Shown here one piece after another: positions 1 through 64,000 of a stretch of DNA of 64,000 bases (position 1 is its first letter; every line of letters begins with the position of its first letter). The notes below the pieces were generated by a model. It saw only the letters and a list, made by a program, of their open reading frames with translations. It was not told the DNA's origin and searched no databases. Origin of the DNA: Janthinobacterium sp. 61. Lineage in GTDB: Bacteria; Pseudomonadota; Gammaproteobacteria; Burkholderiales; Burkholderiaceae_D. Where the stretch lies: contig NZ_PJMQ01000001.1 of assembly GCF_002846335.1 (NCBI RefSeq), positions 5,456,001 to 5,520,000 of the forward strand, in the 5' to 3' direction. The translations under genes were made by a program, and so were the position numbers.

Positions 1-2
1 CC

Positions 3-113
3 AACTATGCGGGCATGAACGGCTTGCTGGCCTTTTTGACCGAGAACTGCTGTGCCGGCAGCCCTTGCTGCCTGCCGGACAGCGGCAATGTACCCAACGA
101 AAGCACACCATGA
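3..113 (+). CDS. arsR: ArsR-family arsenic-responsive repressor, C-terminal end (partial)
   Basis: An open frame enters from the left edge and stops at the TGA at 111-113. The 36 visible residues contain NYAGMNGLLAFLTENCC and a further Cys pair (SPCC), a tail resembling the C-terminus of proteobacterial ArsR repressors. The winged-helix DNA-binding domain would lie outside the window. Its stop codon overlaps the arsC start (ATGA), implying translational coupling. The family releases ars operators when As(III) binds Cys thiolates; which Cys would do so here cannot be told from this fragment. Confidence 0.7.
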   Translation, partial: NYAGMNGLLAFLTENCCAGSPCCLPDSGNVPNESTP

Positions 114-532
114 CCATCACGATCTATCACAATACGGCTTGCGGCACCTCGCGCAACACCCTGGCCCTGATCCGCAACACGGGCGTCGAACCCGTCATCA
201 TCGATTACGTCAAGAACCCTCCATCGCGCGAGGAGCTGGTTGACCTGATCAAGCGTGCGGGTCTGTCCGTGCGCGCGGTGATGCGCGACAAGGGCGCCCT
301 GTACGACGAGCTGGGCCTGGCCAATCCGGAGCTGAGCGATGCGGCCCTGCTGGACGCCATGCAAGCCCACCCTATTTTGATCAACCGTCCCATCGTCGTC
401 ACGGAACTGGGCGTGCGTCTGTGCCGGCCATCGGAAAAAGTGCTGGACATCCTGCCGCTGCCGCAGCAAGGCGCCTTTGCCAAGGAAGATGGCCAGGCCG
501 TGGTGGGCGCCGACGGCAAGCCGGTGGCCTGA
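110..532 (+). CDS. arsC: Arsenate reductase, glutaredoxin-coupled type
   Basis: A 140-residue protein starting [17 protein letters not shown]. Cys11 in the [10 protein letters not shown] loop matches the catalytic Cys of the ArsC/Spx thioredoxin-fold family, which reduces arsenate to arsenite using glutathione and glutaredoxin in the cytoplasm. The RPIVV segment near residue 93 and the C-terminal [14 protein letters not shown] stretch also fit ArsC, and the length matches E. coli ArsC (about 140). The ATG at 110 is chosen because it overlaps the arsR stop; a longer in-frame extension upstream would run through arsR. The next gene, arsH, starts 1 nt after its stop. Confidence 0.95.
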
Positions 533-533
533 G

Positions 534-1283
534 ATGGACGATTTGCCCAATGAGCTGGCCAATGATTTGCCCAACATCAGCGCCGCGCACCTGGATCTGC
601 CCAGCCTGGACAAATTGGCGCCGCTCAACGTTTCCACGCATGCGCCGCGCATGTTGCTGCTGTACGGTTCCTTGCGCGAGCGCTCGTACAGCAAGCTGCT
701 GACGCTGGAAGCGGAGCGCATCCTGCGCCATTTCGGGGCCGAGACGCGCGTGTTCGACCCGCACGGCTTGCCCATGGTCGATAGCGTGTCGCCCGAGCAC
801 CCGAAGGTGCAGGAATTGCGCGCGCTGTCGCTATGGTCGGAAGGCCAAGTGTGGTGCAGCCCCGAACGCCATGGCGCCGTCACTGGCGTGTTCAAATCGC
901 AGATTGACTGGTTGCCGCTGGAAACGGGCAGTGTGCGCCCTACACAGGGCCGTACCCTGGCCGTCATGCAAGTGTCGGGTGGTTCGCAATCGTTCAATGC
1001 CGTCAACGGCTTGCGCGTGCTGGGACGCTGGATGCGCATGGTGACTATCCCGAACCAGTCTTCGGTCGCCAAGGCGTATCAGGAATTCGACGATGACGGC
1101 CGCATGAAGCCGTCGCCGTATTACGAGCGCCTGGTCGACGTGATGGAGGAGCTCTATAAATTTACCTTGCTGGTGCGCGACCGCCGCGATTATCTGGGCA
1201 GCCGATACAGCGAACGGCTGGAAGCGGAGCCGGCCATCGTGCAGGAATTGGCGGGCGCGGCCATGGAGCATGAGCGCAAGTAG
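534..1283 (+). CDS. arsH: ArsH, NADPH-dependent FMN reductase / organoarsenical oxidase
   Basis: A 249-residue flavodoxin-fold protein. The [10 protein letters not shown] segment near residue 44 is the FMN-phosphate loop typical of ArsH, and [20 protein letters not shown] and [13 protein letters not shown] are further family blocks. ArsH enzymes are reported to oxidise trivalent methylated or aromatic arsenicals and to have NADPH:FMN reductase activity. ATG 534 is preferred over an upstream in-frame ATG at 477 because it follows the arsC stop directly and gives the normal family length. It ends the visible ars operon, before a terminator hairpin. Confidence 0.93.
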
Positions 1284-1292
1284 GGACGCCAT

Positions 1293-1323
1293 AAAAAAAC
1301 GGCGCCAGTGGCGCCGTTTTGTA
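1293..1323. terminator. Bidirectional rho-independent terminator between arsH and ispB
   Basis: The inverted repeat AACGGCGCC-AGT-GGCGCCGTT is flanked by an A-run on the left and T-run on the right, so it can terminate arsH (+) and ispB (-), which converge here. Confidence 0.85.
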
Positions 1324-1343
1324 TTGCACGTCGTAAGACGCGA

Positions 1344-2333
1344 TCAGTGATTGCGGTCCACGGCAAACGAACACAGTTGCAGCATGGATTGCTTGTAGGC
1401 GCTGTCCGGCCAGCCAGCGATGGCATTGGCGGCGCGCTGGCCGGCGATTTCCGCCTGCTGGCGCGTGTAGTCGAGGGCGCCGCTGCTGGTGATGGCGGCC
1501 AGGATGGCGTCGAAATGCTGTTCGTCACCCTGTTCGATGCAGCTGCGCACCAGTTCGCGTTGCTCTGGCGTACCGTTTTCCATCAGCCAGATCAGCGGCA
1601 TGGTCGGCTTGCCTTCGCGCAAGTCGTCGCCCACGTTCTTGCCGATTTCGGCGGCGTCGCCTGCATAGTCGAGTACGTCGTCGATCAGCTGGAAAGCCGT
1701 GCCCAGCGAGCGGCCGTATTCTGCTGCCGCTTCGATATCGTCTTCGCTGGCGCCGGCGATCAGGGCGCCCAGTTGCGCCGACGCTTCGAACAGCTTGGCT
1801 GTCTTCGAGCGGATGACATTCAGGTAGCTCTCTTGCGTCACGTCCGGGTCGTGCATGTTCAGCAACTGCAGCACTTCGCCTTCCGCGATCACGTTGGTGG
1901 CGTCGGAGAGGATTTGCATGACGCGCATATTATTCAGCGACACCATCAGCTGGAACGAGCGCGAGTGCAGGAAGTCGCCCACCAGTACCGAGGCGGCATT
2001 GCCGAACAGGGCGTTGGCCGTCTGGCGTCCGCGGCGCATCGACGATTCATCGACGACGTCGTCGTGCAGCAGGGTGGCGGTATGGATGAATTCAACCACC
2101 GCCGCCAGTTCATGGTGCGCAGTGCCGCGATAGGCGTGGGCATTGGCCACCAGCAAAATCAGCACGGGACGGATGCGTTTGCCACCTGCACTGATGATGT
2201 ATTCAGCGATCTGGTTGATCAGAATCACATCGGAGTGCAGTTTTTGGCGGATCACCGTATTGACTGCGTCCATATCGGCGGCAATCGTTTGCACGATGGT
2301 GTTTTGGTTAACGTGTTTGTTAGCGTCAGACAA
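1344..2333 (-). CDS. ispB: Octaprenyl/polyprenyl diphosphate synthase
   Basis: A 329-residue trans-isoprenyl diphosphate synthase. It has the first Asp-rich motif in LLHDDVVDESSMRRG, the GGKRIRP substrate-binding segment and the second Asp-rich motif in FQLIDDVLDYAGD. The enzyme makes the long all-trans side chain of ubiquinone from FPP and IPP. The frame appears to start with TTG at 2331-2333 (MSDANKHV), because an in-frame TAA lies just upstream and the next in-frame ATG would remove about 20 residues. It is divergent from rplU-rpmA-obgE, a conserved arrangement in proteobacteria. Confidence 0.93.
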   Translation of the reverse strand: MSDANKHVNQNTIVQTIAADMDAVNTVIRQKLHSDVILINQIAEYIISAGGKRIRPVLILLVANAHAYRGTAHHELAAVVEFIHTATLLHDDVVDESSMRRGRQTANALFGNAASVLVGDFLHSRSFQLMVSLNNMRVMQILSDATNVIAEGEVLQLLNMHDPDVTQESYLNVIRSKTAKLFEASAQLGALIAGASEDDIEAAAEYGRSLGTAFQLIDDVLDYAGDAAEIGKNVGDDLREGKPTMPLIWLMENGTPEQRELVRSCIEQGDEQHFDAILAAITSSGALDYTRQQAEIAGQRAANAIAGWPDSAYKQSMLQLCSFAVDRNH

Positions 2334-2527
2334 GGCGAACCTGCATTAGATTGTGGGTGCGGCGATTATACGACATGGCTTGCGCGCGCGTGATGTTTGC
2401 CTATGACTGTGGAGCAATTGTTTGACCTTGTTGGCACTGGCGCACGCTTTTCCGTCCGCCTGGCGCAAGCCTGACATGGTGGTCAGGTTGTCGACATACC
2501 ACGATCATCGGTCTTTGTGAATAGTTT

Positions 2528-2556
2528 TTGACGCAATTTCTCAGTCCGTGTATAAT
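2528..2556 (+). promoter_or_regulatory. Sigma-70 promoter of rplU-rpmA
   Basis: TTGACG at 2528-2533 and a perfect TATAAT at 2551-2556 are separated by exactly 17 nt. Transcription would start near 2563, leaving a leader of about 75 nt before rplU. It is the clearest housekeeping promoter I found in the window. Confidence 0.85.
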
Positions 2557-2637
2557 CGCTGGTTCCCCCTGTTGTGCATGGCTTGCTTTTCATGGCAGTG
2601 GGACAAATTCTTTCAACATTTGATGAGGTTTCAAATC

Positions 2638-2949
2638 ATGTACGCGGTCATAAAAACCGGTGGCAAACAATACAAAGTTGTCGCTGGCGAAAAACTTAAA
2701 GTAGAACAGATACCGGCAGACATTGGTTCCGAAATCACCATCGATCAAGTTCTCGCAGTAGGCGCGGGCGACACCATTAAATTTGGTGCGCCATTGGTCG
2801 AAGGTGCAACGGTACTGGTTACGGTTGTGGCGCATGGTCGCCATGATAAGGTCAAAATTTTCAAGATGCGTCGTCGTAAGCATTACCAAAAGCATCAAGG
2901 CCATCGCCAGAATTTTACCGAAATCCAAATCGTTTCGATCAACGGCTAA
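2638..2949 (+). CDS. rplU: 50S ribosomal protein L21
   Basis: A 103-residue protein ([15 protein letters not shown]...) ending in [15 protein letters not shown], the normal length and termini of bacterial bL21, a 23S rRNA-binding large-subunit protein. The start is the ATG at 2638; an upstream in-frame ATG at 2548 lies across the -10 region of the predicted promoter and would add a non-conserved extension. It is followed by rpmA after 40 nt. Confidence 0.98.
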
Positions 2950-2989
2950 TCGCCGCTGTTTGAATTAATCAGCTATCAAGGAGTCTTAA

Positions 2990-3262
2990 ATGGCACATAA
3001 AAAAGGCGGCGGCACAACGCGAAACGGCCGTGATTCAGAATCAAAACGTCTGGGCGTTAAAGTCTACGGCGGCCAAGCTATCAATGCTGGCGGCATCATC
3101 ATTCGTCAACGCGGCACCCCAGTGCGCGCTGGCGAAGGCGTAGGCATGGGCAAAGACCACACCTTGTTCGCGTTGATCGCGGGCAAAGTGAAGTTCGTTG
3201 TCAAAGGTGCTGGCTCGAAGCAATTCGTGACCGTTGTACCTAACGCAGCAGTACCAGCGTAA
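2990..3262 (+). CDS. rpmA: 50S ribosomal protein L27
   Basis: A 90-residue protein starting [19 protein letters not shown], the typical bL27 N-terminus that reaches towards the peptidyl-transferase centre. The GGxIIxRQRGT block follows. A good Shine-Dalgarno (AAGGAG) precedes the ATG. No staphylococcal-type N-terminal cleavage extension is present. Confidence 0.98.
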
Positions 3263-3326
3263 TTCATCGCGGAGCGCCAGTTCGCTCCGCTGTGATCGCA
3301 TGATGTAAGGCGCAAGCCTTCAATCG

Positions 3327-3357
3327 AAAGGCTCTGCCCAAGGTAGAGCCTTTTTAG
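3327..3357 (+). terminator. Terminator/attenuator between rpmA and obgE
   Basis: AGGCTCT and AGAGCCT pair around a short loop and are followed by TTTTTAG. It sits after rpmA and just before obgE, so it may set the r-protein to Obg ratio. A second GC hairpin without a T-run (GCGGAGCG/CGCTCCGC, 3269-3290) lies just upstream. Confidence 0.65.
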
Positions 3358-4485
<1,128 letters not shown>

Positions 4486-4497
4486 GGCTGTATCCTG

Positions 4498-4908
4498 ATG
4501 TCAGTACAGGCGGTCGCTGTCGCGTCCTCGCGCAAGCAAGCGTGGCAGCGCCGTGTATTGCATCTGATCGCGTATGCTTACGGGCTGAGCGCGGTCGCCT
4601 GCCTGCTGTTCGCCGATGAAATGGCGGCCGGCATGGGCATCTTCCTCAATGGCGTCAATGGCTACAGCCAGTTCTACGCCTCCCATGTCGGTGTCTGGGG
4701 CGCTACCGCGCTCCTGGCGCTGTTCGCAGCACGGCAGGGCGAACCGCCCATCCTCGGCGATATCACTGCAATGTTGGTCCTGGCGCAGCCCGCTGGCCGT
4801 TTGTACGCGGCCATCAGCTTCGGCTTGCCCCAGGGTTTTGTGTTGTTCATGTGCGCAATCGAGCTGCTGGCGGGGTTGGCCTTGCTGTGGCTGCGTCTTG
4901 CGCGCTGA
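4498..4908 (+). CDS. Small four-helix inner-membrane protein of unknown function
   Basis: A 136-residue protein beginning 12 nt after obgE. It has about four hydrophobic segments: around residues 22-40, 63-80 (VGVWGATALLALFAA), 87-103, and 109-132 (GFVLFMCAIELLAGLALLWL), with a short basic N-terminus. No catalytic motif is visible. The spacing suggests cotranscription with obgE and proB, but nothing in the sequence shows a functional link. I do not recognise a named family. Confidence 0.75.
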   Translation: MSVQAVAVASSRKQAWQRRVLHLIAYAYGLSAVACLLFADEMAAGMGIFLNGVNGYSQFYASHVGVWGATALLALFAARQGEPPILGDITAMLVLAQPAGRLYAAISFGLPQGFVLFMCAIELLAGLALLWLRLAR

Positions 4909-4935
4909 CGTCTATTAAGTGAAGAGCGCCGCCCC

Positions 4936-6054
4936 ATGGATTCCGTGATTCAAAAAGCTACCCGCATTATCATCAAAGTCGGCTCTTCGCTGGTCACCAA
5001 CGATGGCCGCGGACTCGATCATGTCGCCATTGCCCGCTGGGCTGCGCAGATTTCCGGCTTGCGCGCGATGGGCAAGGAAGTCGTGCTGGTCAGCTCCGGC
5101 GCCATCGCCGAAGGCATGTTACGCCTCGGTTTCGAGCAGCGCCCCACCGATATCCACGAATTGCAGGCGTGCGCCGCCGTCGGCCAGATGGGCCTGGCGC
5201 AAATCTATGAGAGCAGCTTCCGCGCCCACAGCCTCGGCACGGCGCAGGTGCTGCTGACCCACGCCGACCTGGCCGACCGCGAGCGCTATCTGAACGCCCG
5301 CTCCACCCTGACGACCCTGCTGCGCCTGGGCGTGGTGCCGATCATCAATGAAAACGACACTGTCGTCACCGATGAAATCAAGTTCGGCGACAACGATACC
5401 TTGGGCGCCCTGGTGGCCAACCTGATCGAGGCCGATGCCCTGGTCATCCTGACGGACCAGCACGGTCTGTTTTCGGCTGACCCGCGCAAGGACCCGAACG
5501 CTTACCTGATCACGCAGGGCATCGCCGGCGATCCGGCTCTGGAAGCGATGGCTGGCGGCGCCGGCAGCAGCCTGGGTCGTGGCGGCATGCTGACGAAAAT
5601 CCTCGCTGCCAAGCGCGCCGCCAAGTCGGGTGCCCACACCATCATCGCCTGGGGCCGCGATAGCAACGTACTCAGCCGTCTAGCCCATGGCGAAGCGATC
5701 GGTACGGAGTTGCTGGCACAAACGGGGCAATTGACAGCGCGTAAGCAGTGGATGGCCGACCATCTGCATACGGCTGGTGCCGTCGTGCTGGACGCGGGCG
5801 CCGTGCAAAAGCTGCGCCAGGAAGGCAAGTCCCTGCTGCCGATCGGCGTGACGGGCGTGAACGGCGAATTCGGCCGCGGCGCCGTGATCACCTGCGTCGA
5901 TGCAGCCGGCGTGCCCGTGGCGCGCGGCCTGTCCAACTACACGAGCGGCGAAGCGCGCCGCATCATGCGCAAGCCCTCCACCGAGATCGAGTCCATACTC
6001 GGCTACATGGAAGGCCATGAGCTGATTCATCGTGACAATATGGTCTTGCTATAG
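4936..6054 (+). CDS. proB: Glutamate 5-kinase
   Basis: A 372-residue protein with an N-terminal amino-acid kinase domain ([11 protein letters not shown] near residue 12, [35 protein letters not shown]) and a C-terminal PUA domain (about 275-372). It catalyses the ATP-dependent first step of proline synthesis and is usually feedback-inhibited by proline. The length equals that of PUA-containing proteobacterial ProB. proA is not in the window. It lies 27 nt after the small membrane-protein gene and is followed by two REP-like palindromes. Confidence 0.97.
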
Positions 6055-6086
6055 GTCGGATTAGGCCCGAAGGGCCGTAATCCGAC
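6055..6086. repeat. REP-like palindrome 1
   Basis: A 32-bp imperfect palindrome directly after the proB stop: arms GTCGGATTA and TAATCCGAC around a GGCCCGAAGGGCC core. It resembles the repetitive extragenic palindromes spread between genes of many proteobacteria. Confidence 0.7.
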
Positions 6087-6109
6087 AACACCCCAGGCAG
6101 CAACAATGT

Positions 6110-6139
6110 GTCGGGTTACGCCCTGCGGGCTAACCCGAC
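6110..6139. repeat. REP-like palindrome 2
   Basis: A second palindrome, arms GTCGGGTTA and TAACCCGAC around a GCCCTGCGGGC core, 23 nt after the first. It has the same architecture with a diverged arm (GGG for GGA), so the two form a REP doublet. Confidence 0.7.
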
Positions 6140-6156
6140 CCACGCAGCAACGACAT

Positions 6157-6182
6157 CGGCCTACACTCGGGCCGTTTTTTTT
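6157..6182 (+). terminator. Rho-independent terminator after proB
   Basis: CGGCC and GGCCG pair around an 8-nt loop and are followed by eight T residues, just before the convergent end of nth. Confidence 0.6.
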
Positions 6183-6184
6183 AC

Positions 6185-6832
6185 CTATACCACGGCAGGC
6201 ATCGGTGACTTGCTCTTGTAATCGCACAGGTCTGCAATCATGCAGTTCCAGCATTGCGGTTTGCGCGCCGTGCACGTGTAGCGGCCGTGCAGGATGAGCC
6301 AGTGGTGGGCGTCGTGCAGAAATTCCTTGGGTATGAATTTCAGCAGTTTTTGCTCGACGATATCGACGTTCTTGCCTGGTGCGATGCCTGTGCGGTTCGA
6401 GACGCGGAAGATATGCGTGTCGACCGCCATGGTTGGTTCGCCAAATGCCGTGTTCATGACCACATTTGCCGTCTTGCGGCCCACGCCGGGCAAGGCTTCC
6501 AGCGAGGCGCGGTCGCGCGGCACTTCGCCGCCGTGCTGATCGAGCAAGATCTGGCAGGTGGCGATGACGTTCTTGGCCTTGGTGCGGAACAGGCCGATGG
6601 TGCGGATATAGCTGGCCAGTTCGTCGACGCCCAGCGCCAGTATCCTGGCTGGCGTATTGGCGACCGGATACAGCAAGCGTGTTGCCTTGTTGACGGACAC
6701 GTCCGTCGCCTGCGCCGACAGCAGCACGGCGATCAGCAGCTCGAACGGCGTTGTGTATTCGAGTTCCGTTTTCGGCGAAGGATTGGCAGCGCGGAAGCGC
6801 GTAAAGATTTCCAGGCGTTTGGCGGCGTTCAT
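6185..6832 (-). CDS. nth: Endonuclease III
   Basis: A 215-residue base-excision-repair glycosylase/AP lyase for oxidised pyrimidines. It has the helix-hairpin-helix [12 protein letters not shown] with the catalytic Lys, the catalytic Asp in AVDTHIFR, and a C-terminal [4Fe-4S] loop with spacing C-X6-C-X2-C-X5-C ([17 protein letters not shown]). The length matches E. coli Nth (211). Its start overlaps the rsxB stop (ATGA), so the two are translationally coupled. Confidence 0.97.
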
Positions 6833-7563
6833 GCGTCTTTTTTCGGCGTGTTGGAGGCGGGCGGTTCGGTCTGGGCAGCGGCGCTGGCGGCGGCCTTGGC
6901 GCGCGCGCGCTCCATGGCGGCGGCGATGATGGCGCGCTTGCGCTCTTTTTCCGCTACTTCATCGGGCGTGACGGGCAATTCCTGCGTCACTTCCTGCATC
7001 TTGGCGACGGCCTTGGCGGCCAGGCGCGCGTCGTTGGCCTCGGCTTCGCGGCGCAGCCGCTGCGCGCGGAAATCGTGGCGCGTGCGGGCGTCGTCGGCGT
7101 CCATCTGGCTCCAGGCATCCCAGCCTGTGGCGTCGCCGCTGACGGGATACATCACGATGCAGTCGACGGGGCAGGGTGCCACGCACAGGTCGCAGCCCGT
7201 GCACAGGTCCGTGACGACCGTATGCATCTGCTTGGCGGCGCCGACGATGGCGTCCACGGGACAGGCCTGGATGCACAGGGTACAGCCGATACACAGCGAT
7301 TCATCGATGTAAGCGACAGATCGCGGGCGTTCGAGGCCATTGACGGGATTGAGCGGAATGACTTTTTTGCCCAACAAGCCGGCCAGGCGTACGATGCCTT
7401 GTACGCCGCCCGGTGGGCACTGGTTGATGTCGGCGTTGCCGGCGGCAATCGCTTCCGCATACGGGCGGCAGCCGTTGTAGCCGCATTTGGTGCATTGCGT
7501 TTGCGGCAGCAAATCTTCGATCTGGTCGGCAAGTGAGGGAGAGGCGGGATGCGGCACGGTCAT
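6829..7563 (-). CDS. rsxB: RnfB/RsxB-like ferredoxin
   Basis: About 244 residues. An N-terminal Fe-S domain ([16 protein letters not shown] then CPPGG) is followed by two bacterial ferredoxin motifs ([24 protein letters not shown]) and a charged Ala/Lys/Arg-rich C-terminal tail of about 100 residues. It resembles RnfB/RsxB but lacks the N-terminal membrane helix, and no rnfA, C, D, G or E genes are adjacent. It is probably a soluble electron carrier; next to nth a link to Fe-S upkeep of the glycosylase is possible but unproven. ATG 7563 is chosen; an in-frame TTG lies at 7569. Confidence 0.88.
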
Positions 7564-7839
7564 CTTCAATACGGTAAAACGTCATTATCGGCCATCTGGG
7601 CCGCATATAAGTAAAAACCTGTGTCGTGTAAGGGGATAGTGCGCCCCGGCTGGCTGTTGCAGGCGCGCCGCAATCGTATTTTATTTCCCTTGGGAATGTC
7701 AAAGTGCAAATAAACAACTTTGCAATTTCTTTTTTTTATGGGAGCATGATTTTTATCAAGGCAATGATAAAAAAAGCCGACCGCCAGACCTGTTGCCGCC
7801 CCCTACACTGTGAGGCGCACCAGGCCATAGGAGCAAAAC

Positions 7840-8667
7840 ATGCGTTTCCTCCGGACAGTTGGTTTGCCCTTCTGTTTGTTCATGCACTCTACGCTTGCCG
7901 TTGCGCACGGGCAGGCTAGCTCCCCCATGGCGGCGCCTGGCGCTGCCAGCTCGCGCATCGTTCGCTTCGCGGCGGAAGACTGGCCGCCCTTCATTTCCCA
8001 TGGCCTGCCAGCCGATGGCATGTCGGGCGCCATGGTCAGCGCCGTCTTTGAGCGGCTTGGCTATACGGTCAGATATGAATATTTTCCCTGGAAGCGCGCC
8101 ATGCAGTTTGGCCTTGCCAGTCCCCGATACGCCGGTTTCCTGGCCGTCTGGCGCACGCCCGAACGGGAAAAACTCTGTCACTTTTCTGTTCCTGTTGGTA
8201 ACACGCAGGGCGTGCTGGCCTATCTGAAGGAGGATGGCGCGCCGGGTGCTACCCTGGCCGAGCTGGGCAAGCTGCGCATCGGCACCGTGGCCGGTTATTC
8301 GAATGGCGAGCAGTTCGATGGCATGGTGGCGCGCGGCGAGCTGAAGACGGAAGAGGGTTTGAACGACGCCACGAATCTGAAGAAACTGTTCATCAAGCGT
8401 TACCGCGTGATCGTCATCGAGCGCCACGTCCTGCAGCATTTGCTGATGGGACGCAACTTCAGCAAGGCCGAGCGCGAGCGTATCGCCATCATCGATACCG
8501 TGTTCAAGGAGCGCCCCGTGCATGTGTGCTTCAAGCGCGATGAGGAAGGTGGTGCACAGCAAAAACGCTTCAACGAGGCGGCGCGCGATATCGATACGGC
8601 CCGGCTGGAACGCGATTACTGGAAGCGGCTCGACCAGAGCCTGGCGAGCGCCCCAGCGACGCCCTGA
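7840..8667 (+). CDS. Periplasmic solute-binding protein, SBP family 3-like
   Basis: A 275-residue protein with a signal peptide (MRFLRTVGLPFCLFMHSTLAVAHG) and a body typical of type-II periplasmic amino-acid-binding proteins: FAAEDWPPFI, GMSGAMVSAVFERLGYTVRYEYFPWKRAM, KLRIGTVAGYSNG. A TAGGAG Shine-Dalgarno lies 7 nt upstream of the ATG. No permease or ATPase gene is adjacent, so it may serve a distant transporter or act as a sensor domain. The ligand cannot be predicted. Confidence 0.8.
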   Translation: MRFLRTVGLPFCLFMHSTLAVAHGQASSPMAAPGAASSRIVRFAAEDWPPFISHGLPADGMSGAMVSAVFERLGYTVRYEYFPWKRAMQFGLASPRYAGFLAVWRTPEREKLCHFSVPVGNTQGVLAYLKEDGAPGATLAELGKLRIGTVAGYSNGEQFDGMVARGELKTEEGLNDATNLKKLFIKRYRVIVIERHVLQHLLMGRNFSKAERERIAIIDTVFKERPVHVCFKRDEEGGAQQKRFNEAARDIDTARLERDYWKRLDQSLASAPATP

Positions 8668-8793
8668 CACGGCGCGCCGCTGTTGTTAGTTGCCAAAACG
8701 AAATATCTAAATACGAAACCATTCGTTCTTGTTTGTTTATCCATCCTTTAGTCTGCAGCCACAGTGTTGACGACTTTGAAAGGATGTTTTCGT

Positions 8794-11358
8794 ATGTTGG
8801 AACTGATAGCCAAGCAAGACCCCGCACCACGCCTGCGGCAACTGGCGCACGCCGTCTCGGTGGCCGTTCTGGCGCTGGCAGCGCCCGGCGCAAGCTATGC
8901 GCAGGCGGTGCCGGACGACGCTGGCGCGCTGGCTGGCGCCCCGCTCGACGCCGTCATCGTCACGGGCGCGCGTGGCACGGGGCGCACCGTGGCCAACAGC
9001 GCCGCGCCCATCGACGTGATCAGCGCGCAGCAGTTGCTGGCGACGGGAAAATTGAATCTGCTCGACGCGCTGGACACGGCCTTGCCGTCGTTTAACTTGC
9101 CGGCCCGCGTGCAGCCCGACCTGGGCAGCATCGTGCGCGCCGGCCAGCTGCGCAACCTCGACCCATCGCATACGCTGGTGTTGGTCAATGGCAAGCGCCG
9201 CCATACGACGGCCATCGTCAATGAGGATGGCTTTCCCGGTTCCGTCGCCACCGACCTGGCCTTGATACCCACGAGTGCCATTGCCAGCGTGGAAATCCTG
9301 CGCGACGGCGCCTCGGCCATCTACGGTTCCGACGCGATTGCCGGCGTCATCAACATCATCCTGAAATCCGATGACAAGGGCAGCTTCAGCGCGCAGCTCG
9401 GTTCCACCGACGATGGCGATGGCACGAACGGGTCCGTGCGCATCGATGGCGGCACGCGCCTGGGCGAGCATGGCTTTGCCCACTTCGGTGCCGAAGTCCA
9501 GCGCCAGGGCATCGCTGTGCGCAATTTCGGACTGAATCCCACTTATCTGTCGTATCCGGCCGTGCGCAACAGCGATGGCCAGCTGGTGAAATTGGGACCG
9601 AACAACAGCTTGCCGGCCGGCGCCTCGCCGAACCCGGCTGAAGCGAAACGCAACAGCAATCCGTGGCGCAATACGGGCGTGCCGCAGACCTCGACTGCGT
9701 CGCTCAGCGCCAACCTCGGCTATGACGTGTCGAGCGAGGTGCAACTGTACGGCTTCGGCACGTATGCCCACCGTAATGCCCGTTCGGCACAGAATTTCCG
9801 CCTGCCCAATACCATTTTCAATAACAACAAGGGCTTGCTGTCCGTGTATCCCGACGGATTCACACCCTATGAAACGACGAGCGAAAACGATGTTGCGCTG
9901 ACGGGCGGTATCAAGGGCGAAACGGCGGGCTGGAGTTGGGATGTCAGCAGCACCTACGGCCGCGACGATATCGATGTGGGCGTGGAGCACTCGGCCAATT
10001 ACTCGCTCAATTATCCCGGTGGCAAGACCGATTTTGACATCGGCAATCAGCGCTACAGCCGCTCGACCACCAACGCCGACGTGCGCCGTCCCGTGCCGCT
10101 GGGGCTGAGCGAGCCGGCGGACCTCAGCGTCGGCCTCGAGTATTCGCATGAAACGCAGCAACGCAGCCCGGGCGAGCCCGCTTCCTGGCAGGGCAGCGGC
10201 TCGTCGGCGCTGGCCGGCTACCTGCCTGTCGATGCGTCCGACACGGCGCGGCACAGCTATGCGGCGTATATCGGACTGGGGGCCAAGCTGACGCCGCAAT
10301 TGCTGCTCGACACGGCCCTGCGTGCCGAAAAGTATTCGGATTTCGGCAGCAAGACCACGGGCCGCTTGTCCGCCCGTTATGACGTCACGCCCGCTGTCGC
10401 CGTGCGCGGCACCGTCAGCAACGGTTTCCACGCGCCCAGCCTGGTGACGCAATCGTATTCGAATACGTCCGATCATGCGGGCGTGCCGTACACCCTGGCG
10501 CAGCCGAATTCTGCCGCCGCGCGGGCCCTGGGCGCGCAGCCGTTGAAACCGGAAAAATCGACGAATCTGTCGGCTGGCCTGACTTTCAATCCTACGCCCA
10601 CCCTGCGCTTTGCCGTTGATGCGTATCAAATCAAGGTCAGCGACCGCCTGGGCGTGTCGTCGAACATCGGCATCGACCGCAGCTCGGGCGTGGCGCTTGA
10701 CGGCAGTGGCCGCCCGCTGACGGCGGCGCAAGCGAGTGTTATTGAAAACCTGCTGCGCTCGGCAGGCTTGACGGTGGGCAATGGTCTGGTGGCGCATTAT
10801 TTTGCCAATGTGGGCGACACGCGCACGCGCGGCATCGATTTCACGGCGGAAGATGTCTTGCGCTTGGCCGATGGCAAGCTGCGCTGGACGGCGGCCGCAA
10901 ATATCAACCACACGAGCCTGGTGGGCAAGGCCGACCTTCCCGCCGTACTGCAAGGCTTGCCGAACATCGGCACCCTGAGCAAATCGGCCGAGTACGACTT
11001 GCTGTACCGGGCACCGCGCGACAAGGAAATTCTCACCGTGGCGTATGAAAAAGCGGGCTGGGCCCTAAACGTGCGCGAGACGCGCTACGGCAAGCTCAAG
11101 CGCCTGAACGCCATCACGGGCGGTGATTATCAGCTGAAGGCTGCCTTCGTGACGGATGTCAGCGTCGGCTACGACATCAGCAAGCGTATCAACGTGACGG
11201 TGGGCGCCAACAATGTCTTCGACCAGAGGCCCAGCCAGGTACCGCGCGAAGCGCGCAGCGCGTCGAATCTGGCGCAGTACACGGGCGCATACGACAACTC
11301 GGGACCATTGGGCGTTCTCGGTGCGTATTACTACGCCCGCGCCAGCGTGGCTTTCTGA
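8794..11358 (+). CDS. TonB-dependent outer-membrane receptor (receptor 1)
   Basis: An 854-residue protein. A signal peptide ends at PGASYA; the plug domain follows (DAVIVTGARGTGRT, LVLVNGKRRHTT, VEILRDGASAIYGSDAIAGVINIIL) and then a beta-barrel ending in aromatic AYYYARASVAF, the usual outer-membrane C-terminus. GAAAGGA precedes ATG 8794 by about 10 nt; a GTG at 8764 is a less likely start. It sits 44 nt upstream of a Tat-exported DOPA-dioxygenase-like gene, which suggests joint import and processing of an aromatic ligand. No Fur-box-like sequence is obvious upstream. Confidence 0.93.
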   Translation: MLELIAKQDPAPRLRQLAHAVSVAVLALAAPGASYAQAVPDDAGALAGAPLDAVIVTGARGTGRTVANSAAPIDVISAQQLLATGKLNLLDALDTALPSFNLPARVQPDLGSIVRAGQLRNLDPSHTLVLVNGKRRHTTAIVNEDGFPGSVATDLALIPTSAIASVEILRDGASAIYGSDAIAGVINIILKSDDKGSFSAQLGSTDDGDGTNGSVRIDGGTRLGEHGFAHFGAEVQRQGIAVRNFGLNPTYLSYPAVRNSDGQLVKLGPNNSLPAGASPNPAEAKRNSNPWRNTGVPQTSTASLSANLGYDVSSEVQLYGFGTYAHRNARSAQNFRLPNTIFNNNKGLLSVYPDGFTPYETTSENDVALTGGIKGETAGWSWDVSSTYGRDDIDVGVEHSANYSLNYPGGKTDFDIGNQRYSRSTTNADVRRPVPLGLSEPADLSVGLEYSHETQQRSPGEPASWQGSGSSALAGYLPVDASDTARHSYAAYIGLGAKLTPQLLLDTALRAEKYSDFGSKTTGRLSARYDVTPAVAVRGTVSNGFHAPSLVTQSYSNTSDHAGVPYTLAQPNSAAARALGAQPLKPEKSTNLSAGLTFNPTPTLRFAVDAYQIKVSDRLGVSSNIGIDRSSGVALDGSGRPLTAAQASVIENLLRSAGLTVGNGLVAHYFANVGDTRTRGIDFTAEDVLRLADGKLRWTAAANINHTSLVGKADLPAVLQGLPNIGTLSKSAEYDLLYRAPRDKEILTVAYEKAGWALNVRETRYGKLKRLNAITGGDYQLKAAFVTDVSVGYDISKRINVTVGANNVFDQRPSQVPREARSASNLAQYTGAYDNSGPLGVLGAYYYARASVAF

Positions 11359-11402
11359 TTTTCCACATCCCCCTACCTACCATCAAGAACAGGAAATCTT
11401 CT

Positions 11403-12092
11403 ATGTCTGACAATAATCAACACGCGGCCATTGATCTGGAATGGGCCAATCTCCTCTCGCCGCAACGCCGCACGGTCTTGCGCGGCGGTGGCCTGGTGGC
11501 GGCGCTGGCCGCTTCGGGACTGGCTGGTTCGGCACTGGCGCAGGATGGCGCAGTCAAACGCGTAAAAGACGTTAAACCAGCGGCGCCCGGCAAGAGTCCG
11601 TGGGGCGAGCATACGGATACGGCACCCACGCCGCGTCCCGCCAGCGTGCGTCCCGGCGAGGAAACCTTGCCGTCAACACCGCGTGCCTATACGGATATCG
11701 AGAGTTATCACGCGCATATCTATTTTGATGAAGACAGCTATCAGAAGGCGGCGCTGATACGCAAGTGGGCGGCCGAGCGCTTCCAGATCGAATTGGGCGA
11801 CTGGAACCTGGAGCCACGCGGCCCACACGTGACGCCCTCGTTTTACTTTGGCTTCACCAATGATCTATTGCCCGTGATTGTGCCGTGGCTGCAGTTGAAC
11901 AGCCTGGGCCTGACGATATTGATCCACCCGAATACGGAAGATCCGCGCGCCGACCATTTGTATTACGCGCTGTGGGTGAACCGTTCGCAGCCCGTGAATG
12001 CCTATGCGATGAAGAAGCCGGGGCCGGGTGAGCCGAGAGTCGAGCAAATCTTCGTCAATACGCGCCCGACAGTGAAAATCGAGCGCGCATGA
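11403..12092 (+). CDS. DOPA 4,5-dioxygenase-like protein with Tat signal
   Basis: A 229-residue protein. The N-terminus has a twin-arginine motif (QRRTVLRGG, Arg22-Arg23), a hydrophobic h-region and an ALA cleavage site near residue 46. A Pro-rich linker leads to the DOPA 4,5-dioxygenase-like domain (about 98-195). Candidate metal ligands are His103 and His105 (SYHAHIYFD), His142 (RGPH), His175 (ILIHPN) and His185 (RADH), all in family positions. The family performs extradiol cleavage of DOPA-like catechols and is normally cytoplasmic, so export is unusual. It is the last gene of a two-gene unit with receptor 1. Assignment rests on motif pattern only. Confidence 0.8.
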   Translation: MSDNNQHAAIDLEWANLLSPQRRTVLRGGGLVAALAASGLAGSALAQDGAVKRVKDVKPAAPGKSPWGEHTDTAPTPRPASVRPGEETLPSTPRAYTDIESYHAHIYFDEDSYQKAALIRKWAAERFQIELGDWNLEPRGPHVTPSFYFGFTNDLLPVIVPWLQLNSLGLTILIHPNTEDPRADHLYYALWVNRSQPVNAYAMKKPGPGEPRVEQIFVNTRPTVKIERA

Positions 12093-12108
12093 GCTGGGCA
12101 TAAAAAAA

Positions 12109-12141
12109 ACGGCACGCCAGGGTAGCCTGGCGTGCCGTTTT
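12109..12141. terminator. Bidirectional terminator
   Basis: A 14-bp perfect stem (AACGGCACGCCAGG / CCTGGCGTGCCGTT) with a 3-nt loop, preceded by A8 and followed by T4. It serves the dioxygenase gene (+) and phaZ (-). Confidence 0.9.
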
Positions 12142-12158
12142 GCTTGAAACAAAGCCTA

Positions 12159-13379
12159 TCAGCCGTGTTTCTGGATGAATTCACCGATTTTCGGGCAAAT
12201 GATCTCGCGCCAGCGGCGGCCCGAGAAGATGCCGTAGTGGCCGCATTTCGGCGCCACGAAGTCTTGCTGCATCTCGGCAGGGATACCGGAACACAAGTCA
12301 TGCGCCGCCTGCGTCTGGCCGGCGCCGGAAATATCGTCCAGTTCGCCTTCCACGGTGAACAGCGCCACATTCGTGATGTCTTGCGGACGCACCAGCTGGC
12401 CGCCCACTTTCCACGTGCCCATCGGCAGGCTGAATTCCTGGAAAACCGTTTTAATAGTTTCCAGGTAGTACTCGGCCGGCATGTCCAGCACGGCGTTGTA
12501 CTCGTTGTAGAACTGGCGGTGGCCTTCCGCCGGTTCGTCGTCGCCCGTCACCAGGTGCATGTAGAACTCGCGGTGGCTTTGTGCATGGCGGCCCGGGTTC
12601 ATGGCGATGAAACCGGCATGCTGCAGGAAGCCTGGATACACCTTGCGGCCAAAGCCGGGATAGTTCGGCGGCACCGCGTAGATCACGGTGTTTTCAAACC
12701 ACGAGAATTTCTTTTCCGTCGCCAGGTTGTTTACCTGCGTAGGCGAGCGGCGCGGATCGATGGGGCCGCCCATCATGGTCATGGTTTTCGGCATGTGCGG
12801 ATCTTTGGCCGTCGCCATCAGCGAGATGGCAGCCAGCACAGGCACGGTCGGTTGACAGACGGAAATCACATGCAGGTCCGGCGCCAGCAGACGGATGAAC
12901 TCTTGCACATAATAAATGTAGTCGTCCAGGTGGAACGGGCCCTCCGTCAGCGGTACCATGCGCGCGTCCGTCCAGTCGGTGACGTAGACATCGTGCTCGG
13001 CCAGCAAGCCACGCACGGTATCGCGCAGCAGGGTCGAGTGGTGACCGGACAGGGGGGCAACCAGCAAAACTTTAGGCTGTTGCAAGCCAGTGGCTTCTTT
13101 TTTGAAGTGAATCAGGCGGCAAAACGGTTTTGTGACGACAACGTGTTCGCTGATGTCGACGCTCTCACCCTGGACGAGCACGGATTTGATGTCGAATTGC
13201 GGTTTTTCGTAGTCTTTGCCAAGGCGGTACATCAGCTCGTAGCCGGCTGCGATGCGTTGCGAAAACGGAGTGTGGGCCAGTGGGGAAACCGGGTTGGTAA
13301 ATAACTTGGAGGACATGTCTGCCCATTGCATCACCGGAGTGAGGAAAGAGCGTTGCAGTTCGTGCAGTTGGTAAAGCAT
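12159..13379 (-). CDS. phaZ: Intracellular polyhydroxyalkanoate depolymerase
   Basis: A 406-residue alpha/beta-hydrolase-like protein beginning MLYQLHELQRSFLTPVMQWA. The nucleophile region is VISVCQPTVPV with Cys175, as in the Cupriavidus-type intracellular PhaZ, which uses Cys rather than Ser. It releases 3-hydroxybutyrate from stored PHB granules. AAGGA lies 8 nt before the ATG at 13379; an in-frame ATG at 13427 would add 16 atypical residues. A PHA-granule-associated gene lies at 16.3 kb. Confidence 0.95.
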   Translation of the reverse strand: MLYQLHELQRSFLTPVMQWADMSSKLFTNPVSPLAHTPFSQRIAAGYELMYRLGKDYEKPQFDIKSVLVQGESVDISEHVVVTKPFCRLIHFKKEATGLQQPKVLLVAPLSGHHSTLLRDTVRGLLAEHDVYVTDWTDARMVPLTEGPFHLDDYIYYVQEFIRLLAPDLHVISVCQPTVPVLAAISLMATAKDPHMPKTMTMMGGPIDPRRSPTQVNNLATEKKFSWFENTVIYAVPPNYPGFGRKVYPGFLQHAGFIAMNPGRHAQSHREFYMHLVTGDDEPAEGHRQFYNEYNAVLDMPAEYYLETIKTVFQEFSLPMGTWKVGGQLVRPQDITNVALFTVEGELDDISGAGQTQAAHDLCSGIPAEMQQDFVAPKCGHYGIFSGRRWREIICPKIGEFIQKHG

Positions 13380-13557
13380 ATAGAGTCCTTGTTTAATTCC
13401 AAGCGCCAATATCGGCTCAAATATCATAATCCAATTCTACGATATTTGTTGAGGACAAAATGTGCTTTACCACGCATAGGATCACAGTTTGCGCAATGAT
13501 GTGACAGCGCGCCACACTTGCGTGGATAGACCTGCAACGATGTTTTAAAAGCAAAAA

Positions 13558-13577
13558 AAGCAGCGTTTCCGCTGCTT
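13558..13577 (-). terminator. Terminator of fdxA
   Basis: AGCAGCG-TTTC-CGCTGCT with T5 on the right and A7 on the left. On the minus strand it lies about 80 nt after the fdxA stop and ends in a T-run. Confidence 0.75.
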
Positions 13578-13654
13578 TTTGTACATTTATTTGCCGCTAT
13601 GCCCCTGCGGGGAGGGCGATCCCAGCCGGAACGACCGCCGCAACTGCCGTGTGC

Positions 13655-13978
13655 TTAGCGCACCAGCATGTCGAGCTTGTCCTTGACGTCCTTGTATTGC
13701 TCGGCTTCCGGCAAGGCAGCCTTCGTCTTGGTGATCGAAGGCCAGTTGCGGGCCAGATCGACGTTGATCTTGATGAAGGCTTGCTGGTCGCCCGGCACGT
13801 CTTCTTCCGCGAAAATCGCGTTCACCGGGCACTCTGCCACGCAGACGGCGCAGTCAATACATTCGTCCGGATCGATTGCCAGGAAGTTCGGGCCTTCCCG
13901 GAAACAATCTACCGGGCAGACATCGACGCAGTCGGTGTAGCGACAGGCGATGCAGGATTCGGTGACAACGTGGGTCAT
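13655..13978 (-). CDS. fdxA: 7Fe ferredoxin FdxA
   Basis: A 107-residue ferredoxin. The N-terminal cluster motifs are [18 protein letters not shown] and [12 protein letters not shown], the pattern of Azotobacter-type ferredoxin I carrying one [3Fe-4S] and one [4Fe-4S] cluster. The C-terminal extension ([15 protein letters not shown]) is typical of FdxA. An AGGA Shine-Dalgarno lies 7 nt before the ATG. It is monocistronic; its redox partner is not evident here. Confidence 0.95.
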
Positions 13979-14310
13979 AACAGTCCTATCAATTTGGGGG
14001 AGGTGCTGTAGCGCCTGCAGGAACTTCGGCGGCGCATACTAAAGCAAAGCATTGTATTTTAAGGCAATTCGCTATTTCTCACAAATCCCGCTTATATACA
14101 ATACATATAAGCAAATTCATTTTTACGCGTTGCCGTTGCCGCGCAGAGAGCGCATTTCAGCGACTATCCGGGACGTTGCCATGAAGAACGCGGCAAGAAA
14201 GCGACAGTCGCCCGATACGGCAGGGTGCAGGGCGTGCGGCGTGCTGTCTTGCCGTGTGGTGTTTTTGTTTTGCTCAAATCAAAACCGACACAAAATACAT
14301 GCCAGAAAAA
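13979..14310. other. Intergenic region between fdxA and the emfourin-like gene
   Basis: About 330 nt, partly AT-rich (14040-14130). It must contain the fdxA promoter on the minus strand. No convincing gene, RNA or strong terminator is visible. Confidence 0.4.
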
Positions 14311-14598
14311 TCAGGCGCCGGCACGTATTTTCGTCAGCAACTGTTGCCAACGTGCGTTTTCAGCGCTGCCATCCTCGGTAAACGTGATGGTGCGGCGCGC
14401 GGTAGGCGCCTCGACGGTGATCTGCCAATGGGGGATATCGGCGCCCAGCTGTTCGCCCGTGCCCTGCGGGTGCGTGAAAAAGCCGCTGCTGGCCAGTGCC
14501 GCTTCCAGCCCGGGGCCGGCCGGATGGGCTTGCGTATCGATGTCGTACTGTTCACTCAGGCCGGCAAAGCCGCCGCTGCTGCGGGCTGAAATTTTCAT
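14311..14598 (-). CDS. Emfourin-like small protein (putative protease inhibitor)
   Basis: A 95-residue protein beginning MKISARSSGGFAGLSEQYDID, with a SSGFF segment in the middle and WQITVEAPTARRTITFTEDG near the C-terminus. This pattern (early GGFAG, a mid FF, then an xYxVxV beta-strand) fits the emfourin family, whose founding member inhibits the M4 protease protealysin of Serratia. AAGGAGT precedes the ATG closely. It lies 94 nt downstream of an HExxH metalloprotease in the same direction, the arrangement of the protealysin-emfourin operon. The inhibitor role is inferred. Confidence 0.72.
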   Translation of the reverse strand: MKISARSSGGFAGLSEQYDIDTQAHPAGPGLEAALASSGFFTHPQGTGEQLGADIPHWQITVEAPTARRTITFTEDGSAENARWQQLLTKIRAGA

Positions 14599-14692
14599 GG
14601 TACTCCTTGCTATCGATGGTGGTAGGACGCGCTATGGCCTGCCGCTAGTCCGGCAGGCCTGAAGCGGGCGTGCTGGTGCGCTGCCGGGCTGT

Positions 14693-16090
14693 CTATCGGT
14701 GGCCGTAACTGCGGCACCAGGCGGCCAGCGCGTCGCGCTCCGCTTCGAGCAATTGATCCGACTCGCTGTATTGCGCATGGTTCATGGTACCGCAGCAGGC
14801 GCGCCTGTCTTGCACTGCGCCCACTTCGTCGACGATATCGGGGGCAAAGCTCGTCTGGCCATCTTCTGTCATGGCATAGGCCTTGAACACTTCGCGCACG
14901 GTAAAGCTGTTGCGGATGAAATCGAGGTAGGCGCCATTGCCGTCGGCCCCGGCGATTGTCAGCATGTGGCCAGCCACGTCGGCAAACGTGGCGGCCTGCT
15001 CGGGCGACGCCACCAGGGCGCGCAGGACCAGGCTGCGCAGGTAGTCGCCGCAGCGGTGCAGCACGGCCGCATCGTCTTCCAGCTGGGGCTGGCGTTCGTG
15101 GGCAAAGATGTCGGCCAGGATGTCGTAGATGGCGCCCGTAAACACTTGCGAGATGGCGTGCACTTCCGTGCCTGCTTCCGACAATTTGATGTCATTGTCG
15201 GCATTGCGCAAGCCGTTCGGCCGGCCCAGGGCCAGGCCGAACTGCTCCGCCAGGTCGGCGAGAAATGTCTTGTCGTGCAGATCGGACTTGGTTTGCGCGA
15301 TCACGGCTTCGACCTGGTCCAGCTGCGACAGGGCCAGGAAGATGGCCGTCAGGTCGCCGAACGATTCGTGCAAGCCGCCCGTTTGCGGTGGATTGTTGCT
15401 GAGGAGCCAATTGGGCTTGAGGCCATCGAGCACGGCGTGCCCCGTTTCATGCGAGACGATGTCGAGCGAGCGGCAGGTGTAGACGCGCTCGGTGGCGCCG
15501 CTGGGGATGAAGTCGCCGAACTTGAGGGCCTTGTCGCTGCGGCTGTAATACGCATTCATGACATTGGGTAAACCGTGCGGAAATACGCGCAGGGGCGCCG
15601 TGTTGCTGGCGCTATTCCATTGCCAGGGCAGCGGCGGCGCCGTGTCGTTGCGGGCCAGCGCGCGCTGGTACATGGTGAGCGTCATGCGCACGATGGCAAA
15701 CGTGTGTACGGCATCGAACTGGTCGGTGTTGGGCGAGACGATGAAGTCGCCAAAGGCATTCGGGCTGACCTGCGCGATGCCCGGTTCGCCAAACGTGATG
15801 CGCGCGTCGCGCGGGCCTTGCAGGATCAGACCTGGCAGGAAGGACTTGCGCGTGCCCAGGTCGCTGACGGACGGGTCTTGCTTCCAGATCAGCACGCGCG
15901 AACCGACGGGCACGGCGGCCAGGTTGCGGACCGTTGCCTCGCTCAGGCGGGGCGGGCCTGGCTGCAGGGTCAGTTGCGCATTCTTGCGGTGCTGGCGGTA
16001 CGGCGCCGAGGGGGTAGGGACATAGCCGACGGGCAAGGACACGCATTTGCTCAGTACGGCGTCGGCCGGCACGATGACTTTCTGGTCCAT
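14693..16090 (-). CDS. Thermolysin-like (gluzincin) zinc metalloprotease without signal peptide
   Basis: A 465-residue protein with HETGH at 214-218 (zinc ligands His214 and His218, catalytic Glu215) and GGLHESFGDLTAI, where Glu242 is the likely third ligand, as in the xNExxSD motif of M4 proteases. The HExxH-to-Glu distance is about 4 residues longer than in thermolysin. No signal peptide or recognisable M4 propeptide is seen, so it may be cytoplasmic or exported non-classically. GGAGAG precedes ATG 16090; an in-frame start at 16114 is less likely. The next gene encodes an emfourin-like protein. Confidence 0.75.
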   Translation of the reverse strand: MDQKVIVPADAVLSKCVSLPVGYVPTPSAPYRQHRKNAQLTLQPGPPRLSEATVRNLAAVPVGSRVLIWKQDPSVSDLGTRKSFLPGLILQGPRDARITFGEPGIAQVSPNAFGDFIVSPNTDQFDAVHTFAIVRMTLTMYQRALARNDTAPPLPWQWNSASNTAPLRVFPHGLPNVMNAYYSRSDKALKFGDFIPSGATERVYTCRSLDIVSHETGHAVLDGLKPNWLLSNNPPQTGGLHESFGDLTAIFLALSQLDQVEAVIAQTKSDLHDKTFLADLAEQFGLALGRPNGLRNADNDIKLSEAGTEVHAISQVFTGAIYDILADIFAHERQPQLEDDAAVLHRCGDYLRSLVLRALVASPEQAATFADVAGHMLTIAGADGNGAYLDFIRNSFTVREVFKAYAMTEDGQTSFAPDIVDEVGAVQDRRACCGTMNHAQYSESDQLLEAERDALAAWCRSYGHR

Positions 16091-16288
16091 GGTAGCTCTC
16101 CAAGACACGCGCAACTGGAACTGGAATAGTCGTCCCGCTTCGGCGCGTCCGGTTTGATCCCGCGCAAACGATGCGCGGGAAGGACGGGCTTTTTTAGCCG
16201 TCCGGCGCCAGCTGCCGCCATGCCCGCCGTATGGCGGCTGGTATGATGCTGGCCGTATTGCCCGTTTTTATAATAAAAGGATCGTTTG

Positions 16289-16573
16289 ATGGCGGATATA
16301 AATATAGTTCAGCAACATAAGCTGACAGCAGCAAAGGCGCGCGAAGCGGCACAGCAAGTGGCCGACAAGCTGGCCCAGGAATATGACCTGGTGTGTGCCT
16401 GGGATGGCGATGTGCTGCGCTTCGAGCGCAGCGGCGTCGATGGCTCGCTGACCCTGGAAAAAGAGCAGGCGCAACTGCAAATCAAGCTGGGCTTCATGCT
16501 CAGCGCCTTTGCTTCCACCATCGAAGGCAAGATTGCCGAGAAGATGCGCAAGGTGTTTACCGAGTCAGTTTGA
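16289..16573 (+). CDS. PHA granule-associated system protein
   Basis: A 94-residue protein starting MADINIVQQHKLTAAKAREAAQQVADKL, matching the polyhydroxyalkanoic-acid-system family, small proteins found in PHA-producing proteobacteria. The central part (WDGDVLRFERSGVDGSLTLEKEQAQLQIKLGFML) and C-terminal helix fit the family. AAAGGA lies about 8 nt upstream of ATG 16289. The biochemical role is not well defined; presence with phaZ supports PHA storage in this organism. Confidence 0.82.
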   Translation: MADINIVQQHKLTAAKAREAAQQVADKLAQEYDLVCAWDGDVLRFERSGVDGSLTLEKEQAQLQIKLGFMLSAFASTIEGKIAEKMRKVFTESV

Positions 16574-16633
16574 TGGCGTTTCACCCGCTTGTCTGGCGCC
16601 AAATTTGGTGCTAGGGAGCGTCTCGCAGTGATG

Positions 16634-16674
16634 GGCGAAAAGACGATGAAAACACGTCTCTTTTCGCCTTTTTT
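16634..16674 (+). terminator. Terminator after the PHA granule gene
   Basis: GGCGAAAAGACG and CGTCTCTTTTCGCC pair with one small mismatch around a loop and are followed by a T-run. Confidence 0.75.
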
Positions 16675-16728
16675 ACGTCTGACTGTACGTTAGCGAACAT
16701 TGCTATCACATTTCTACTTGGAAAGCTA

Positions 16729-16758
16729 TTGGACTTTAGTGCCTTTTTGCGTTATACT
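16729..16758 (+). promoter_or_regulatory. Predicted promoter of the proVWX operon
   Basis: TTGGAC (16729-16734) and TATACT (16753-16758) with an 18-nt spacer. It predicts a start near 16765 and a leader of about 390 nt before proV. The boxes are good but not perfect; osmotic promoters can also use other sigma factors. Confidence 0.5.
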
Positions 16759-16764
16759 TGAGTC

Positions 16765-17153
16765 ATATTTACAACAGCTACACCGCGTTTCACCTTCTGC
16801 TTCGCAGTACTCTCCGCTCGCTGAGTGGTGAATAATTCTTCGGGTTTTACACCCGCATCCAGTTAAAAGTAGCTTGGTCGATTTTTTCGGTCAAATACAT
16901 TTGGTGCCATGTATTTGCATGGCGCTAGCGTTGTTAAAAGTCCTGAACCACAGCCTCTTTTAGCACGCACACGGCACCCCGGCATCGGCTTTGGCCATCC
17001 GCTGGTCACACGCGTGTCACCCCCTGTTTACTGTCGCTCCCGTGCGCTTTTGCGCCGTGGCGTAGCCGACGCAACAGGGTTTGCTGATTCCCGCCGCAAG
17101 CTAGCAGCTTGCTGGGTTTCATTCCATTCGTCAAATCGAGGGAGAACCACATC
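16765..17153 (+). promoter_or_regulatory. Long structured 5' leader of proVWX (candidate cis-regulatory RNA)
   Basis: Directly visible pairings: an outer stem TTCACC (16789-16794)/GGTGAA (16827-16832) encloses CTGC/GCAG (16797-16807) and ACTC/GAGT (16809-16826), forming a compact three-way junction. Next is CGGGT/ACCCG (16841-16855). Then two mutually exclusive hairpins overlap: AAATACAT/ATGTATTT (16893-16916) and GCCATG/CATGGC (16906-16923). No convincing ORF fills the remaining 230 nt before proV. I do not recognise a known riboswitch class. A regulatory role is inferred. Confidence 0.45.
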
Positions 17154-18389
17154 GTGGCAAAACAAATCATTATCGACCATGTGTTCAAAGTGTTCGGCGA
17201 CAAGCCAGAAGAAGCACTTGAACTCGTCCGTCAGGGCGCCAGCAAGCAGGATATTCTGGCCAAGACCGACTGCACCATCGGCGTTTTCGACGCCACCTTT
17301 ACCATTGAGGCAGGCGAGATCTTCGTCATCATGGGCCTGTCCGGTTCGGGCAAGTCGACCCTGGTGCGCATGCTGAATCGCCTGATCGAGCCGACCGCCG
17401 GCCGCATTTTGATCGACGGCAACGACATCAATACCTTGCCGGACGCCCAGTTGCGCGCCCTGCGCCGCAAGGACATCAGCATGGTGTTCCAGTCGTTCGC
17501 GCTGCTGCCGCAAATTACCGTGCTAGACAACACTGCCTTCGGCATGGAACTGGCCGGCATGCCCAAGGCCGAGCGCCATGCGCTGGCCCAGCAAGCGCTG
17601 GAGCAGGTGGGCCTGGACGGCTACGGCGCCAGCTATCCTGACGAATTGTCGGGCGGCATGCAGCAGCGCGTGGGCCTGGCCCGTGCGCTGGCCTGCGATC
17701 CATCGATTTTGCTGATGGATGAAGCGTTTTCCGCCCTTGATCCGATTATTCGTACGGAAATGCAATCGGAACTGCTGCGTTTGCAGCAAATCAAGCGCCG
17801 CACCATCGTCTTCATTTCGCATGACCTCGACGAAGCCATGCGCATCGGCGACCGCGTTGCCATCATGAAGGACGGTCACGTGGTGCAAGTGGGCACGCCG
17901 GAAGAAATCCTGCGCAAACCGGCCAACGATTATGTGCGTAACTTCGTGCGCGGCGTCGATGCGGCGGCCGTCTTCAAGGCCAGCGATATCGCCCGCAAGA
18001 GCCAGATCGTGGTGTCGGAGTCGCCGAGCCGCGGCTCGCGCGCCGCGCTGTCGATGCTGGAAGAGCAGGATCGCGCCTTTGCGTATGTCGTCAATCCGCA
18101 GCGCAAGTTCCTCGGCGTCGTTTCGGCCGATTCCTTGCGCAGTGCGCTCGACGGCCATGTCGGCCCGCTGGGTCTGGCGCATGCCTATCTGCCCGACGTG
18201 CAGACCATCAATGCAGATGAGCCAGTCGCCGGCCTCTTTGGCCAGGTGGCGCAACTGCCTTACGCCGTCCCTGTGGTGGCCAATGACGGCAGCTTCCGCG
18301 GCGCCATCAGCAAGACAACTCTGCTGAAGTTCCTCGACCGCGATACGCCAGCCATTGCCGAGCCACAACAACAGAAAGGACAAGCATGA
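17154..18389 (+). CDS. proV: Glycine betaine/proline ABC transporter ATPase
   Basis: A 411-residue ABC ATPase: Walker [10 protein letters not shown], signature [15 protein letters not shown], Walker [15 protein letters not shown]-loop FISHDLDEA. The C-terminal region (about 280-400) resembles a paired-CBS regulatory module as in ProV/OpuAA, which senses ionic strength or nucleotides. The start is a GTG at 17154 behind GAGGGAGA; an in-frame ATG at 17109 would add 15 residues of poor likelihood. It is coupled to proW by a 4-nt ATGA overlap. Confidence 0.93.
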
Positions 18390-19495
18390 ACCCAAGCACC
18401 GTTTCCACAGTAGAACCTGTTGTTGAACAGGCCGCCCACATCAATCCCTGGGCGCTGACGCCGCCCACCGACGCCAGCACCGCGTGGCTCGATGCCGCCG
18501 CGCCTGCCGTGCAGCCGGAACAGGCGAGCGGCTTTCACCTGACGCAGATTTTCGACGGCTCGCTGCCGCTGGAAAGCTGGATCAACCAGGGCCTGGGCTG
18601 GGTCGTGGCGCATTTCCGCCCCTTTTTCCAGGCCGTGCGTGCGCCGATCGACAGCGTGTTGTCCGGCGTGGAAGGCGTGCTGCTGGCCGCTCCGTCGCTG
18701 ACGGTGATCGCCATCATCGGTTTGCTGGCATGGCAATTTACCAGCCGCACCCTGGCCATCGGCACCGTGCTGGCATTGCTGCTCGTCTCGATGCTGGGCA
18801 TCTGGCCGGAAGCCATGACCACCCTGTCGCTGGTACTCACGTCGTTGGCGTTCTGTCTGGCCATCGGTTTGCCGTTGGGCATTTTCCTCGCCAGCAGCGA
18901 CCGCGCGCAGAATATCCTGCGCCCCCTGCTCGACGCCATGCAGACGACGCCCGCCTTTGTTTATCTGGTGCCGGTGGTGATGCTGTTTGGTATCGGCAAT
19001 GCGCCAGGCGTGATCGTGACGATCATCTTTGCCTTGCCGCCGCTGGTGCGCCTGACCAACCTGGGTATCCGCCAGGTGCGTCCTGACCTGATCGAAGCGG
19101 CCCGCGCGTATGGCGCCTCGCCGTGGCAGTTGCTGACCCGCGTGCAGTTTCCGCTGGCCATGCCGTCCATCATGGCCGGTATCAATCAGTCGCTGATGCT
19201 GTCGCTGTCGATGGTCGTGATCGCCTCGATGATCGCCGTCGGTGGTCTGGGTCAGATGGTACTGCGCGGTATTGGGCGCCTGGACATGGGTCTGGCAACC
19301 GTGGGTGGTCTGGGCATCGTGCTGCTGGCCATCACCCTGGACCGTTTGACGCAAGCGATGGGCCAGCCGCGCCGTGGCGTGCGCCACTGGTATCAGACGG
19401 GGCCTGCCGGTTTCGTGCTGCGCCTGGTGCGCGGCAACGCTGCCAAGGCTGAAGCGAATGCCGCACAGCAAGCCACGCTTGCCAACGCACAATAA
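18386..19495 (+). CDS. proW: Glycine betaine/proline ABC transporter permease
   Basis: A 369-residue integral membrane protein. Roughly the first 90 residues are hydrophilic and Pro/Ala-rich, as in E. coli ProW. The permease core (about 95-330) contains the EAA loop [27 protein letters not shown] that contacts ProV. It moves betaine across the inner membrane under osmotic stress. The binding-protein gene follows 18 nt later. Confidence 0.93.
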
Positions 19496-19513
19496 GAAAG
19501 AGAAAGGATACAC

Positions 19514-20572
19514 ATGCATCAAATTGACAATTTTAAAGTGACGCAAAAATCGCAACGCAAGTTCCAGTTGTTTTCCGCCCTGGCGATCGCCGCCCTGGCC
19601 CTGACCACCAGCCTGGCCATGGCGCAGACGCCGGCCGTGGCTGCCGATGCGCTGCCCGGCAAGGGCGTCAAGGTGCAGCCGCTGCAAAGCTCGATCGCGG
19701 AAGAAACCTTCCAGACCATGCTGGTCGACAAAGCCCTGGAAAAGCTGGGCTATGAAGTGCAGCCGATCAAGGAAGTGGAGTACCCGACCGCGCATATCGC
19801 CATCGCCAATGGCGACGCCACCTTCATGGCCGTGCACTGGGACCCCATGCACAAGGATTTTTATAACAATGCGGGCGGCGACGCCAAGCTGTTGCGCACG
19901 GGCCAGTATGCCGGTCCGGCTGCGCAAGGTTATCTGATCGATAAGGCGACTGCGGAAAAGTACAACATCACGAATATCGACCAGTTGCGCGATCCCACCC
20001 TGGCCAAGCTGTTCGACCATGATGGCGACGGCAAGGCCGACTTGACGGGTTGTAATCCAGGCTGGGGCTGCGAAGCGCTGATCGAGAACCACATGGATGC
20101 GTACAAATTGCGCAAGACGGTGACGCACGTGCAGGGCAGCTATGCGGCCCTGATCGCCGATACCCTGGGCCGCTACAAGCGTGGCGAGCCGATCCTCTAC
20201 TACACGTGGACGCCGTACTGGGTCAGTGGCGTTCTGGTGCCGGGCAAGGACGTGGTCTGGCTGAAAGTGCCATTCTCGGCCAATCCGGACAAGGTGAATA
20301 CCCGCCTCGACGATGGCAGCGATTACGGTTTTGCCGTCAACACGGCGCGCATCGTGTCCAACAAGGCCTGGGCGGAGAAAAATCCGGCCGCAGCCAAGCT
20401 GTTCGAGGTGATGCAACTGCCGGTGGCCGATATCAATGCGCAGAACGAGCGCATGCGCCGCGGCGAAAACACGCAGGCCGATATCGCGCGCCATACGGCT
20501 GGCTGGATCAAGTTCCACCAGCAGACGTTTGACGGCTGGATCGCGCAAGCGCTGGCGGCGGCAAAAAAGTAA
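19514..20572 (+). CDS. proX: Glycine betaine-binding periplasmic protein
   Basis: A 352-residue protein with a signal peptide (hydrophobic core [17 protein letters not shown], cleavage after AMA near residue 37). Blocks typical of ProX/OpuAC are present: [33 protein letters not shown] and YYTWTPYWV; the aromatic residues in these segments (Trp in VHW, Trp in YTW) probably form the quaternary-amine cage. It delivers betaine to ProVW. AAAGGA lies about 7 nt upstream of the ATG. Confidence 0.94.
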
Positions 20573-20598
20573 GTTTGCAGCTGGGATAGGCGTAAAAA

Positions 20599-20628
20599 AA
20601 AGTGGCTACCGATTTGGTAGCCACTTTT
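20599..20628 (+). terminator. Terminator of proVWX
   Basis: AAGTGGCTACC-GATTT-GGTAGCCACTT, preceded by an A-run and followed by TTGCG. An 11-bp perfect stem directly after proX. Confidence 0.85.
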
Positions 20629-20665
20629 GCGTTAACGGCCTGTTTTGGTGGTTTTTGGTGAGTTT

Positions 20666-21136
20666 TCAGCCGTTTTCGGCCAGTTTCAGGTGCAAAATGG
20701 GGAAAGGCTTGCCGAACGGGTCGAGTTCGGAACGGCTATCCTCGATAAAGCCCAGATGGCGATAAAAGCCATGGCCTTGCGTGTTGTGCTCGTTGACATC
20801 GACGGCCGTGGCTCCCAGGCTGGCGATCGCGTACTGGAGCAGCGCGCGGCCGGCGCCGCTGCCGCGCTGGTCGGGATGCACGAACAGCATCTCGATCTTG
20901 GCGTGTTCGACGCACAGGAAGGCATAGGCGACGCCGTCATCGGCGCGCAGCACGTGCAGCAGGCGTTCGGCTGTCACTCTGGCCAGCTCGTCGCTCACGA
21001 AGGGCATCAGGAAGGCGATATCGCTGTCGTCGAGGAAATCGTGGGTGGCGCGTACGGACAGGTGCCAGACGTCGAACAATCGGGACAGGTCGGCGGCATG
21101 TGCCAGGGAAACCCTGGAAATTGGTGATGGTGTCAT
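20666..21136 (-). CDS. GNAT-family N-acetyltransferase
   Basis: A 156-residue protein with the acetyl-CoA-binding pyrophosphate loop in LFVHPDQRGSGAGRALLQYA and the C-terminal GHGFYRHLGFIEDSRSELD signature of GNAT enzymes. The substrate cannot be inferred. ATG 21136 (MTPSPISR) is chosen over an upstream extension that has no family similarity. TATAAT lies 6 nt before the ATG on the minus strand with no clear Shine-Dalgarno, so a leaderless message is possible. Confidence 0.88.
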   Translation of the reverse strand: MTPSPISRVSLAHAADLSRLFDVWHLSVRATHDFLDDSDIAFLMPFVSDELARVTAERLLHVLRADDGVAYAFLCVEHAKIEMLFVHPDQRGSGAGRALLQYAIASLGATAVDVNEHNTQGHGFYRHLGFIEDSRSELDPFGKPFPILHLKLAENG

Positions 21137-21149
21137 GCAGAAATTATAC

Positions 21150-21173
21150 TGCCCCGGCAGGTGCCGGGGCAGG
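21150..21173 (-). terminator. Strong GC hairpin between the ACBP and GNAT genes
   Basis: CTGCCCCGGC-AGGT-GCCGGGGCAG, a 10-bp perfect stem 10 nt after the ACBP gene stop (minus strand). It is followed by TATAATTT, not a pure T-run, so it may be a weak terminator or an RNA-stability element. Confidence 0.5.
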
Positions 21174-21183
21174 GGAGGGAAGA

Positions 21184-21438
21184 TCAGTCCTTCAAGTCTT
21201 CGATCAAGTCGATGTATTGCTGTTGCGCCTCTTCTTTCGAGGTGCCGGCCAGAGCTGCCCATGCGTCGAACTTGGCGCGGTTGACGAAGTCGGTCATGCC
21301 GGGACGCTCGCCCGTGGCGTCGCCGCTTGAGGCTTGCTTGAACAAGGCGTAGATTTTCAACAAGGTCATATTGTCCGGACGCTCGGACAGTGTCTTGGAA
21401 TCGAGCTGCGCTTGTTCGAATTGCTCTTGTAAACTCAT
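21184..21438 (-). CDS. Acyl-CoA-binding protein (ACBP)
   Basis: An 84-residue four-helix ACBP-domain protein. Hallmarks of the acyl-CoA site are present: LKIYALFKQASSGDATGERP (Tyr and Lys contacting the CoA phosphate) and AKFDAWAALAGTSKEEAQQQYIDLI. The family binds medium- and long-chain acyl-CoA esters in the cytoplasm. ACBPs are common in eukaryotes and scattered in bacteria. The length is standard (about 86). The ATG at 21438 lies just downstream of an AGGAG-like sequence (CACACAGGAGCC). Confidence 0.92.
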   Translation of the reverse strand: MSLQEQFEQAQLDSKTLSERPDNMTLLKIYALFKQASSGDATGERPGMTDFVNRAKFDAWAALAGTSKEEAQQQYIDLIEDLKD

Positions 21439-21648
21439 GATGGCTCCTGTGTGCTGATGGAATCGCTGGAAAAGTGCGGCAGGCCCGGCGGAGTGGCCAC
21501 CGTGCGTGCTGCAGTGCCTGACATCATAGTGAAAAAAGGGCGCCGTGCATTAGAGGGGATACTCAAAACAAAAGCGCCGCCGCTCGATGTAGAGGGGCGG
21601 CGCCTGGCGCGGACTTGCGAGCGCGGTGCTTCTTCTTATGGAGCCAGC

Positions 21649-22005
21649 TTATACGCCCAGCAGTTCAACGTCGAAAATCAGGGTGGCGTTCGGTGGAATC
21701 GCGCCGCCGGCGCCGCGTGCGCCGTAGCCCAGTGCTGCCGGGATGATCAGTTGGCGCTTGCCGCCCACTTTCATGCCTTGCACGCCTTCGTCCCAGCCTT
21801 GAATGACGCGGCCTGCGCCCAGCGGGAATTCAAATGGGTCGTTGCGGTCCTTGCTCGAGTCAAATTTCGAACCGGCGCTGCCGTCGTCGTTTTGCAGCCA
21901 GCCCGTGTAATGCACGACAACATTGTTGCCGGCTTGCGCTTCAGCGCCTTCGCCGACGACGGTATCGATGTATTGCAGGCCGGAAGCGGTAGTGATGGTG
22001 GTCAT
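21649..22005 (-). CDS. FKBP-type peptidyl-prolyl cis-trans isomerase
   Basis: A 118-residue single-domain FKBP: VVVHYTGWLQ, KFDSSKDRNDPFEFPLGAGRVIQGWDEGVQGMKVGGKRQLIIP and GYGARGAGGAIPPNATLIFDVELL cover the isomerase pocket (Tyr, Phe, Asp and Trp residues of the FKBP12 fold). No signal peptide, so cytoplasmic. AAGGAT precedes the ATG at 22005; the longer in-frame extension to 22257 has no family similarity. Confidence 0.95.
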   Translation of the reverse strand: MTTITTASGLQYIDTVVGEGAEAQAGNNVVVHYTGWLQNDDGSAGSKFDSSKDRNDPFEFPLGAGRVIQGWDEGVQGMKVGGKRQLIIPAALGYGARGAGGAIPPNATLIFDVELLGV

Positions 22006-22202
22006 GATAATCCTTGTGTAGGCGATGAAAGCTTCAGATTGTAGAGCAATGAGTTGCAAAGCGCCATTCCAGGCGCGGCGCAGGGAAAATGGGGGAATTA
22101 CGGCGAAGTGTGGTTGCCGGTCGCATTTAAGGGGGGATTTCATACAAAAAATACAGTGTTCCACGTAAAATGCCTGTTTTGTATTTAACAGTGATTTCTT
22201 CC

Positions 22203-23174
22203 ATGTTCCGCAGTCTACGCCGCCTTGTTTTTTCCTCGCTGTGCCTGGTTTCCGCAATGTCTACGGCGCAAGCCGAAGTGGTGGTGGTGCTCAATTCCCG
22301 TGATGCTACGGTGCAACTGCTGGACCAGAAAACCTATGCTCCCCTATCTACCTTTGCCGTCGGCAAGGAACCGCATCATCTGATGGAAACGCCGGACGGC
22401 AAGTCGCTGATCGTCGCCAGTTCCGTCGGCAACGAGCTGATTTTCCTCGACCCCGTCTCGGGCCAGATTCAGCGCCGCATCAGCAATATCCTCGACCCCT
22501 ACCAGATCGGCTTTTCGCCGGACCAGAAATGGTTCATCTCGAACTCGCTGCGCCTGGACCGCATCGACCTGTACCGCTACGACGGCAAGAACCTGACCCT
22601 GGCCAAGCGCATCGCGCTGCCGAAGCTGCCCAGTCATATGGCGTTCACGGCCGACAGCACCATGGCCTTTATTACCCAGCAGGGCAGCAACCAGGTCAGC
22701 GCCATCGATCTGGCCACGCAAACCGTCAAATGGACCATGTCCGTGGGTCCCGCGCCGGCCGGCATCACCATGACGCCCGATGGCAAACATTTGCTGGTGG
22801 GCATCATGGGCAGCGATTATGTGGAAGTAATCGACTGGCGCACGCAAAAGACCGTCAAGCGCATCAAGGCGGGCGCCGGTACGCATAATTTCCGCGCGCT
22901 CGGTGACAACCGCATGACGTTTGTCTCGAACCGCGTCTCGAACACCATCAACATCATCGACCAGCAAACCCTGGAAAACGTGGGCACCATCAATGTGCCA
23001 GGCGGCCCGGACTGCATGGAAATCACGCCCGATGGCAAGACCATGTGGGTGACCTTGCGCTGGATCAAGAAAGTGGCCGTGATCGATTTGACCACGCGCA
23101 AGGTGATCAAGATGATACCGGTGGGCCGCTCGCCCCATGGCGTGTATTTCGCCACCCATTCGCCGCGCATGTGA
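22203..23174 (+). CDS. YVTN/YncE-type beta-propeller protein, secreted
   Basis: A 323-residue protein with a signal peptide (MFRSLRRLVFSSLCLVSAMSTAQA) and about seven propeller repeats carrying the VxVID...V..I.VG..P.G pattern (e.g. VAVIDLTTRKVIKMIPVGRSPHGV at the C-terminus). Such propellers are periplasmic or secreted scaffolds or ligand binders. An in-frame ATG at 22170 is an alternative start; neither has a clear Shine-Dalgarno. The stop overlaps the start of the deacetylase gene, so the product is probably made with that operon. Confidence 0.85.
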   Translation: MFRSLRRLVFSSLCLVSAMSTAQAEVVVVLNSRDATVQLLDQKTYAPLSTFAVGKEPHHLMETPDGKSLIVASSVGNELIFLDPVSGQIQRRISNILDPYQIGFSPDQKWFISNSLRLDRIDLYRYDGKNLTLAKRIALPKLPSHMAFTADSTMAFITQQGSNQVSAIDLATQTVKWTMSVGPAPAGITMTPDGKHLLVGIMGSDYVEVIDWRTQKTVKRIKAGAGTHNFRALGDNRMTFVSNRVSNTINIIDQQTLENVGTINVPGGPDCMEITPDGKTMWVTLRWIKKVAVIDLTTRKVIKMIPVGRSPHGVYFATHSPRM

Positions 23175-24001
23175 TGATGAAGCGTCTTATTCTGACTGGC
23201 GGCTTGCCCGCCGTGCTGCTGTGCGCCAGCGCCATGCTGTCGACCGCGCATGCCGCCGCCGCATTTGCTACCCCTACGGCCACGCCGGCCGCCTGCAAGG
23301 GCACCATCTACATGACCTTCGACACGGGCAGCCAGTCGCAAGCGCAACTGATCGCCGACGTGCTGAATAAACGCCATGTGAAGGCAACCTTCTTCCTGGC
23401 CAATGAAAAGACCACCCGCGGCGACTATTCGCTCGATGCCTCGTGGGCGCCGTACTGGAAAGACAGGGTCGCCGAAGGCCATGCATTCGGCACGCATACG
23501 TTTGACCACGTGTACTGGAAGAAGGATCTGGACCATGGCTTGATCCAGGTCAAGCCCCAGTTTGGCAAGGATGGCGGCAAGCTCGCGTCCTTCACCGACA
23601 AGCAGTTCTGCGAGGAATTACGCCGGGTCGATACGCGCTTCCAGGAGTTGACCGGGCACAAGCTTGATCCGTTCTGGCGCGCGCCGGGCGGCTACACCTC
23701 GCCGCGCACCCTGGCGGCCGGCAGCGCCTGCGGCTACCAGCATGCAGGCTGGGCGCCGGCGGGCTACTCGGGCGACGAGCTGCCCAGCGACAAGTATCCG
23801 AATGCCATGCTGCTGAAAAAAGCGCTGGCAAACTTGCGCAGCGGCGACATTTTCATTTCGCACATGGGCATCTGGTCACGCAAAGACCCTTGGGCGCCCG
23901 CCAACCTGGATGCTTTGATATCCGGCTTGCAAGACAAGGGTTTCTGTTTTGCCACGCTGCGCGAGCATCCTGCCTACGCGCAAAAGAAGGGCCAGCCATG
24001 A
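23174..24001 (+). CDS. Polysaccharide deacetylase (NodB-like), secreted
   Basis: A 275-residue protein with a signal peptide ending at AHA (near residue 27) and a NodB fold: motif 1 TFDTG (48-52, the common TFDTG variant of TFDDG), motif 2 HTFDH (108-112, metal His), motif 3 RAPGGY near residue 164, and a C-terminal ISHMG. The family removes N- or O-acetyl groups from carbohydrate polymers with a divalent metal. Two start codons (23174, 23177) are possible. It overlaps the propeller gene and, by ATGA, the next gene. Confidence 0.87.
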   Translation: MMKRLILTGGLPAVLLCASAMLSTAHAAAAFATPTATPAACKGTIYMTFDTGSQSQAQLIADVLNKRHVKATFFLANEKTTRGDYSLDASWAPYWKDRVAEGHAFGTHTFDHVYWKKDLDHGLIQVKPQFGKDGGKLASFTDKQFCEELRRVDTRFQELTGHKLDPFWRAPGGYTSPRTLAAGSACGYQHAGWAPAGYSGDELPSDKYPNAMLLKKALANLRSGDIFISHMGIWSRKDPWAPANLDALISGLQDKGFCFATLREHPAYAQKKGQP

Positions 24002-25038
24002 TTGCCGCCGACATCAGCGCCATCGTGCAACCGGCTATCGACGCCGTGGTCGATGCCTTTGGCGTGGCGCAAGGCTGGCTGTTCCAGACTGTGGTGAATC
24101 CCCTCGTGTATCACCTGGGCTTTGGCGAATTCACGGAAGAGGCTTTCGAGGGCACGGAGTGGCTGCTGATCGGCCTGTGCGAACTGGTGCTGCTGTTTCT
24201 CGTGCTGCGCCCGCTCGAAGCCCTGATTCCCGCGCAAAAGATCACCGACCCGCGCGCCCGCCGGAACGATTTCATCTATACCGTGCTGCACCGCATCGGC
24301 CTGTTTTCCGTGCTGGTCTTCTTCACGCTCGATCCGCTGATGGATGCCTTGGCGGGCGCTTTGCGTTTCGATAATATCCATCCCCTGAACCTGGAATCGC
24401 TGTTGCCTGGCATCAGTCCCTTCCTCAGTTTTATCATTTATTTTGTCATACTGGACTTCGTCGACTATTGCTACCATCGTGCCTCGCACCATGTCGGCTG
24501 GTGGTGGGGCTTGCACAGTTTGCATCACAGCCAGCAAAACATGAACTTGTGGAGCGACGACCGCAATCACTTGCTCGATGACTTCTTGCGCGACGTGGTG
24601 ATGGCCCTGGTGGCGCTCGGTATCGGCGTGCCGCCGGGCCAGTACGTGCTGCTGGTCTCTATTTCGCGCATTCTGCAAAGCTTGCAGCACGCGAATGTGA
24701 GGATACACTTCGGCCGCATCGGCGAGCGGCTGCTGATCTCGCCCCGTTTCCACCGCACGCATCACGCGATCGGCGTGGGGCACGAGTCGAAAGGCAAGGG
24801 CAGCATGGGGGGTTGCAACTTCGGCGTGGTCTTGCCGATTTGGGATATGCTGCTGGGCACCGCGAATTTCTCGGCGGGCTACGCGCGCACAGGCGTGCGC
24901 GACCAGCTGGCCCGCATCGACAGCCATGGCGTGGGCCGGCCTGGACGAAACTATGGCCGAGGTTTCTGGCAGCAGCAATGGCTGGGCCTGCGCCGTATGG
25001 TGGAATTTGCAAGAATTAAACGAAAAGGACGCCGTTGA
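23998..25038 (+). CDS. Sterol desaturase / fatty acid hydroxylase family membrane protein
   Basis: A 346-residue integral membrane di-iron enzyme. His clusters fit the superfamily: HRASHH (160-165), HSLHHS (173-178) and HRTHH (252-256). Several hydrophobic helices flank them (about 55-72, 100-118, 142-158, 200-224). These enzymes hydroxylate or desaturate lipids at the membrane surface using O2. The substrate is unknown. Four-base overlaps with both neighbours (ATGA at each end) place it inside a tight operon. Confidence 0.87.
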   Translation: MIAADISAIVQPAIDAVVDAFGVAQGWLFQTVVNPLVYHLGFGEFTEEAFEGTEWLLIGLCELVLLFLVLRPLEALIPAQKITDPRARRNDFIYTVLHRIGLFSVLVFFTLDPLMDALAGALRFDNIHPLNLESLLPGISPFLSFIIYFVILDFVDYCYHRASHHVGWWWGLHSLHHSQQNMNLWSDDRNHLLDDFLRDVVMALVALGIGVPPGQYVLLVSISRILQSLQHANVRIHFGRIGERLLISPRFHRTHHAIGVGHESKGKGSMGGCNFGVVLPIWDMLLGTANFSAGYARTGVRDQLARIDSHGVGRPGRNYGRGFWQQQWLGLRRMVEFARIKRKGRR

Positions 25039-25865
25039 TGCGTAATGTGTTGAATTCGTATGGCCGCGCCTTGCTGTCGCAATTGCACGGCAAGATACTG
25101 CTGCTGAGCGTCGCGCCGTTCATCCTGTCGCTGATACTGTGGGGTGCACTGCTGTATGTGGGCCTGCAACCGCTGATCGACAGCCTGCACGCGTTGTTCA
25201 CGCAGTACGATTTCTTCCGCACCAGTGGCCAGGTGCTGGCCACTTTCGGCCTGGGCATGCTGAAAGCCGTGATCGTGCCCCTGATCGCCATGTTCATGTT
25301 GCTGCCGCTGATGATATTGACGGCGCTCATTTTCATGGGACTGTTCGCCATGCCGGCCATCGGCCGCCATATTGGCGGGCGGCATTTTCCGCAGCTGGAA
25401 AAGAAACATGGCGGCAGCCTGCTTGGCAGCGTCGGCACCTCGCTGGCCACCTTTCTGTTGTTCATCGTCGTCTGGCTGCTCATGCTGCCCCTGTATGCGT
25501 TTCCGCCTGCCGCGCTGGTGGGGCAGGCCGTGCTGTGGGGTTGGCTGACCTACCGCGTGATGGCATATGACGCCATGGCCGACTACGCCAGCGTGGAAGA
25601 GCGCCACGCCATCATGCGCACGCAGCGCTGGCCCCTGCTGGCCATCGGCATGGTGTCTGGCGCGGCCGGCGCCGTGCCGGGCATGCTGTGGATGGGCGGC
25701 GTGATGTCAGTGGTGTTCTTCCCCTTCCTGGCGGCGTTCGCCATCTGGCTGTATGTACTGATCTTTATCTTTACGGGTCTGTGGTTCCAGTATTACTGCC
25801 TGGAAGCACTGTCGCGTTTGCGGGGCGTACGCGGCATGACCGACGTGGCGCCAGCGGACGCCTGA
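25038..25865 (+). CDS. EI24-domain membrane protein
   Basis: A 275-residue protein with about five membrane segments (e.g. ILLLSVAPFILSLILWGALLYVG, VIVPLIAMFMLLPLMILTALIFMGLFA, LATFLLFIVVWLLMLPLYAF) in the pattern of the EI24/CysZ-like family. Members include sulfate channels and proteins of unknown function; CysZ itself is shorter and no cys genes are near, so no transport substrate is assigned. The start overlaps the preceding stop. The next gene follows after 45 nt. Confidence 0.75.
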   Translation: MRNVLNSYGRALLSQLHGKILLLSVAPFILSLILWGALLYVGLQPLIDSLHALFTQYDFFRTSGQVLATFGLGMLKAVIVPLIAMFMLLPLMILTALIFMGLFAMPAIGRHIGGRHFPQLEKKHGGSLLGSVGTSLATFLLFIVVWLLMLPLYAFPPAALVGQAVLWGWLTYRVMAYDAMADYASVEERHAIMRTQRWPLLAIGMVSGAAGAVPGMLWMGGVMSVVFFPFLAAFAIWLYVLIFIFTGLWFQYYCLEALSRLRGVRGMTDVAPADA

Positions 25866-25910
25866 CTTTAGTGAATCCTGACCTTTAATCGAATCGAACG
25901 AGGAAGTTCC

Positions 25911-26696
25911 ATGGCTATCGGATTGATCATCATCGGCGACGAAATCCTGTCGGGCAAGCGTACTGACCAGCATTTCCCGAAAGTAGTAAGCATGCTCAAG
26001 CAGCGCGGCTTGCAGCTGAGCTGGGCGGAATACGTGGGCGATGAACCGGCCCGCCTGGTCGCCTTGCTCAAGCGCAGTTTTGCCAGCGGCGACATCGTCT
26101 TCAGCTTTGGCGGCATCGGCGCCACGCCGGACGACCATACGCGCCAGGCGGCGGCCGATGCATTGGGCTTGCCGCTGGTACTGCACCCGCAAGGCAAGCT
26201 CAATATCGAGCAGCGCATTACGGAAATGGGCGTAGAGGCGGGTGTGCCGGCCGATTTGAATTCGCCGGAAAACCTGCACCGCTTGAAAATGGCGGAATTT
26301 GTCGAAGGCGCCGAGCTGATTCCGAATCCGTACAACAAGATTGCCGGCTTTGCCGTGCGCGAACATTATTTCGTGCCGGGCTTTCCCGTCATGTCCTGGC
26401 CCATGATCGAATGGGTACTCGACACGCATTATGCGCATCTGTTCAATCAGGTGCCGCATGCGGAACATGCCTTGCTCGTGTATGAAACGGCCGAATCCCT
26501 GCTGACACCGCTGATGGTGCGCCTGGAAGCGGAGTTTCCGCTAATCAAGGTGTTCAGCCTGCCCAGCGTGGGCGATGCACAGACGCGCCGGCATATCGAA
26601 CTGGGCGTCAAGGGCGAACCCACGCAGGCGGCGGCTGCCTTTGCGGACATGTGCGCCGCACTCGATACCTTGCAGGCGGAATACCACACCATCTGA
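25911..26696 (+). CDS. CinA-like molybdopterin-binding-fold protein
   Basis: A 261-residue protein with the MoaB/Mog-type fold: IIIGDEILSGKRTDQH at the N-terminus and FSFGGIGATPDDHTRQA as the nucleotide/pterin loop. It covers the N-terminal COG1058-type domain of CinA without the C-terminal nicotinamide-nucleotide amidase domain. Related single-domain proteins are annotated as competence/damage-inducible or as pyrophosphatases. AGGAAG precedes the ATG. Whether it shares a transcript with the preceding four genes is open (45-nt gap). Confidence 0.85.
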   Translation: MAIGLIIIGDEILSGKRTDQHFPKVVSMLKQRGLQLSWAEYVGDEPARLVALLKRSFASGDIVFSFGGIGATPDDHTRQAAADALGLPLVLHPQGKLNIEQRITEMGVEAGVPADLNSPENLHRLKMAEFVEGAELIPNPYNKIAGFAVREHYFVPGFPVMSWPMIEWVLDTHYAHLFNQVPHAEHALLVYETAESLLTPLMVRLEAEFPLIKVFSLPSVGDAQTRRHIELGVKGEPTQAAAAFADMCAALDTLQAEYHTI

Positions 26697-27059
26697 GATG
26701 TTGCCCGCCCGGCGCCGGCGGCTTTTTCGCTTGTGTCCGGGCCGCCTTGCATCTTAGTACGCAGGCGACCGTTCCAAGACGTTGTTTTTTTGCGAAAATC
26801 TTCAATGAAGCAAGATTTTTGTGTGCGCTCGTCAGTCGTTTTCATGCCGATGTGGTGGAATGGTGAACAGGGACCTTGCGTGTCAAACGCGGGGTTGCCT
26901 GCCTGTGCAGCAACATGTTTTTTGATTCACTGGTATGGACATCATGTTAAGCAAGCTTTGTTGTGACCGGCCCTGGCTGGCCCTCGTCTTATCCTGCGCG
27001 GAGCGGTATCGCTACTGCATTTTCCACGCCGTCCAAACCCAACCTTACCCCAGCATCCC
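26697..27059. other. Intergenic region upstream of the PBP gene
   Basis: 363 nt with no supported gene. A hairpin AAAATCTTC-AAT-GAAG-C-AAGATTTT (26795-26819) followed by a short T-run may end the upstream transcript. The PBP promoter was not located with confidence. Confidence 0.4.
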
Positions 27060-30000
27060 ATGAAAGACACAGGCGTCAACCTGGCCGCGCAAGAGCGGCC
27101 CCCCTCTGATCCAGCTGCCGAGTCGCCGCCGCCGGCGATCCCGCCGAAGAAGCGCCGTTCGCGCATCTGGCCCATTTTTGCCATCATTTTGCTGGCGCTG
27201 ATCGCCGGCGTGGCGTGGTTCGTCATGCGCGAAGTGCGTACGTCGGCCCTGCAGGCGGAGTTTTTCACGCGCCTGGATCGCCAGCTGACGTTCAAGGTCG
27301 AGCCTGGCCCTGCACTGGCGGGCGCCATCCGCTATCCGCAACACGGTCCGTATGACGAGCGGCTCGGCTATGCCAGCTTGCCGGATTTTATTAGCAAGCT
27401 CAATGCGCGCGACTATGCCGTCACGGCGCAGGCGCGCATGTCGCCGAAAATGGTGCAGCTGGTCGACAGGGGCATCTTTGCTACCTATCACGAGAAAAAC
27501 CGCGCCGGACTGAGCATCCTCGATTGCCGCGCCGCGCCATTGTTCGCGGCCAGCTATCCCGAGCGCATGTTCGACAGCTTTGCCGAAGCGCCACCCGCGC
27601 TGGTGCAAAGCCTGCTGTTCATTGAAAATCGCGAATTGCTCGACCCGGGCACGCCCATGCGCAATCCCGCCGTGGAATGGGATCGCCTGAGCAAGGCGAT
27701 TCTGGACAAGGCGCTGAACCTGTTCGGCGGCCATCGCGGCGGTGGCGGCAGCACCCTGGCCACGCAGATCGAAAAATACCGCCATTCGGAAGATGGGCGC
27801 ACCAGTTCCATGCAGGACAAGCTGCTGCAGATGCTGTCGGCCAGCTTGCGCTCCTACCAGGATGGTGAAAACACCATGGAAGCGCGGCGCAAGATCGTCC
27901 TCAATTACCTGAATACCGTGCCGCTGTCGGCAAAAAGCGGTTTTGGCGAGGTCAACGGCATCGGCGATGGCATGTGGGTCTGGTATGGCCGCCCGTTTGC
28001 CGAAGTGAAAGCCTTGCTCAAGGGTAATATGGAGCAGCCGGATAGTGCGCTGGCCTACAAACAGGCGCTGAGCCTGCTGATCGCGCAGCGCCGTCCATCG
28101 CATTACCTGGTGGCCGGTGGTGCCGATCTGGAAGAGTTGACCAACAGCCATTTGCGCCTGCTGGCGCAAGCGGGCGTGATTTCGCCGCAGCTGCGCAATG
28201 CGGCCATCGCCGAAAAGCTGCGCCCGTCGACGGCATCGGGCGTGCAATCGGAAGCATCGACCTCGTTCGTCACGCGCAAGGCCTCGAATGCCGTGCGCAA
28301 CCACTTGGCCAGCATGCTCGGTGATCCGCGCTTGTACAACCTCGACCGCCTCGACCTGAAAGTGGTCAGCACGCTCGATGCGCAGGCGCAAAACGCCGTG
28401 ACCAAGGTCTTGCGCGAGCTGCGCGACCCGGAAGTGGCGAAAGCGGCCGGCCTGACGGGCAAGGGCATGCTGGGCAATGGCGACCCTGCCAACGTCGTCT
28501 ACAGTTTTACCCTGCTGCAAAAAGGCGAGCAAGCGAACTTGCTGCGCGTGCAAACTGACAATTTTGACCAGCCGCTCGACATCAACGAAGGCGCCAAGCT
28601 GGACCTGGGCTCTACGGCCAAGCTGCGCACCCTGGTCACGTATCTGGACATCATCGATCAGTTGCACCAGCGCTACAGCGGCATGGGCGCCGCCGAACTG
28701 GGCAAGATCGCCGTCGATCCGAAGGACATGCTGTCGCAGTGGGGCATTGCCTACTTGAAACCATTGCCGCTCGGCGAGGCGCGCAACTTGCCCGCCATGC
28801 TGGCGGCCGCCATGGAACGCAAATATTCGGGCAATCCTGGCGAAGGTTTCTTCACGGGCGGTGGCTTGCATCATTTCGGCAACTTCTCCAAGCTTGACGA
28901 CAGCCGCATCATGACGGTGCAGCAGGCGCTGCGCCAGTCGACCAACCTGGTGTTCGTGCGCCTGATGCGCGATGTGGCCCGCTACTACATGTTCTCGCGT
29001 CCCGATTCCTCGGCCTCGCTGCTGGCGGACGCGGACGATCCGCGCCGGGCCCAGTACCTGAGCCGTTTTGCCGACAAGGAAGGGCGCGAGTTCCTGCACC
29101 GCTTCTATCAGAAGTACCGCGGCAAGAGCGTCGACGAGCAGGAAAAGATTTTGCTGGCCAGCATACGCCCGACCCCCGTGCGCCTGGCAAATATCTTCCG
29201 CACCGTCAATCCGAAGGGCACGGTGGCGGAATTTGGCGATTTCCTTAACGCCAACTTGCCGTCGCAAAACGAAGTGCCGCCCGAGCGCGTGGCCAAGATG
29301 TACCAGCAGTATGCGATGGAAAACTGGTCGCTGGCTGACCGCGGTTATCTGGCCAATGTGCATCCGCTGGAATTGTGGATGGTGGCGTATCTGCGCCAGC
29401 ACGAAGGTTCCACCCTGTCGCAGATGGTGGCGGCCAGCGAAAAGGAACGCCAGGAAGTCTATAAATGGCTGTTCAATACGCACCGCAAGCATGCGCAGGA
29501 CCGCCGCATCGCCAATTTGCTGGAAGTGGAAGGTTTCCTGGAAATCCACCGCCAGTGGAAGAAGATGGGCTATCCGTTTGATTCGCTGGTGCCGTCCTAC
29601 GCGACCACCCTGGGCGCGTCCGCCGACCGTCCCGCCGCGCTGGCCGAGTTGATGGGCATCATCATCAACGATGGCGTGCGCAAACCGAGCGTGCGCATCG
29701 ATTCCATGCATTTCGCCGCCAACACGCCGTATGACACCATGGTCAAGCGGGGCACCAAGGTAGAGGCGGAACAAGTGCTGTCGCCGGACGTGGCCAAGGC
29801 CGTCGCCAAGGCCATCCGCGAAGTGGTGTCGGACGGTACTGCGAAGCGGGCGAAGACGGCGTTTGTCGGCGCCGACGGCGTGCCCATCCCGATGGGCGGC
29901 AAGACGGGTACGGGCGACCAGCGCTTCGACGTGTATGGCGCCGGTGGCCGCCTGATTGAGTCGCGCTATGTGAACCGTTCGGCCACGTTCGTCTTCAATA

Positions 30001-30176
30001 TCGGCGAGCGCTTCTATGGCAGCATGACGGCGTATGTGCGGGGGCCGGAATCGAAGAACTACGATTTCACCAGCGCCTTGCCGGTGCAATTGCTGGTGTC
30101 CCTGGCACCGAGCCTGATGCCGCTGATCGAGCCGCCCGCGCCTGCGGAAGGCGTGGCCAAGCAATGTACGAATTAA
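27060..30176 (+). CDS. Atypical class A penicillin-binding protein
   Basis: A 1038-residue protein with a Pro-rich cytoplasmic N-terminus, one membrane helix (about 36-56), a glycosyltransferase-51-like domain (Glu189 in FIENREL; GGGGSTLATQIEKYR; RRKIVLNYLNTVPL) and a transpeptidase domain with SxxK (Ser518-TAK), SxN (Ser627-TN) and KTG (Lys948-TG). GT51 motif 1 is degenerate (ENREL rather than EDxxF). The SxN-to-KTG distance of about 320 residues is far longer than usual and implies an insertion. It should build or remodel peptidoglycan in the periplasm. Confidence 0.85.
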   Translation: MKDTGVNLAAQERPPSDPAAESPPPAIPPKKRRSRIWPIFAIILLALIAGVAWFVMREVRTSALQAEFFTRLDRQLTFKVEPGPALAGAIRYPQHGPYDERLGYASLPDFISKLNARDYAVTAQARMSPKMVQLVDRGIFATYHEKNRAGLSILDCRAAPLFAASYPERMFDSFAEAPPALVQSLLFIENRELLDPGTPMRNPAVEWDRLSKAILDKALNLFGGHRGGGGSTLATQIEKYRHSEDGRTSSMQDKLLQMLSASLRSYQDGENTMEARRKIVLNYLNTVPLSAKSGFGEVNGIGDGMWVWYGRPFAEVKALLKGNMEQPDSALAYKQALSLLIAQRRPSHYLVAGGADLEELTNSHLRLLAQAGVISPQLRNAAIAEKLRPSTASGVQSEASTSFVTRKASNAVRNHLASMLGDPRLYNLDRLDLKVVSTLDAQAQNAVTKVLRELRDPEVAKAAGLTGKGMLGNGDPANVVYSFTLLQKGEQANLLRVQTDNFDQPLDINEGAKLDLGSTAKLRTLVTYLDIIDQLHQRYSGMGAAELGKIAVDPKDMLSQWGIAYLKPLPLGEARNLPAMLAAAMERKYSGNPGEGFFTGGGLHHFGNFSKLDDSRIMTVQQALRQSTNLVFVRLMRDVARYYMFSRPDSSASLLADADDPRRAQYLSRFADKEGREFLHRFYQKYRGKSVDEQEKILLASIRPTPVRLANIFRTVNPKGTVAEFGDFLNANLPSQNEVPPERVAKMYQQYAMENWSLADRGYLANVHPLELWMVAYLRQHEGSTLSQMVAASEKERQEVYKWLFNTHRKHAQDRRIANLLEVEGFLEIHRQWKKMGYPFDSLVPSYATTLGASADRPAALAELMGIIINDGVRKPSVRIDSMHFAANTPYDTMVKRGTKVEAEQVLSPDVAKAVAKAIREVVSDGTAKRAKTAFVGADGVPIPMGGKTGTGDQRFDVYGAGGRLIESRYVNRSATFVFNIGERFYGSMTAYVRGPESKNYDFTSALPVQLLVSLAPSLMPLIEPPAPAEGVAKQCTN

Positions 30177-30196
30177 GGCGTGCTTGCAGCTGAGAG

Positions 30197-30222
30197 CCGG
30201 CCCTCGCGGGCCGGTTTTTTTT
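30197..30222 (+). terminator. Terminator after the PBP gene
   Basis: CCGGCCC-TCGC-GGGCCGG followed by T8, 20 nt after the PBP stop. Confidence 0.85.
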
Positions 30223-30240
30223 GCTGAGAAGAAAGTAGCT

Positions 30241-30621
30241 ATGGAAAGAACGCAGCAAATCTTTGCGCAATATCACCGCTTTGACGATGGCGCACTCGTA
30301 TCATTCGAGCCAATGTACGGACCGCAAGGCGTGCAAGCCGTGCGCATCGTGTTGTACGCACGAAATCATGGATTGGAAGGCAATGTCTGGCGCCAGGTCG
30401 CCATCACAGTGGGCGAGGTGCGGGAAGTGCTGCTCAGGACGCCAGGCAACTTCATCAACCGCATCTGCTGCGGCGTGAAGTTGCTGCGTTTCGGCGATGT
30501 CTGGTGCGTCGATGTCGACGGCACCTACACGCACGATGATCCCGCTACACTGGACGAAGTGCGCCGCGATGGCGATTGCTATGTCATCGGCGGCACGGTC
30601 GAAGCTATGGAACTCGATTAG
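30241..30621 (+). CDS. Hypothetical protein
   Basis: A 126-residue soluble protein starting [28 protein letters not shown]. It has no signal peptide or membrane helix and looks like a mixed alpha/beta domain; a CC pair (NRICCGVK) and WCVDVDG are visible. I do not recognise the family. It starts behind a weak AGAA sequence shortly after the PBP terminator and ends within 4 nt of the convergent GST stop. Confidence 0.65.
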
Positions 30622-31223
30622 CCGGCAAATACGGCGGTTTTATCTGCCAGGCGTGCGTGATACGCGGCGATGGCGGGGGTGTCGGGGCGCTGCATCGGCG
30701 CCATCAGCCAGCGCTTGACGGACAGGCCCAGCACGATATCGGCCAGCGTGAATTGTTCGCCGCAGACGAAGGCGCCCGTGCGCTGCAGCTGCTGCTCAAG
30801 GATGGCCATCATCTTGTTCCATCCGGCAATACCCACCGCCAGCTGCGCCGCATCCTGGTGCGCGGGGCTGTGGCGCACCAGCGACATGAAGGCGTAGCGC
30901 CAGCTGTTGTTGAGGTCACCCATTTGCCAATCCATCCATTTTTCCACTTCCGCGCGGGCGCGGGGATTACTGGGCAACAAGTCCTCGCGGCCCGCTTGCG
31001 CACACAGGTAGCGGCATATGGTGTTCGATTCCCACAGCACCAGGTCGCCGTCGAGCAGCACGGGCACCATGGCGTTCGGATTCAAGGCCAGGAAGGCCGG
31101 CTCGTCCGTCGCGCGAAAGCCGCTGCCCCAGTCTTCGCGTTCGTACGGCAGGTCGAGTTCCTCGCAGGTCCACAGGACTTTGCGGACGTTGATCGAGGCG
31201 GCTTTTCCAAGAATTTTCAGCAT
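30618..31223 (-). CDS. Glutathione S-transferase family protein
   Basis: A 201-residue two-domain GST. The N-terminal thioredoxin-like domain (about 1-80) has the glutathione-binding NAMVPVL cis-Pro and the [10 protein letters not shown] segment (the ESxxI motif); the C-terminal helical domain has FTLADIVLG. The [20 protein letters not shown] start resembles beta/theta-like bacterial GSTs. The substrate is unknown. It overlaps the convergent hypothetical gene by 4 nt. Confidence 0.9.
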
Positions 31224-31333
31224 GCGGGGCTCCGGGGGGCAGGTGATCGATCTGCCACTGTAGCCGAAATGGCCACGCCGCGCCTATGAAAGTGCCTTGC
31301 ATAGTTGGGCTTTTCTTGGCATCGTAGCCACCC

Positions 31334-32707
31334 ATGAAACCTATGCGCCACCACATGTCCAAAATCCTCGCGTTCAGCCGCTTCTCCGTGCGCGATTTCC
31401 TCGCCACCGCCGGTCCCACCCTGCTGCTGGTGGGCGCGTTTTGCGCGCTCGCTTACTGGCTGGTCGACCCGGCGCCGCCGCGCCAGGTGAGCTTGTCGAC
31501 GGGGCAAGACAATAGCGCGTATGAAGAATTCGGCAAGAAATATACGGCCACCCTGGCCAAGCACGGCATCAAGGTGACCTTGCAGCCATCGCTGGGCTCG
31601 CAGGATAACCTGCAGCGCCTCAATAGCGGCAAGACCGATATTGCCTTCGTGCAAAGCGGCTCGACGGAACACGCCGATGCCGAGCGCCATGGCCTCATAT
31701 CCTTGGGCAGCTTGTTTACGGAGCCCGTCTGGCTGTTCCTGCGCGAAGACAAGGCGGTGACGGAACTGACGCAATTGAAGGGCATGAAGATCAACCTGGG
31801 GCCGGAAGGCACGGGCGTGCCCAGCCTGTTCCGGCAGTTGCTGTCCGTCAATGGTGTGGAAGCCAGCGAGTTGACGGTGAGCGACTTGCAGAACACGCCC
31901 GCCACGGTGGAACTGCTGGAAGGGCGCATCGATGGTCTCGTGTTCAGCTCGGCGCCGGAAGCGCCGCTGATCCAGATGCTGCTGCAAACGCCGGGTATCA
32001 AGCTGTTTGATTTTTCGCAAGCGGAAGCGTACACGCGGCGCCTGCCTTTCCTTACGCATGTCGTCTTGCCGCGCGGTATCGTCGACCTGGGTAAAAACAT
32101 CCCCGCACAGGATTACCACCTGATCGCGCCGACCGCCACTTTAGTCGCGCGCGAAGACTTGCATCCTGCCCTGGTCGACCTGTTCGTACAGGCGGCGGCC
32201 CGCATTCATGGGGGCACGGGCTGGTTCCAGCAGCAGGGGCAGTTCCCGTCTGCGCGCTATACGGAAATTCCCGTGGCGCCCGAGGCGCTGAAATTCTACA
32301 AGGATGGCGCGCCTGTGCTGCAGCGCTACATGAGTTTCTGGCTGGCCAATTTCTTTGACCGCATGTGGGTGCTGGTGGTGGCGCTCGGTGCCTTGATCCT
32401 GCCCCTGTCGCGCGTGGTGCCGCCGCTGTACGTGTGGCGCATTCGCTCGCGCGTGTACCGCTGGTACGGCCAGCTGCGCACGGTGGAGCAGGCGCTGGAA
32501 GATGTGCCGCAAGAGCAGCGCGCGCAAGTGTATGCGGCGCAATTGAAGCGGCTGGACCAGATCGAGGAAATGGTCAATCAGATCTCGATTCCCCTGTCGT
32601 TTGCCGACGGCCTGTATGGCTTGCGCAGCCACATCAATTTCGTGCGCAAGCGCATATTGACCTTGATGGGCGAGCATCCGGCGCCCGAGGTGGGCGAGCC
32701 GGCCTGA
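31334..32707 (+). CDS. TAXI-family solute-binding protein, membrane anchored
   Basis: A 457-residue protein. An N-terminal helix (about 25-43) anchors a TAXI-type TRAP-transporter binding domain (SLSTGQDNSAYEEFGKKY, LNSGKTDIAFVQSGS, LGPEGTGVPSLFRQLL). After about residue 335 comes a second membrane helix (MWVLVVALGALILPLSRVV) and a charged, helical cytoplasmic tail. Ordinary TAXI proteins lack this tail and sit beside TRAP permease genes; none is present here, suggesting a sensor or scaffold role. The ligand is unknown. Confidence 0.83.
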   Translation: MKPMRHHMSKILAFSRFSVRDFLATAGPTLLLVGAFCALAYWLVDPAPPRQVSLSTGQDNSAYEEFGKKYTATLAKHGIKVTLQPSLGSQDNLQRLNSGKTDIAFVQSGSTEHADAERHGLISLGSLFTEPVWLFLREDKAVTELTQLKGMKINLGPEGTGVPSLFRQLLSVNGVEASELTVSDLQNTPATVELLEGRIDGLVFSSAPEAPLIQMLLQTPGIKLFDFSQAEAYTRRLPFLTHVVLPRGIVDLGKNIPAQDYHLIAPTATLVAREDLHPALVDLFVQAAARIHGGTGWFQQQGQFPSARYTEIPVAPEALKFYKDGAPVLQRYMSFWLANFFDRMWVLVVALGALILPLSRVVPPLYVWRIRSRVYRWYGQLRTVEQALEDVPQEQRAQVYAAQLKRLDQIEEMVNQISIPLSFADGLYGLRSHINFVRKRILTLMGEHPAPEVGEPA

Positions 32708-32782
32708 AGCGTCAAGCCACGGTTGGCTCTGCATCCGGCCGCCGCGTAGTCGTCATTGACAGCTGTTCAGTTGTTCCTGGTG

Positions 32783-33244
32783 TCAGGCGCCCAGCCACGG
32801 CAGTCCCGCCTTGCACCAGCCACCGATCTGCTTGCGGTGGCCGTCCGCATCCTTGTCGCCCTCGAAGCCTTCGAGGATGTCGAAGCAATTCATATAGCCG
32901 TGTTCGGTGGCCAGCTTGGCCGCATGGCGCGAACGCACGCCGGAGCGGCACAGGAACAGCAGCACCTCGTCCTTGCCAGCCTGGGCTGCCAGTTGCGCGA
33001 GGAAGTCGGGATTCGGCACGCCACCCGGGTAGGTGGCCCACTGCACCGCACCATGCTGGGTATCGGCGAGGTCGACCCGGCCGACCCAGTCGCGCTCGGC
33101 ATTCGTGCGCACATCGATGAGCTTGGCGGCAGCATCGAGTTGCAGCAAGTCGTACGCTTCCTGCGGCGTGACGGCGCCGGCATATGGCGTACCTTCATTG
33201 GCCCGGCTGCGGGCGGTGGTCAGGATGTCGGCGGCGGTAGTCAT
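32783..33244 (-). CDS. Rhodanese-like domain protein
   Basis: A 153-residue single-domain rhodanese: AYDLLQLDAAAKLIDVRTNAERDWVG at the N-terminal half and the active-site loop LFLCRSGVRSRHAA with the persulfide-forming Cys. The C-terminus continues as GFEGDKDADGHR, a variant common in proteobacterial rhodaneses. It probably moves sulfane sulfur in the cytoplasm. GAGGA precedes the ATG. Confidence 0.92.
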   Translation of the reverse strand: MTTAADILTTARSRANEGTPYAGAVTPQEAYDLLQLDAAAKLIDVRTNAERDWVGRVDLADTQHGAVQWATYPGGVPNPDFLAQLAAQAGKDEVLLFLCRSGVRSRHAAKLATEHGYMNCFDILEGFEGDKDADGHRKQIGGWCKAGLPWLGA

Positions 33245-33369
33245 GGCGTCCTCGATGAAAGTGGAAAGGTGTGAACGATTATAGTGCGCCGTCCGCGCCC
33301 CGCAAACGGGAAGTCACGGTATACGGCGCATGCACCACAAGAAGGCATTTTTCAGGAATCGCCAAAAAA

Positions 33370-33385
33370 TGCACGATAATGGTGC
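33370..33385 (+). promoter_or_regulatory. NtrC-binding-site-like sequence 1 upstream of glnA
   Basis: TGCAC-GATAA-TGGTGC matches the dyad NtrC consensus (GCAC-N5-GGTGC form). It lies about 130-145 nt upstream of the -24/-12 promoter, a normal enhancer distance. Confidence 0.7.
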
Positions 33386-33398
33386 GTTATTCGTTTTT

Positions 33399-33415
33399 TG
33401 CACTTGCATAGTGCA
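33399..33415 (+). promoter_or_regulatory. NtrC-binding-site-like sequence 2 upstream of glnA
   Basis: TGCAC-TTGCATA-GTGCA, a near-perfect dyad about 29 nt from site 1, i.e. close to three helical turns, suited to cooperative NtrC binding. Confidence 0.7.
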
Positions 33416-33513
33416 TTCTTGATTTGACGCAAACGCGCGGGAAAATCGCAGGCATGAAAACTTACACTGGGATGACCGGTTTTTGACCCAGGTGACCACA
33501 TCCGTCCAGAAGC

Positions 33514-33528
33514 TGGCATGGAATCTGC
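33514..33528 (+). promoter_or_regulatory. Sigma-54 (-24/-12) promoter of glnA
   Basis: TGGCATGGAATCTGC has GG and GC spaced 12 nt apart as in TGGCAC-N5-TTGC. It lies about 100 nt before the glnA ATG. With the two upstream NtrC-like sites it forms a typical nitrogen-regulated promoter. Confidence 0.7.
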
Positions 33529-33628
33529 TATGATCCTTATGAGTTTTGGTGGCACGCAATGTTTGCTTCGCTTCATCAGCCCAGACGCATTAAGGTCGGC
33601 TCACCCCACATTCATTTAGGAGATACGC

Positions 33629-35044
33629 ATGGCAATGACAGCCGCAGAAGTCTTGAAGATGGTAGAAGAAAACGAAGTCAAATTCGTTGATTTCCGCTTT
33701 GCTGATACCCGTGGTAAAGAGCAGCACGTGACGGTTCCCGTGTCGCACTTCGACATGGACAAATTCGAGTCGGGCCACGCCTTTGACGGTTCTTCGATCG
33801 CTGGCTGGAAAGGCATTGAAGCGTCCGACATGATCTTGCTGCCGGATCCAAACACGGCCAATATCGACCCGTTCATGGAAGAAACCACGCTGTTCATGCA
33901 GTGCGACGTGATCGAACCGTCGGACGGCAAGGGCTATGACCGCGACCCGCGCTCGATCGCGAAACGCGCCGAAGCCTACCTGAAATCGTCGGGCATGGGC
34001 GACACCGCCTACTTTGGCCCTGAGCCAGAATTCTTCATCTTCGACAGCGTGCGCTGGAAGATCGACATGTCGGGCTGCTTCGTCAAGATCGGTTCGGACG
34101 AAGGTTCGTGGTCGACTGGCAAGGACATCGAAGGCGGCAACAGCGGCCACCGTCCTACCGTCAAGGGCGGCTACTTCCCGGTGCCACCAGTGGACAGCTT
34201 CCAGGACATGCGTTCGGAAATGTGCCTGATTCTGGAATCGCTGGGCATCCCGGTCGAGGTACATCATCACGAAGTCGCCGGCGCCGGTCAGAATGAAATC
34301 GGCACCAAGTTCTCGACCCTGGTCGAGCGCGCCGACTGGACGCAAAACCTGAAATACGTGGTGTGGAACGTGGCGCACAGCTATGGCAAGACCGCCACCT
34401 TCATGCCGAAACCTATCGTTGGCGACAACGGTTCGGGCATGCACGTGCATCAATCCGTATGGAAAGATGGCAAAAACCTGTTCGCTGGCGACGGCTATGC
34501 CGGCCTGTCCGATTTCGCCCTGTACTACATCGGCGGTATCATCAAGCACGCCAAGGCACTGAACGCAATTACCAACCCGGGCACCAACTCGTACAAGCGT
34601 CTGGTACCTGGCTACGAAGCTCCGGTGAAACTGGCGTACTCGGCGAAAAACCGTTCCGCCTCGATCCGTATCCCGCACGTAGCCAATCCAAAAGGCCGCC
34701 GCGTCGAAGCGCGTTTCCCGGATCCACTGGCGAACCCGTACCTGTGCTTCGCCGCACTGCTGATGGCTGGCCTGGACGGCGTTGCCAACAAGATCCATCC
34801 GGGCGAAGCCGCCTCGAAAGATCTGTACCATCTGCCGCCAGAAGAAGACGCACTGATCCCTACCGTGTGCGCTTCGCTGGAAGAAGCACTGGAAGCCCTG
34901 GACAAGGACCGCGAGTTCCTGACCCGTGGCGGCGTGTTCAGCGATTCCATGATCGATGCCTACCTGGAACTGAAAATGCAGGACGTACAGCGCATGCGCA
35001 TGACCACGCATCCTGCCGAGTTCGACATGTACTACTCGCTGTAA
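33629..35044 (+). CDS. glnA: Glutamine synthetase type I
   Basis: A 471-residue GSI-beta enzyme: [42 protein letters not shown], and the adenylylation loop [10 protein letters not shown] near residue 398 with the Tyr modified by GlnE. It condenses ammonia and glutamate with ATP in a dodecamer. AGGAG lies just upstream of the ATG. glnE is in this window at 59.8-62.5 kb, and the ntrBC genes follow downstream. Expression is probably NtrC/sigma-54 dependent from the promoter seen upstream. Confidence 0.98.
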
Positions 35045-35079
35045 TGGCGCCATGCCGGCAACTTGCCGGTAGTGAATAA

Positions 35080-35117
35080 GAAACGCGGGTGAGGCGATCG
35101 GTCTTGCCCGCGTTTTT
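35080..35117 (+). terminator. Terminator after glnA
   Basis: AACGCGGG and CCCGCGTT pair around a 17-nt loop and are followed by TTTTTT. The ntrBC part of the locus may therefore have its own promoter or depend on readthrough. Confidence 0.75.
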
Positions 35118-35201
35118 TTATGCGGCGCGCCAAGGCGGCGCCAGTGCAGTGTTGTATAGTCGGCCCAGGAACGATGCGGCATGTGCCGACAGGAGTGAAG
35201 A

Positions 35202-35711
35202 TTGACCAAGCATTACAGAATGGCGCTGATGGCAGGATTGCTGGGCGCGGCGGCACAGGCGCACGGGCAGTTGTATGTGTGCGCCGATGCACAAGGACAC
35301 AAGACGTACACGGACAAGCGTGCCGGCGCGCATTGCCAGTTGCTCGATTTGCCCGGCGCCATGACGGAGCCGCCACGCAAGACGGCGCCGCTGGCCGGTG
35401 CGCCTGCCCGGCCCGCCACGCAGGCGCTGGCCACGGCGGCGCCTGCCGCCGGCGCGTTTCCCAAGGTCGATGGCGCCGAGCAGCGCGCGCGCGACCTGGA
35501 CCGGCGCCAGATCCTGCAGGACGAATTACGCAGCGAAGAGCAGAAACTGGTGGCCCAGCGCCTGGAATTGAACGCAGGACAAGCTGAGCGCCAGGGCAAT
35601 GAGCGTAACTATGCGAAATACCAGGAACGGGTGGCGCAGTTGAAGGACAACATTAGCCGGACACAGCAAAACGTCGAGGCCCTGAAACGCGAGATCGCCA
35701 ATATCCGATGA
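35202..35711 (+). CDS. DUF4124-like secreted protein with coiled coil
   Basis: A 169-residue protein with a signal peptide (MALMAGLLGAAAQAHG core), a DUF4124-like N-terminal domain (LYVCADAQGHKTYTDKRAGAHCQLLDL, two Cys), a Pro/Ala linker and a C-terminal coiled coil (about 95-169, RARDLDRRQILQDELRSEEQKLVAQ). The likely start is TTG 35202, 7 nt after AGGAG; the first in-frame ATG (35220) has no such site. It sits between glnA and ntrB, 8 nt before ntrB. No function is known for the domain. Confidence 0.8.
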   Translation: MTKHYRMALMAGLLGAAAQAHGQLYVCADAQGHKTYTDKRAGAHCQLLDLPGAMTEPPRKTAPLAGAPARPATQALATAAPAAGAFPKVDGAEQRARDLDRRQILQDELRSEEQKLVAQRLELNAGQAERQGNERNYAKYQERVAQLKDNISRTQQNVEALKREIANIR

Positions 35712-35718
35712 TGAGACC

Positions 35719-36807
35719 ATGACAATAGACAACCATTCCAGTCGTCCCGCCCACCTGGCCGGCCTTGATTTGCTGGCCTCGGCAGTGATCCTGCTCGATG
35801 GCGACGGGCGCATCAGCTATGCCAACGCGGCGGCGGAAAACCTGCTGGAAAGCTCGTTGAAAGCCCTGTCGCGGCAAAAGCTCACGGCGCTGTTCTTGAA
35901 TCCCGACGAACTGGCCGGCATCTGTGCGCAGGCGCTCGAACATCAGTTTTCCGACTTGCGCCAGGACCTGAGCCTGGAGCGCCTGGGGCGCGAGCCGCTG
36001 CGCGTGCACAGCATCGTCAGCGCCCTCGACGCGTCGCGCGACGGCGTGCTGATCGAGCTGCGCGAAAACGTGCAGCAGTTAAAACTCGACCGCGAAGAAC
36101 GCATCCTCGACCAGAGCCAGGTCAACAAGGAGCTGATCCGCAACCTGGCGCATGAAATCAAGAATCCGCTGGGCGGCATCCGCGGCGCGGCCCAGCTGCT
36201 GGAGCTGGAATTGCCGGCCCTGCATCTGAGCGAGTTGCGCGAATACACGCAAGTCATCATCAAGGAAGCGGACCGCCTGCAAACCCTGGTCGACCGCTTG
36301 CTGGCGCCGCACCGCCGCCCGCACATCGTGGGCGACGTGAATATCCACGAAGTGTGCGAGCGCGTGCGCAGCCTGATCCTGGCCGAATTTCCCAGTGGTC
36401 TCACCATTTCGCGCGATTACGACGCCTCGATCCCCGAGTTTCGCGGCGACAAGGAGCAATTGATACAAACCGTGCTCAACATCGCGCACAACGCGGCGCA
36501 AGCCCTGGCCGAGCGCATCGAGGCGGGCGATGCGGAGCTGATTTTCAAGACGCGCGTGGCCCGCCAGGTGACCCTGGCCAAGGTCCGCTACAACCTGGCA
36601 TTAGACTTGCATATCATTGACAATGGACCGGGCATCGCACCCCAGATCCGCGACCGGATTTTCTACCCGCTGGTGTCGGGCAGGGAAGGCGGCAGTGGGC
36701 TGGGACTGACCTTGGCGCAAACCTTCGTGCAACAGCACCTGGGCGTGATCGAGTGCGAAAGCCGGCCTGGATACACCGATTTCAGGATCGTTCTACCCTT
36801 GCCATAA
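35719..36807 (+). CDS. glnL: Nitrogen regulation sensor kinase NtrB
   Basis: A 362-residue soluble histidine kinase. An N-terminal PAS domain (about 14-120) is followed by the H box RNLAHEIKNPLGG (His145) and the ATP-binding HATPase_c domain (N box NIAHNAAQAL; DNGPGIAPQIRDRIF; GSGLGLTLAQ). It phosphorylates NtrC and is controlled by PII. It starts 8 nt after the DUF4124 gene; ntrC follows after 48 nt. Confidence 0.96.
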   Translation: MTIDNHSSRPAHLAGLDLLASAVILLDGDGRISYANAAAENLLESSLKALSRQKLTALFLNPDELAGICAQALEHQFSDLRQDLSLERLGREPLRVHSIVSALDASRDGVLIELRENVQQLKLDREERILDQSQVNKELIRNLAHEIKNPLGGIRGAAQLLELELPALHLSELREYTQVIIKEADRLQTLVDRLLAPHRRPHIVGDVNIHEVCERVRSLILAEFPSGLTISRDYDASIPEFRGDKEQLIQTVLNIAHNAAQALAERIEAGDAELIFKTRVARQVTLAKVRYNLALDLHIIDNGPGIAPQIRDRIFYPLVSGREGGSGLGLTLAQTFVQQHLGVIECESRPGYTDFRIVLPLP

Positions 36808-36855
36808 GCGAGGGGGTATCCCACCCATGAAATCCATTGCGGGACGCACACACTA

Positions 36856-38346
36856 ATGAAGCCAATCTGGATAGTTGACGACGACGAATCAATCCGCTGG
36901 GTGCTGGAAAAAGCCCTGGCGCGGGAAAATCTCGTCACCAAGAGTTTTGCCAATGCGCGCGACGCCATCGCGGCACTGGAATTTGACACGCCGCAAGTGC
37001 TCGTGTCCGATATCCGCATGCCGGGCGCGTCCGGCCTGGAATTGTTGCAGACGGTCAAGTCGCGCTTTCCTGGCTTGCCGGTGATCATTATTACCGCCTT
37101 TTCCGACCTTGATTCGGCCGTCGCGTCCTTCCAGGGCGGCGCCTTCGAATACCTGGCCAAGCCGTTTGACATCGACAAGGCTGTCGAGCTGATCCGCCGC
37201 GCGCTGGAAGAAAGCCTGCGCGAGACCAGCGTCGAATCGGGCCCCTCGGAAACGCCGGAAATCCTCGGCCAGGCACCAGCCATGCAGGAAGTCTTCCGCG
37301 CCATCGGCCGCCTGTCGCAATCGAATGTGACGGTGCTCATCACGGGCGAATCCGGTTCCGGCAAGGAACTCGTGGCGCGCGCGCTGCACAAGCACAGTCC
37401 GCGTGCGGCGCAGCCCTTCATCGCCCTGAACACGGCGGCGATCCCCAAGGATTTGCTGGAATCCGAATTGTTCGGTCATGAGCGCGGGGCGTTTACGGGC
37501 GCCCAGACGACGCGCCGGGGCCGCTTCGAGCAGGCCGAGAACGGCACCCTGTTCCTCGATGAAATCGGCGACATGCCGTTCGACCTGCAGACGCGCTTGC
37601 TGCGCGTGCTGTCCGACGGGCATTTCTATCGCGTAGGCGGCCACCAGCCCATGAAGGCGAACGTGCGCGTCATTACAGCCACGCACCAGAACCTTGAGCA
37701 GCGCGTGCGCGACGGCCTGTTCCGTGAAGACCTGTATCACCGCCTGAATGTGATCCGGCTGCGCTTGCCCAGTTTGAGGGAGCGGCGCGAGGATATCCCC
37801 ATCCTGGTGCGCCACTTCCTGGTGCAAAGCGCGCGCCAGCTGGGCGTGGAAGCCAAGCGCATGAGCGAACCGACGATGCAGTTTCTCAGCAGCCTCGATT
37901 TGCCCGGCAATGTGCGCCAGCTGGAAAACCTGTGCAACTGGATCACAGTGATGGCACCGGGGCAGACGGTGGAAATCAAGGACTTGCCGTTGGAACTGAC
38001 GCAAGGGCAGGGCGATGGCGCCGCGCCGCTGGCGTCCGCTGACGTGGCGCCAGCGAATGCTGCTCATGCGCATGGTGGCCAAGTCTTCGAAGCGGCCGCG
38101 CCCGCCAATGGCGCGCCGCCGGGCTGGATCGGCTTGCTGGAATTGCAGGCGGCCGGCATGCTGGGCGCGGGGCAGCAGGAAGTCATGGCTGTGCTGGGGC
38201 GGCAATTCGAGTCGGCCCTGATCAAGACGGCGCTCAAGCATACCCACGGGCGCAAGAACGACGCCGCCGTACGCCTGGGCATAGGCCGCAACACCATCAC
38301 CCGCAAGATCTCGGAACTGGGCATAGACGGCGCCAAGGACGATTGA
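36856..38346 (+). CDS. glnG: Nitrogen regulation response regulator NtrC
   Basis: A 496-residue sigma-54 activator: receiver domain with phospho-acceptor Asp52 (SDIRMPG), AAA+ domain with Walker A GESGSGKE (164-171) and the sigma-54-contacting GAFTGA (211-216), and a C-terminal Fis-type helix-turn-helix ([18 protein letters not shown]). A linker rich in Ala/Pro of about 70 residues separates AAA+ and HTH, somewhat longer than in E. coli NtrC (469 residues). It probably binds the two sites upstream of glnA. Confidence 0.97.
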
Positions 38347-38352
38347 TGCATG

Positions 38353-38383
38353 GCCGGACGGGGACTCCCCCGTCCGCTTTTCC
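38353..38383 (+). terminator. Terminator after ntrC
   Basis: GGACGGGG-ACTC-CCCCGTCC followed by GCTTTTCC, just after the ntrC stop. Confidence 0.7.
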
Positions 38384-38491
38384 CCTCGGCGTCCCTTGCA
38401 CGCCACAACACCCACAACAAAGGCGGGCGATAAGGTAAGCTGGCGCCTGCCGGACTGTTTCGTCTGGTCTTAACTTTCATTGTGGAACTGT

Positions 38492-39457
38492 ATGCTGATT
38501 AACTGCGTGGCCTACCAGGATGGCAAAAAACTGGCCGACTTGCCGATTGACGATATCAGCGATTACGTCGAGCGCCCCGACTGTTTCGTCTGGGTGGCCT
38601 TGCTCGATGCCACGCCGGCCGAGCTGAAACAGATGCAGCACGAGTTTTGCCTGCATGAACTGGCCGTCGAGGATGCGCAGCGGGGCCATCAGCGTCCGAA
38701 GATCGAGGAATATGGCGACTCCCTGTTTGCCGTGGTAAAAACCGTGGAAATGGTCGAGAACGAACTGGTCATGGGCGAAGTCGACATTTTCGTTGGCGCC
38801 AATTATGTGCTCTCGTCGCGCAGCAACAGCTCGCAAGGTTTCCTCGGCGTGCGCGCGCGTGCCGAGCGCGAACCGCACCTGTTGCGCCAGGGCTCGGCCT
38901 TCGTGCTGTACGCGCTGATGGACGCCGTCGTCGACCGCTACTTTCCCGTGCTCGATGCACTCGAATCGGAGCTGGAGCTGATCGAGGACCGCATCTTCGA
39001 CCGCGGCACCGAGCGCGACAATATCGAACGGCTGTACCAGTTGAAACGCAAGGTCATGGTTTTGCGCCACGTGGTGGCGCCCCTGATGGAGGCGGTGGGC
39101 AAGCTGCACGGCGGGCGCGTGCCGCCGCTGTGCCACGATACCCAGGAGTATTTCCGCGACGTGCACGACCACCTGGCGCGCATCAACGGCACGCTCGATA
39201 CCATCCGCGACACCATCAGCACGGCGATCCAGGTGAATTTGTCGATGGTGGCCATCGATGAAAGCGAAGTGAACAAACAGTTGGCGGCCTGGGCGGCTAT
39301 CTTCGCCGTGTTCACGGCGTTTGCCGGCGTGTGGGGCATGAACTTCAAGTTCATGCCCGAGCTGGATTGGCAATACGGCTATCCCGTGGCCGTGGGCCTG
39401 ATGAGCTGTGTCTGCGGTTATATGTATTACTTGTTCAAGCGTTCCGGCTGGCTATAA
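38492..39457 (+). CDS. corA: CorA-type magnesium/cobalt transporter
   Basis: A 321-residue protein with a large N-terminal cytoplasmic funnel domain and two C-terminal helices; the selectivity signature GMN is present in WGMNFKFMPELDWQYGYP at the end of the first helix. The second helix (VAVGLMSCVCGYMYYLF) and basic tail complete the family topology. It forms a pentameric Mg2+ channel. ATG 38492 is preferred to an in-frame GTG at 38480. It is monocistronic. Confidence 0.93.
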   Translation: MLINCVAYQDGKKLADLPIDDISDYVERPDCFVWVALLDATPAELKQMQHEFCLHELAVEDAQRGHQRPKIEEYGDSLFAVVKTVEMVENELVMGEVDIFVGANYVLSSRSNSSQGFLGVRARAEREPHLLRQGSAFVLYALMDAVVDRYFPVLDALESELELIEDRIFDRGTERDNIERLYQLKRKVMVLRHVVAPLMEAVGKLHGGRVPPLCHDTQEYFRDVHDHLARINGTLDTIRDTISTAIQVNLSMVAIDESEVNKQLAAWAAIFAVFTAFAGVWGMNFKFMPELDWQYGYPVAVGLMSCVCGYMYYLFKRSGWL

Positions 39458-39591
39458 AAAATTCCTGTGTATCTGTATTATTAAACAATAGTCAGGGGTA
39501 CAATCGCGGCAGGTCCGCTCGGGCGGGCCATGGCTGAGGGTTGCCACGCCGGCAGGTTTGCTGGTGCTTCCAGTGTTGCGCAGGAGCATAC

Positions 39592-40965
39592 ATGAGTATT
39601 CCCTTGTTTGATGTGAATTCGCAAGAACCCCTGTTCGATCCCGAGCAGCGGCGCACCTTGGCGGAAGCGGCCCTGCGCTCGATCACAGCCTCGACGGCGC
39701 ACGCCCGTGGCGACGACTTCCTGCGCATCCTCGTCAAGGACCTGGCCGAAGCGCTCGACGTGCACTATGTGATCGCCGGGCGTCTGGTGCGCATGGACGA
39801 TGGCAGCGAAGGCATCCGCACCCTGGCCCTGTGGGGCGGCGACGGCTACCAGCCGAACATCGAATACAGCCTGCAGCACACGCCTTGCCAGGACGTGACC
39901 TGCCAGAGCATGTGTTTTCATGGCAGCGATATCCAGCGTCGCTTTCCATACGATAGTCTCCTGGTCGACATGCATGCGGAAAGCTATGTCGGCATGCCGC
40001 TGATCGATACCGAAGGCAAGACCCTGGGCATCCTGTCGGCCATCGACACGCGTCCCATCGATGAAAACAAGCGCTTGCTGGCCTTGCTGCTGCTGTCGAT
40101 CTTCTCGGCCCGCAGCGCGGCCGAGCTGCAGCACCAGGAGCGCACCCAGCAGCTGGAAGAAATCGTGCGCGTGCGCACCGAATCGTTGCTGGCGGCGCAG
40201 GCCAACCTGATCGAGCAGGAACAGATGGCGGCCCTCGGCTCGCTGGTGGCCGGCGTGTCGCATGAAGTCAACACGCCCATCGGCGTGGCGCTGACGGCGG
40301 CGTCGAGCATGGGCAGTTACGCCGACCAGCTGGTGCAGCTGCTGGGCGGTGCCAAGGTCAGCCGGGCCGAATTGATCGACATTGCCGAAGCCTTGAAAGG
40401 CGCAGCCGCCTTGATCGAGCGCAACCTGGCGCGCGCCGCCGACCTGATCGGCAATTTCAAGCAGCTGGCCGTGGACCAGGTCAGTGAGTACGTGGCCGAC
40501 CTGGCGCTGCACGACTATGTGCATGGCCTGGTGTCGGCGCACAGCCCGGAACTGCGCAAGGCGGCGCTGGGCGTGGAACTCGATATCGCGCCCGATTGCC
40601 AGGTGCGCCTGGCGGCTGGAAAACTGTCGCAAATCCTCTCTAACCTGCTGATGAACAGCGCCCGTCACGGCTATCCGCAGGGCGGACCAGGACGCATCAC
40701 GATACGCGCGCGCATCGAGGCGGCCGCGGATGACGCGGCCGCGCGATGGCTGCTGCTGGAGTTTTCCGACGATGGCGTGGGCCTGGCGCCGGCCGTGCGC
40801 GAACATATGTTTGAACCGTTTTTCACCACCAAGCGGGGCCAGGGCGGCTCCGGCCTGGGCATGCACATCGTCTACACCATCGTACAGCAACTGGGCGGCC
40901 AGGTCAGCGCCATCGATCGCACGCCCGGCTGCCACATACAGATCAGGCTACCGCTGGCCAGCTGA
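39592..40965 (+). CDS. Orphan GAF-domain sensor histidine kinase
   Basis: A 457-residue soluble kinase. An N-terminal GAF-like domain (about 20-190; HTPCQDVTCQSMCFHG contains three closely spaced Cys), a coiled coil (AELQHQERTQQLEEIVRVRTE), the H box VAGVSHEVNTPIGVAL and HATPase_c (NLLMNSARHGYPQ; DDGVGLAPAVREHMFEPFFTTKRGQGGSGLGMHI). AGGAG precedes ATG 39592. No response regulator is adjacent. The Cys cluster in the GAF domain could sense redox, metal or NO, but this is speculative. Confidence 0.88.
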   Translation: MSIPLFDVNSQEPLFDPEQRRTLAEAALRSITASTAHARGDDFLRILVKDLAEALDVHYVIAGRLVRMDDGSEGIRTLALWGGDGYQPNIEYSLQHTPCQDVTCQSMCFHGSDIQRRFPYDSLLVDMHAESYVGMPLIDTEGKTLGILSAIDTRPIDENKRLLALLLLSIFSARSAAELQHQERTQQLEEIVRVRTESLLAAQANLIEQEQMAALGSLVAGVSHEVNTPIGVALTAASSMGSYADQLVQLLGGAKVSRAELIDIAEALKGAAALIERNLARAADLIGNFKQLAVDQVSEYVADLALHDYVHGLVSAHSPELRKAALGVELDIAPDCQVRLAAGKLSQILSNLLMNSARHGYPQGGPGRITIRARIEAAADDAAARWLLLEFSDDGVGLAPAVREHMFEPFFTTKRGQGGSGLGMHIVYTIVQQLGGQVSAIDRTPGCHIQIRLPLAS

Positions 40966-41346
40966 CCCAGGCGTGCTTCGTCAGGCCACAATTGTTTCCC
41001 TCTTAAACTATTTATCAAAATTGCATTGTTCGTCAAATATGCGCAGGCATATTTGTGAAAACGGGCGCGAGTGTTGTTTCTATGCATGAACTGGGAATTC
41101 AATTATTGACACTGAATTTACGTCATGTTTTGATGAAATGTATCAGCCTGTAACAAAGTATTAGTAGATTTGTAGCAGAGTTGGCAAGGTGCCGCAAGAC
41201 ACTCCCCAGCTGGTTCGGCGCATCTCGGTGGGGGTGTGGTTTTGAAGGCTGAGCTACACGAAGACTGATAGTTGGATTCGCAATGTATTAACCCTCATCT
41301 ACACGATGACGGTTTTCTAAAATTTGCCTTATTCAAGGATATAACA
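40966..41346. other. Intergenic region upstream of receptor 2
   Basis: About 380 nt, AT-rich in its first half. No gene or RNA is recognisable. It carries the promoter region for receptor 2; AAGGA (41335-41339) is its Shine-Dalgarno. Confidence 0.45.
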
Positions 41347-44199
41347 ATGCTTAAAGAAACCGTATTATCTCGCTCTGTGCGCCTGATGTTTTCAGGGATT
41401 GCCATTGGCGTGCTGGCTCAGCCAGTACTCGCACAAGAGACCGCACCTGCCTCTCCTACTGTACAACGGGTGGAGATCACCGGTTCGAATATTCGTCGCG
41501 CGCAAGCTGAAGGTGTTTCTCCAGTTCAAACCCTGAGCCGGGCAGATATCGAAAAATCGGGTAAATCGACGGTGGCGGAATTGCTTCAGACGCTGGCGGT
41601 CGACAACCAAGGGTCGGTTCCTACCAGCTTCGGCAATGGCTTTGCCGCCGGCGCATCGGGTATTTCCCTGCGCGGCCTGGGCACCGCTTCCACGCTGGTT
41701 CTGCTCAATGGCCGCCGCATCGCGCCTTACGGCCTGGCGGACGACGGCCAAAAGGTTTTTTCTGACCTGAATATCATTCCCGCCGATGCGGTAGAGCGCG
41801 TCGAGATTCTGAAGGATGGGGCTTCGGCAATTTACGGTTCCGACGCCATCGCTGGCGTGGTGAATATCATTCTGCGCAGTGATTTTCAGGGAACCACCCT
41901 GAAGGTCAGCTATGGACAGACGGGTTACAGCGATGGTGGCGATGTGCGCCTCGCCGTGACGCATGGCTTTGGCGATATCGTCGCTGACAAATACAACGTG
42001 GTCATGAGTGCCGAATATGGCAAGAAAAATGCCGTCTGGAACCGTGACCGCTCCGACCGAGGCTATATTGGCGCTTCGGACTTACGCAATTACGGTTTTG
42101 ATGCACAACAGGCGCTCGGCGGTACGGGTGCCATTACGGGCAACAACGCTGCAGGCAGTGCGATCAACGGCAACGTGCGTAATCCGACGACGCTTGATTA
42201 CTACAACCGCGGCAACCCGAACGGCGTCGGTTTCACGCGGACCTTTCCAGGCGCGGCCTGCTCCAACTTCACCAACCATCCGCAAGGCGACCCAGGCGGT
42301 GGTTGCCTGATTGACGCTCCGCAACTGTACAGCCAGATGCAGCCTAGCCAGGAAACGGGCAATGTCTTCCTGCGCGGCACTTTCCAGCTCAGTCAGGACG
42401 TCCAGGCTTATGCCGAAGCGAACTATTTCACCAGTCAATCCTCTTCGTCAACGACGCCGACCGGTATCAGCGGCAGCGTTGGCTACCCGGGCGGTCCGGT
42501 CAGCAATGCGGCCGTGGCCTTGGGCGCCAATCATCCTGACAATCCGTATTTTGGGACAGCCGCGCGCTTCCGCTACCTGGCGGCCGATCTCGGTCCTCGC
42601 GTCAGCAATATCGATTCGACGTTCACCCGCTTCGTCACTGGCCTGAAAGGCAGCGCCGCAGGATGGGATTTCGATACGGCCTTGCTGTATTCGCAGAACA
42701 AGGTGTCCAACGACCGCTCCGGCTATCTGCAGCGCGACGTGATGTTTGCACTGCTTAACCCGACAGCCGCGAATGTGGCCGCCGCGAGGAGCAATCCGGC
42801 ATATGCAGCATTGCCAGCAGGCAGCTACTGGCGCATCGGCGAAAATGCAGGCTTGAATTCGGCTGCCTTGTACGCTGCGCTGGCACCGAAGATCTCCAAC
42901 GATGCGACGACCAAAATGGCGCAGATCGACTTCAAGGCGTCGCGCGAGCTGATGGCCTTGCCAGGCGGCGCTCTCGGTATCGCCGTCGGTGCGGAATATC
43001 GTCACGAATCGACCGAACTGGCACCAACGGCGGGCACGGACAAGGGCAATATTGTCGGCCTGGGGTATTCGGCATACGAAGGCAGCCGCAGTGTTACGGC
43101 CGCTTATACGGAGCTGGTGGCGCCGGTATGGAAAGGCGTCGAGCTGTCGGGCGCCATCCGCGCCGACCATTTTTCCGATGTCGGCAATGCTTACACGCCG
43201 AAGGTCGGCTTGAAATGGAATCCGGTCAAGGAATTTGCCGTACGCGCTTCGTTCGCCAAGGGCTTCCGTGCACCTAGCGCGGCGGAAAACGGCAAGGGTG
43301 GCCTGGCTGCCTTCTCGTCGGCCAGCGATCCGCTGCGCTGCGCCTTGGGTGTGACCAGCGCCTGCTCGGCCGGTTCTATTGCCATCATTACCTCGCCGAA
43401 CCCTGCTTTGTCTCCGGAAAAATCGAAGAGCTCGAATATCGGTTTCGTGTGGGATCCATTGCCTAAGACAAATCTGACGGTGGACTTCTGGCAGATCAAG
43501 CGTACCAACGAGATCAACCAGGAGCAGACGGACGCGGCGATTGCCGCCGGCCATGTGGCGCGCGATCCTTCGACCGCGCAGGCCGGTATTGCTGGCGACC
43601 CGGGTGCCATCACGGCAGTGCTGGCGAACTATGTGAACTCGGCCCAGACCAAGGTACGCGGCGTCGACCTGGACTTCCGTCAAGGCTTCGACCTGGGTGC
43701 AGGTTATGGCAAGCTGACTTTCGATGCGAAGTGGACGCACCTCTTCACGTTCACCCGCACGGAAAAGGACGGCTCCTCGCGTGACTTTGCTGGTACACAC
43801 GGCAATTGCGACGTGAGTAACTGCATGGGAACGCCGGATAACCGTGTCAACCTGGGCCTGACCTGGGAGCTCAACAAGTTGCGTGTCTCGGCTGCGGCCA
43901 ACTACCGCGGTGCTTTGAAAAACACCAACTTCAAGAACGATCCGGATGGTTGCGCCTTCCACTACGCCAACGGCGACGATGCGCCGGCAGGTTGCGAGCT
44001 CGCTTCGTTCACCAGCATTGACCTGAATGCCCGCTACAAGATCAACGAGAAGATGGAGTTGTTCGGTACGGTGCAGAACTTGTTCGACAAACGTGCTCCG
44101 CTCGATCCGCTGACCTATGGTGCGGTTTCCTACAATCCGCTGGATTTTGCTGGCGCCGTAGGCCGCTACTTCTCGGGAGGCTTGAAGTACACCTTCTAA
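41347..44199 (+). CDS. TonB-dependent outer-membrane receptor (receptor 2)
   Basis: A 950-residue protein. A signal peptide ends at PVLA; the N-terminal plug carries RVEITGSNIRR, LVLLNGRRIAPYG and VEILKDGASAIYGSDAIAGVVNIIL, followed by a barrel ending YFSGGLKYTF. It belongs to the large receptor type seen in Massilia/Janthinobacterium relatives, often linked to uptake of saccharides, peptides or nucleosides rather than iron. ATG 41347 follows AAGGA by 7 nt; an earlier in-frame start at 41272 is poorer. Cys pairs in loops may form disulfides. Confidence 0.94.
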   Translation: MLKETVLSRSVRLMFSGIAIGVLAQPVLAQETAPASPTVQRVEITGSNIRRAQAEGVSPVQTLSRADIEKSGKSTVAELLQTLAVDNQGSVPTSFGNGFAAGASGISLRGLGTASTLVLLNGRRIAPYGLADDGQKVFSDLNIIPADAVERVEILKDGASAIYGSDAIAGVVNIILRSDFQGTTLKVSYGQTGYSDGGDVRLAVTHGFGDIVADKYNVVMSAEYGKKNAVWNRDRSDRGYIGASDLRNYGFDAQQALGGTGAITGNNAAGSAINGNVRNPTTLDYYNRGNPNGVGFTRTFPGAACSNFTNHPQGDPGGGCLIDAPQLYSQMQPSQETGNVFLRGTFQLSQDVQAYAEANYFTSQSSSSTTPTGISGSVGYPGGPVSNAAVALGANHPDNPYFGTAARFRYLAADLGPRVSNIDSTFTRFVTGLKGSAAGWDFDTALLYSQNKVSNDRSGYLQRDVMFALLNPTAANVAAARSNPAYAALPAGSYWRIGENAGLNSAALYAALAPKISNDATTKMAQIDFKASRELMALPGGALGIAVGAEYRHESTELAPTAGTDKGNIVGLGYSAYEGSRSVTAAYTELVAPVWKGVELSGAIRADHFSDVGNAYTPKVGLKWNPVKEFAVRASFAKGFRAPSAAENGKGGLAAFSSASDPLRCALGVTSACSAGSIAIITSPNPALSPEKSKSSNIGFVWDPLPKTNLTVDFWQIKRTNEINQEQTDAAIAAGHVARDPSTAQAGIAGDPGAITAVLANYVNSAQTKVRGVDLDFRQGFDLGAGYGKLTFDAKWTHLFTFTRTEKDGSSRDFAGTHGNCDVSNCMGTPDNRVNLGLTWELNKLRVSAAANYRGALKNTNFKNDPDGCAFHYANGDDAPAGCELASFTSIDLNARYKINEKMELFGTVQNLFDKRAPLDPLTYGAVSYNPLDFAGAVGRYFSGGLKYTF

Positions 44200-44205
44200 G
44201 CGCAT

Positions 44206-44278
44206 GATGGCGCCCCTTGGGGCGCCATCGACTACGCTGGATAACCGGCCGGGCCCGTCACGGGGCCCGGCTTTTTTT
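44206..44278 (+). terminator. Tandem hairpin terminator after receptor 2
   Basis: GATGGCGCCCC-TT-GGGGCGCCATC (44206-44229) is followed by GCCGGGCCC/GGGCCCGGC (44248-44271) and a T7 run. The second stem is the terminator proper. The left stem starts 6 nt after the stop codon. Confidence 0.8.
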
Positions 44279-44316
44279 ATGGCTGGCCGCCACGAGGGCG
44301 GCGGGTACGCGCCTGT

Positions 44317-45948
44317 CTAGTCGCGCGCCGCCATCGACAGCGCCACCGCTTCGGCCACCTTGATGCCGTCAACGGCCGCCGACAGGATGCCGCCCGCATA
44401 GCCGGCGCCTTCGCCGGCGGGGAACAGGCCCCGTGTGTTCAGGCTTTGCAGGTTGTCGTCGCGGCGCTTGATGCGGATCGGTGAAGAGGTGCGCGTTTCC
44501 ACGCCCGTCAGCACGGCGTCGGCCTTGTAATAGCCCTTGATCTGCTTGTTGAATGCAGGAAACGCTTCGCGCAGGGCCGTGATGGCGTATTCGGGCAGCG
44601 ACGGCGCCAGGTCCGTCAGGTGCACGGCCGGCTTGTACGAGGGCACCACGCTGCCAAATTCCGTCGAGGCGCGACCGGCGACGAAGTCGCCCACCAGCTG
44701 GCCAGGGGCATCGTAGTTGCTGCCGCCCAGGGCAAACGCGCGCTCTTCCAGGTCGCGCTGCAGGGCGATGCCGGCCAGCGGGTCGCCCGGATAGTCAGCT
44801 GGCGTGATGCCGACGACGATGGCGCTGTTGGCGTTGCGCTCGTTGCGCGAGTACTGGCTCATGCCGTTCGTCACCAGGCGGCCCGGTTCGGAGGCGGCGG
44901 CCACCACCGTGCCGCCCGGGCACATGCAGAAGCTGTAGACGGAGCGGCCATTGCTGGCGTGGTGCACCAGCTTGTAGTCAGCCGCACCCAGGATAGGGTG
45001 GCCGGCGCTGGGGCCGAAGCGGCAGCTGTCGATCAATGATTGCGGGTGTTCCACGCGGAAGCCGATCGAAAACGGTTTCGCTTCGATGTACACGCCGCGG
45101 CGGTGCAGCATTTCGAAAGTGTCGCGCGCGCTGTGGCCGATGGCCAGCACCACGTGGTTGCTGGCGATGGTCTCGCCATTGTCCAGCACCACGCCGCGCA
45201 CCTGGCCGCCGTCGGCACCTGGCACGATGTCGAGATCGACCACTTTGCTGCTGAAACGGTATTCGCCGCCCAGCTGCTCGATATTGGCGCGCATTTCTTC
45301 CACCATCTTGACCAGGCGGAAAGTGCCGATGTGCGGCTTGCTCACATACATGATTTCCTCGGGCGCACCGGCCTTGACGAATTCCGTCAATACCTTGCGG
45401 CCGTAGTGCTTGGGGTCCTTGATCTGGCTGTACAGCTTGCCGTCCGAAAAGGTGCCGGCGCCGCCTTCGCCGAACTGCACATTCGATTCCGGGTTCAGTT
45501 CGCGCTTGCGCCAGAAGCCGAAGGTGTCGACCGTGCGTTCGCGCACTTGCTTGCCCCGTTCCAGGATGAGGGGGCGCAAACCCATCTGTGCCAGGATCAG
45601 CGCCACGAACAGGCCGCAAGGGCCCGTGCCGATGACGATGGGACGCGGTTCATTGGTGTGGCCGGCCAGCTGTTCGCCGCCGGCGACGAATTTGTAGTCG
45701 GTGTCGGGTGCTGGCATCAGGTGCACATCGTGCTGAAGGCGCGCCAGCACGGCCGCTTCATTCTTGACGTCAACATGCAGCGAGTAAATCAACACCACGG
45801 CGCTGCGCTTGCGCGCGTCGTAGCTGCGCTTGAAGACGGTAAAGCCGAGCAAATCGGCGGCGGCGATGCCCAGACGCGCCAGGATGGCGGCAGGCAGGGC
45901 TGCTTCGTCGTGTTCGAGGGGGAGTTTTACTTCGTTGAGTCGCAACAT
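44317..45948 (-). CDS. FAD-dependent dehydrogenase (COG2509-like)
   Basis: A 543-residue flavoprotein. An N-terminal domain of about 100 residues precedes the dinucleotide-binding fold (PIVIGTGPCGLFVALILAQMG with GxGxxG-type loop) and LILERGKQVRERTVDTFGFW. FAD-binding motifs recur near the C-terminus (GLFPAGEGAGYAGGILSAAVDG). Proteins of this type are widely conserved but their substrate is uncertain. ATG 45948 (MLRLNEVKLP) is chosen; the frame continues to 46020 without similarity. Confidence 0.88.
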   Translation of the reverse strand: MLRLNEVKLPLEHDEAALPAAILARLGIAAADLLGFTVFKRSYDARKRSAVVLIYSLHVDVKNEAAVLARLQHDVHLMPAPDTDYKFVAGGEQLAGHTNEPRPIVIGTGPCGLFVALILAQMGLRPLILERGKQVRERTVDTFGFWRKRELNPESNVQFGEGGAGTFSDGKLYSQIKDPKHYGRKVLTEFVKAGAPEEIMYVSKPHIGTFRLVKMVEEMRANIEQLGGEYRFSSKVVDLDIVPGADGGQVRGVVLDNGETIASNHVVLAIGHSARDTFEMLHRRGVYIEAKPFSIGFRVEHPQSLIDSCRFGPSAGHPILGAADYKLVHHASNGRSVYSFCMCPGGTVVAAASEPGRLVTNGMSQYSRNERNANSAIVVGITPADYPGDPLAGIALQRDLEERAFALGGSNYDAPGQLVGDFVAGRASTEFGSVVPSYKPAVHLTDLAPSLPEYAITALREAFPAFNKQIKGYYKADAVLTGVETRTSSPIRIKRRDDNLQSLNTRGLFPAGEGAGYAGGILSAAVDGIKVAEAVALSMAARD

Positions 45949-46020
45949 GATGTGTAGTCTTAAAAATTGCTGGGCTCCGTATCTAGCGGAGAGTCTGTGA
46001 GACGGCGCGTGCGCTGCCAT

Positions 46021-47112
46021 CAGGACGCTATTTTACCTGCTGCGCAACCGTTGATGCGGCGGGGCCGGCCGTCCTGTGCTGCGATGGCAAGGCGCGGACC
46101 GTTGCGAATGATCCCGTATCGCTGGCGCTGCTCGAAAAATAGGATACCCGTTCCAGCGCTTTGTGACACGACGCTAAATGTGGCGCAACAGGAAACAAGT
46201 TATCGAGGCGAATAACAATCAAGGCAGGAGAATATTATTGCTAGCCGCGCTAATTGGAATGGAAATGCGCCTGCTGAAATGCGCCTGCTGAATATTGGAA
46301 GCAAGCCAGAAATGAGGGGGGCGGCAGGGGGATATTGAATCGAATGCGATTTAATTTGTTTCGGTGAGCCAATATATATTTGCGCATAATAAAAGACGCA
46401 AACTATTGTATTGAATAATTAATTCAATATGCATGAAATAAACGCAGTCGATATATTAACGTTCCTATGCTGGGTACACGTTATTTTGTTTCAAACCGAT
46501 TAGTAATGTAGTACAAAAAATGGAGTTTTGATAGCTTTAGTTTATTTTGTTGTATTTTTCCAACGTACCGTTTTTTTCCTGGCGCCAACAGACCGGGTTT
46601 TTGGCAGCCGCATGCCAGGCAGGATGGCTGCGGGACTGCCTCTGCATGCTGTAACACATTGGTGCATCATGCAGGGCCCTGTGATAGGGAAAGCGAGGAT
46701 TTTTGCCTGCGTTGGCTGTTGTTTCTTACGGCGCCAGGCAATCCCGTCCATTTTATTTTTTGGTCTGGATGCACCAAAAAGTGGCGCATCGAACACGGTT
46801 GTGTAGCTACTGCACTGCATTGGTGCAATTGCGATTTTTAATCGGTATTGCTGCGATTGTTTTGGCTGGGAATTCAGGCAGAAGCGCAAAAAAAAGTGTT
46901 GTTTCTTTGTTGAATGTATTTTTTGCTATTATTGACAGTGCAGCTATTGAAGTGTTTTCATGGCGGACTGTCATAGTAACGTTGCTGGTTCGCTCATAAA
47001 GCGATAAACGGTTGGAGACACTGCCGACGGCACGGAGGAAAGACATTAAACATAATTTTATGTTTACCAGAGCCTGACTAGATCAGTAGGTATTATTAAA
47101 ATCGGAGAACTT
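46021..47112. other. AT-rich intergenic region between the FAD oxidoreductase and receptor 3
   Basis: Almost 1.1 kb, clearly more AT-rich than its surroundings from about 46200 onward. It holds a 14-bp tandem duplication (46262-46275 and 46276-46289) and a 20-bp perfect palindrome near 47047. Short open frames exist but show no protein-like composition. No RNA gene is recognised. Confidence 0.5.
47047..47066. promoter_or_regulatory. Perfect palindrome upstream of receptor 3 (candidate operator)
   Basis: TAAACATAA-TT-TTATGTTTA is a 9-bp perfect inverted repeat with a 2-bp centre, 47 nt before the receptor 3 ATG. It has the size of a dimeric repressor site. The binding protein is unknown. Confidence 0.5.
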
Positions 47113-49974
47113 ATGCATCAACGCACCAAGATTGCAGTAGCAGTAGCGATGGCATTGAACGCACTTACCGCATTTGCCCAAGCGCAAGCTGAAGCCGAAG
47201 CTCCTCAGCGCGTCGAAATTACCGGCTCACGTATTCGCCAGGTCGACCTGGAAACGGCACAACCGGTCTCGAAGATTTCCGCACAGCAGATTCAGGCTAC
47301 TGGCCTGGTCACGGTTGGCGACGTCTTGAATCAAATGACGTCGTCGGCTCCTCCTACCGGTTTCAGCAAGGGCTCGACCCTGACGTCGAACCTGGAAATG
47401 GGCGGTCAATACATCGACTTGCGCAACCTCGGCCCTGAGCGCCTGCTGGTGCTGGTCGACGGCAAGCGTTGGACGCAGTCCGTCAATGGTTATACCGATC
47501 TGTCGACCGTGCCTACGGCGATGATCGAGCGCATCGAAATTCTGAAAGATGGCGCGTCGGCGATCTACGGCTCGGATGCTATCGCAGGCGTGATCAACAT
47601 CATCCTGAAAACCCGCATGACCGGTGGCGCTGTCAGCCTCTACAAGGGTATCAACGAAGGCGGCGACGGCAAATCCGAGGACTACTCGCTGACGTACGGC
47701 GCTGGCGATGAAAAAGCATCCATGATTTTCGGCATCAGCCACAGCGAACAGCGTGCCGTCTGGGCCCGTGATCGTGAAATCACCAAATACAGCCGTGGTC
47801 CTGGCCATCCAGATGCCGGTTTGGGTGGCGGCCCGTGGGGCGCGATCCGTTTGAAGAATGCAGATGGCGACTGGGGCGATCAAATGGTCCTCAATCACAC
47901 TGGCGGCAAGTATGGTGACGGCGTGGGTGCCGATTCGCGTAATCCGGCCAACTACCACCCTGCCAGCGCCAGCATCAACGACGACAAATACAGCACCACC
48001 AATGACATGATGTTCCAGGCGCCGACGGCCCTGACGACCATCATCACCAAAGGTGAAATCGCCTTGCCGAAGGACCTGCGCCTGAAGACGACGGCAATGT
48101 ATTCCGAGCGTACTTCGAGCACGCAAAATGGCGGCTACCCGCTGCAGTCGGCTACGCAAGAAGCGTTCCCTGTGTACATCGACAAAGACAGCTATTTCAA
48201 CCCGTACGGCAGTTCCGTCGCTGGCGCGGGCAATGGCCAGGATCTGTACTTCAACCGCCGTACTGTAGAGCGTCCACGCATAACAGAAAACCGTAGCCAG
48301 ACCCTGCATATTGATGCAGTGCTGGAAGGCGATTTCACATTGCGCGGTTTGCCGTGGAACTGGAGCGCAGGTTACAACCACAACTCCGTTGCGGGCAACA
48401 TCAAGGGCACGGGCAACCTCAACTTGCTGAACCTGAAAAAGGCCCTCGGCCCATCGTTCAAGAATGCCAGCGGCGTCGTGCAGTGCGGTACGGCAGAGAA
48501 CCCGATTGCCTTGGGTGCCTGCGTGCCGTTCAATGTCCTGGGCGGCCCGTCCGCTTCGAACAAGCAGGCGCTGGACTACGTGATGGCCACCGGTCAATCG
48601 ACCTATGGCAGCACGATCAACAGCGCGACCGCTGACATGGCCGGTGAACTGTTCTCCCTGCCAGCTGGCGCAGTCGGCATCGCAGGTGGCCTGGAGCACC
48701 GTTCCGTGCGTGGCTTTGACCAGCCTGGCCAGTTTGAGCAATCGGGTTACTCGTCCGACCTGGCCGGTAATGCTACCTATGGTAACTACTCGGTCAAGGA
48801 AGCGTATCTGGAAGCAAACATTCCAGTATTGAAAGACAAGCCGTTTGCAAAATTGCTGTCCTTGAACGTGGCATCGCGCTACTCCGACTACAGCAACTTT
48901 GGCAGCACCACCAATAGCAAAGTCAGTTTCATGTGGAAACCGGTGGACGACTTCCTGGCACGTGGTACCTGGGCCGAGGGCTTCCGCGCTCCATCGCTGG
49001 GCGACACGTTTGGTGGCGGCACGCAGTCGTTCGATGAATACATGGACATCTGCGACAGCGTCAATGGCCAGCGTAACAATCCAACCGTGGCAGCGAACTG
49101 CCTTGCAGGTGGTGCGCCAGCCGGTTACCGTCAAGTTGATCAGTCGGGCAACCCAGTCGATGCAGGTGGCAATCAGTCGAACGTGGCATTCCAGGCAGGT
49201 GCTGGTAACGCCGCGCTGAAACCGGAAATCGCCAAGACTAAGACCTTGGGCTTCGTCTACAACCCATCGTTCATTCCTGGCCTGAACGCTTCGCTGGACT
49301 GGTTCAAAGTCAGCGTCAAGAACCGTATCACGGCAGTTGACGCCGATTTCGTGCTGGAACAGTGCTACCTGAAAAATGTGTCGTCGTATTGCGCGGTCAT
49401 CAAGCGCGATCTCGCTGGTAACGTGATCAGCTTGGCTCGCGGCAATGCCAACCTGGGCGAATTGTCGACTGAAGGCGTCGACATCGGTCTGGGCTATCGT
49501 CTGCCACGCACCGCGTACGGCCAATTCAACATTCGTTCGGACTCGACCTGGGTCAAGTCGTTCAAGAGCAAGAGCTCGGATGAATCTGAATGGCAAGAAT
49601 ACAACGGTGAGTACAACTACAATCGCTTCAAGACGAATTTGACGGTTGACTGGAGCATGGGCAACTGGAGCGCCGCGGTTACCTCGCGTTATGCGAGCGG
49701 TGTGAAGGGCAAGTGCTACTCGCCTACGGAAGAGTGCAGCAATCCAGATGGCGATGCAAGCTTTGGCCGTTACAACAAAATGGGTTCGGTTACGTACACC
49801 GACTTGAGCGTTGGTTACAAAACGCCATGGAAAGGCCAGATCCTGGTCGGCGCCAACAATGTTTTCGACAAGGCTCCACGCATCACCTACAGCGGCAATT
49901 CGTCGGGCAGCTCGGTTGATCCTAATGCGCCTATCGATCGTTTCGTCTACGTGCGTTACAACCAGGCTTTCTAA
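47113..49974 (+). CDS. TonB-dependent outer-membrane receptor (receptor 3)
   Basis: A 953-residue protein: signal peptide to AQAQA, plug with RVEITGSRIRQVDLETAQPVS, LLVLVDGKRWTQS and IEILKDGASAIYGSDAIAGVINIIL, and a barrel ending PIDRFVYVRYNQAF. It resembles receptor 4 in N-terminal layout but differs through most of its length. GGAG precedes the ATG by 7 nt. It is followed by two hairpins and by a truncated rsmE copy on the opposite strand. Confidence 0.94.
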   Translation: MHQRTKIAVAVAMALNALTAFAQAQAEAEAPQRVEITGSRIRQVDLETAQPVSKISAQQIQATGLVTVGDVLNQMTSSAPPTGFSKGSTLTSNLEMGGQYIDLRNLGPERLLVLVDGKRWTQSVNGYTDLSTVPTAMIERIEILKDGASAIYGSDAIAGVINIILKTRMTGGAVSLYKGINEGGDGKSEDYSLTYGAGDEKASMIFGISHSEQRAVWARDREITKYSRGPGHPDAGLGGGPWGAIRLKNADGDWGDQMVLNHTGGKYGDGVGADSRNPANYHPASASINDDKYSTTNDMMFQAPTALTTIITKGEIALPKDLRLKTTAMYSERTSSTQNGGYPLQSATQEAFPVYIDKDSYFNPYGSSVAGAGNGQDLYFNRRTVERPRITENRSQTLHIDAVLEGDFTLRGLPWNWSAGYNHNSVAGNIKGTGNLNLLNLKKALGPSFKNASGVVQCGTAENPIALGACVPFNVLGGPSASNKQALDYVMATGQSTYGSTINSATADMAGELFSLPAGAVGIAGGLEHRSVRGFDQPGQFEQSGYSSDLAGNATYGNYSVKEAYLEANIPVLKDKPFAKLLSLNVASRYSDYSNFGSTTNSKVSFMWKPVDDFLARGTWAEGFRAPSLGDTFGGGTQSFDEYMDICDSVNGQRNNPTVAANCLAGGAPAGYRQVDQSGNPVDAGGNQSNVAFQAGAGNAALKPEIAKTKTLGFVYNPSFIPGLNASLDWFKVSVKNRITAVDADFVLEQCYLKNVSSYCAVIKRDLAGNVISLARGNANLGELSTEGVDIGLGYRLPRTAYGQFNIRSDSTWVKSFKSKSSDESEWQEYNGEYNYNRFKTNLTVDWSMGNWSAAVTSRYASGVKGKCYSPTEECSNPDGDASFGRYNKMGSVTYTDLSVGYKTPWKGQILVGANNVFDKAPRITYSGNSSGSSVDPNAPIDRFVYVRYNQAF

Positions 49975-49979
49975 TCGGG

Positions 49980-50049
49980 CGCGCCGCAAGGCGCGTTGGC
50001 TGATAGTCTGAATACAACCCGCCAGGTTCGCCTGGCGGGTTTTTTTTGT
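49980..50049 (+). terminator. Terminator after receptor 3
   Basis: CGCGCC-GCAA-GGCGCG (49981-49996) is followed by AACCCGCCAGG-TTCG-CCTGGCGGGTT (50016-50041) and T7. The second is an 11-bp perfect stem with a stable UUCG loop. Confidence 0.9.
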
Positions 50050-50321
50050 CTCGACACGCCCCCCCGCAAGGCGCTCAGCGTCGCCAGCGCCGTCAATCCC
50101 GCAGTTTCCGTGCGCAGGATGCGCGGCCCCATAGCCAGGCCGATGGCGCCAGCTGCGATGGCGCCTTTTTCTTTCGTCTCGGTAAAGCCGCCTTCCGGCC
50201 CCACCATCACGGTGAGCGCTTGCGGCGGCTGGTAACGGGCCCAGTTGGCCAGCGACTGTTCCTTCTGCGGCGTCAGGATGGCGTGCCTGTGTAGATCATG
50301 CAGGCGCGTCCAGTCGTACAA
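50046..50321 (-). pseudogene. Truncated rsmE copy (C-terminal third)
   Basis: The minus-strand product contains ILTPQKEQSLANWARYQPPQ, VMVGPEGGFTETKEKGAIAA and AMGPRILRTETAGLTALATL, nearly identical to the C-terminal SPOUT part of RsmE encoded at 53991-54728. The N-terminal two-thirds is missing; similarity fades before the remaining start. A likely duplication remnant with no expected activity: the AdoMet knot is present but the dimer/RNA domains are lost. It follows receptor 3 as the intact gene follows receptor 4. Confidence 0.85.
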
Positions 50322-51090
50322 GGCATCTCGGTATGACGCAGGCTCTGATGGCCGCTACTTCAGCAGACACTGGCATGCACGGTCTCTATATGGTGAGCCG
50401 AACAGGCGGGGATGACTGAGAAGTCAGGCCGCTTCTTTACCCAAATTTTTCTCCATCGGCGATCTCACCAGCATGCAGGGTAATCTTCCGGCCCTCAGTT
50501 CGGCAGGATTGCCGGAAAGCGGCCGCGCCGTGCCTCCTGTATCTGGCGTCGCCCGCGTTTGAGCGGCAGCCGATTTAACAATTCATTCTGGACGTCTTGA
50601 TATTTGACGGCGAAACGGGTGAGTACAGTATTCCATTTCGATAGTTACCGTGTTATCCAACAAAAATATTGACTTTATCAATTTATTTGTATTTTGTTAG
50701 GCTTGGTTGGGAAATTTTGATGTGTAAGGCGCTACCCAGAACAAGCTGTTTTCATGACGTTTTCATTCGAGAGATAGCCGTGGCCGCCATGCTGGAAGAC
50801 GGTCGGCATGGCGGTGCCGCGGCAGGCCAGTTTTGCCGCCCGGAGCAAGATAAATAGTTGAGTGAAATGAAAACATTGCTCAATTTAAATGTAAAAAAAC
50901 AACAGAAAAAGAGTATTTGACAGTTTTTTCTGCAATCCCTTTAGGATTCGACAATGTTAATTGACAATATTTTTTCTGTTACAGATACTTACTTGTGTCA
51001 AAAATTTTGATACATAAAAAGTGCCACATGAGCCACTGTGATCCAGTTGCCTGGTGTTCATTAAAAATTACAAGTTGAGATTGCTAATAC
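50322..51090. other. AT-rich spacer before receptor 4
   Basis: About 770 nt without a supported gene. The minus strand at 50510-50655 contains an open stretch ending RRGRFPAILPN that could be a decayed gene fragment, unassigned. TTGACA at 50917-50922 is a possible -35 for receptor 4, with a poor -10. Confidence 0.4.
50996..51014. promoter_or_regulatory. Imperfect palindrome upstream of receptor 4
   Basis: TGTCAAAA-A-TTTTGATACA is a near-perfect inverted repeat about 77 nt before the receptor 4 ATG; it could be an operator. Its sequence differs from the receptor 3 palindrome. Confidence 0.3.
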
Positions 51091-53871
51091 ATGATGCTGA
51101 GTAAACCAAAATTAAGCCCTATCAGTAAGGCGGTGTTTTTTGCTTTGAGCGCCATTGCTGCCTCCGCCCACGCACAAAATACAGCAGGTACCGCAGAGCC
51201 GGTCATGCAACGTGTTGAAGTGACTGGTTCGAACATCAAGCGCATGGATAGCGAAACCGCCTCGCCGGTGACCGTAATGCGCCGTGATGAAATCAAGGCG
51301 ACTGGCGCCAATACCGTGCGCCAGATTCTCGATACGCTGACCTCGTTCGACACGGGCGCGATCAAGGATGACGGCAACTCCACCAGCTTTGCACGCGGTG
51401 CGTCCGGCGCATCGATGCGTGGCCTGGGCACCGGCGCCACCCTGGTGCTGGTCAATGGCCGCCGCGTTTCCAATTATCCGTTCGCCAATGGCGCCAAAGA
51501 TACCTTCGTCAACCTCGATTCCATTCCGGCCGACGTGATCGACCGCGTCGAGGTGCTCAAGGACGGCGCTTCCGCGATCTACGGTTCCGATGCCCTGGCT
51601 GGCGTGATCAACATCATCACCCGCAAGAGCTTCCAGGGCGTCAGCACCAGCGCCAACTATCAGCAGGGCATCGACCCTAACATCGGCAAGCAAACGACGG
51701 TTGGCCTGTTGGCTGGTTACGGCGATCTGGAAAAAGACCGCTACAACGTGTTCTTCAACGTCGAAGGTTACAAGCGTGAAGGCTACAAGCTCAGCAAGGT
51801 GCTGCGCGAGTATCCTGAGTGGCACAAAAAATATGTTTCCACCGCCTTCGGCGATCCTAGCCTGACTTCGTTCCCGGGCAACTTGAACGAAAGCGGCCGC
51901 AAGGTGCGTCAAGCAGTCAAAGGCTGTAGCACTTTCAATGCTGCCGGCCTGTGTGTGAGCGACTTGAACGGCATTAACCCGTCGTCGGATGGCGCCGAAC
52001 GCGTCAATCTGTACAGCGCCTTGCACTTCAAGCTCAGCGACACCACGCGCGGTTTCGCGGAAGTGTCGTATTCGGAAACCCGCACCAATTACTCGCCGCT
52101 GCCATTCGGCATGGCTGCCGGTTCGCCATGGACCTGGTTCGACGGTAATGTGAAGAAATCGCAAACCGTGCAGAAACCTAAATTGCCGGCCAATTCCGCC
52201 TACAATCCGTATAACTTCCCGGTTGGCCTCGATTATCGCTTCATGGATTCCAACATGGATTGGACTTCGCCGGCAAAAGCGACGCAGTACCGTGTCATGG
52301 CCGGCCTGGAAGGCACGATCGGCGCCTATGACTGGGAAGCCACCATCGGGCGTACCGGCGGCGAGGGTACCCTGCGCAGCCGTGGCGCCCACCGTGACCG
52401 CCTGCCTGCCGCGATTGTCAGCGGCGAGTACAAGTTAGGTGGTGGCAACAGTGATGAGTTGTTGAACCGCATGTTCCCAGTCGCAGGTACCGATTCCCAC
52501 CTGTCGACCAACTTCATCGATGCCAAGCTGTCTGGCGACCTGATGCCCCTGCCTGGCGGTCAATTGGCATTTGCTTTTGGCGCCGAGTTGCGTCAAGAAA
52601 AGATGTACATCAAGTCGGTCGATGCCGTGATGAATGCCGAGATCATCAATACAGGTTCCCTGTGGATCGATGGCCAGCGCAATCTGAGCGCCGCATTTCT
52701 GGAGCTGAACGCGCCCGTATTGAAAGGCCTGGAGTTGAACGGCGCGCTGCGTCTGGACAAGGCGCCAGGCTTTTCGGCCCACGTGTCGCCTAAATTTGCT
52801 GCGCGCTGGACGGTAACGCCGAAGCTGATGTTGCGCGGTACGTTAGCCGGTGGATTCCGCGCTCCGAATATCCCGGAATCGCTGGGTAAAGTGGGCGTGA
52901 CCGGTTTTTACAACAGCCAGCTTGATCCAAAACGTTGCGCAACCGCAACCGCAATCCGCGATATCCTGAAAAAGGGCACTGCCAGCGACGTTTCCGATTC
53001 GTCTACGGCCTATAACTCGGGTTGCCTGACTTCGGTTCCGGTCATGATTTCGTCGAGCTCGACCTTGAAACCGGAAACCTCGCGCAGTCTGACCTTGGGC
53101 TTTGTGGCAGAACCGATCAAGAACGTCAGCGTCGCTGTCGATTACTTCAAGATCGAACGCCGGGACGAGATCGCCACGCGCGACGTAGCGTACGTGCTGG
53201 CCCGTGAAGATGTGCCTGGCTATGCGGAAAAACTGGCGCGCAATCCGATCAGCGACACCGATCGCCGTCTGGCAGCACGTGCCAACGAACTGTCGCCAGG
53301 CGCGAACCTCGCCTGGGGTACTGGTACCATTCAATCGCTGTTCCTGGGCTATGAAAACTTCGGCAAGACCGAGACGCAGGGCGTGGACATCGATGTGAAC
53401 GGCCGCTTTTCGGCTGGCGAGTATGGTACCGTGACGATGGGTCTGGCGACCACGGTCAACCTGAAGCTGCGTTACTGGGACATCGACGCCAACCAATACC
53501 GTCCAAACACCGTCGGCTTGCGTGGCACCCCGCGTGTCGTGTCGGTATTCAGCACGGCATGGCGCAAAGGTCCGGTCACGGCTGGCGTGCGCGTCAACTA
53601 CACGTCGGGAACGGCATTGAACAACGACGAGACGGATCAGGATACCTGGAATGAAGCCGGTTGCCGCGCTGCATTGAAAGGCGATAACCTGCCATGCCGC
53701 GTGGGTAGCGATGTGCGCACCGATCTGAACTTTGCATACACGGGCTTCAAAAACCTGCGTTTGCTGGCGAATATCAACAACGTCTTCGATGAACAGCGTC
53801 CAATCAATGTGCGTGACGGCTACACGCTGCGTCCACGTACCCTGAAACTGGGTGCCGAATACACGTTCTAA
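51091..53871 (+). CDS. TonB-dependent outer-membrane receptor (receptor 4)
   Basis: A 926-residue protein: signal peptide to SAHA, plug with RVEVTGSNIKRMDSETASPVT, LVLVNGRRVSNYPF and VEVLKDGASAIYGSDALAGVINIIT, barrel ending TLRPRTLKLGAEYTF. It starts at ATG 51091 (a second ATG follows directly). No obvious Fur box. It is the third of three same-type receptors within 13 kb, next to the intact rsmE on the opposite strand. Confidence 0.94.
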   Translation: MMLSKPKLSPISKAVFFALSAIAASAHAQNTAGTAEPVMQRVEVTGSNIKRMDSETASPVTVMRRDEIKATGANTVRQILDTLTSFDTGAIKDDGNSTSFARGASGASMRGLGTGATLVLVNGRRVSNYPFANGAKDTFVNLDSIPADVIDRVEVLKDGASAIYGSDALAGVINIITRKSFQGVSTSANYQQGIDPNIGKQTTVGLLAGYGDLEKDRYNVFFNVEGYKREGYKLSKVLREYPEWHKKYVSTAFGDPSLTSFPGNLNESGRKVRQAVKGCSTFNAAGLCVSDLNGINPSSDGAERVNLYSALHFKLSDTTRGFAEVSYSETRTNYSPLPFGMAAGSPWTWFDGNVKKSQTVQKPKLPANSAYNPYNFPVGLDYRFMDSNMDWTSPAKATQYRVMAGLEGTIGAYDWEATIGRTGGEGTLRSRGAHRDRLPAAIVSGEYKLGGGNSDELLNRMFPVAGTDSHLSTNFIDAKLSGDLMPLPGGQLAFAFGAELRQEKMYIKSVDAVMNAEIINTGSLWIDGQRNLSAAFLELNAPVLKGLELNGALRLDKAPGFSAHVSPKFAARWTVTPKLMLRGTLAGGFRAPNIPESLGKVGVTGFYNSQLDPKRCATATAIRDILKKGTASDVSDSSTAYNSGCLTSVPVMISSSSTLKPETSRSLTLGFVAEPIKNVSVAVDYFKIERRDEIATRDVAYVLAREDVPGYAEKLARNPISDTDRRLAARANELSPGANLAWGTGTIQSLFLGYENFGKTETQGVDIDVNGRFSAGEYGTVTMGLATTVNLKLRYWDIDANQYRPNTVGLRGTPRVVSVFSTAWRKGPVTAGVRVNYTSGTALNNDETDQDTWNEAGCRAALKGDNLPCRVGSDVRTDLNFAYTGFKNLRLLANINNVFDEQRPINVRDGYTLRPRTLKLGAEYTF

Positions 53872-53888
53872 TAGGAAAAGAAGGGCAG

Positions 53889-53979
53889 CGCCAGAACGGG
53901 CTGCCTGATGACCTGGTGCCGCTTACATGGTATGCGGCACTTCTGGCGCAGTGCGGGAAACCGCGCTGCGCTTTTTTTC
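53889..53979 (+). terminator. Complex terminator after receptor 4
   Basis: A nested hairpin has outer stem CGCCAGAA/TTCTGGCG (53889-53896, 53941-53948) and inner stem GTGCCGC/GCGGCAC (53916-53922, 53934-53940). It is followed by GCGCAG-T-GCGG/CCGC-G-CTGCGC and T7. The last stem plus T-run is the terminator. Confidence 0.75.
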
Positions 53980-53990
53980 GCTTATGCCAT

Positions 53991-54728
53991 TTACATCCCG
54001 CCCCACAGTGCACTCAGCGTCGCCAGCGCCGTCAATCCCGCCGTTTCCGTGCGCAGGATGCGCGGCCCCATAGCCAGGCCGATGGCGCCAGCCGCGATGG
54101 CGGCTTTTTCTTCCGCCTCGGTAAAGCCGCCTTCCGGCCCCACCATCACCGTGATCGCTTGCGGCGGCTGGTGACGGGCCCAGTCGGCCAGCGACTGCTC
54201 CGCGCGCGGCGTCAAGATGATGCGCGTATTGTTATGATTCGGTAAATCTTGCTGGCGAATCCAGCTGTTGAAGTCTTGCAGCGGTGCCAGCTGGGCCAGG
54301 CGGTTGCGCCCGCATTGTTCCGAGGCGGAGACGATGATGCCTTGCCAATGCGCGAGTTTTTTCTCGGCCCGTTCGGCGGACAGGCGCACGACGCACCGCT
54401 GCGCCGACAGCGGCACGATGCCGGCTGCGCCCAGTTCAATGGCTTTTTCGATGATCCAGTCCATTTTGGATGCTTCCGGCAGCGCTTGCGCCAGGGTCAC
54501 GGCATACGGCAGCTCCGCTTCGCGCGCCATGTGCGTCTGTATTTCAGCCGTCACGCTGCGCTTGGCGACCGCCACCAGGCTGGCTTGCACTTCGCCGCCT
54601 TCGCCATTGAACAGGGTGATGAGGTCGCCCGGCACCAGGCGCACGACCTGGATATGGTGGGCGACAGCCTCCGGCAGGGAAACGGTGGCACCGGCGACGA
54701 GTGGCTGGGGGCAGAAAAAACGCGGCAT
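53991..54728 (-). CDS. rsmE: 16S rRNA (uracil-1498-N3)-methyltransferase
   Basis: A 245-residue SPOUT methyltransferase: N-terminal PUA-like domain (MPRFFCPQPL, HHIQVVRLVPGDLITLFNG) and the C-terminal trefoil knot (LAQALPEASKMDWIIEKAIELG, TVMVGPEGGFTEAEE, MGPRILRTETAG) that binds AdoMet. It methylates U1498 of 16S rRNA. GAGGAT precedes the ATG at 54728; the frame continues upstream to 55022 across the tkt start without similarity. A truncated copy lies at 50.0-50.3 kb. Confidence 0.96.
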   Translation of the reverse strand: MPRFFCPQPLVAGATVSLPEAVAHHIQVVRLVPGDLITLFNGEGGEVQASLVAVAKRSVTAEIQTHMAREAELPYAVTLAQALPEASKMDWIIEKAIELGAAGIVPLSAQRCVVRLSAERAEKKLAHWQGIIVSASEQCGRNRLAQLAPLQDFNSWIRQQDLPNHNNTRIILTPRAEQSLADWARHQPPQAITVMVGPEGGFTEAEEKAAIAAGAIGLAMGPRILRTETAGLTALATLSALWGGM

Positions 54729-54915
54729 GCAAATCCTCAACGGGGGGTAAGTGGGGTGGAAAGACGTCAAAGTATAGCCATTTGGCGGGCCAGTACGCCG
54801 CAATTCTAATTTGCAGCCCCCCAGTCTGGTAAAATAGTTGACTACAGAAAGCAGCCGGCTTCCCTGCCCGCGCTGTTGCAAACGAATCCCAAACTCGCGA
54901 CTGACCCACACCATC

Positions 54916-56913
54916 ATGACAACTACGCTCCCGACTACCAAAATGGCCAATGCGATCCGCGCACTGGCAATGGACGCTGTACAAAAGGCCAACTCCGGCC
55001 ATCCAGGCATGCCAATGGGCATGGCCGAGATCGCAGTTGCCCTGTGGAGTGGTCACTATCGCCACAATCCAGCGAATCCAAAATGGCAGAACCGCGACCG
55101 TTTCCTCCTGTCGAATGGCCACGGCTCGATGCTGCACTACGCGCTGCTGCACCTGACGGGTTACGAGCTGTCGATGGATGACATCAAGGCCTTCCGCCAG
55201 ATGCATTCGAAAACCCCGGGCCACCCGGAAGTCGATGTCACGCCCGGCGTGGAAACGACCACCGGCCCGCTGGGCCAGGGTATCGCCAACGCCGTCGGCA
55301 TGGCCCTGTCGGAGCAATTGCTGGCCGCTGAATTCAACAAGCCTGGCCACGACATCGTCAATCACTACACCTACGCCTTCGTCGGCGACGGTTGCCTGAT
55401 GGAAGGTATTTCGCACGAAGTGTGCGCGCTGGCCGGCACCCTGGGCTTGAACAAGCTGATCGCCCTGTACGACGACAACGGCATTTCCATCGACGGCAAA
55501 GTCGAAGGCTGGTTTACGGACGACACCCCGGCCCGCTTCGAAGCGTACGGCTGGAACGTCATCCGCGCTGTCGACGGTCATGACGTTGCCGCCGTGGCTG
55601 CCGCCATCGCCGCCGCCAAGACCGCATCGAAGCCAACCTTGATCTGCTGCAAGACCATCATCGGCAAGGGTTCGCCAAACCTGCAAGGTGGCGACAAGGT
55701 CCACGGCGCCGCGCTGGGCGACAAGGAAATTGCTGCCGTGCGCGAATACATCGGCTGGGATGCCGCACCGTTCGAGATGCCGGCCGACGTGTACGCCGCC
55801 TGGGATGCGAAGAAACAAGGCGCCCTGCAGGAAGCGGACTGGAACGAGCGCTTTGGCGCCTACAGCCGCGAATTCCCGCAGCAAGCCGCTGAACTGACCC
55901 GCCGCATGCAGGGCGAGTTGCCGCAGGCATTCGAAGCGGCCCTGAGCGCCGCCATCGCTTCCTGCGTCGAGAAGAAAGAAAACATCGCCACCCGCAAGGC
56001 CAGCCAGAACGCCATCCAGGCACTGGCCTCGTCCTTGCCGGAATTTTTGGGCGGCTCGGCCGACCTGACCGGTTCGAACCTGACCAACTGGAAAGAATGC
56101 GTGGCCGTGCGTTCGGGCCAGCCAGGCAACCATATCAACTACGGCGTGCGCGAATTCGGCATGAGCGCCATCATGAACGGTATCACCCTGCACGGCGGCT
56201 ACATCCCGTTCGGCGCCACCTTCCTGACGTTCTCCGACTACAGCCGCAATGCCCTGCGCATGGCTGCCCTGATGAAGCTGCGTTCGATCTTCGTGTTCAC
56301 CCACGATTCGATCGGCCTGGGCGAAGACGGCCCGACGCACCAATCGGTCGAGCACGTCTCGTCGATGCGTCTGATCCCGAACCTGGACAACTGGCGTCCA
56401 TGCGACACCGTCGAATCGGCTGCTGCCTGGGGCGCCGCCGTGCGCCGCAAGGATGGCCCGTCGACCCTGATCTTCTCGCGCCAGAACTTGCCGTACCAGG
56501 AGCGTAGCGCGGAACAGATCGACAACATCTTCCGCGGCGGCTATGTGCTGAACGACGTGGCGGACGCCAAGGCGATCCTGATCGCCACCGGTTCCGAAGT
56601 GGAACTGGCTGTTGCCGCCGCCAGCGCGCTGGCAGCCGAAGGCATCGCTGTGCGCGTGGTGTCGATGCCGTCGACCGACGTGTATGACCGCCAGGACGCC
56701 GCCTACAAGGCCAGCGTGCTGACCAAGGGCGTGCCGCGCGTGGCCATCGAGGCTGGCGTGACCAGCTTCTGGTACAAATACGTGGGCCTGGAAGGCGCCG
56801 TGGTGGGTATCGACACGTTCGGCGAATCGGCGCCTGCCGGCGTGCTGTTCAAGCATTTCGGCTTCACGGTCGAGAACGTCGTTGCCAAGGTGAAAGCCGT
56901 TATCGCTGGCTGA
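54916..56913 (+). CDS. tkt: Transketolase
   Basis: A 665-residue thiamine-diphosphate enzyme. The TPP-binding region [19 protein letters not shown], the early [10 protein letters not shown] block and [17 protein letters not shown] at the C-terminus fit bacterial transketolases (about 663 residues). It transfers two-carbon ketol units in the pentose phosphate pathway. ATG 54916 ([20 protein letters not shown]) is chosen over an upstream in-frame start at 54838. gap follows after 76 nt, a pairing common in betaproteobacteria. Confidence 0.97.
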
Positions 56914-56989
56914 TATTGATTTTTAACGGTCCTGGCGATGTTCTCGCCGGGGCCGTGCATGTACCTTCTTTTTTAATCAGGAGCAGAGT

Positions 56990-58000
56990 ATGACGATCAA
57001 AGTTGCAATCAATGGCTACGGCCGCATCGGCCGTAATGTGTTGCGCGCTTTCTACGAAGGCGGCAAGAAACAGGATATCCAGATCGTTGCCATCAACGAC
57101 CTGGGCGATGCCAAATCGAACGCCCACCTGACCCGCTACGACACCGCGCACGGCAAGTTCCCGGGCACGGTCACCGTCGAGGGCGACAACATGATCGTCA
57201 ATGGCGATCCGATCCGCGTATTCGCACAGCGCAACCCGGCTGAAATCCCATGGGGCGAGCTGGGCGTGGACGTCGTGCTGGAATGCACGGGCTTCTTCAC
57301 CACCAAAGAAAAAGCATCGGCTCACCTGAAGGGTGGCGCGAAAAAGGTCATCATCTCCGCACCAGGCGGCAAGGACGTGGACGCTACCGTTGTTTTCGGC
57401 GTCAACCACCAAGTGCTGAAATCGACCGACACCGTCATCTCGAACGCTTCGTGCACCACCAACTGCCTGGCACCGCTGGTCAAGCCACTCAACGACGCCA
57501 TCGGCATCGAAACGGGCCTGATGACCACCGTGCACGCCTACACCAACGACCAGGTGCTGTCCGACGTGATGCATGAAGACCTGCGTCGCGCCCGTTCGGC
57601 CACCATGAGCATGATCCCGACCAAGACGGGCGCTGCTGCCGCCGTTGGCCTGGTCCTGCCTGAGCTGAATGGCAAGCTGGACGGCTTTGCCATCCGCGTG
57701 CCGACCATCAACGTTTCGCTGGTCGACCTGACCTTCATCGCCAAGCGCGACACCACCGTGGAAGAAGTCAACGCGCTGATGAAAGCCGCGTCGGAAGGCG
57801 CCCTGGAAGGCATCCTGACGTACCAGACGGAACCGCTGGTGTCGATCGACTTCAACCACAATCCGGCTTCGTCGAACTTCGATTCGACCCTGACCAAGGT
57901 ATCGGGCCGTTTGGTGAAAGTATCGTCGTGGTACGACAACGAGTGGGGTTTCTCGAACCGCATGCTCGACACCACCGTCGCACTGATGTCGGCCAAGTAA
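56990..58000 (+). CDS. gap: Glyceraldehyde-3-phosphate dehydrogenase, type I
   Basis: A 336-residue enzyme: N-terminal NAD fold [14 protein letters not shown], catalytic Cys155 in [12 protein letters not shown] and C-terminal [15 protein letters not shown]. It oxidises glyceraldehyde 3-phosphate with NAD and phosphate in glycolysis. The Shine-Dalgarno is AGGAG about 9 nt upstream. It forms a probable unit with tkt and ends before a strong terminator. Confidence 0.98.
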
Positions 58001-58015
58001 TTTTTTGACCGCAAA

Positions 58016-58045
58016 GAAAAAACGCCCTTCGGGGCGTTTTTTTTT
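58016..58045. terminator. Terminator after gap
   Basis: AACGCCC-TTCG-GGGCGTT with A6 on the left and T9 on the right; it can also end the convergent small gene. Confidence 0.9.
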
Positions 58046-58059
58046 CGTCTGTTGCCAGC

Positions 58060-58248
58060 CTATTCCTTGGGTTCGCACTGGTTGCGCCACTGCTCGCACG
58101 ACGCCTCGACGCCCTGGTAGCACATGTTGAGGATGTAGTCGCAGTTTTCCGACGGAATCCACGCGCGCACGGCGGCCGTGCTGGAGAACGAAGCTGCGGC
58201 GCCGACGGCGATGGAAAAGACAAACAGGGCTTTTTTAATGGAAATCAT
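58060..58248 (-). CDS. Small secreted protein with four cysteines
   Basis: A 62-residue protein: signal peptide MISIKKALFVFSIAVGAAASFSS-TAA, then a mature part of about 35 residues with four Cys (ENCDYILNMCYQG and ASCEQWRNQCEPKE; spacing C-X6-C-X7-C-X6-C), consistent with two disulfides in a helical hairpin. GAGAAAA lies just before the ATG at 58248. The family is unknown to me. Convergent with gap and upstream of the DUF1275 gene. Confidence 0.6.
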   Translation of the reverse strand: MISIKKALFVFSIAVGAAASFSSTAAVRAWIPSENCDYILNMCYQGVEASCEQWRNQCEPKE

Positions 58249-58386
58249 TTTTCTCGCTTTCACAATTGGACAACGGTAGGGTGTCGAATCAAAAGGCCGC
58301 TACGGCAGGCATGGTGAACCGGCCAGGCGCAGAAAAATATTAGCATTAAAGTCAGATTGATATTGCCTTAAAGAAAAATATTTTTA

Positions 58387-59163
58387 TCAACGTTGCGCAT
58401 GCAGGCGGCGCCGGTAGAAGCGCCACAGCACGCGCAAGTCGCGCAGCACGGGCACGCCGGACAGCAGGGTCAGTACGCCGGCGAGCAGGATGGTGGCGGC
58501 CGGAAAGCCGATGTGCTTGAAGGCCAAGGCTCCGCTGACGCCGCCGATGAAGAAGCAGGCGATCAGCAGGCTGTGCGTTCTCAGTTTGCCGCGGTTGACC
58601 TTGACCATCCGGTCCGGCAGGTGGCGCCGGTTGTAATACGCCATCTTGCCCAGTTCGATGCCGATGTCGGTGGACAGGCCCGTCACGTGGGTGGTGCGGA
58701 TGACGGCGCCGGAAATCTTGGTGATGATGGCGTTTTGCAAACCCATGACAAAGCACAGCAGCAAGATGGTGACGGGGCCCAGTATGTCGGGCATGGCCGC
58801 CAGGTAGTTACCCGCCAGGCCGAACAGCAGCAGCAAGGCCGCTTCCAGCAGCAGGCTGGCGGCAAACTGGCTGTGCAGCCGGCGCCGCTTGCCCCAGTTC
58901 ACCATGATGGCCGTCACGGCCGCACCGCTGACGAAGGCCAGCCATGCGCCCAGCGCGGCCAGGGCCAGCGTGATATTGCCCAGCGCCAAGTCATCGGCCA
59001 TGCCCGAGACGATGCCCGTCATGTGCGAGGTATAGCCGCCGATGGCGAGAAAGCCGCCCGCATTCACGGCGCCGGCCACCAGCGCCAGCACGCAGCCCAG
59101 CTGCAGATTGGCTTGCGTATCGCGCGCCGATCCGCTCAGGCGGGACAGGTAATGGAGCGGCAT
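58387..59163 (-). CDS. DUF1275 (YoaK-family) membrane protein
   Basis: A 258-residue protein with about six or seven helices; the GYTSHMTGIVS and GLQNAIITKISGAVIRTTHVTG segments are characteristic of YoaK/DUF1275. The N-terminus lacks a cleavable signal. Function is unknown. It starts 28 nt downstream of the Cache gene stop, so both may share a transcript. Confidence 0.88.
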   Translation of the reverse strand: MPLHYLSRLSGSARDTQANLQLGCVLALVAGAVNAGGFLAIGGYTSHMTGIVSGMADDLALGNITLALAALGAWLAFVSGAAVTAIMVNWGKRRRLHSQFAASLLLEAALLLLFGLAGNYLAAMPDILGPVTILLLCFVMGLQNAIITKISGAVIRTTHVTGLSTDIGIELGKMAYYNRRHLPDRMVKVNRGKLRTHSLLIACFFIGGVSGALAFKHIGFPAATILLAGVLTLLSGVPVLRDLRVLWRFYRRRLHAQR

Positions 59164-59190
59164 GCGGATGCGGTTTCCTCTTGCCGTGGC

Positions 59191-59667
59191 TTATTTATAG
59201 ATGCCGGAACCGACGATCATATTGTCGACCCGTTCGATGTAGCCGGATTTCTGCTCGACCACCTTGGTCAGCGGATTGGGCCACTTGAAGTCTACCCAGC
59301 CGCGTCCTGCCGGCGTGCTGGCCGTGGCGATCAGCGACTTGATGACGGTCTTGCCTTCATTGTCCTTCAGGTCGATCAGGTTTTTGCCGACCATCTTGGG
59401 ATTGTTGCCGTGCGCCAGGGTGACGCCATTCATGTCGTACACATAAATATACAGGTCGCGGTCATGGAAGCTGGTGTTGGCGGGATCGGCAATGGCAGCA
59501 AAGGCCTTTTCCTTGCCATCGGCCTTGATCATTGCCACGGCGCGCTTGGTCATGGCGATGGCTTCGTCCGCGCTGCCCTTGGGGGCAGCCCATGCCGCTG
59601 CCGGCATGGCGCAGATGATGAAACTGGCAACGAGGGCGTGGATGCCCGTTTTTACACTAGTCTTCAT
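59191..59667 (-). CDS. Single-Cache-domain secreted protein
   Basis: A 158-residue protein: signal peptide (hydrophobic VASFIICAMPAAAWA, cleavage near residue 27) and a Cache-like domain (DLYIYVYDMNGVTLAHGNNPKMVGKNLIDLKD; GRGWVDFKWPNP). Cache domains usually sense small organic acids in chemoreceptors; this one has no signalling domain and is probably a free periplasmic ligand binder. AGGAGA precedes ATG 59667. Confidence 0.85.
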   Translation of the reverse strand: MKTSVKTGIHALVASFIICAMPAAAWAAPKGSADEAIAMTKRAVAMIKADGKEKAFAAIADPANTSFHDRDLYIYVYDMNGVTLAHGNNPKMVGKNLIDLKDNEGKTVIKSLIATASTPAGRGWVDFKWPNPLTKVVEQKSGYIERVDNMIVGSGIYK

Positions 59668-59764
59668 ACGCTGTCTCCTGGATGATAGCAACCCCGGCGT
59701 GGCCTGTTGTACGGCACTACTCGGAAGTGGAATTGCCTGTACGTATCATACGCCGCCGCCGGGC

Positions 59765-62521
59765 TTATGCAATCGTTGCGGGAAAGATCGTGTGCCACAG
59801 GCGCATCACGTTATCCGCATGCACGCGGACTCTTTCCGGTTCCACCCGGGCCAGGTCTTGTCCCTGCAGGCGCAACTGGTGCTGCAGCTTGCGCAGCGCG
59901 CGGTAGGCGTCGGCGACCAGGGCGGCCAGCTGCGCGTCGATCAACCCCAGTTCGCCGCACAGGCGCAGCAGGGCGATATTGCCCGAGTTGGCCGTCAGCT
60001 GCGGATACTGCGCCGCATGCTGCAGCACCAGGTATTGCACCATGAACTCGATGTCGATCATGCCGCCCGAATCTTGTTTCAGATCAAAGCTGCCGGGGCG
60101 GGACGGGTGGGCATCCAGCATTTTCTTGCGCATGGCCACCACTTCGGCCTTGAGCGGGCCGTTTTCCGGGCGTTCCTTGCGCAAGATCGTGTCGCGGATG
60201 CGTTCGAAGTGCTTGCCGATGGCGACATCGCCAGCGCAAAAGCGCGCGCGCGTGAGCGCCTGGTGTTCCCACACCCAGGCCGCGCTGCCCTGGTAGCGCT
60301 CGAACGCCTGCACGCTGGAAACGAGCATGCCCGAGGCGCCATCGGGGCGCAGGGCGATGTCGATATCGAACAGGATGCCGGCCGAGGTGTGCGAGGTCAT
60401 CCAGGTAATGAAACGCTGCGCCAGCTTGGCGTACAGGCCGGGCGCTTCCTGGTCGTCGTCGTCGAACAGGAAGATGACGTCCAGGTCGGAGACATAACCG
60501 AGTTCCTTGCCGCCCAGTTTGCCATATGCGATGACGGCGAACTTCGGCACTTCGCGGTGGCGTGTGGGCAAGGTCTGCCAGACGGCTTGCACGGTGGCGG
60601 CGACGATGATGTCGGCCAGCTGCGACAGGTAGTCGGCCAGCTTTTCCACGCTCAGGTCGCCCGCCAGGTCTTGCGCCAGGCACTGGAACAGCTGCGCGTG
60701 GTGGGTTTCGCGCAGGATATCCATCTGCCGCTCCGTGTCGCCTGGCGCGTCGTCGAGCTGGCGCTGCAGGTCCAGCGCCAGCGCGGCCGGGTCGGGCACC
60801 GTGTTGCGGATGCGTTCATCCAATAATTCGTCGAGCAGAATGGGGTGCTGCGTGAGGAAGGTGGCGGCCCAGCCGCTGGCGCACACCATGCGCACCACGC
60901 GTTCCAGTGTGTGTGGATACTCGGTTAACAATGACAGGTAGGCAGAGCGGCGCGCGATGGCTTCCAAAAAGTCGAGCAGCCGGCCCAGGGTGGCCAGCTG
61001 GCTGGCGTTACCATTGGAAACAGAGCAATCGGTGATCAGGGGCAGGGCGGAATTGACGAGGGCGACGAGGCGCGTGCGGCTCGCCTCGGGCAACGATTGC
61101 AAACGCGGCGCCTGCCACGTGGCCAGCAAACGCCGTGCGCAGGCGGCGGGCTCATGGAAGCCCAGTGCGGCAAAGCGCGCCTCGATGGCTTCCTGCTGGT
61201 CCGAGGCGGCGCAGTCGTTCGACGTTTGCGGGTCGATGCCCGTGTCGGCCGGCGGCGTGCCGCTGCTCTTGTCGCTGAACATCTCGTCGAATTGTCCTGC
61301 GACAAACACGCGGTGCGCTTCCAGCTGGGCCAGCAGGGTGGGCGTGTCGGGCAAGCCCATCATCTGCGCCACGGTGAGGCGGTCGGCCTCGTTGGCGGGC
61401 AGGGTGTGGGTTTGCGCATCGTCCAGGTATTGCAAGCGGTGTTCGAGGTTGCGCAGGAAAGTGTAGGAACCCAGCAACTGTTCCACGATGGCCGGTTCCA
61501 GCAAGCCCTTGTCCGCCACCGTGCGCAAGGTGGCGCGCGTGGAACGTTCGCGCAGCTCCGCATCGCGGCCACCACGTATCAATTGAAACACTTGCGCGAG
61601 GAATTCGATTTCGCGGATGCCGCCGCGGCCCAGCTTGACGTTGTTGCTGCGGTCCGGGTGCAGCCGCTCCTGGCGGTTGACCTCGGCGCGGATCTGGCCG
61701 TGCATGGTGCGGATGGCATCGATGACGCCAAAATCGAGGTAGCGGCGGAAGACGAAGGGCCGCACGATGGCGTCGAGCGAGGCAATGTCTTCCGGCTTGC
61801 CCGTCACGGCGCGTGCCTTGACCCAGGCATAGCGCTCCCATTCGCGGCCCTGCACGATCAGGTATTGCTCCACCATGCCCAGGCTGGCGGCCAGCGGGCC
61901 CGAGTTGCCGTTCGGGCGCAAGGCCATGTCCACGCGGAAAGTAAAGCCGTCTTGCGTGATCTCGGCCAGGGCGGCGATCAGTTTCTTGCCCATGCGAATG
62001 AAAAACTCATGATTGGACAGGCTGCGCTGGCCCGGCTGAGTGGCGACTGTATCGCCATCTTCCGGATAGACAAAGATCAGGTCGATATCCGACGAGACGT
62101 TCAGCTCGCCGCCGCCCTGCTTGCCCATCGCCAGCACCATCAAGGCCTGTTCCTCGCCCGATTCCTCGCCGACGGGCATGCCGTGCAGGGCCACCATCTC
62201 GGCCATGATGGCGTCCACATGCGTGCGGATGGCGAAATCGGCAAAGCCCGTCATGGCCGTGACGACCTCGTTCAAGTCCGCCTGGCCGCCCAGATCGCGC
62301 TCGATCAGGCCGCAGACGAGCAGGTTGCGCAGGCGGCGCATGGCGCGCTCGGCCGGCAGCGGGGGCGTGGCGGCGTTCGCCTGCTCAAGCAGCGCGGTGG
62401 AAAAATCGAGCCCGTCGAGCGGCGCGCGCACCAGTTGCGCTACTTGCGCGGCGCGCTCGGGGGCGGCGCCCAGCCAGCGCTGGTAGAAACGGGAGGCGGA
62501 GATCAAAGGCTGTGTGCTCAT
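59765..62521 (-). CDS. glnE: Glutamine synthetase adenylyltransferase/deadenylase
   Basis: A 918-residue protein with two nucleotidyltransferase domains. The N-terminal one contains GELNVSSDIDLIFVYPEDGD (SDID at 144-147) and the C-terminal one GGKELGYVSDLDVIFLFDDDD (around residue 678); by E. coli precedent they remove and add AMP at the GlnA tyrosine under PII control. The length is close to E. coli GlnE (946). Start ATG 62521. It is divergent from yhdP. With glnA and ntrBC it completes GS control in this window. Confidence 0.97.
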   Translation of the reverse strand: MSTQPLISASRFYQRWLGAAPERAAQVAQLVRAPLDGLDFSTALLEQANAATPPLPAERAMRRLRNLLVCGLIERDLGGQADLNEVVTAMTGFADFAIRTHVDAIMAEMVALHGMPVGEESGEEQALMVLAMGKQGGGELNVSSDIDLIFVYPEDGDTVATQPGQRSLSNHEFFIRMGKKLIAALAEITQDGFTFRVDMALRPNGNSGPLAASLGMVEQYLIVQGREWERYAWVKARAVTGKPEDIASLDAIVRPFVFRRYLDFGVIDAIRTMHGQIRAEVNRQERLHPDRSNNVKLGRGGIREIEFLAQVFQLIRGGRDAELRERSTRATLRTVADKGLLEPAIVEQLLGSYTFLRNLEHRLQYLDDAQTHTLPANEADRLTVAQMMGLPDTPTLLAQLEAHRVFVAGQFDEMFSDKSSGTPPADTGIDPQTSNDCAASDQQEAIEARFAALGFHEPAACARRLLATWQAPRLQSLPEASRTRLVALVNSALPLITDCSVSNGNASQLATLGRLLDFLEAIARRSAYLSLLTEYPHTLERVVRMVCASGWAATFLTQHPILLDELLDERIRNTVPDPAALALDLQRQLDDAPGDTERQMDILRETHHAQLFQCLAQDLAGDLSVEKLADYLSQLADIIVAATVQAVWQTLPTRHREVPKFAVIAYGKLGGKELGYVSDLDVIFLFDDDDQEAPGLYAKLAQRFITWMTSHTSAGILFDIDIALRPDGASGMLVSSVQAFERYQGSAAWVWEHQALTRARFCAGDVAIGKHFERIRDTILRKERPENGPLKAEVVAMRKKMLDAHPSRPGSFDLKQDSGGMIDIEFMVQYLVLQHAAQYPQLTANSGNIALLRLCGELGLIDAQLAALVADAYRALRKLQHQLRLQGQDLARVEPERVRVHADNVMRLWHTIFPATIA

Positions 62522-62758
62522 GGTGTTGGTAAGGGTCTCGTGAATGCTGCGTGCATGGTTCTTGTTTAACTTGGCTGCGAACGGCGGGGGATGCGGTAAA
62601 ATTGTGCCGCTGGCGCGAATGCCGCCGGCAGGGCGTGCTCTTCCGGACGATGGTAAGGGAGGCTTTGCTCAGAAGCAAGCGCAAGGATGCAGGCGCGCAC
62701 CACGAATGCAGACGATTTTTGCCATTATTTGACGCCGGGCCAGTTTATTAGCTTATTG

Positions 62759-64000
62759 ATGCAAAAACCGCCAGAAGCAAGCGTGACAGAACATGTGCCA
62801 TTGGCCCTGCGCTGGCAGAGGCTGCGTGCCGCCTATCGCATGGCCAACCTGGCCACCCACCATGTGTTGGGTTTTACCATCAAACTGGTGCTGCTCGCGT
62901 ATTTCGCCTTCGCCGTGCTGTTTTTATTCCTGCGCTACGCCATCCTGCCGAATATCGATTACTACAAGGGTGATATCGAGCGGGCGGCCAGCCGCGCGCT
63001 GGGCAACCCTGTCAGCATCGCGCGTATTTATGCCTCGTGGCATGGCGTGCGGCCGAATCTTTTCCTGGGCGACGTGAGCCTGCGCGACCAGGCAGGCCGT
63101 CAGGCGCTGAGCCTGCCAAGTGTCTCGGCCACCGTGTCGTGGTGGAGCGTGCTCGGTTCCGTGCGTTTCGAGACCCTGGAAATCACGCGGCCCGACCTCG
63201 ATGTGCGGCGCAGCACGGATGGCAAACTGTATGTGGCCGGCGTGCTGCTCGACAGCACCCAGGGCAGCGATGGCAAGGGCGCCGACTGGCTGCTGTCGCA
63301 GCATGAGATCATCATTCACGACGGCAAGGTGCGCTGGACGGATGAAGCGCGCGGTACGCCGGAGCTGGCTTTAAGCCAGGTCAACTTGTTGCTGCGCAAC
63401 CGCTGGCGCAGCCACCGGCTGGGCTTGCAGGCCACGCCGCCCGCCAGCCTGGCCGCGCCTATCGATGTGCGCGCTCACTTCACGCATCCCCCTTTCAGCA
63501 CGCGCATCTCGGATGTGTCCATGTGGAAGGGCGAGTTGTACGCCGACCTGAAAAACGCCGACCTGGCCGCCTGGCGCAGCTATCTCGACTATCCGTTTGA
63601 ATTGAGCCAGGGCAAGGGCGCCCTGCGCGCCTGGCTGAGCCTGGATCACGCGCGCCTGGCCGGCTTCACGGCCGATGTGGGTTTGACGGATGTGCAGGCG
63701 CAACTGGGCGAGCATATCGCCCCGCTCGATTTGCTGTCCGTCAGCGGGCGCATTTCGGCAAAGGAAGAGCTGTCGGCGCAAGTGCCGGACGGCAAGCCAA
63801 CCTTTGGCGCGAATGGACACCAGGTGGAGTTGACGAATTTCGCAGTGGAAACGCGCGATGGCCTCAGCTTGCCGCCCACGACCTTGTCCGAACGCTTTGT
63901 TGCCGCCACCAAACGCAAGCCGGCGCGCACGGAAATCACGGCCAAGTCCCTCGATTTGCAAACCCTGGCCGCGTTGGCCGACAAGCTGCCGCTGGGCGAG
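62759..64000 (+). CDS. yhdP: YhdP/AsmA-like membrane protein, N-terminal part (runs off window)
   Basis: 414 codons are visible and the frame is open at the right edge. An N-terminal helix (VLGFTIKLVLLAYFAFAVLFLFLRY) is followed by a DUF3971-type region with the NIDYYKGDIERAASRALGNPVSIARI motif common to YhdP proteins. These long inner-membrane proteins span the periplasm and take part in phospholipid transport to the outer membrane. The start has no clear Shine-Dalgarno; a GTG at 62783 is an alternative. Confidence 0.85.
   Translation, partial: MQKPPEASVTEHVPLALRWQRLRAAYRMANLATHHVLGFTIKLVLLAYFAFAVLFLFLRYAILPNIDYYKGDIERAASRALGNPVSIARIYASWHGVRPNLFLGDVSLRDQAGRQALSLPSVSATVSWWSVLGSVRFETLEITRPDLDVRRSTDGKLYVAGVLLDSTQGSDGKGADWLLSQHEIIIHDGKVRWTDEARGTPELALSQVNLLLRNRWRSHRLGLQATPPASLAAPIDVRAHFTHPPFSTRISDVSMWKGELYADLKNADLAAWRSYLDYPFELSQGKGALRAWLSLDHARLAGFTADVGLTDVQAQLGEHIAPLDLLSVSGRISAKEELSAQVPDGKPTFGANGHQVELTNFAVETRDGLSLPPTTLSERFVAATKRKPARTEITAKSLDLQTLAALADKLPLGE

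Follow-up and report, generated by a model that had tools for sequence, protein, structure and literature searches.

How bacteria convert their osmotic state into the expression of proU/ProVWX is a long-standing question. Published post-transcriptional control of this operon concerns Escherichia coli, as far as the available parts of the reports go (PMC10656529, PMC4067347). According to sections of the first of them, the E. coli proU mRNA contains a conserved structure (+203 to +293) that is cleaved by RNase III under low osmolarity (PMC10656529). The nearest RNA proposal that we found in the literature is the proX motif of Spiribacter, for which the accessible sections of the report give 17 unique representatives, in which a sequence on the motif's P2 stem occludes the ribosome-binding site (PMC8632094).

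Here we describe the leader of the proVWX operon of Janthinobacterium sp. 61. It was studied within a window of 64 kb, by which we mean the whole stretch of DNA that was analysed. The leader is predicted to fold as a row of hairpins (P-1 to P7). Its conserved RNA structure is tied to proV, and the sense strand folds better than the antisense strand. No account of this leader was found in the open PubMed Central literature, a scope that leaves aside preprints and the majority of subscription papers.

The proVWX operon and its promoter region

The operon comprises the genes proV (17154 to 18389), proW (18386 to 19495) and proX (19514 to 20572), all on the forward strand, which were identified by the NCBIfam models NF007480 (ProV; 527.9 bits, cutoff 444), NF008196 (475 bits, cutoff 439) and NF008334 (522.3 bits, cutoff 215), respectively. 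The GTG start codon of proV at 17154 is preceded by the ribosome-binding site GAGGGAG at 17138-17144. Further upstream, at 16286-16573, lies a PHA_gran_rgn gene (putative polyhydroxyalkanoate system), after which a stem GGCGAAAAG/CTTTTCGCC followed by a T run was seen by eye at 16634-16675; the loop of this stem is longer than our terminator scan permits, and the scan omits it. No tRNA was found in the 64-kb window.

Leaders were compared in three genus groups, Janthinobacterium (g1), Duganella/Pseudoduganella (g40, the Duganella group) and Massilia (g18). The set of 47 leaders consisted of 17 of the 35 Janthinobacterium leaders bearing P3, 19 leaders of the Duganella group, corresponding to every proV orthologue found there, and 11 of the Massilia group, namely 10 matches of the P3 covariance model R1 and the leader of G126. 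Removal of 11 near-identical leaders left 36 for non-redundant counts. All counts leave out the leaders of the genus groups g12 and g33, which look different; the proV locus of G107 gave no usable start.

A sigma-70-like promoter was located on the forward strand at 16730-16758 (TGGACT, 17-nt spacer, TATACT), its -10 box covering 16753-16758. It was the one site found by a scan for promoter-like sequences, compared with 0.5 expected in shuffles, and suggests a transcript start near 16765. In 47 of 47 leaders a -35-like hexamer sharing 4-5 of 6 positions with TTGACA accompanies the best-scoring -10-like hexamer, a count for which the script takes the best site per leader and which hence is no chance-corrected test. 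The initial annotation had noted a plausible promoter and about 390 gene-free nucleotides before proV. This is borne out: about 389 nt between the predicted start and the GTG codon contain no gene, and relatives keep this stretch. Across 38 aligned leaders, conservation was seen in the promoter and in the bases transcribed first, and the 5′ 80 nt were variable; several stems changed their sequence yet stayed paired. A transcript start downstream of 16923 had been named as an argument against the leader; the conserved promoter, and with it the predicted start, sits upstream of the structure.

Directly upstream of the -35 box we recognized an operator-like block (16702-16726, forward strand) with the by-eye consensus CTAGCACATTTC-N5-GGAAAG. 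Within at most 72 nt upstream of the -10 box, TANCAYR occurred in 28, TYC-N4-6-GRAW in 24 and both together in 22 of the 36 non-redundant promoters, all of which are raw counts not set against a chance background. This block is a candidate operator of a transcription factor. In G404 its second half forms a 6-bp inverted repeat, TTCCAA-A-TTGGAA.

Predicted fold of the leader

For the 5′ part of the leader, a three-way junction had been proposed in the initial annotation, in which an outer stem (16789-16794/16827-16832) encloses hairpins at 16797-16807 and 16809-16826. The first of these, a small hairpin CUGC/GCAG on the forward strand (helix 16797-16800/16804-16807), is plausible with a pair probability of 0.59-0.61 and is retained mainly as sequence, as judged by eye in 24 5′ regions. 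The second did not hold in its register (probability 0.00-0.02); P-1 at 16814-16828 is predicted to form in its place, with the helix 16814-16819/16823-16828 (0.62). Of the 27 non-redundant leaders whose upstream sequence was long enough, 26 gave at least five pairs in one stem-loop domain with an energy below -5 kcal/mol at the P-1 position, the exception being G170. Its mean z was -1.91, 22 of the 27 leaders lying below -1 (z of single hairpins was anchored by position and determined in non-redundant leaders). The outer stem reached a probability of 0.15-0.21 and was recognizable by eye only in the closest Janthinobacterium among the 24 5′ regions. The junction as a whole, with an outer stem probability of about 0.2, was 1.7 kcal/mol worse than the best alternative and is not supported.

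The next hairpin of the initial annotation, 16841-16855, is our P0 (GGGYY..RCCC; helix 16841-16845/16851-16855), which is conserved and has a pair probability of 0.90-1.0. It was located in 47 of 47 leaders by a search pattern that itself demands G-rich and C-rich arms; in G133 its placement relied on a limit set on the position. The outer three pairs were kept in 36 of 36 leaders and the inner pair in 33 of 36, including changes from C-G to U-A; the mean z was -1.98 (36 leaders). P0 is followed by P1 (16875-16893, helix 16875-16881/16887-16893). P1 showed changes on both sides at 7 of 8 counted pairs, the cells of the 23 leaders analysed being paired to 90.1% in the outer and to 75.8% in the inner half. 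P2 (16902-16927) is a helix of 11 bp, 16902-16912/16917-16927. It encloses, as its core, the previously listed stem 16906-16923, which was conserved and predicted with a probability of 1.0. In the same 23 leaders, 90.6% of the P2 cells were paired and 4 of 10 pairs had changed on both sides, the mean z being -3.26 (24 leaders).

It had also been claimed that this stem and a hairpin at 16893-16916 exclude each other in the manner of a switch. The 7-bp complementarity at 16893-16916 exists and does exclude P2, but a switch at equilibrium is not supported: its energy is -3.7 kcal/mol compared with -16.7 kcal/mol for P2, its pair probability is 0.00, and P2 outweighs it by 13-15 kcal/mol. In the alignment 79.7% of its cells were paired, a value as high in 0 of 500 column shuffles, and its covariation score was reached by 4 of 500. 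As P1 and P2 already constrain these columns, the evidence is not clean, and we attribute the signal to the sharing of columns. A transient co-transcriptional fold of 16893-16916 is conceivable.

P3 (16928-16969) is the best-conserved element of the leader. It consists of the helices 16928-16930/16966-16968 and 16933-16940/16957-16964 and an apical one, 16943-16945/16951-16953, and its internal loop (AGUC-CUG...CAG-CYUC) is nearly invariant. The covariance model R1 of P3 gave 64.3 bits in the source genome (E 1.4e-11). Downstream, P4 (16973-17018) was taken from the consensus fold, with a closing stem GGCAC/GUGUC and a moderate mean z of -0.98 (32 leaders). P5 (17022-17079) has the closing stem CCCUGUU/AACAGGG, predicted with a probability of 0.93, and an inner stem UGUCG/CGACG; its mean z was -1.04 (27 leaders), and by eye it is absent from the shortened leaders of the Duganella group. 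P6 (17085-17121) contains several pairs changed on both sides in the consensus of 17 leaders and is weak in energy (mean z -0.25, 36 leaders). Altogether, P4 to P6 are only moderately better than shuffles. P7 (17123-17143), a weak hairpin over the Shine-Dalgarno sequence, was predicted with a pair probability of 0.60-0.70 and -6.6 kcal/mol. It had a mean z of -0.89, with 19 of 36 leaders below -1, and is absent or altered in several Massilia leaders. All hairpins are on the forward strand.

Taken together, the initial annotation was right in assigning a long structured leader to proVWX, but its fold and extent were partly wrong, and P3 lies just outside its interval (16765-16923). Some of the pairings that it listed are kept in relatives (P0, the core of P2), whereas the junction's outer stem and the register of one inner hairpin found no support. 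Its claim of a new regulatory RNA stands with regard to a conserved structure, as indicated by compensatory changes, the position upstream of proV in 56 of 57 matches of the P3 model and the lack of an Rfam match; the regulatory role is a candidate one.

Covariation and folding energy

Compensatory changes were studied on P1 to P3 in 23 diverged leaders from the three genus groups, which were picked for having P0, P1, P2 and P3; G387, G404 and G319, in which P3 is present and P1 or P2 is missing by eye, are omitted from this set. In the MAFFT alignment 89.9% of the cells were paired and 18 of 33 pairs showed changes on both sides. There were 68 cells changed on both sides, compared with 23.4 in shuffles, 0 of 500 of which were as good, the shuffle control not preserving relatedness. 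Slid registers gave 33-48% paired cells, a control that leans towards the structure because this was read off the same sequences. The excess over both controls is large. For P3 alone (24 sequences, 22 distinct) 96.1% of the cells were paired; six pairs were changed on both sides versus 3.0 in shuffles, a number reached by 2 of 500, and the covariation score was reached by 0 of 500. The consensus fold of 17 leaders comprised 77 pairs, 24 of them with a change on both sides that kept the pair. When folded singly, 23 of the 23 chosen leaders gave three tandem hairpins at P1 to P3, with small register shifts. Judged from these alignments, P1 to P3 are conserved by compensatory mutation in leaders of Janthinobacterium, Duganella, Pseudoduganella and Massilia.

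Folding of the 47 leaders yielded a mean z of -3.1 on the sense strand (60 shuffles per leader) versus -1.5 on the antisense strand (30 shuffles per leader), and on the sense strand no shuffle was as low in 29 of 47 leaders. P3 had a mean z of -3.77 (32 leaders), and the shortest leaders of the Duganella group gave z near -1. In the leader of the window, none of 200 shuffles folded as well as 16765-16935 (z -3.2), and none of 100 as well as 16765-17180 (z -3.9). Leader pieces of 200 nt (z -2.7, -2.6 and -1.5) were unexceptional compared with 240 random 200-nt windows from the same 64 kb, whose 5th percentile was -2.9. Energy alone is insufficient, and the strong evidence for structure is covariation, not folding energy. 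Among the random windows the strongest folding was observed at 20477-20676 on the reverse strand (z -6.25) and at 3205-3404 on the forward strand (z -5.21).

Distribution and modular composition of the leader

The leader DNA matched 33 of 40 genomes of the genus and 13 of 145 sampled genomes of the family. Orthologues of proV (E ≤ 1e-180) were found in 19 of 74 genomes of the second genus group. With R1, 57 of 392 genomes of the family were matched, each of them once: 35 of Janthinobacterium, 11 of the Duganella group, 10 of the Massilia group and one of another genus. Of these 57 matches, 56 are proV leaders, each with P3 upstream of proV. For the weak match in the other genus (G080, E 0.035), the 2 kb of sequence analysed contained no proV, and it was treated as a chance hit. 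Five of 40 genomes of the Janthinobacterium group lacked an R1 match. In a search of 399 genomes of the order, R1 matched the source genome only, under stricter filters which lose weak matches.

A strict DNA pattern of P3, which fixes the loop length and misses variants with shorter loops, was searched in 84,980 species. It matched 32 stretches, confined to four genera of the Oxalobacteraceae: 18 of Janthinobacterium, 6 of Duganella, 3 of Pseudoduganella and 5 of Massilia. proV starts 125-211 nt downstream in 29 of them; the remaining three end before proV and correspond to G327, G165 and G319, where proV follows. Viral contigs contained no match to this strict pattern.

P3 is missing from 4 of the 19 leaders of the Duganella group and from the leader of G126 of the Massilia group, and thus is not essential. 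By eye, the Duganella-group leaders of G233, G245 and G247 (201-202 nt) retain P0, P3, P4 and P6, that of G263 (163 nt) retains P0, P4 and P6, and those of G040, G120 and G284 are devoid of P3 and P4. This gain and loss of hairpins in the Duganella group speaks for independent modules and against a single compact fold. In the shortened leaders L084, L086, L089 and L097 of the same group (163-202 nt), promoter, P0, P4 and P6 are kept by eye, with or without P3. Such leaders are natural deletion variants usable for experiments. In the genus group g33 (L058-L061, L078-L081) proV is also located behind a long upstream stretch with hairpins of other sequence, and in two stretches a TATAAT-like promoter was seen by eye; this is possibly an analogous or distant leader.

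Expression signals within the leader

At the gathering threshold, neither the window nor 10 related loci contained a match to Rfam release 15. A group II intron match on the other strand of 16560-17200, obtained at a relaxed threshold, was at chance level (14.2 bits, gathering threshold 49). No leader peptide was shared across the 47 leaders, 37 of which have no start codon preceded by a Shine-Dalgarno-like site and opening at least six codons. The other ten carry 11 candidate sites; four of these (G164, G165, G156 and G168) are situated 68-74 nt before proV and have differing start codons, and the remaining ones are at scattered places. An open frame at 16909-17376 was rejected as a leader peptide; it is not kept in relatives, as G165 carries a 2-nt deletion in P2. 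The only terminator-like site, within P6, was at chance level (1 found versus 1.1 expected). As no leader peptide is shared and a terminator is found only at chance level, translation, decay or Rho are the remaining routes.

Two long-range pairings were analysed in 31 leaders by partner-swap permutation. For the P3 loop with an arm of P6/P7, 614 of 1000 permutations were at least as good, and for the 3′ strand of P3 with the Shine-Dalgarno sequence 996 of 1000. At 37 °C the predicted accessibility of the Shine-Dalgarno sequence was lower in three Janthinobacterium leaders (0.15, 0.16 and 0.15), G281 (0.02) and G399 (0.10) than in G106 (0.34), G404 (0.53) and G389 (0.61). From 5 to 42 °C it rose from 0.05 to 0.18 in G000 and from 0.31 to 0.62 in G389, the largest rise, and fell slightly in G106. 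From the gene order, the initial annotation had suggested that osmolyte, ions or temperature may be sensed. With regard to an RNA thermometer, the eight leaders showed no sharp predicted melting step between 5 and 42 °C, the rise being only gradual.

Discussion

With somewhat better than even confidence, we regard the leader as a lineage-specific, cis-acting structured RNA for the post-transcriptional control of proVWX, in which P7 masks and P3 serves in docking or cleavage. As we infer it, transcription would start at 16765, the leader would be regulatory, and the single steps would be as follows. The leader would limit the expression of proVWX after the start of transcription. The ribosome-binding site would be held in P7, and the hairpins, above all the internal loop of P3, may be where a protein or nuclease docks or cleaves. 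Relief would come from the osmotic state (ions, crowding, nuclease activity), by analogy with the E. coli proU mRNA. Against masking by P7 speak its weakness, its loss or alteration in several Massilia leaders and the accessibility of 0.34-0.61 in three of eight leaders.

Alternatively, the array of hairpins may be a processing element of RNase III or RNase E that mainly sets the half-life of the mRNA. The strong helices of P2 (11 bp) and P3 (12 pairs counted, main stem) are in line with this explanation, but a typical RNase III substrate comprises two helical turns, and each helix of the leader is shorter. In the parts of the reports at hand, cleavage by RNase III lowers the amount of E. coli proU mRNA at low osmolarity (PMC10656529; the effect is also cited in PMC4067347). 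The E. coli structure, however, is at another position, and its likeness to the leader is one of description. We regard a mere processing element as possible, if rather unlikely.

The context of betaine uptake genes and the nearly invariant internal loop of P3 might also indicate a true riboswitch, in which P3, together with P2 or P4, would bind a small osmolyte or an ion and alter the access to the Shine-Dalgarno sequence; in the accessible sections of PMC8632094 a candidate riboswitch before a proX gene is proposed in Spiribacter. This explanation is unlikely. The hairpins are tandem and independent and, by eye, freely gained and lost, P3 occurs only before one gene in one family, and the negative permutation tests revealed no covarying alternative pairing between an aptamer and the Shine-Dalgarno sequence. 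We are equally doubtful about an osmotic-state RNA sensor, in which P3 would bind an osmolyte or ion, or a dedicated reporting protein, and by way of the neighbouring hairpins would free the masked ribosome-binding site of proV. If true, this sensor would represent a new class in the uptake of compatible solutes, built from exchangeable hairpin modules, and binding of a ligand or protein to P3 would be a new RNA-based control of this uptake. The chance that the leader is a sensor of its own class is a minority one.

That the hairpins are a passive stabilizer or spacer, shielding the 5′ end from decay and regulating nothing, would fit their modular gain and loss, seen by eye, and the fact that P-1 and P1 stay paired despite very different sequences. 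It is quite unlikely, since P0 and the internal loop of P3 have kept not only their pairing but also their sequence. Rho-dependent attenuation in the C-rich leader, which folding of the RNA or binding of a protein would relieve, is still more doubtful. All 47 leaders contain more C than G (mean C/G 1.33, 1.48 and 1.42 by genus group), possibly as a feature of Rho utilisation, and the available part of PMC10656529 reports that E. coli proVWX P1 transcripts undergo Rho-dependent termination. However, the C/G bias is modest, its figures come from proV leaders alone, and Rho sites would be masked in strongly paired RNA. That a G+C-rich spacer folds by chance, to which the unexceptional single-sequence folding of 200-nt pieces could point, is scarcely credible in view of the compensatory changes in P1 to P3 (0 of 500 shuffles) and the three tandem hairpins in 23 of 23 chosen leaders.

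Returning to the leader as a cis-acting structured RNA, its covariation, its defined core P3 and the natural deletion variants of the Duganella group offer a testable system in environmental bacteria. It resembles the riboswitch and leader families of Rfam in being a structured, covarying mRNA leader and differs from them in giving no match at the gathering threshold; as judged by this search it matches no known RNA family, and structured cis-acting leaders as such are already known. With the Spiribacter proX motif (SRC-29-1) it has in common that an RNA is predicted before a gene of a glycine-betaine transporter and that the ribosome-binding site is possibly occluded; the motif belongs to another lineage and another gene, proX, and is set apart by its description in the accessible part of the report (PMC8632094). 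proU of E. coli and Salmonella is the same operon, and a conserved RNA structure is likewise located close to the 5′ end of its transcript. For E. coli, the available sections of PMC10656529 describe osmotic control at the post-transcriptional level, as proposed here. They place the E. coli structure between +203 and +293 of the P2 transcript, whereas in Janthinobacterium a leader of about 389 nt upstream of proV is predicted to carry up to nine or ten hairpins.
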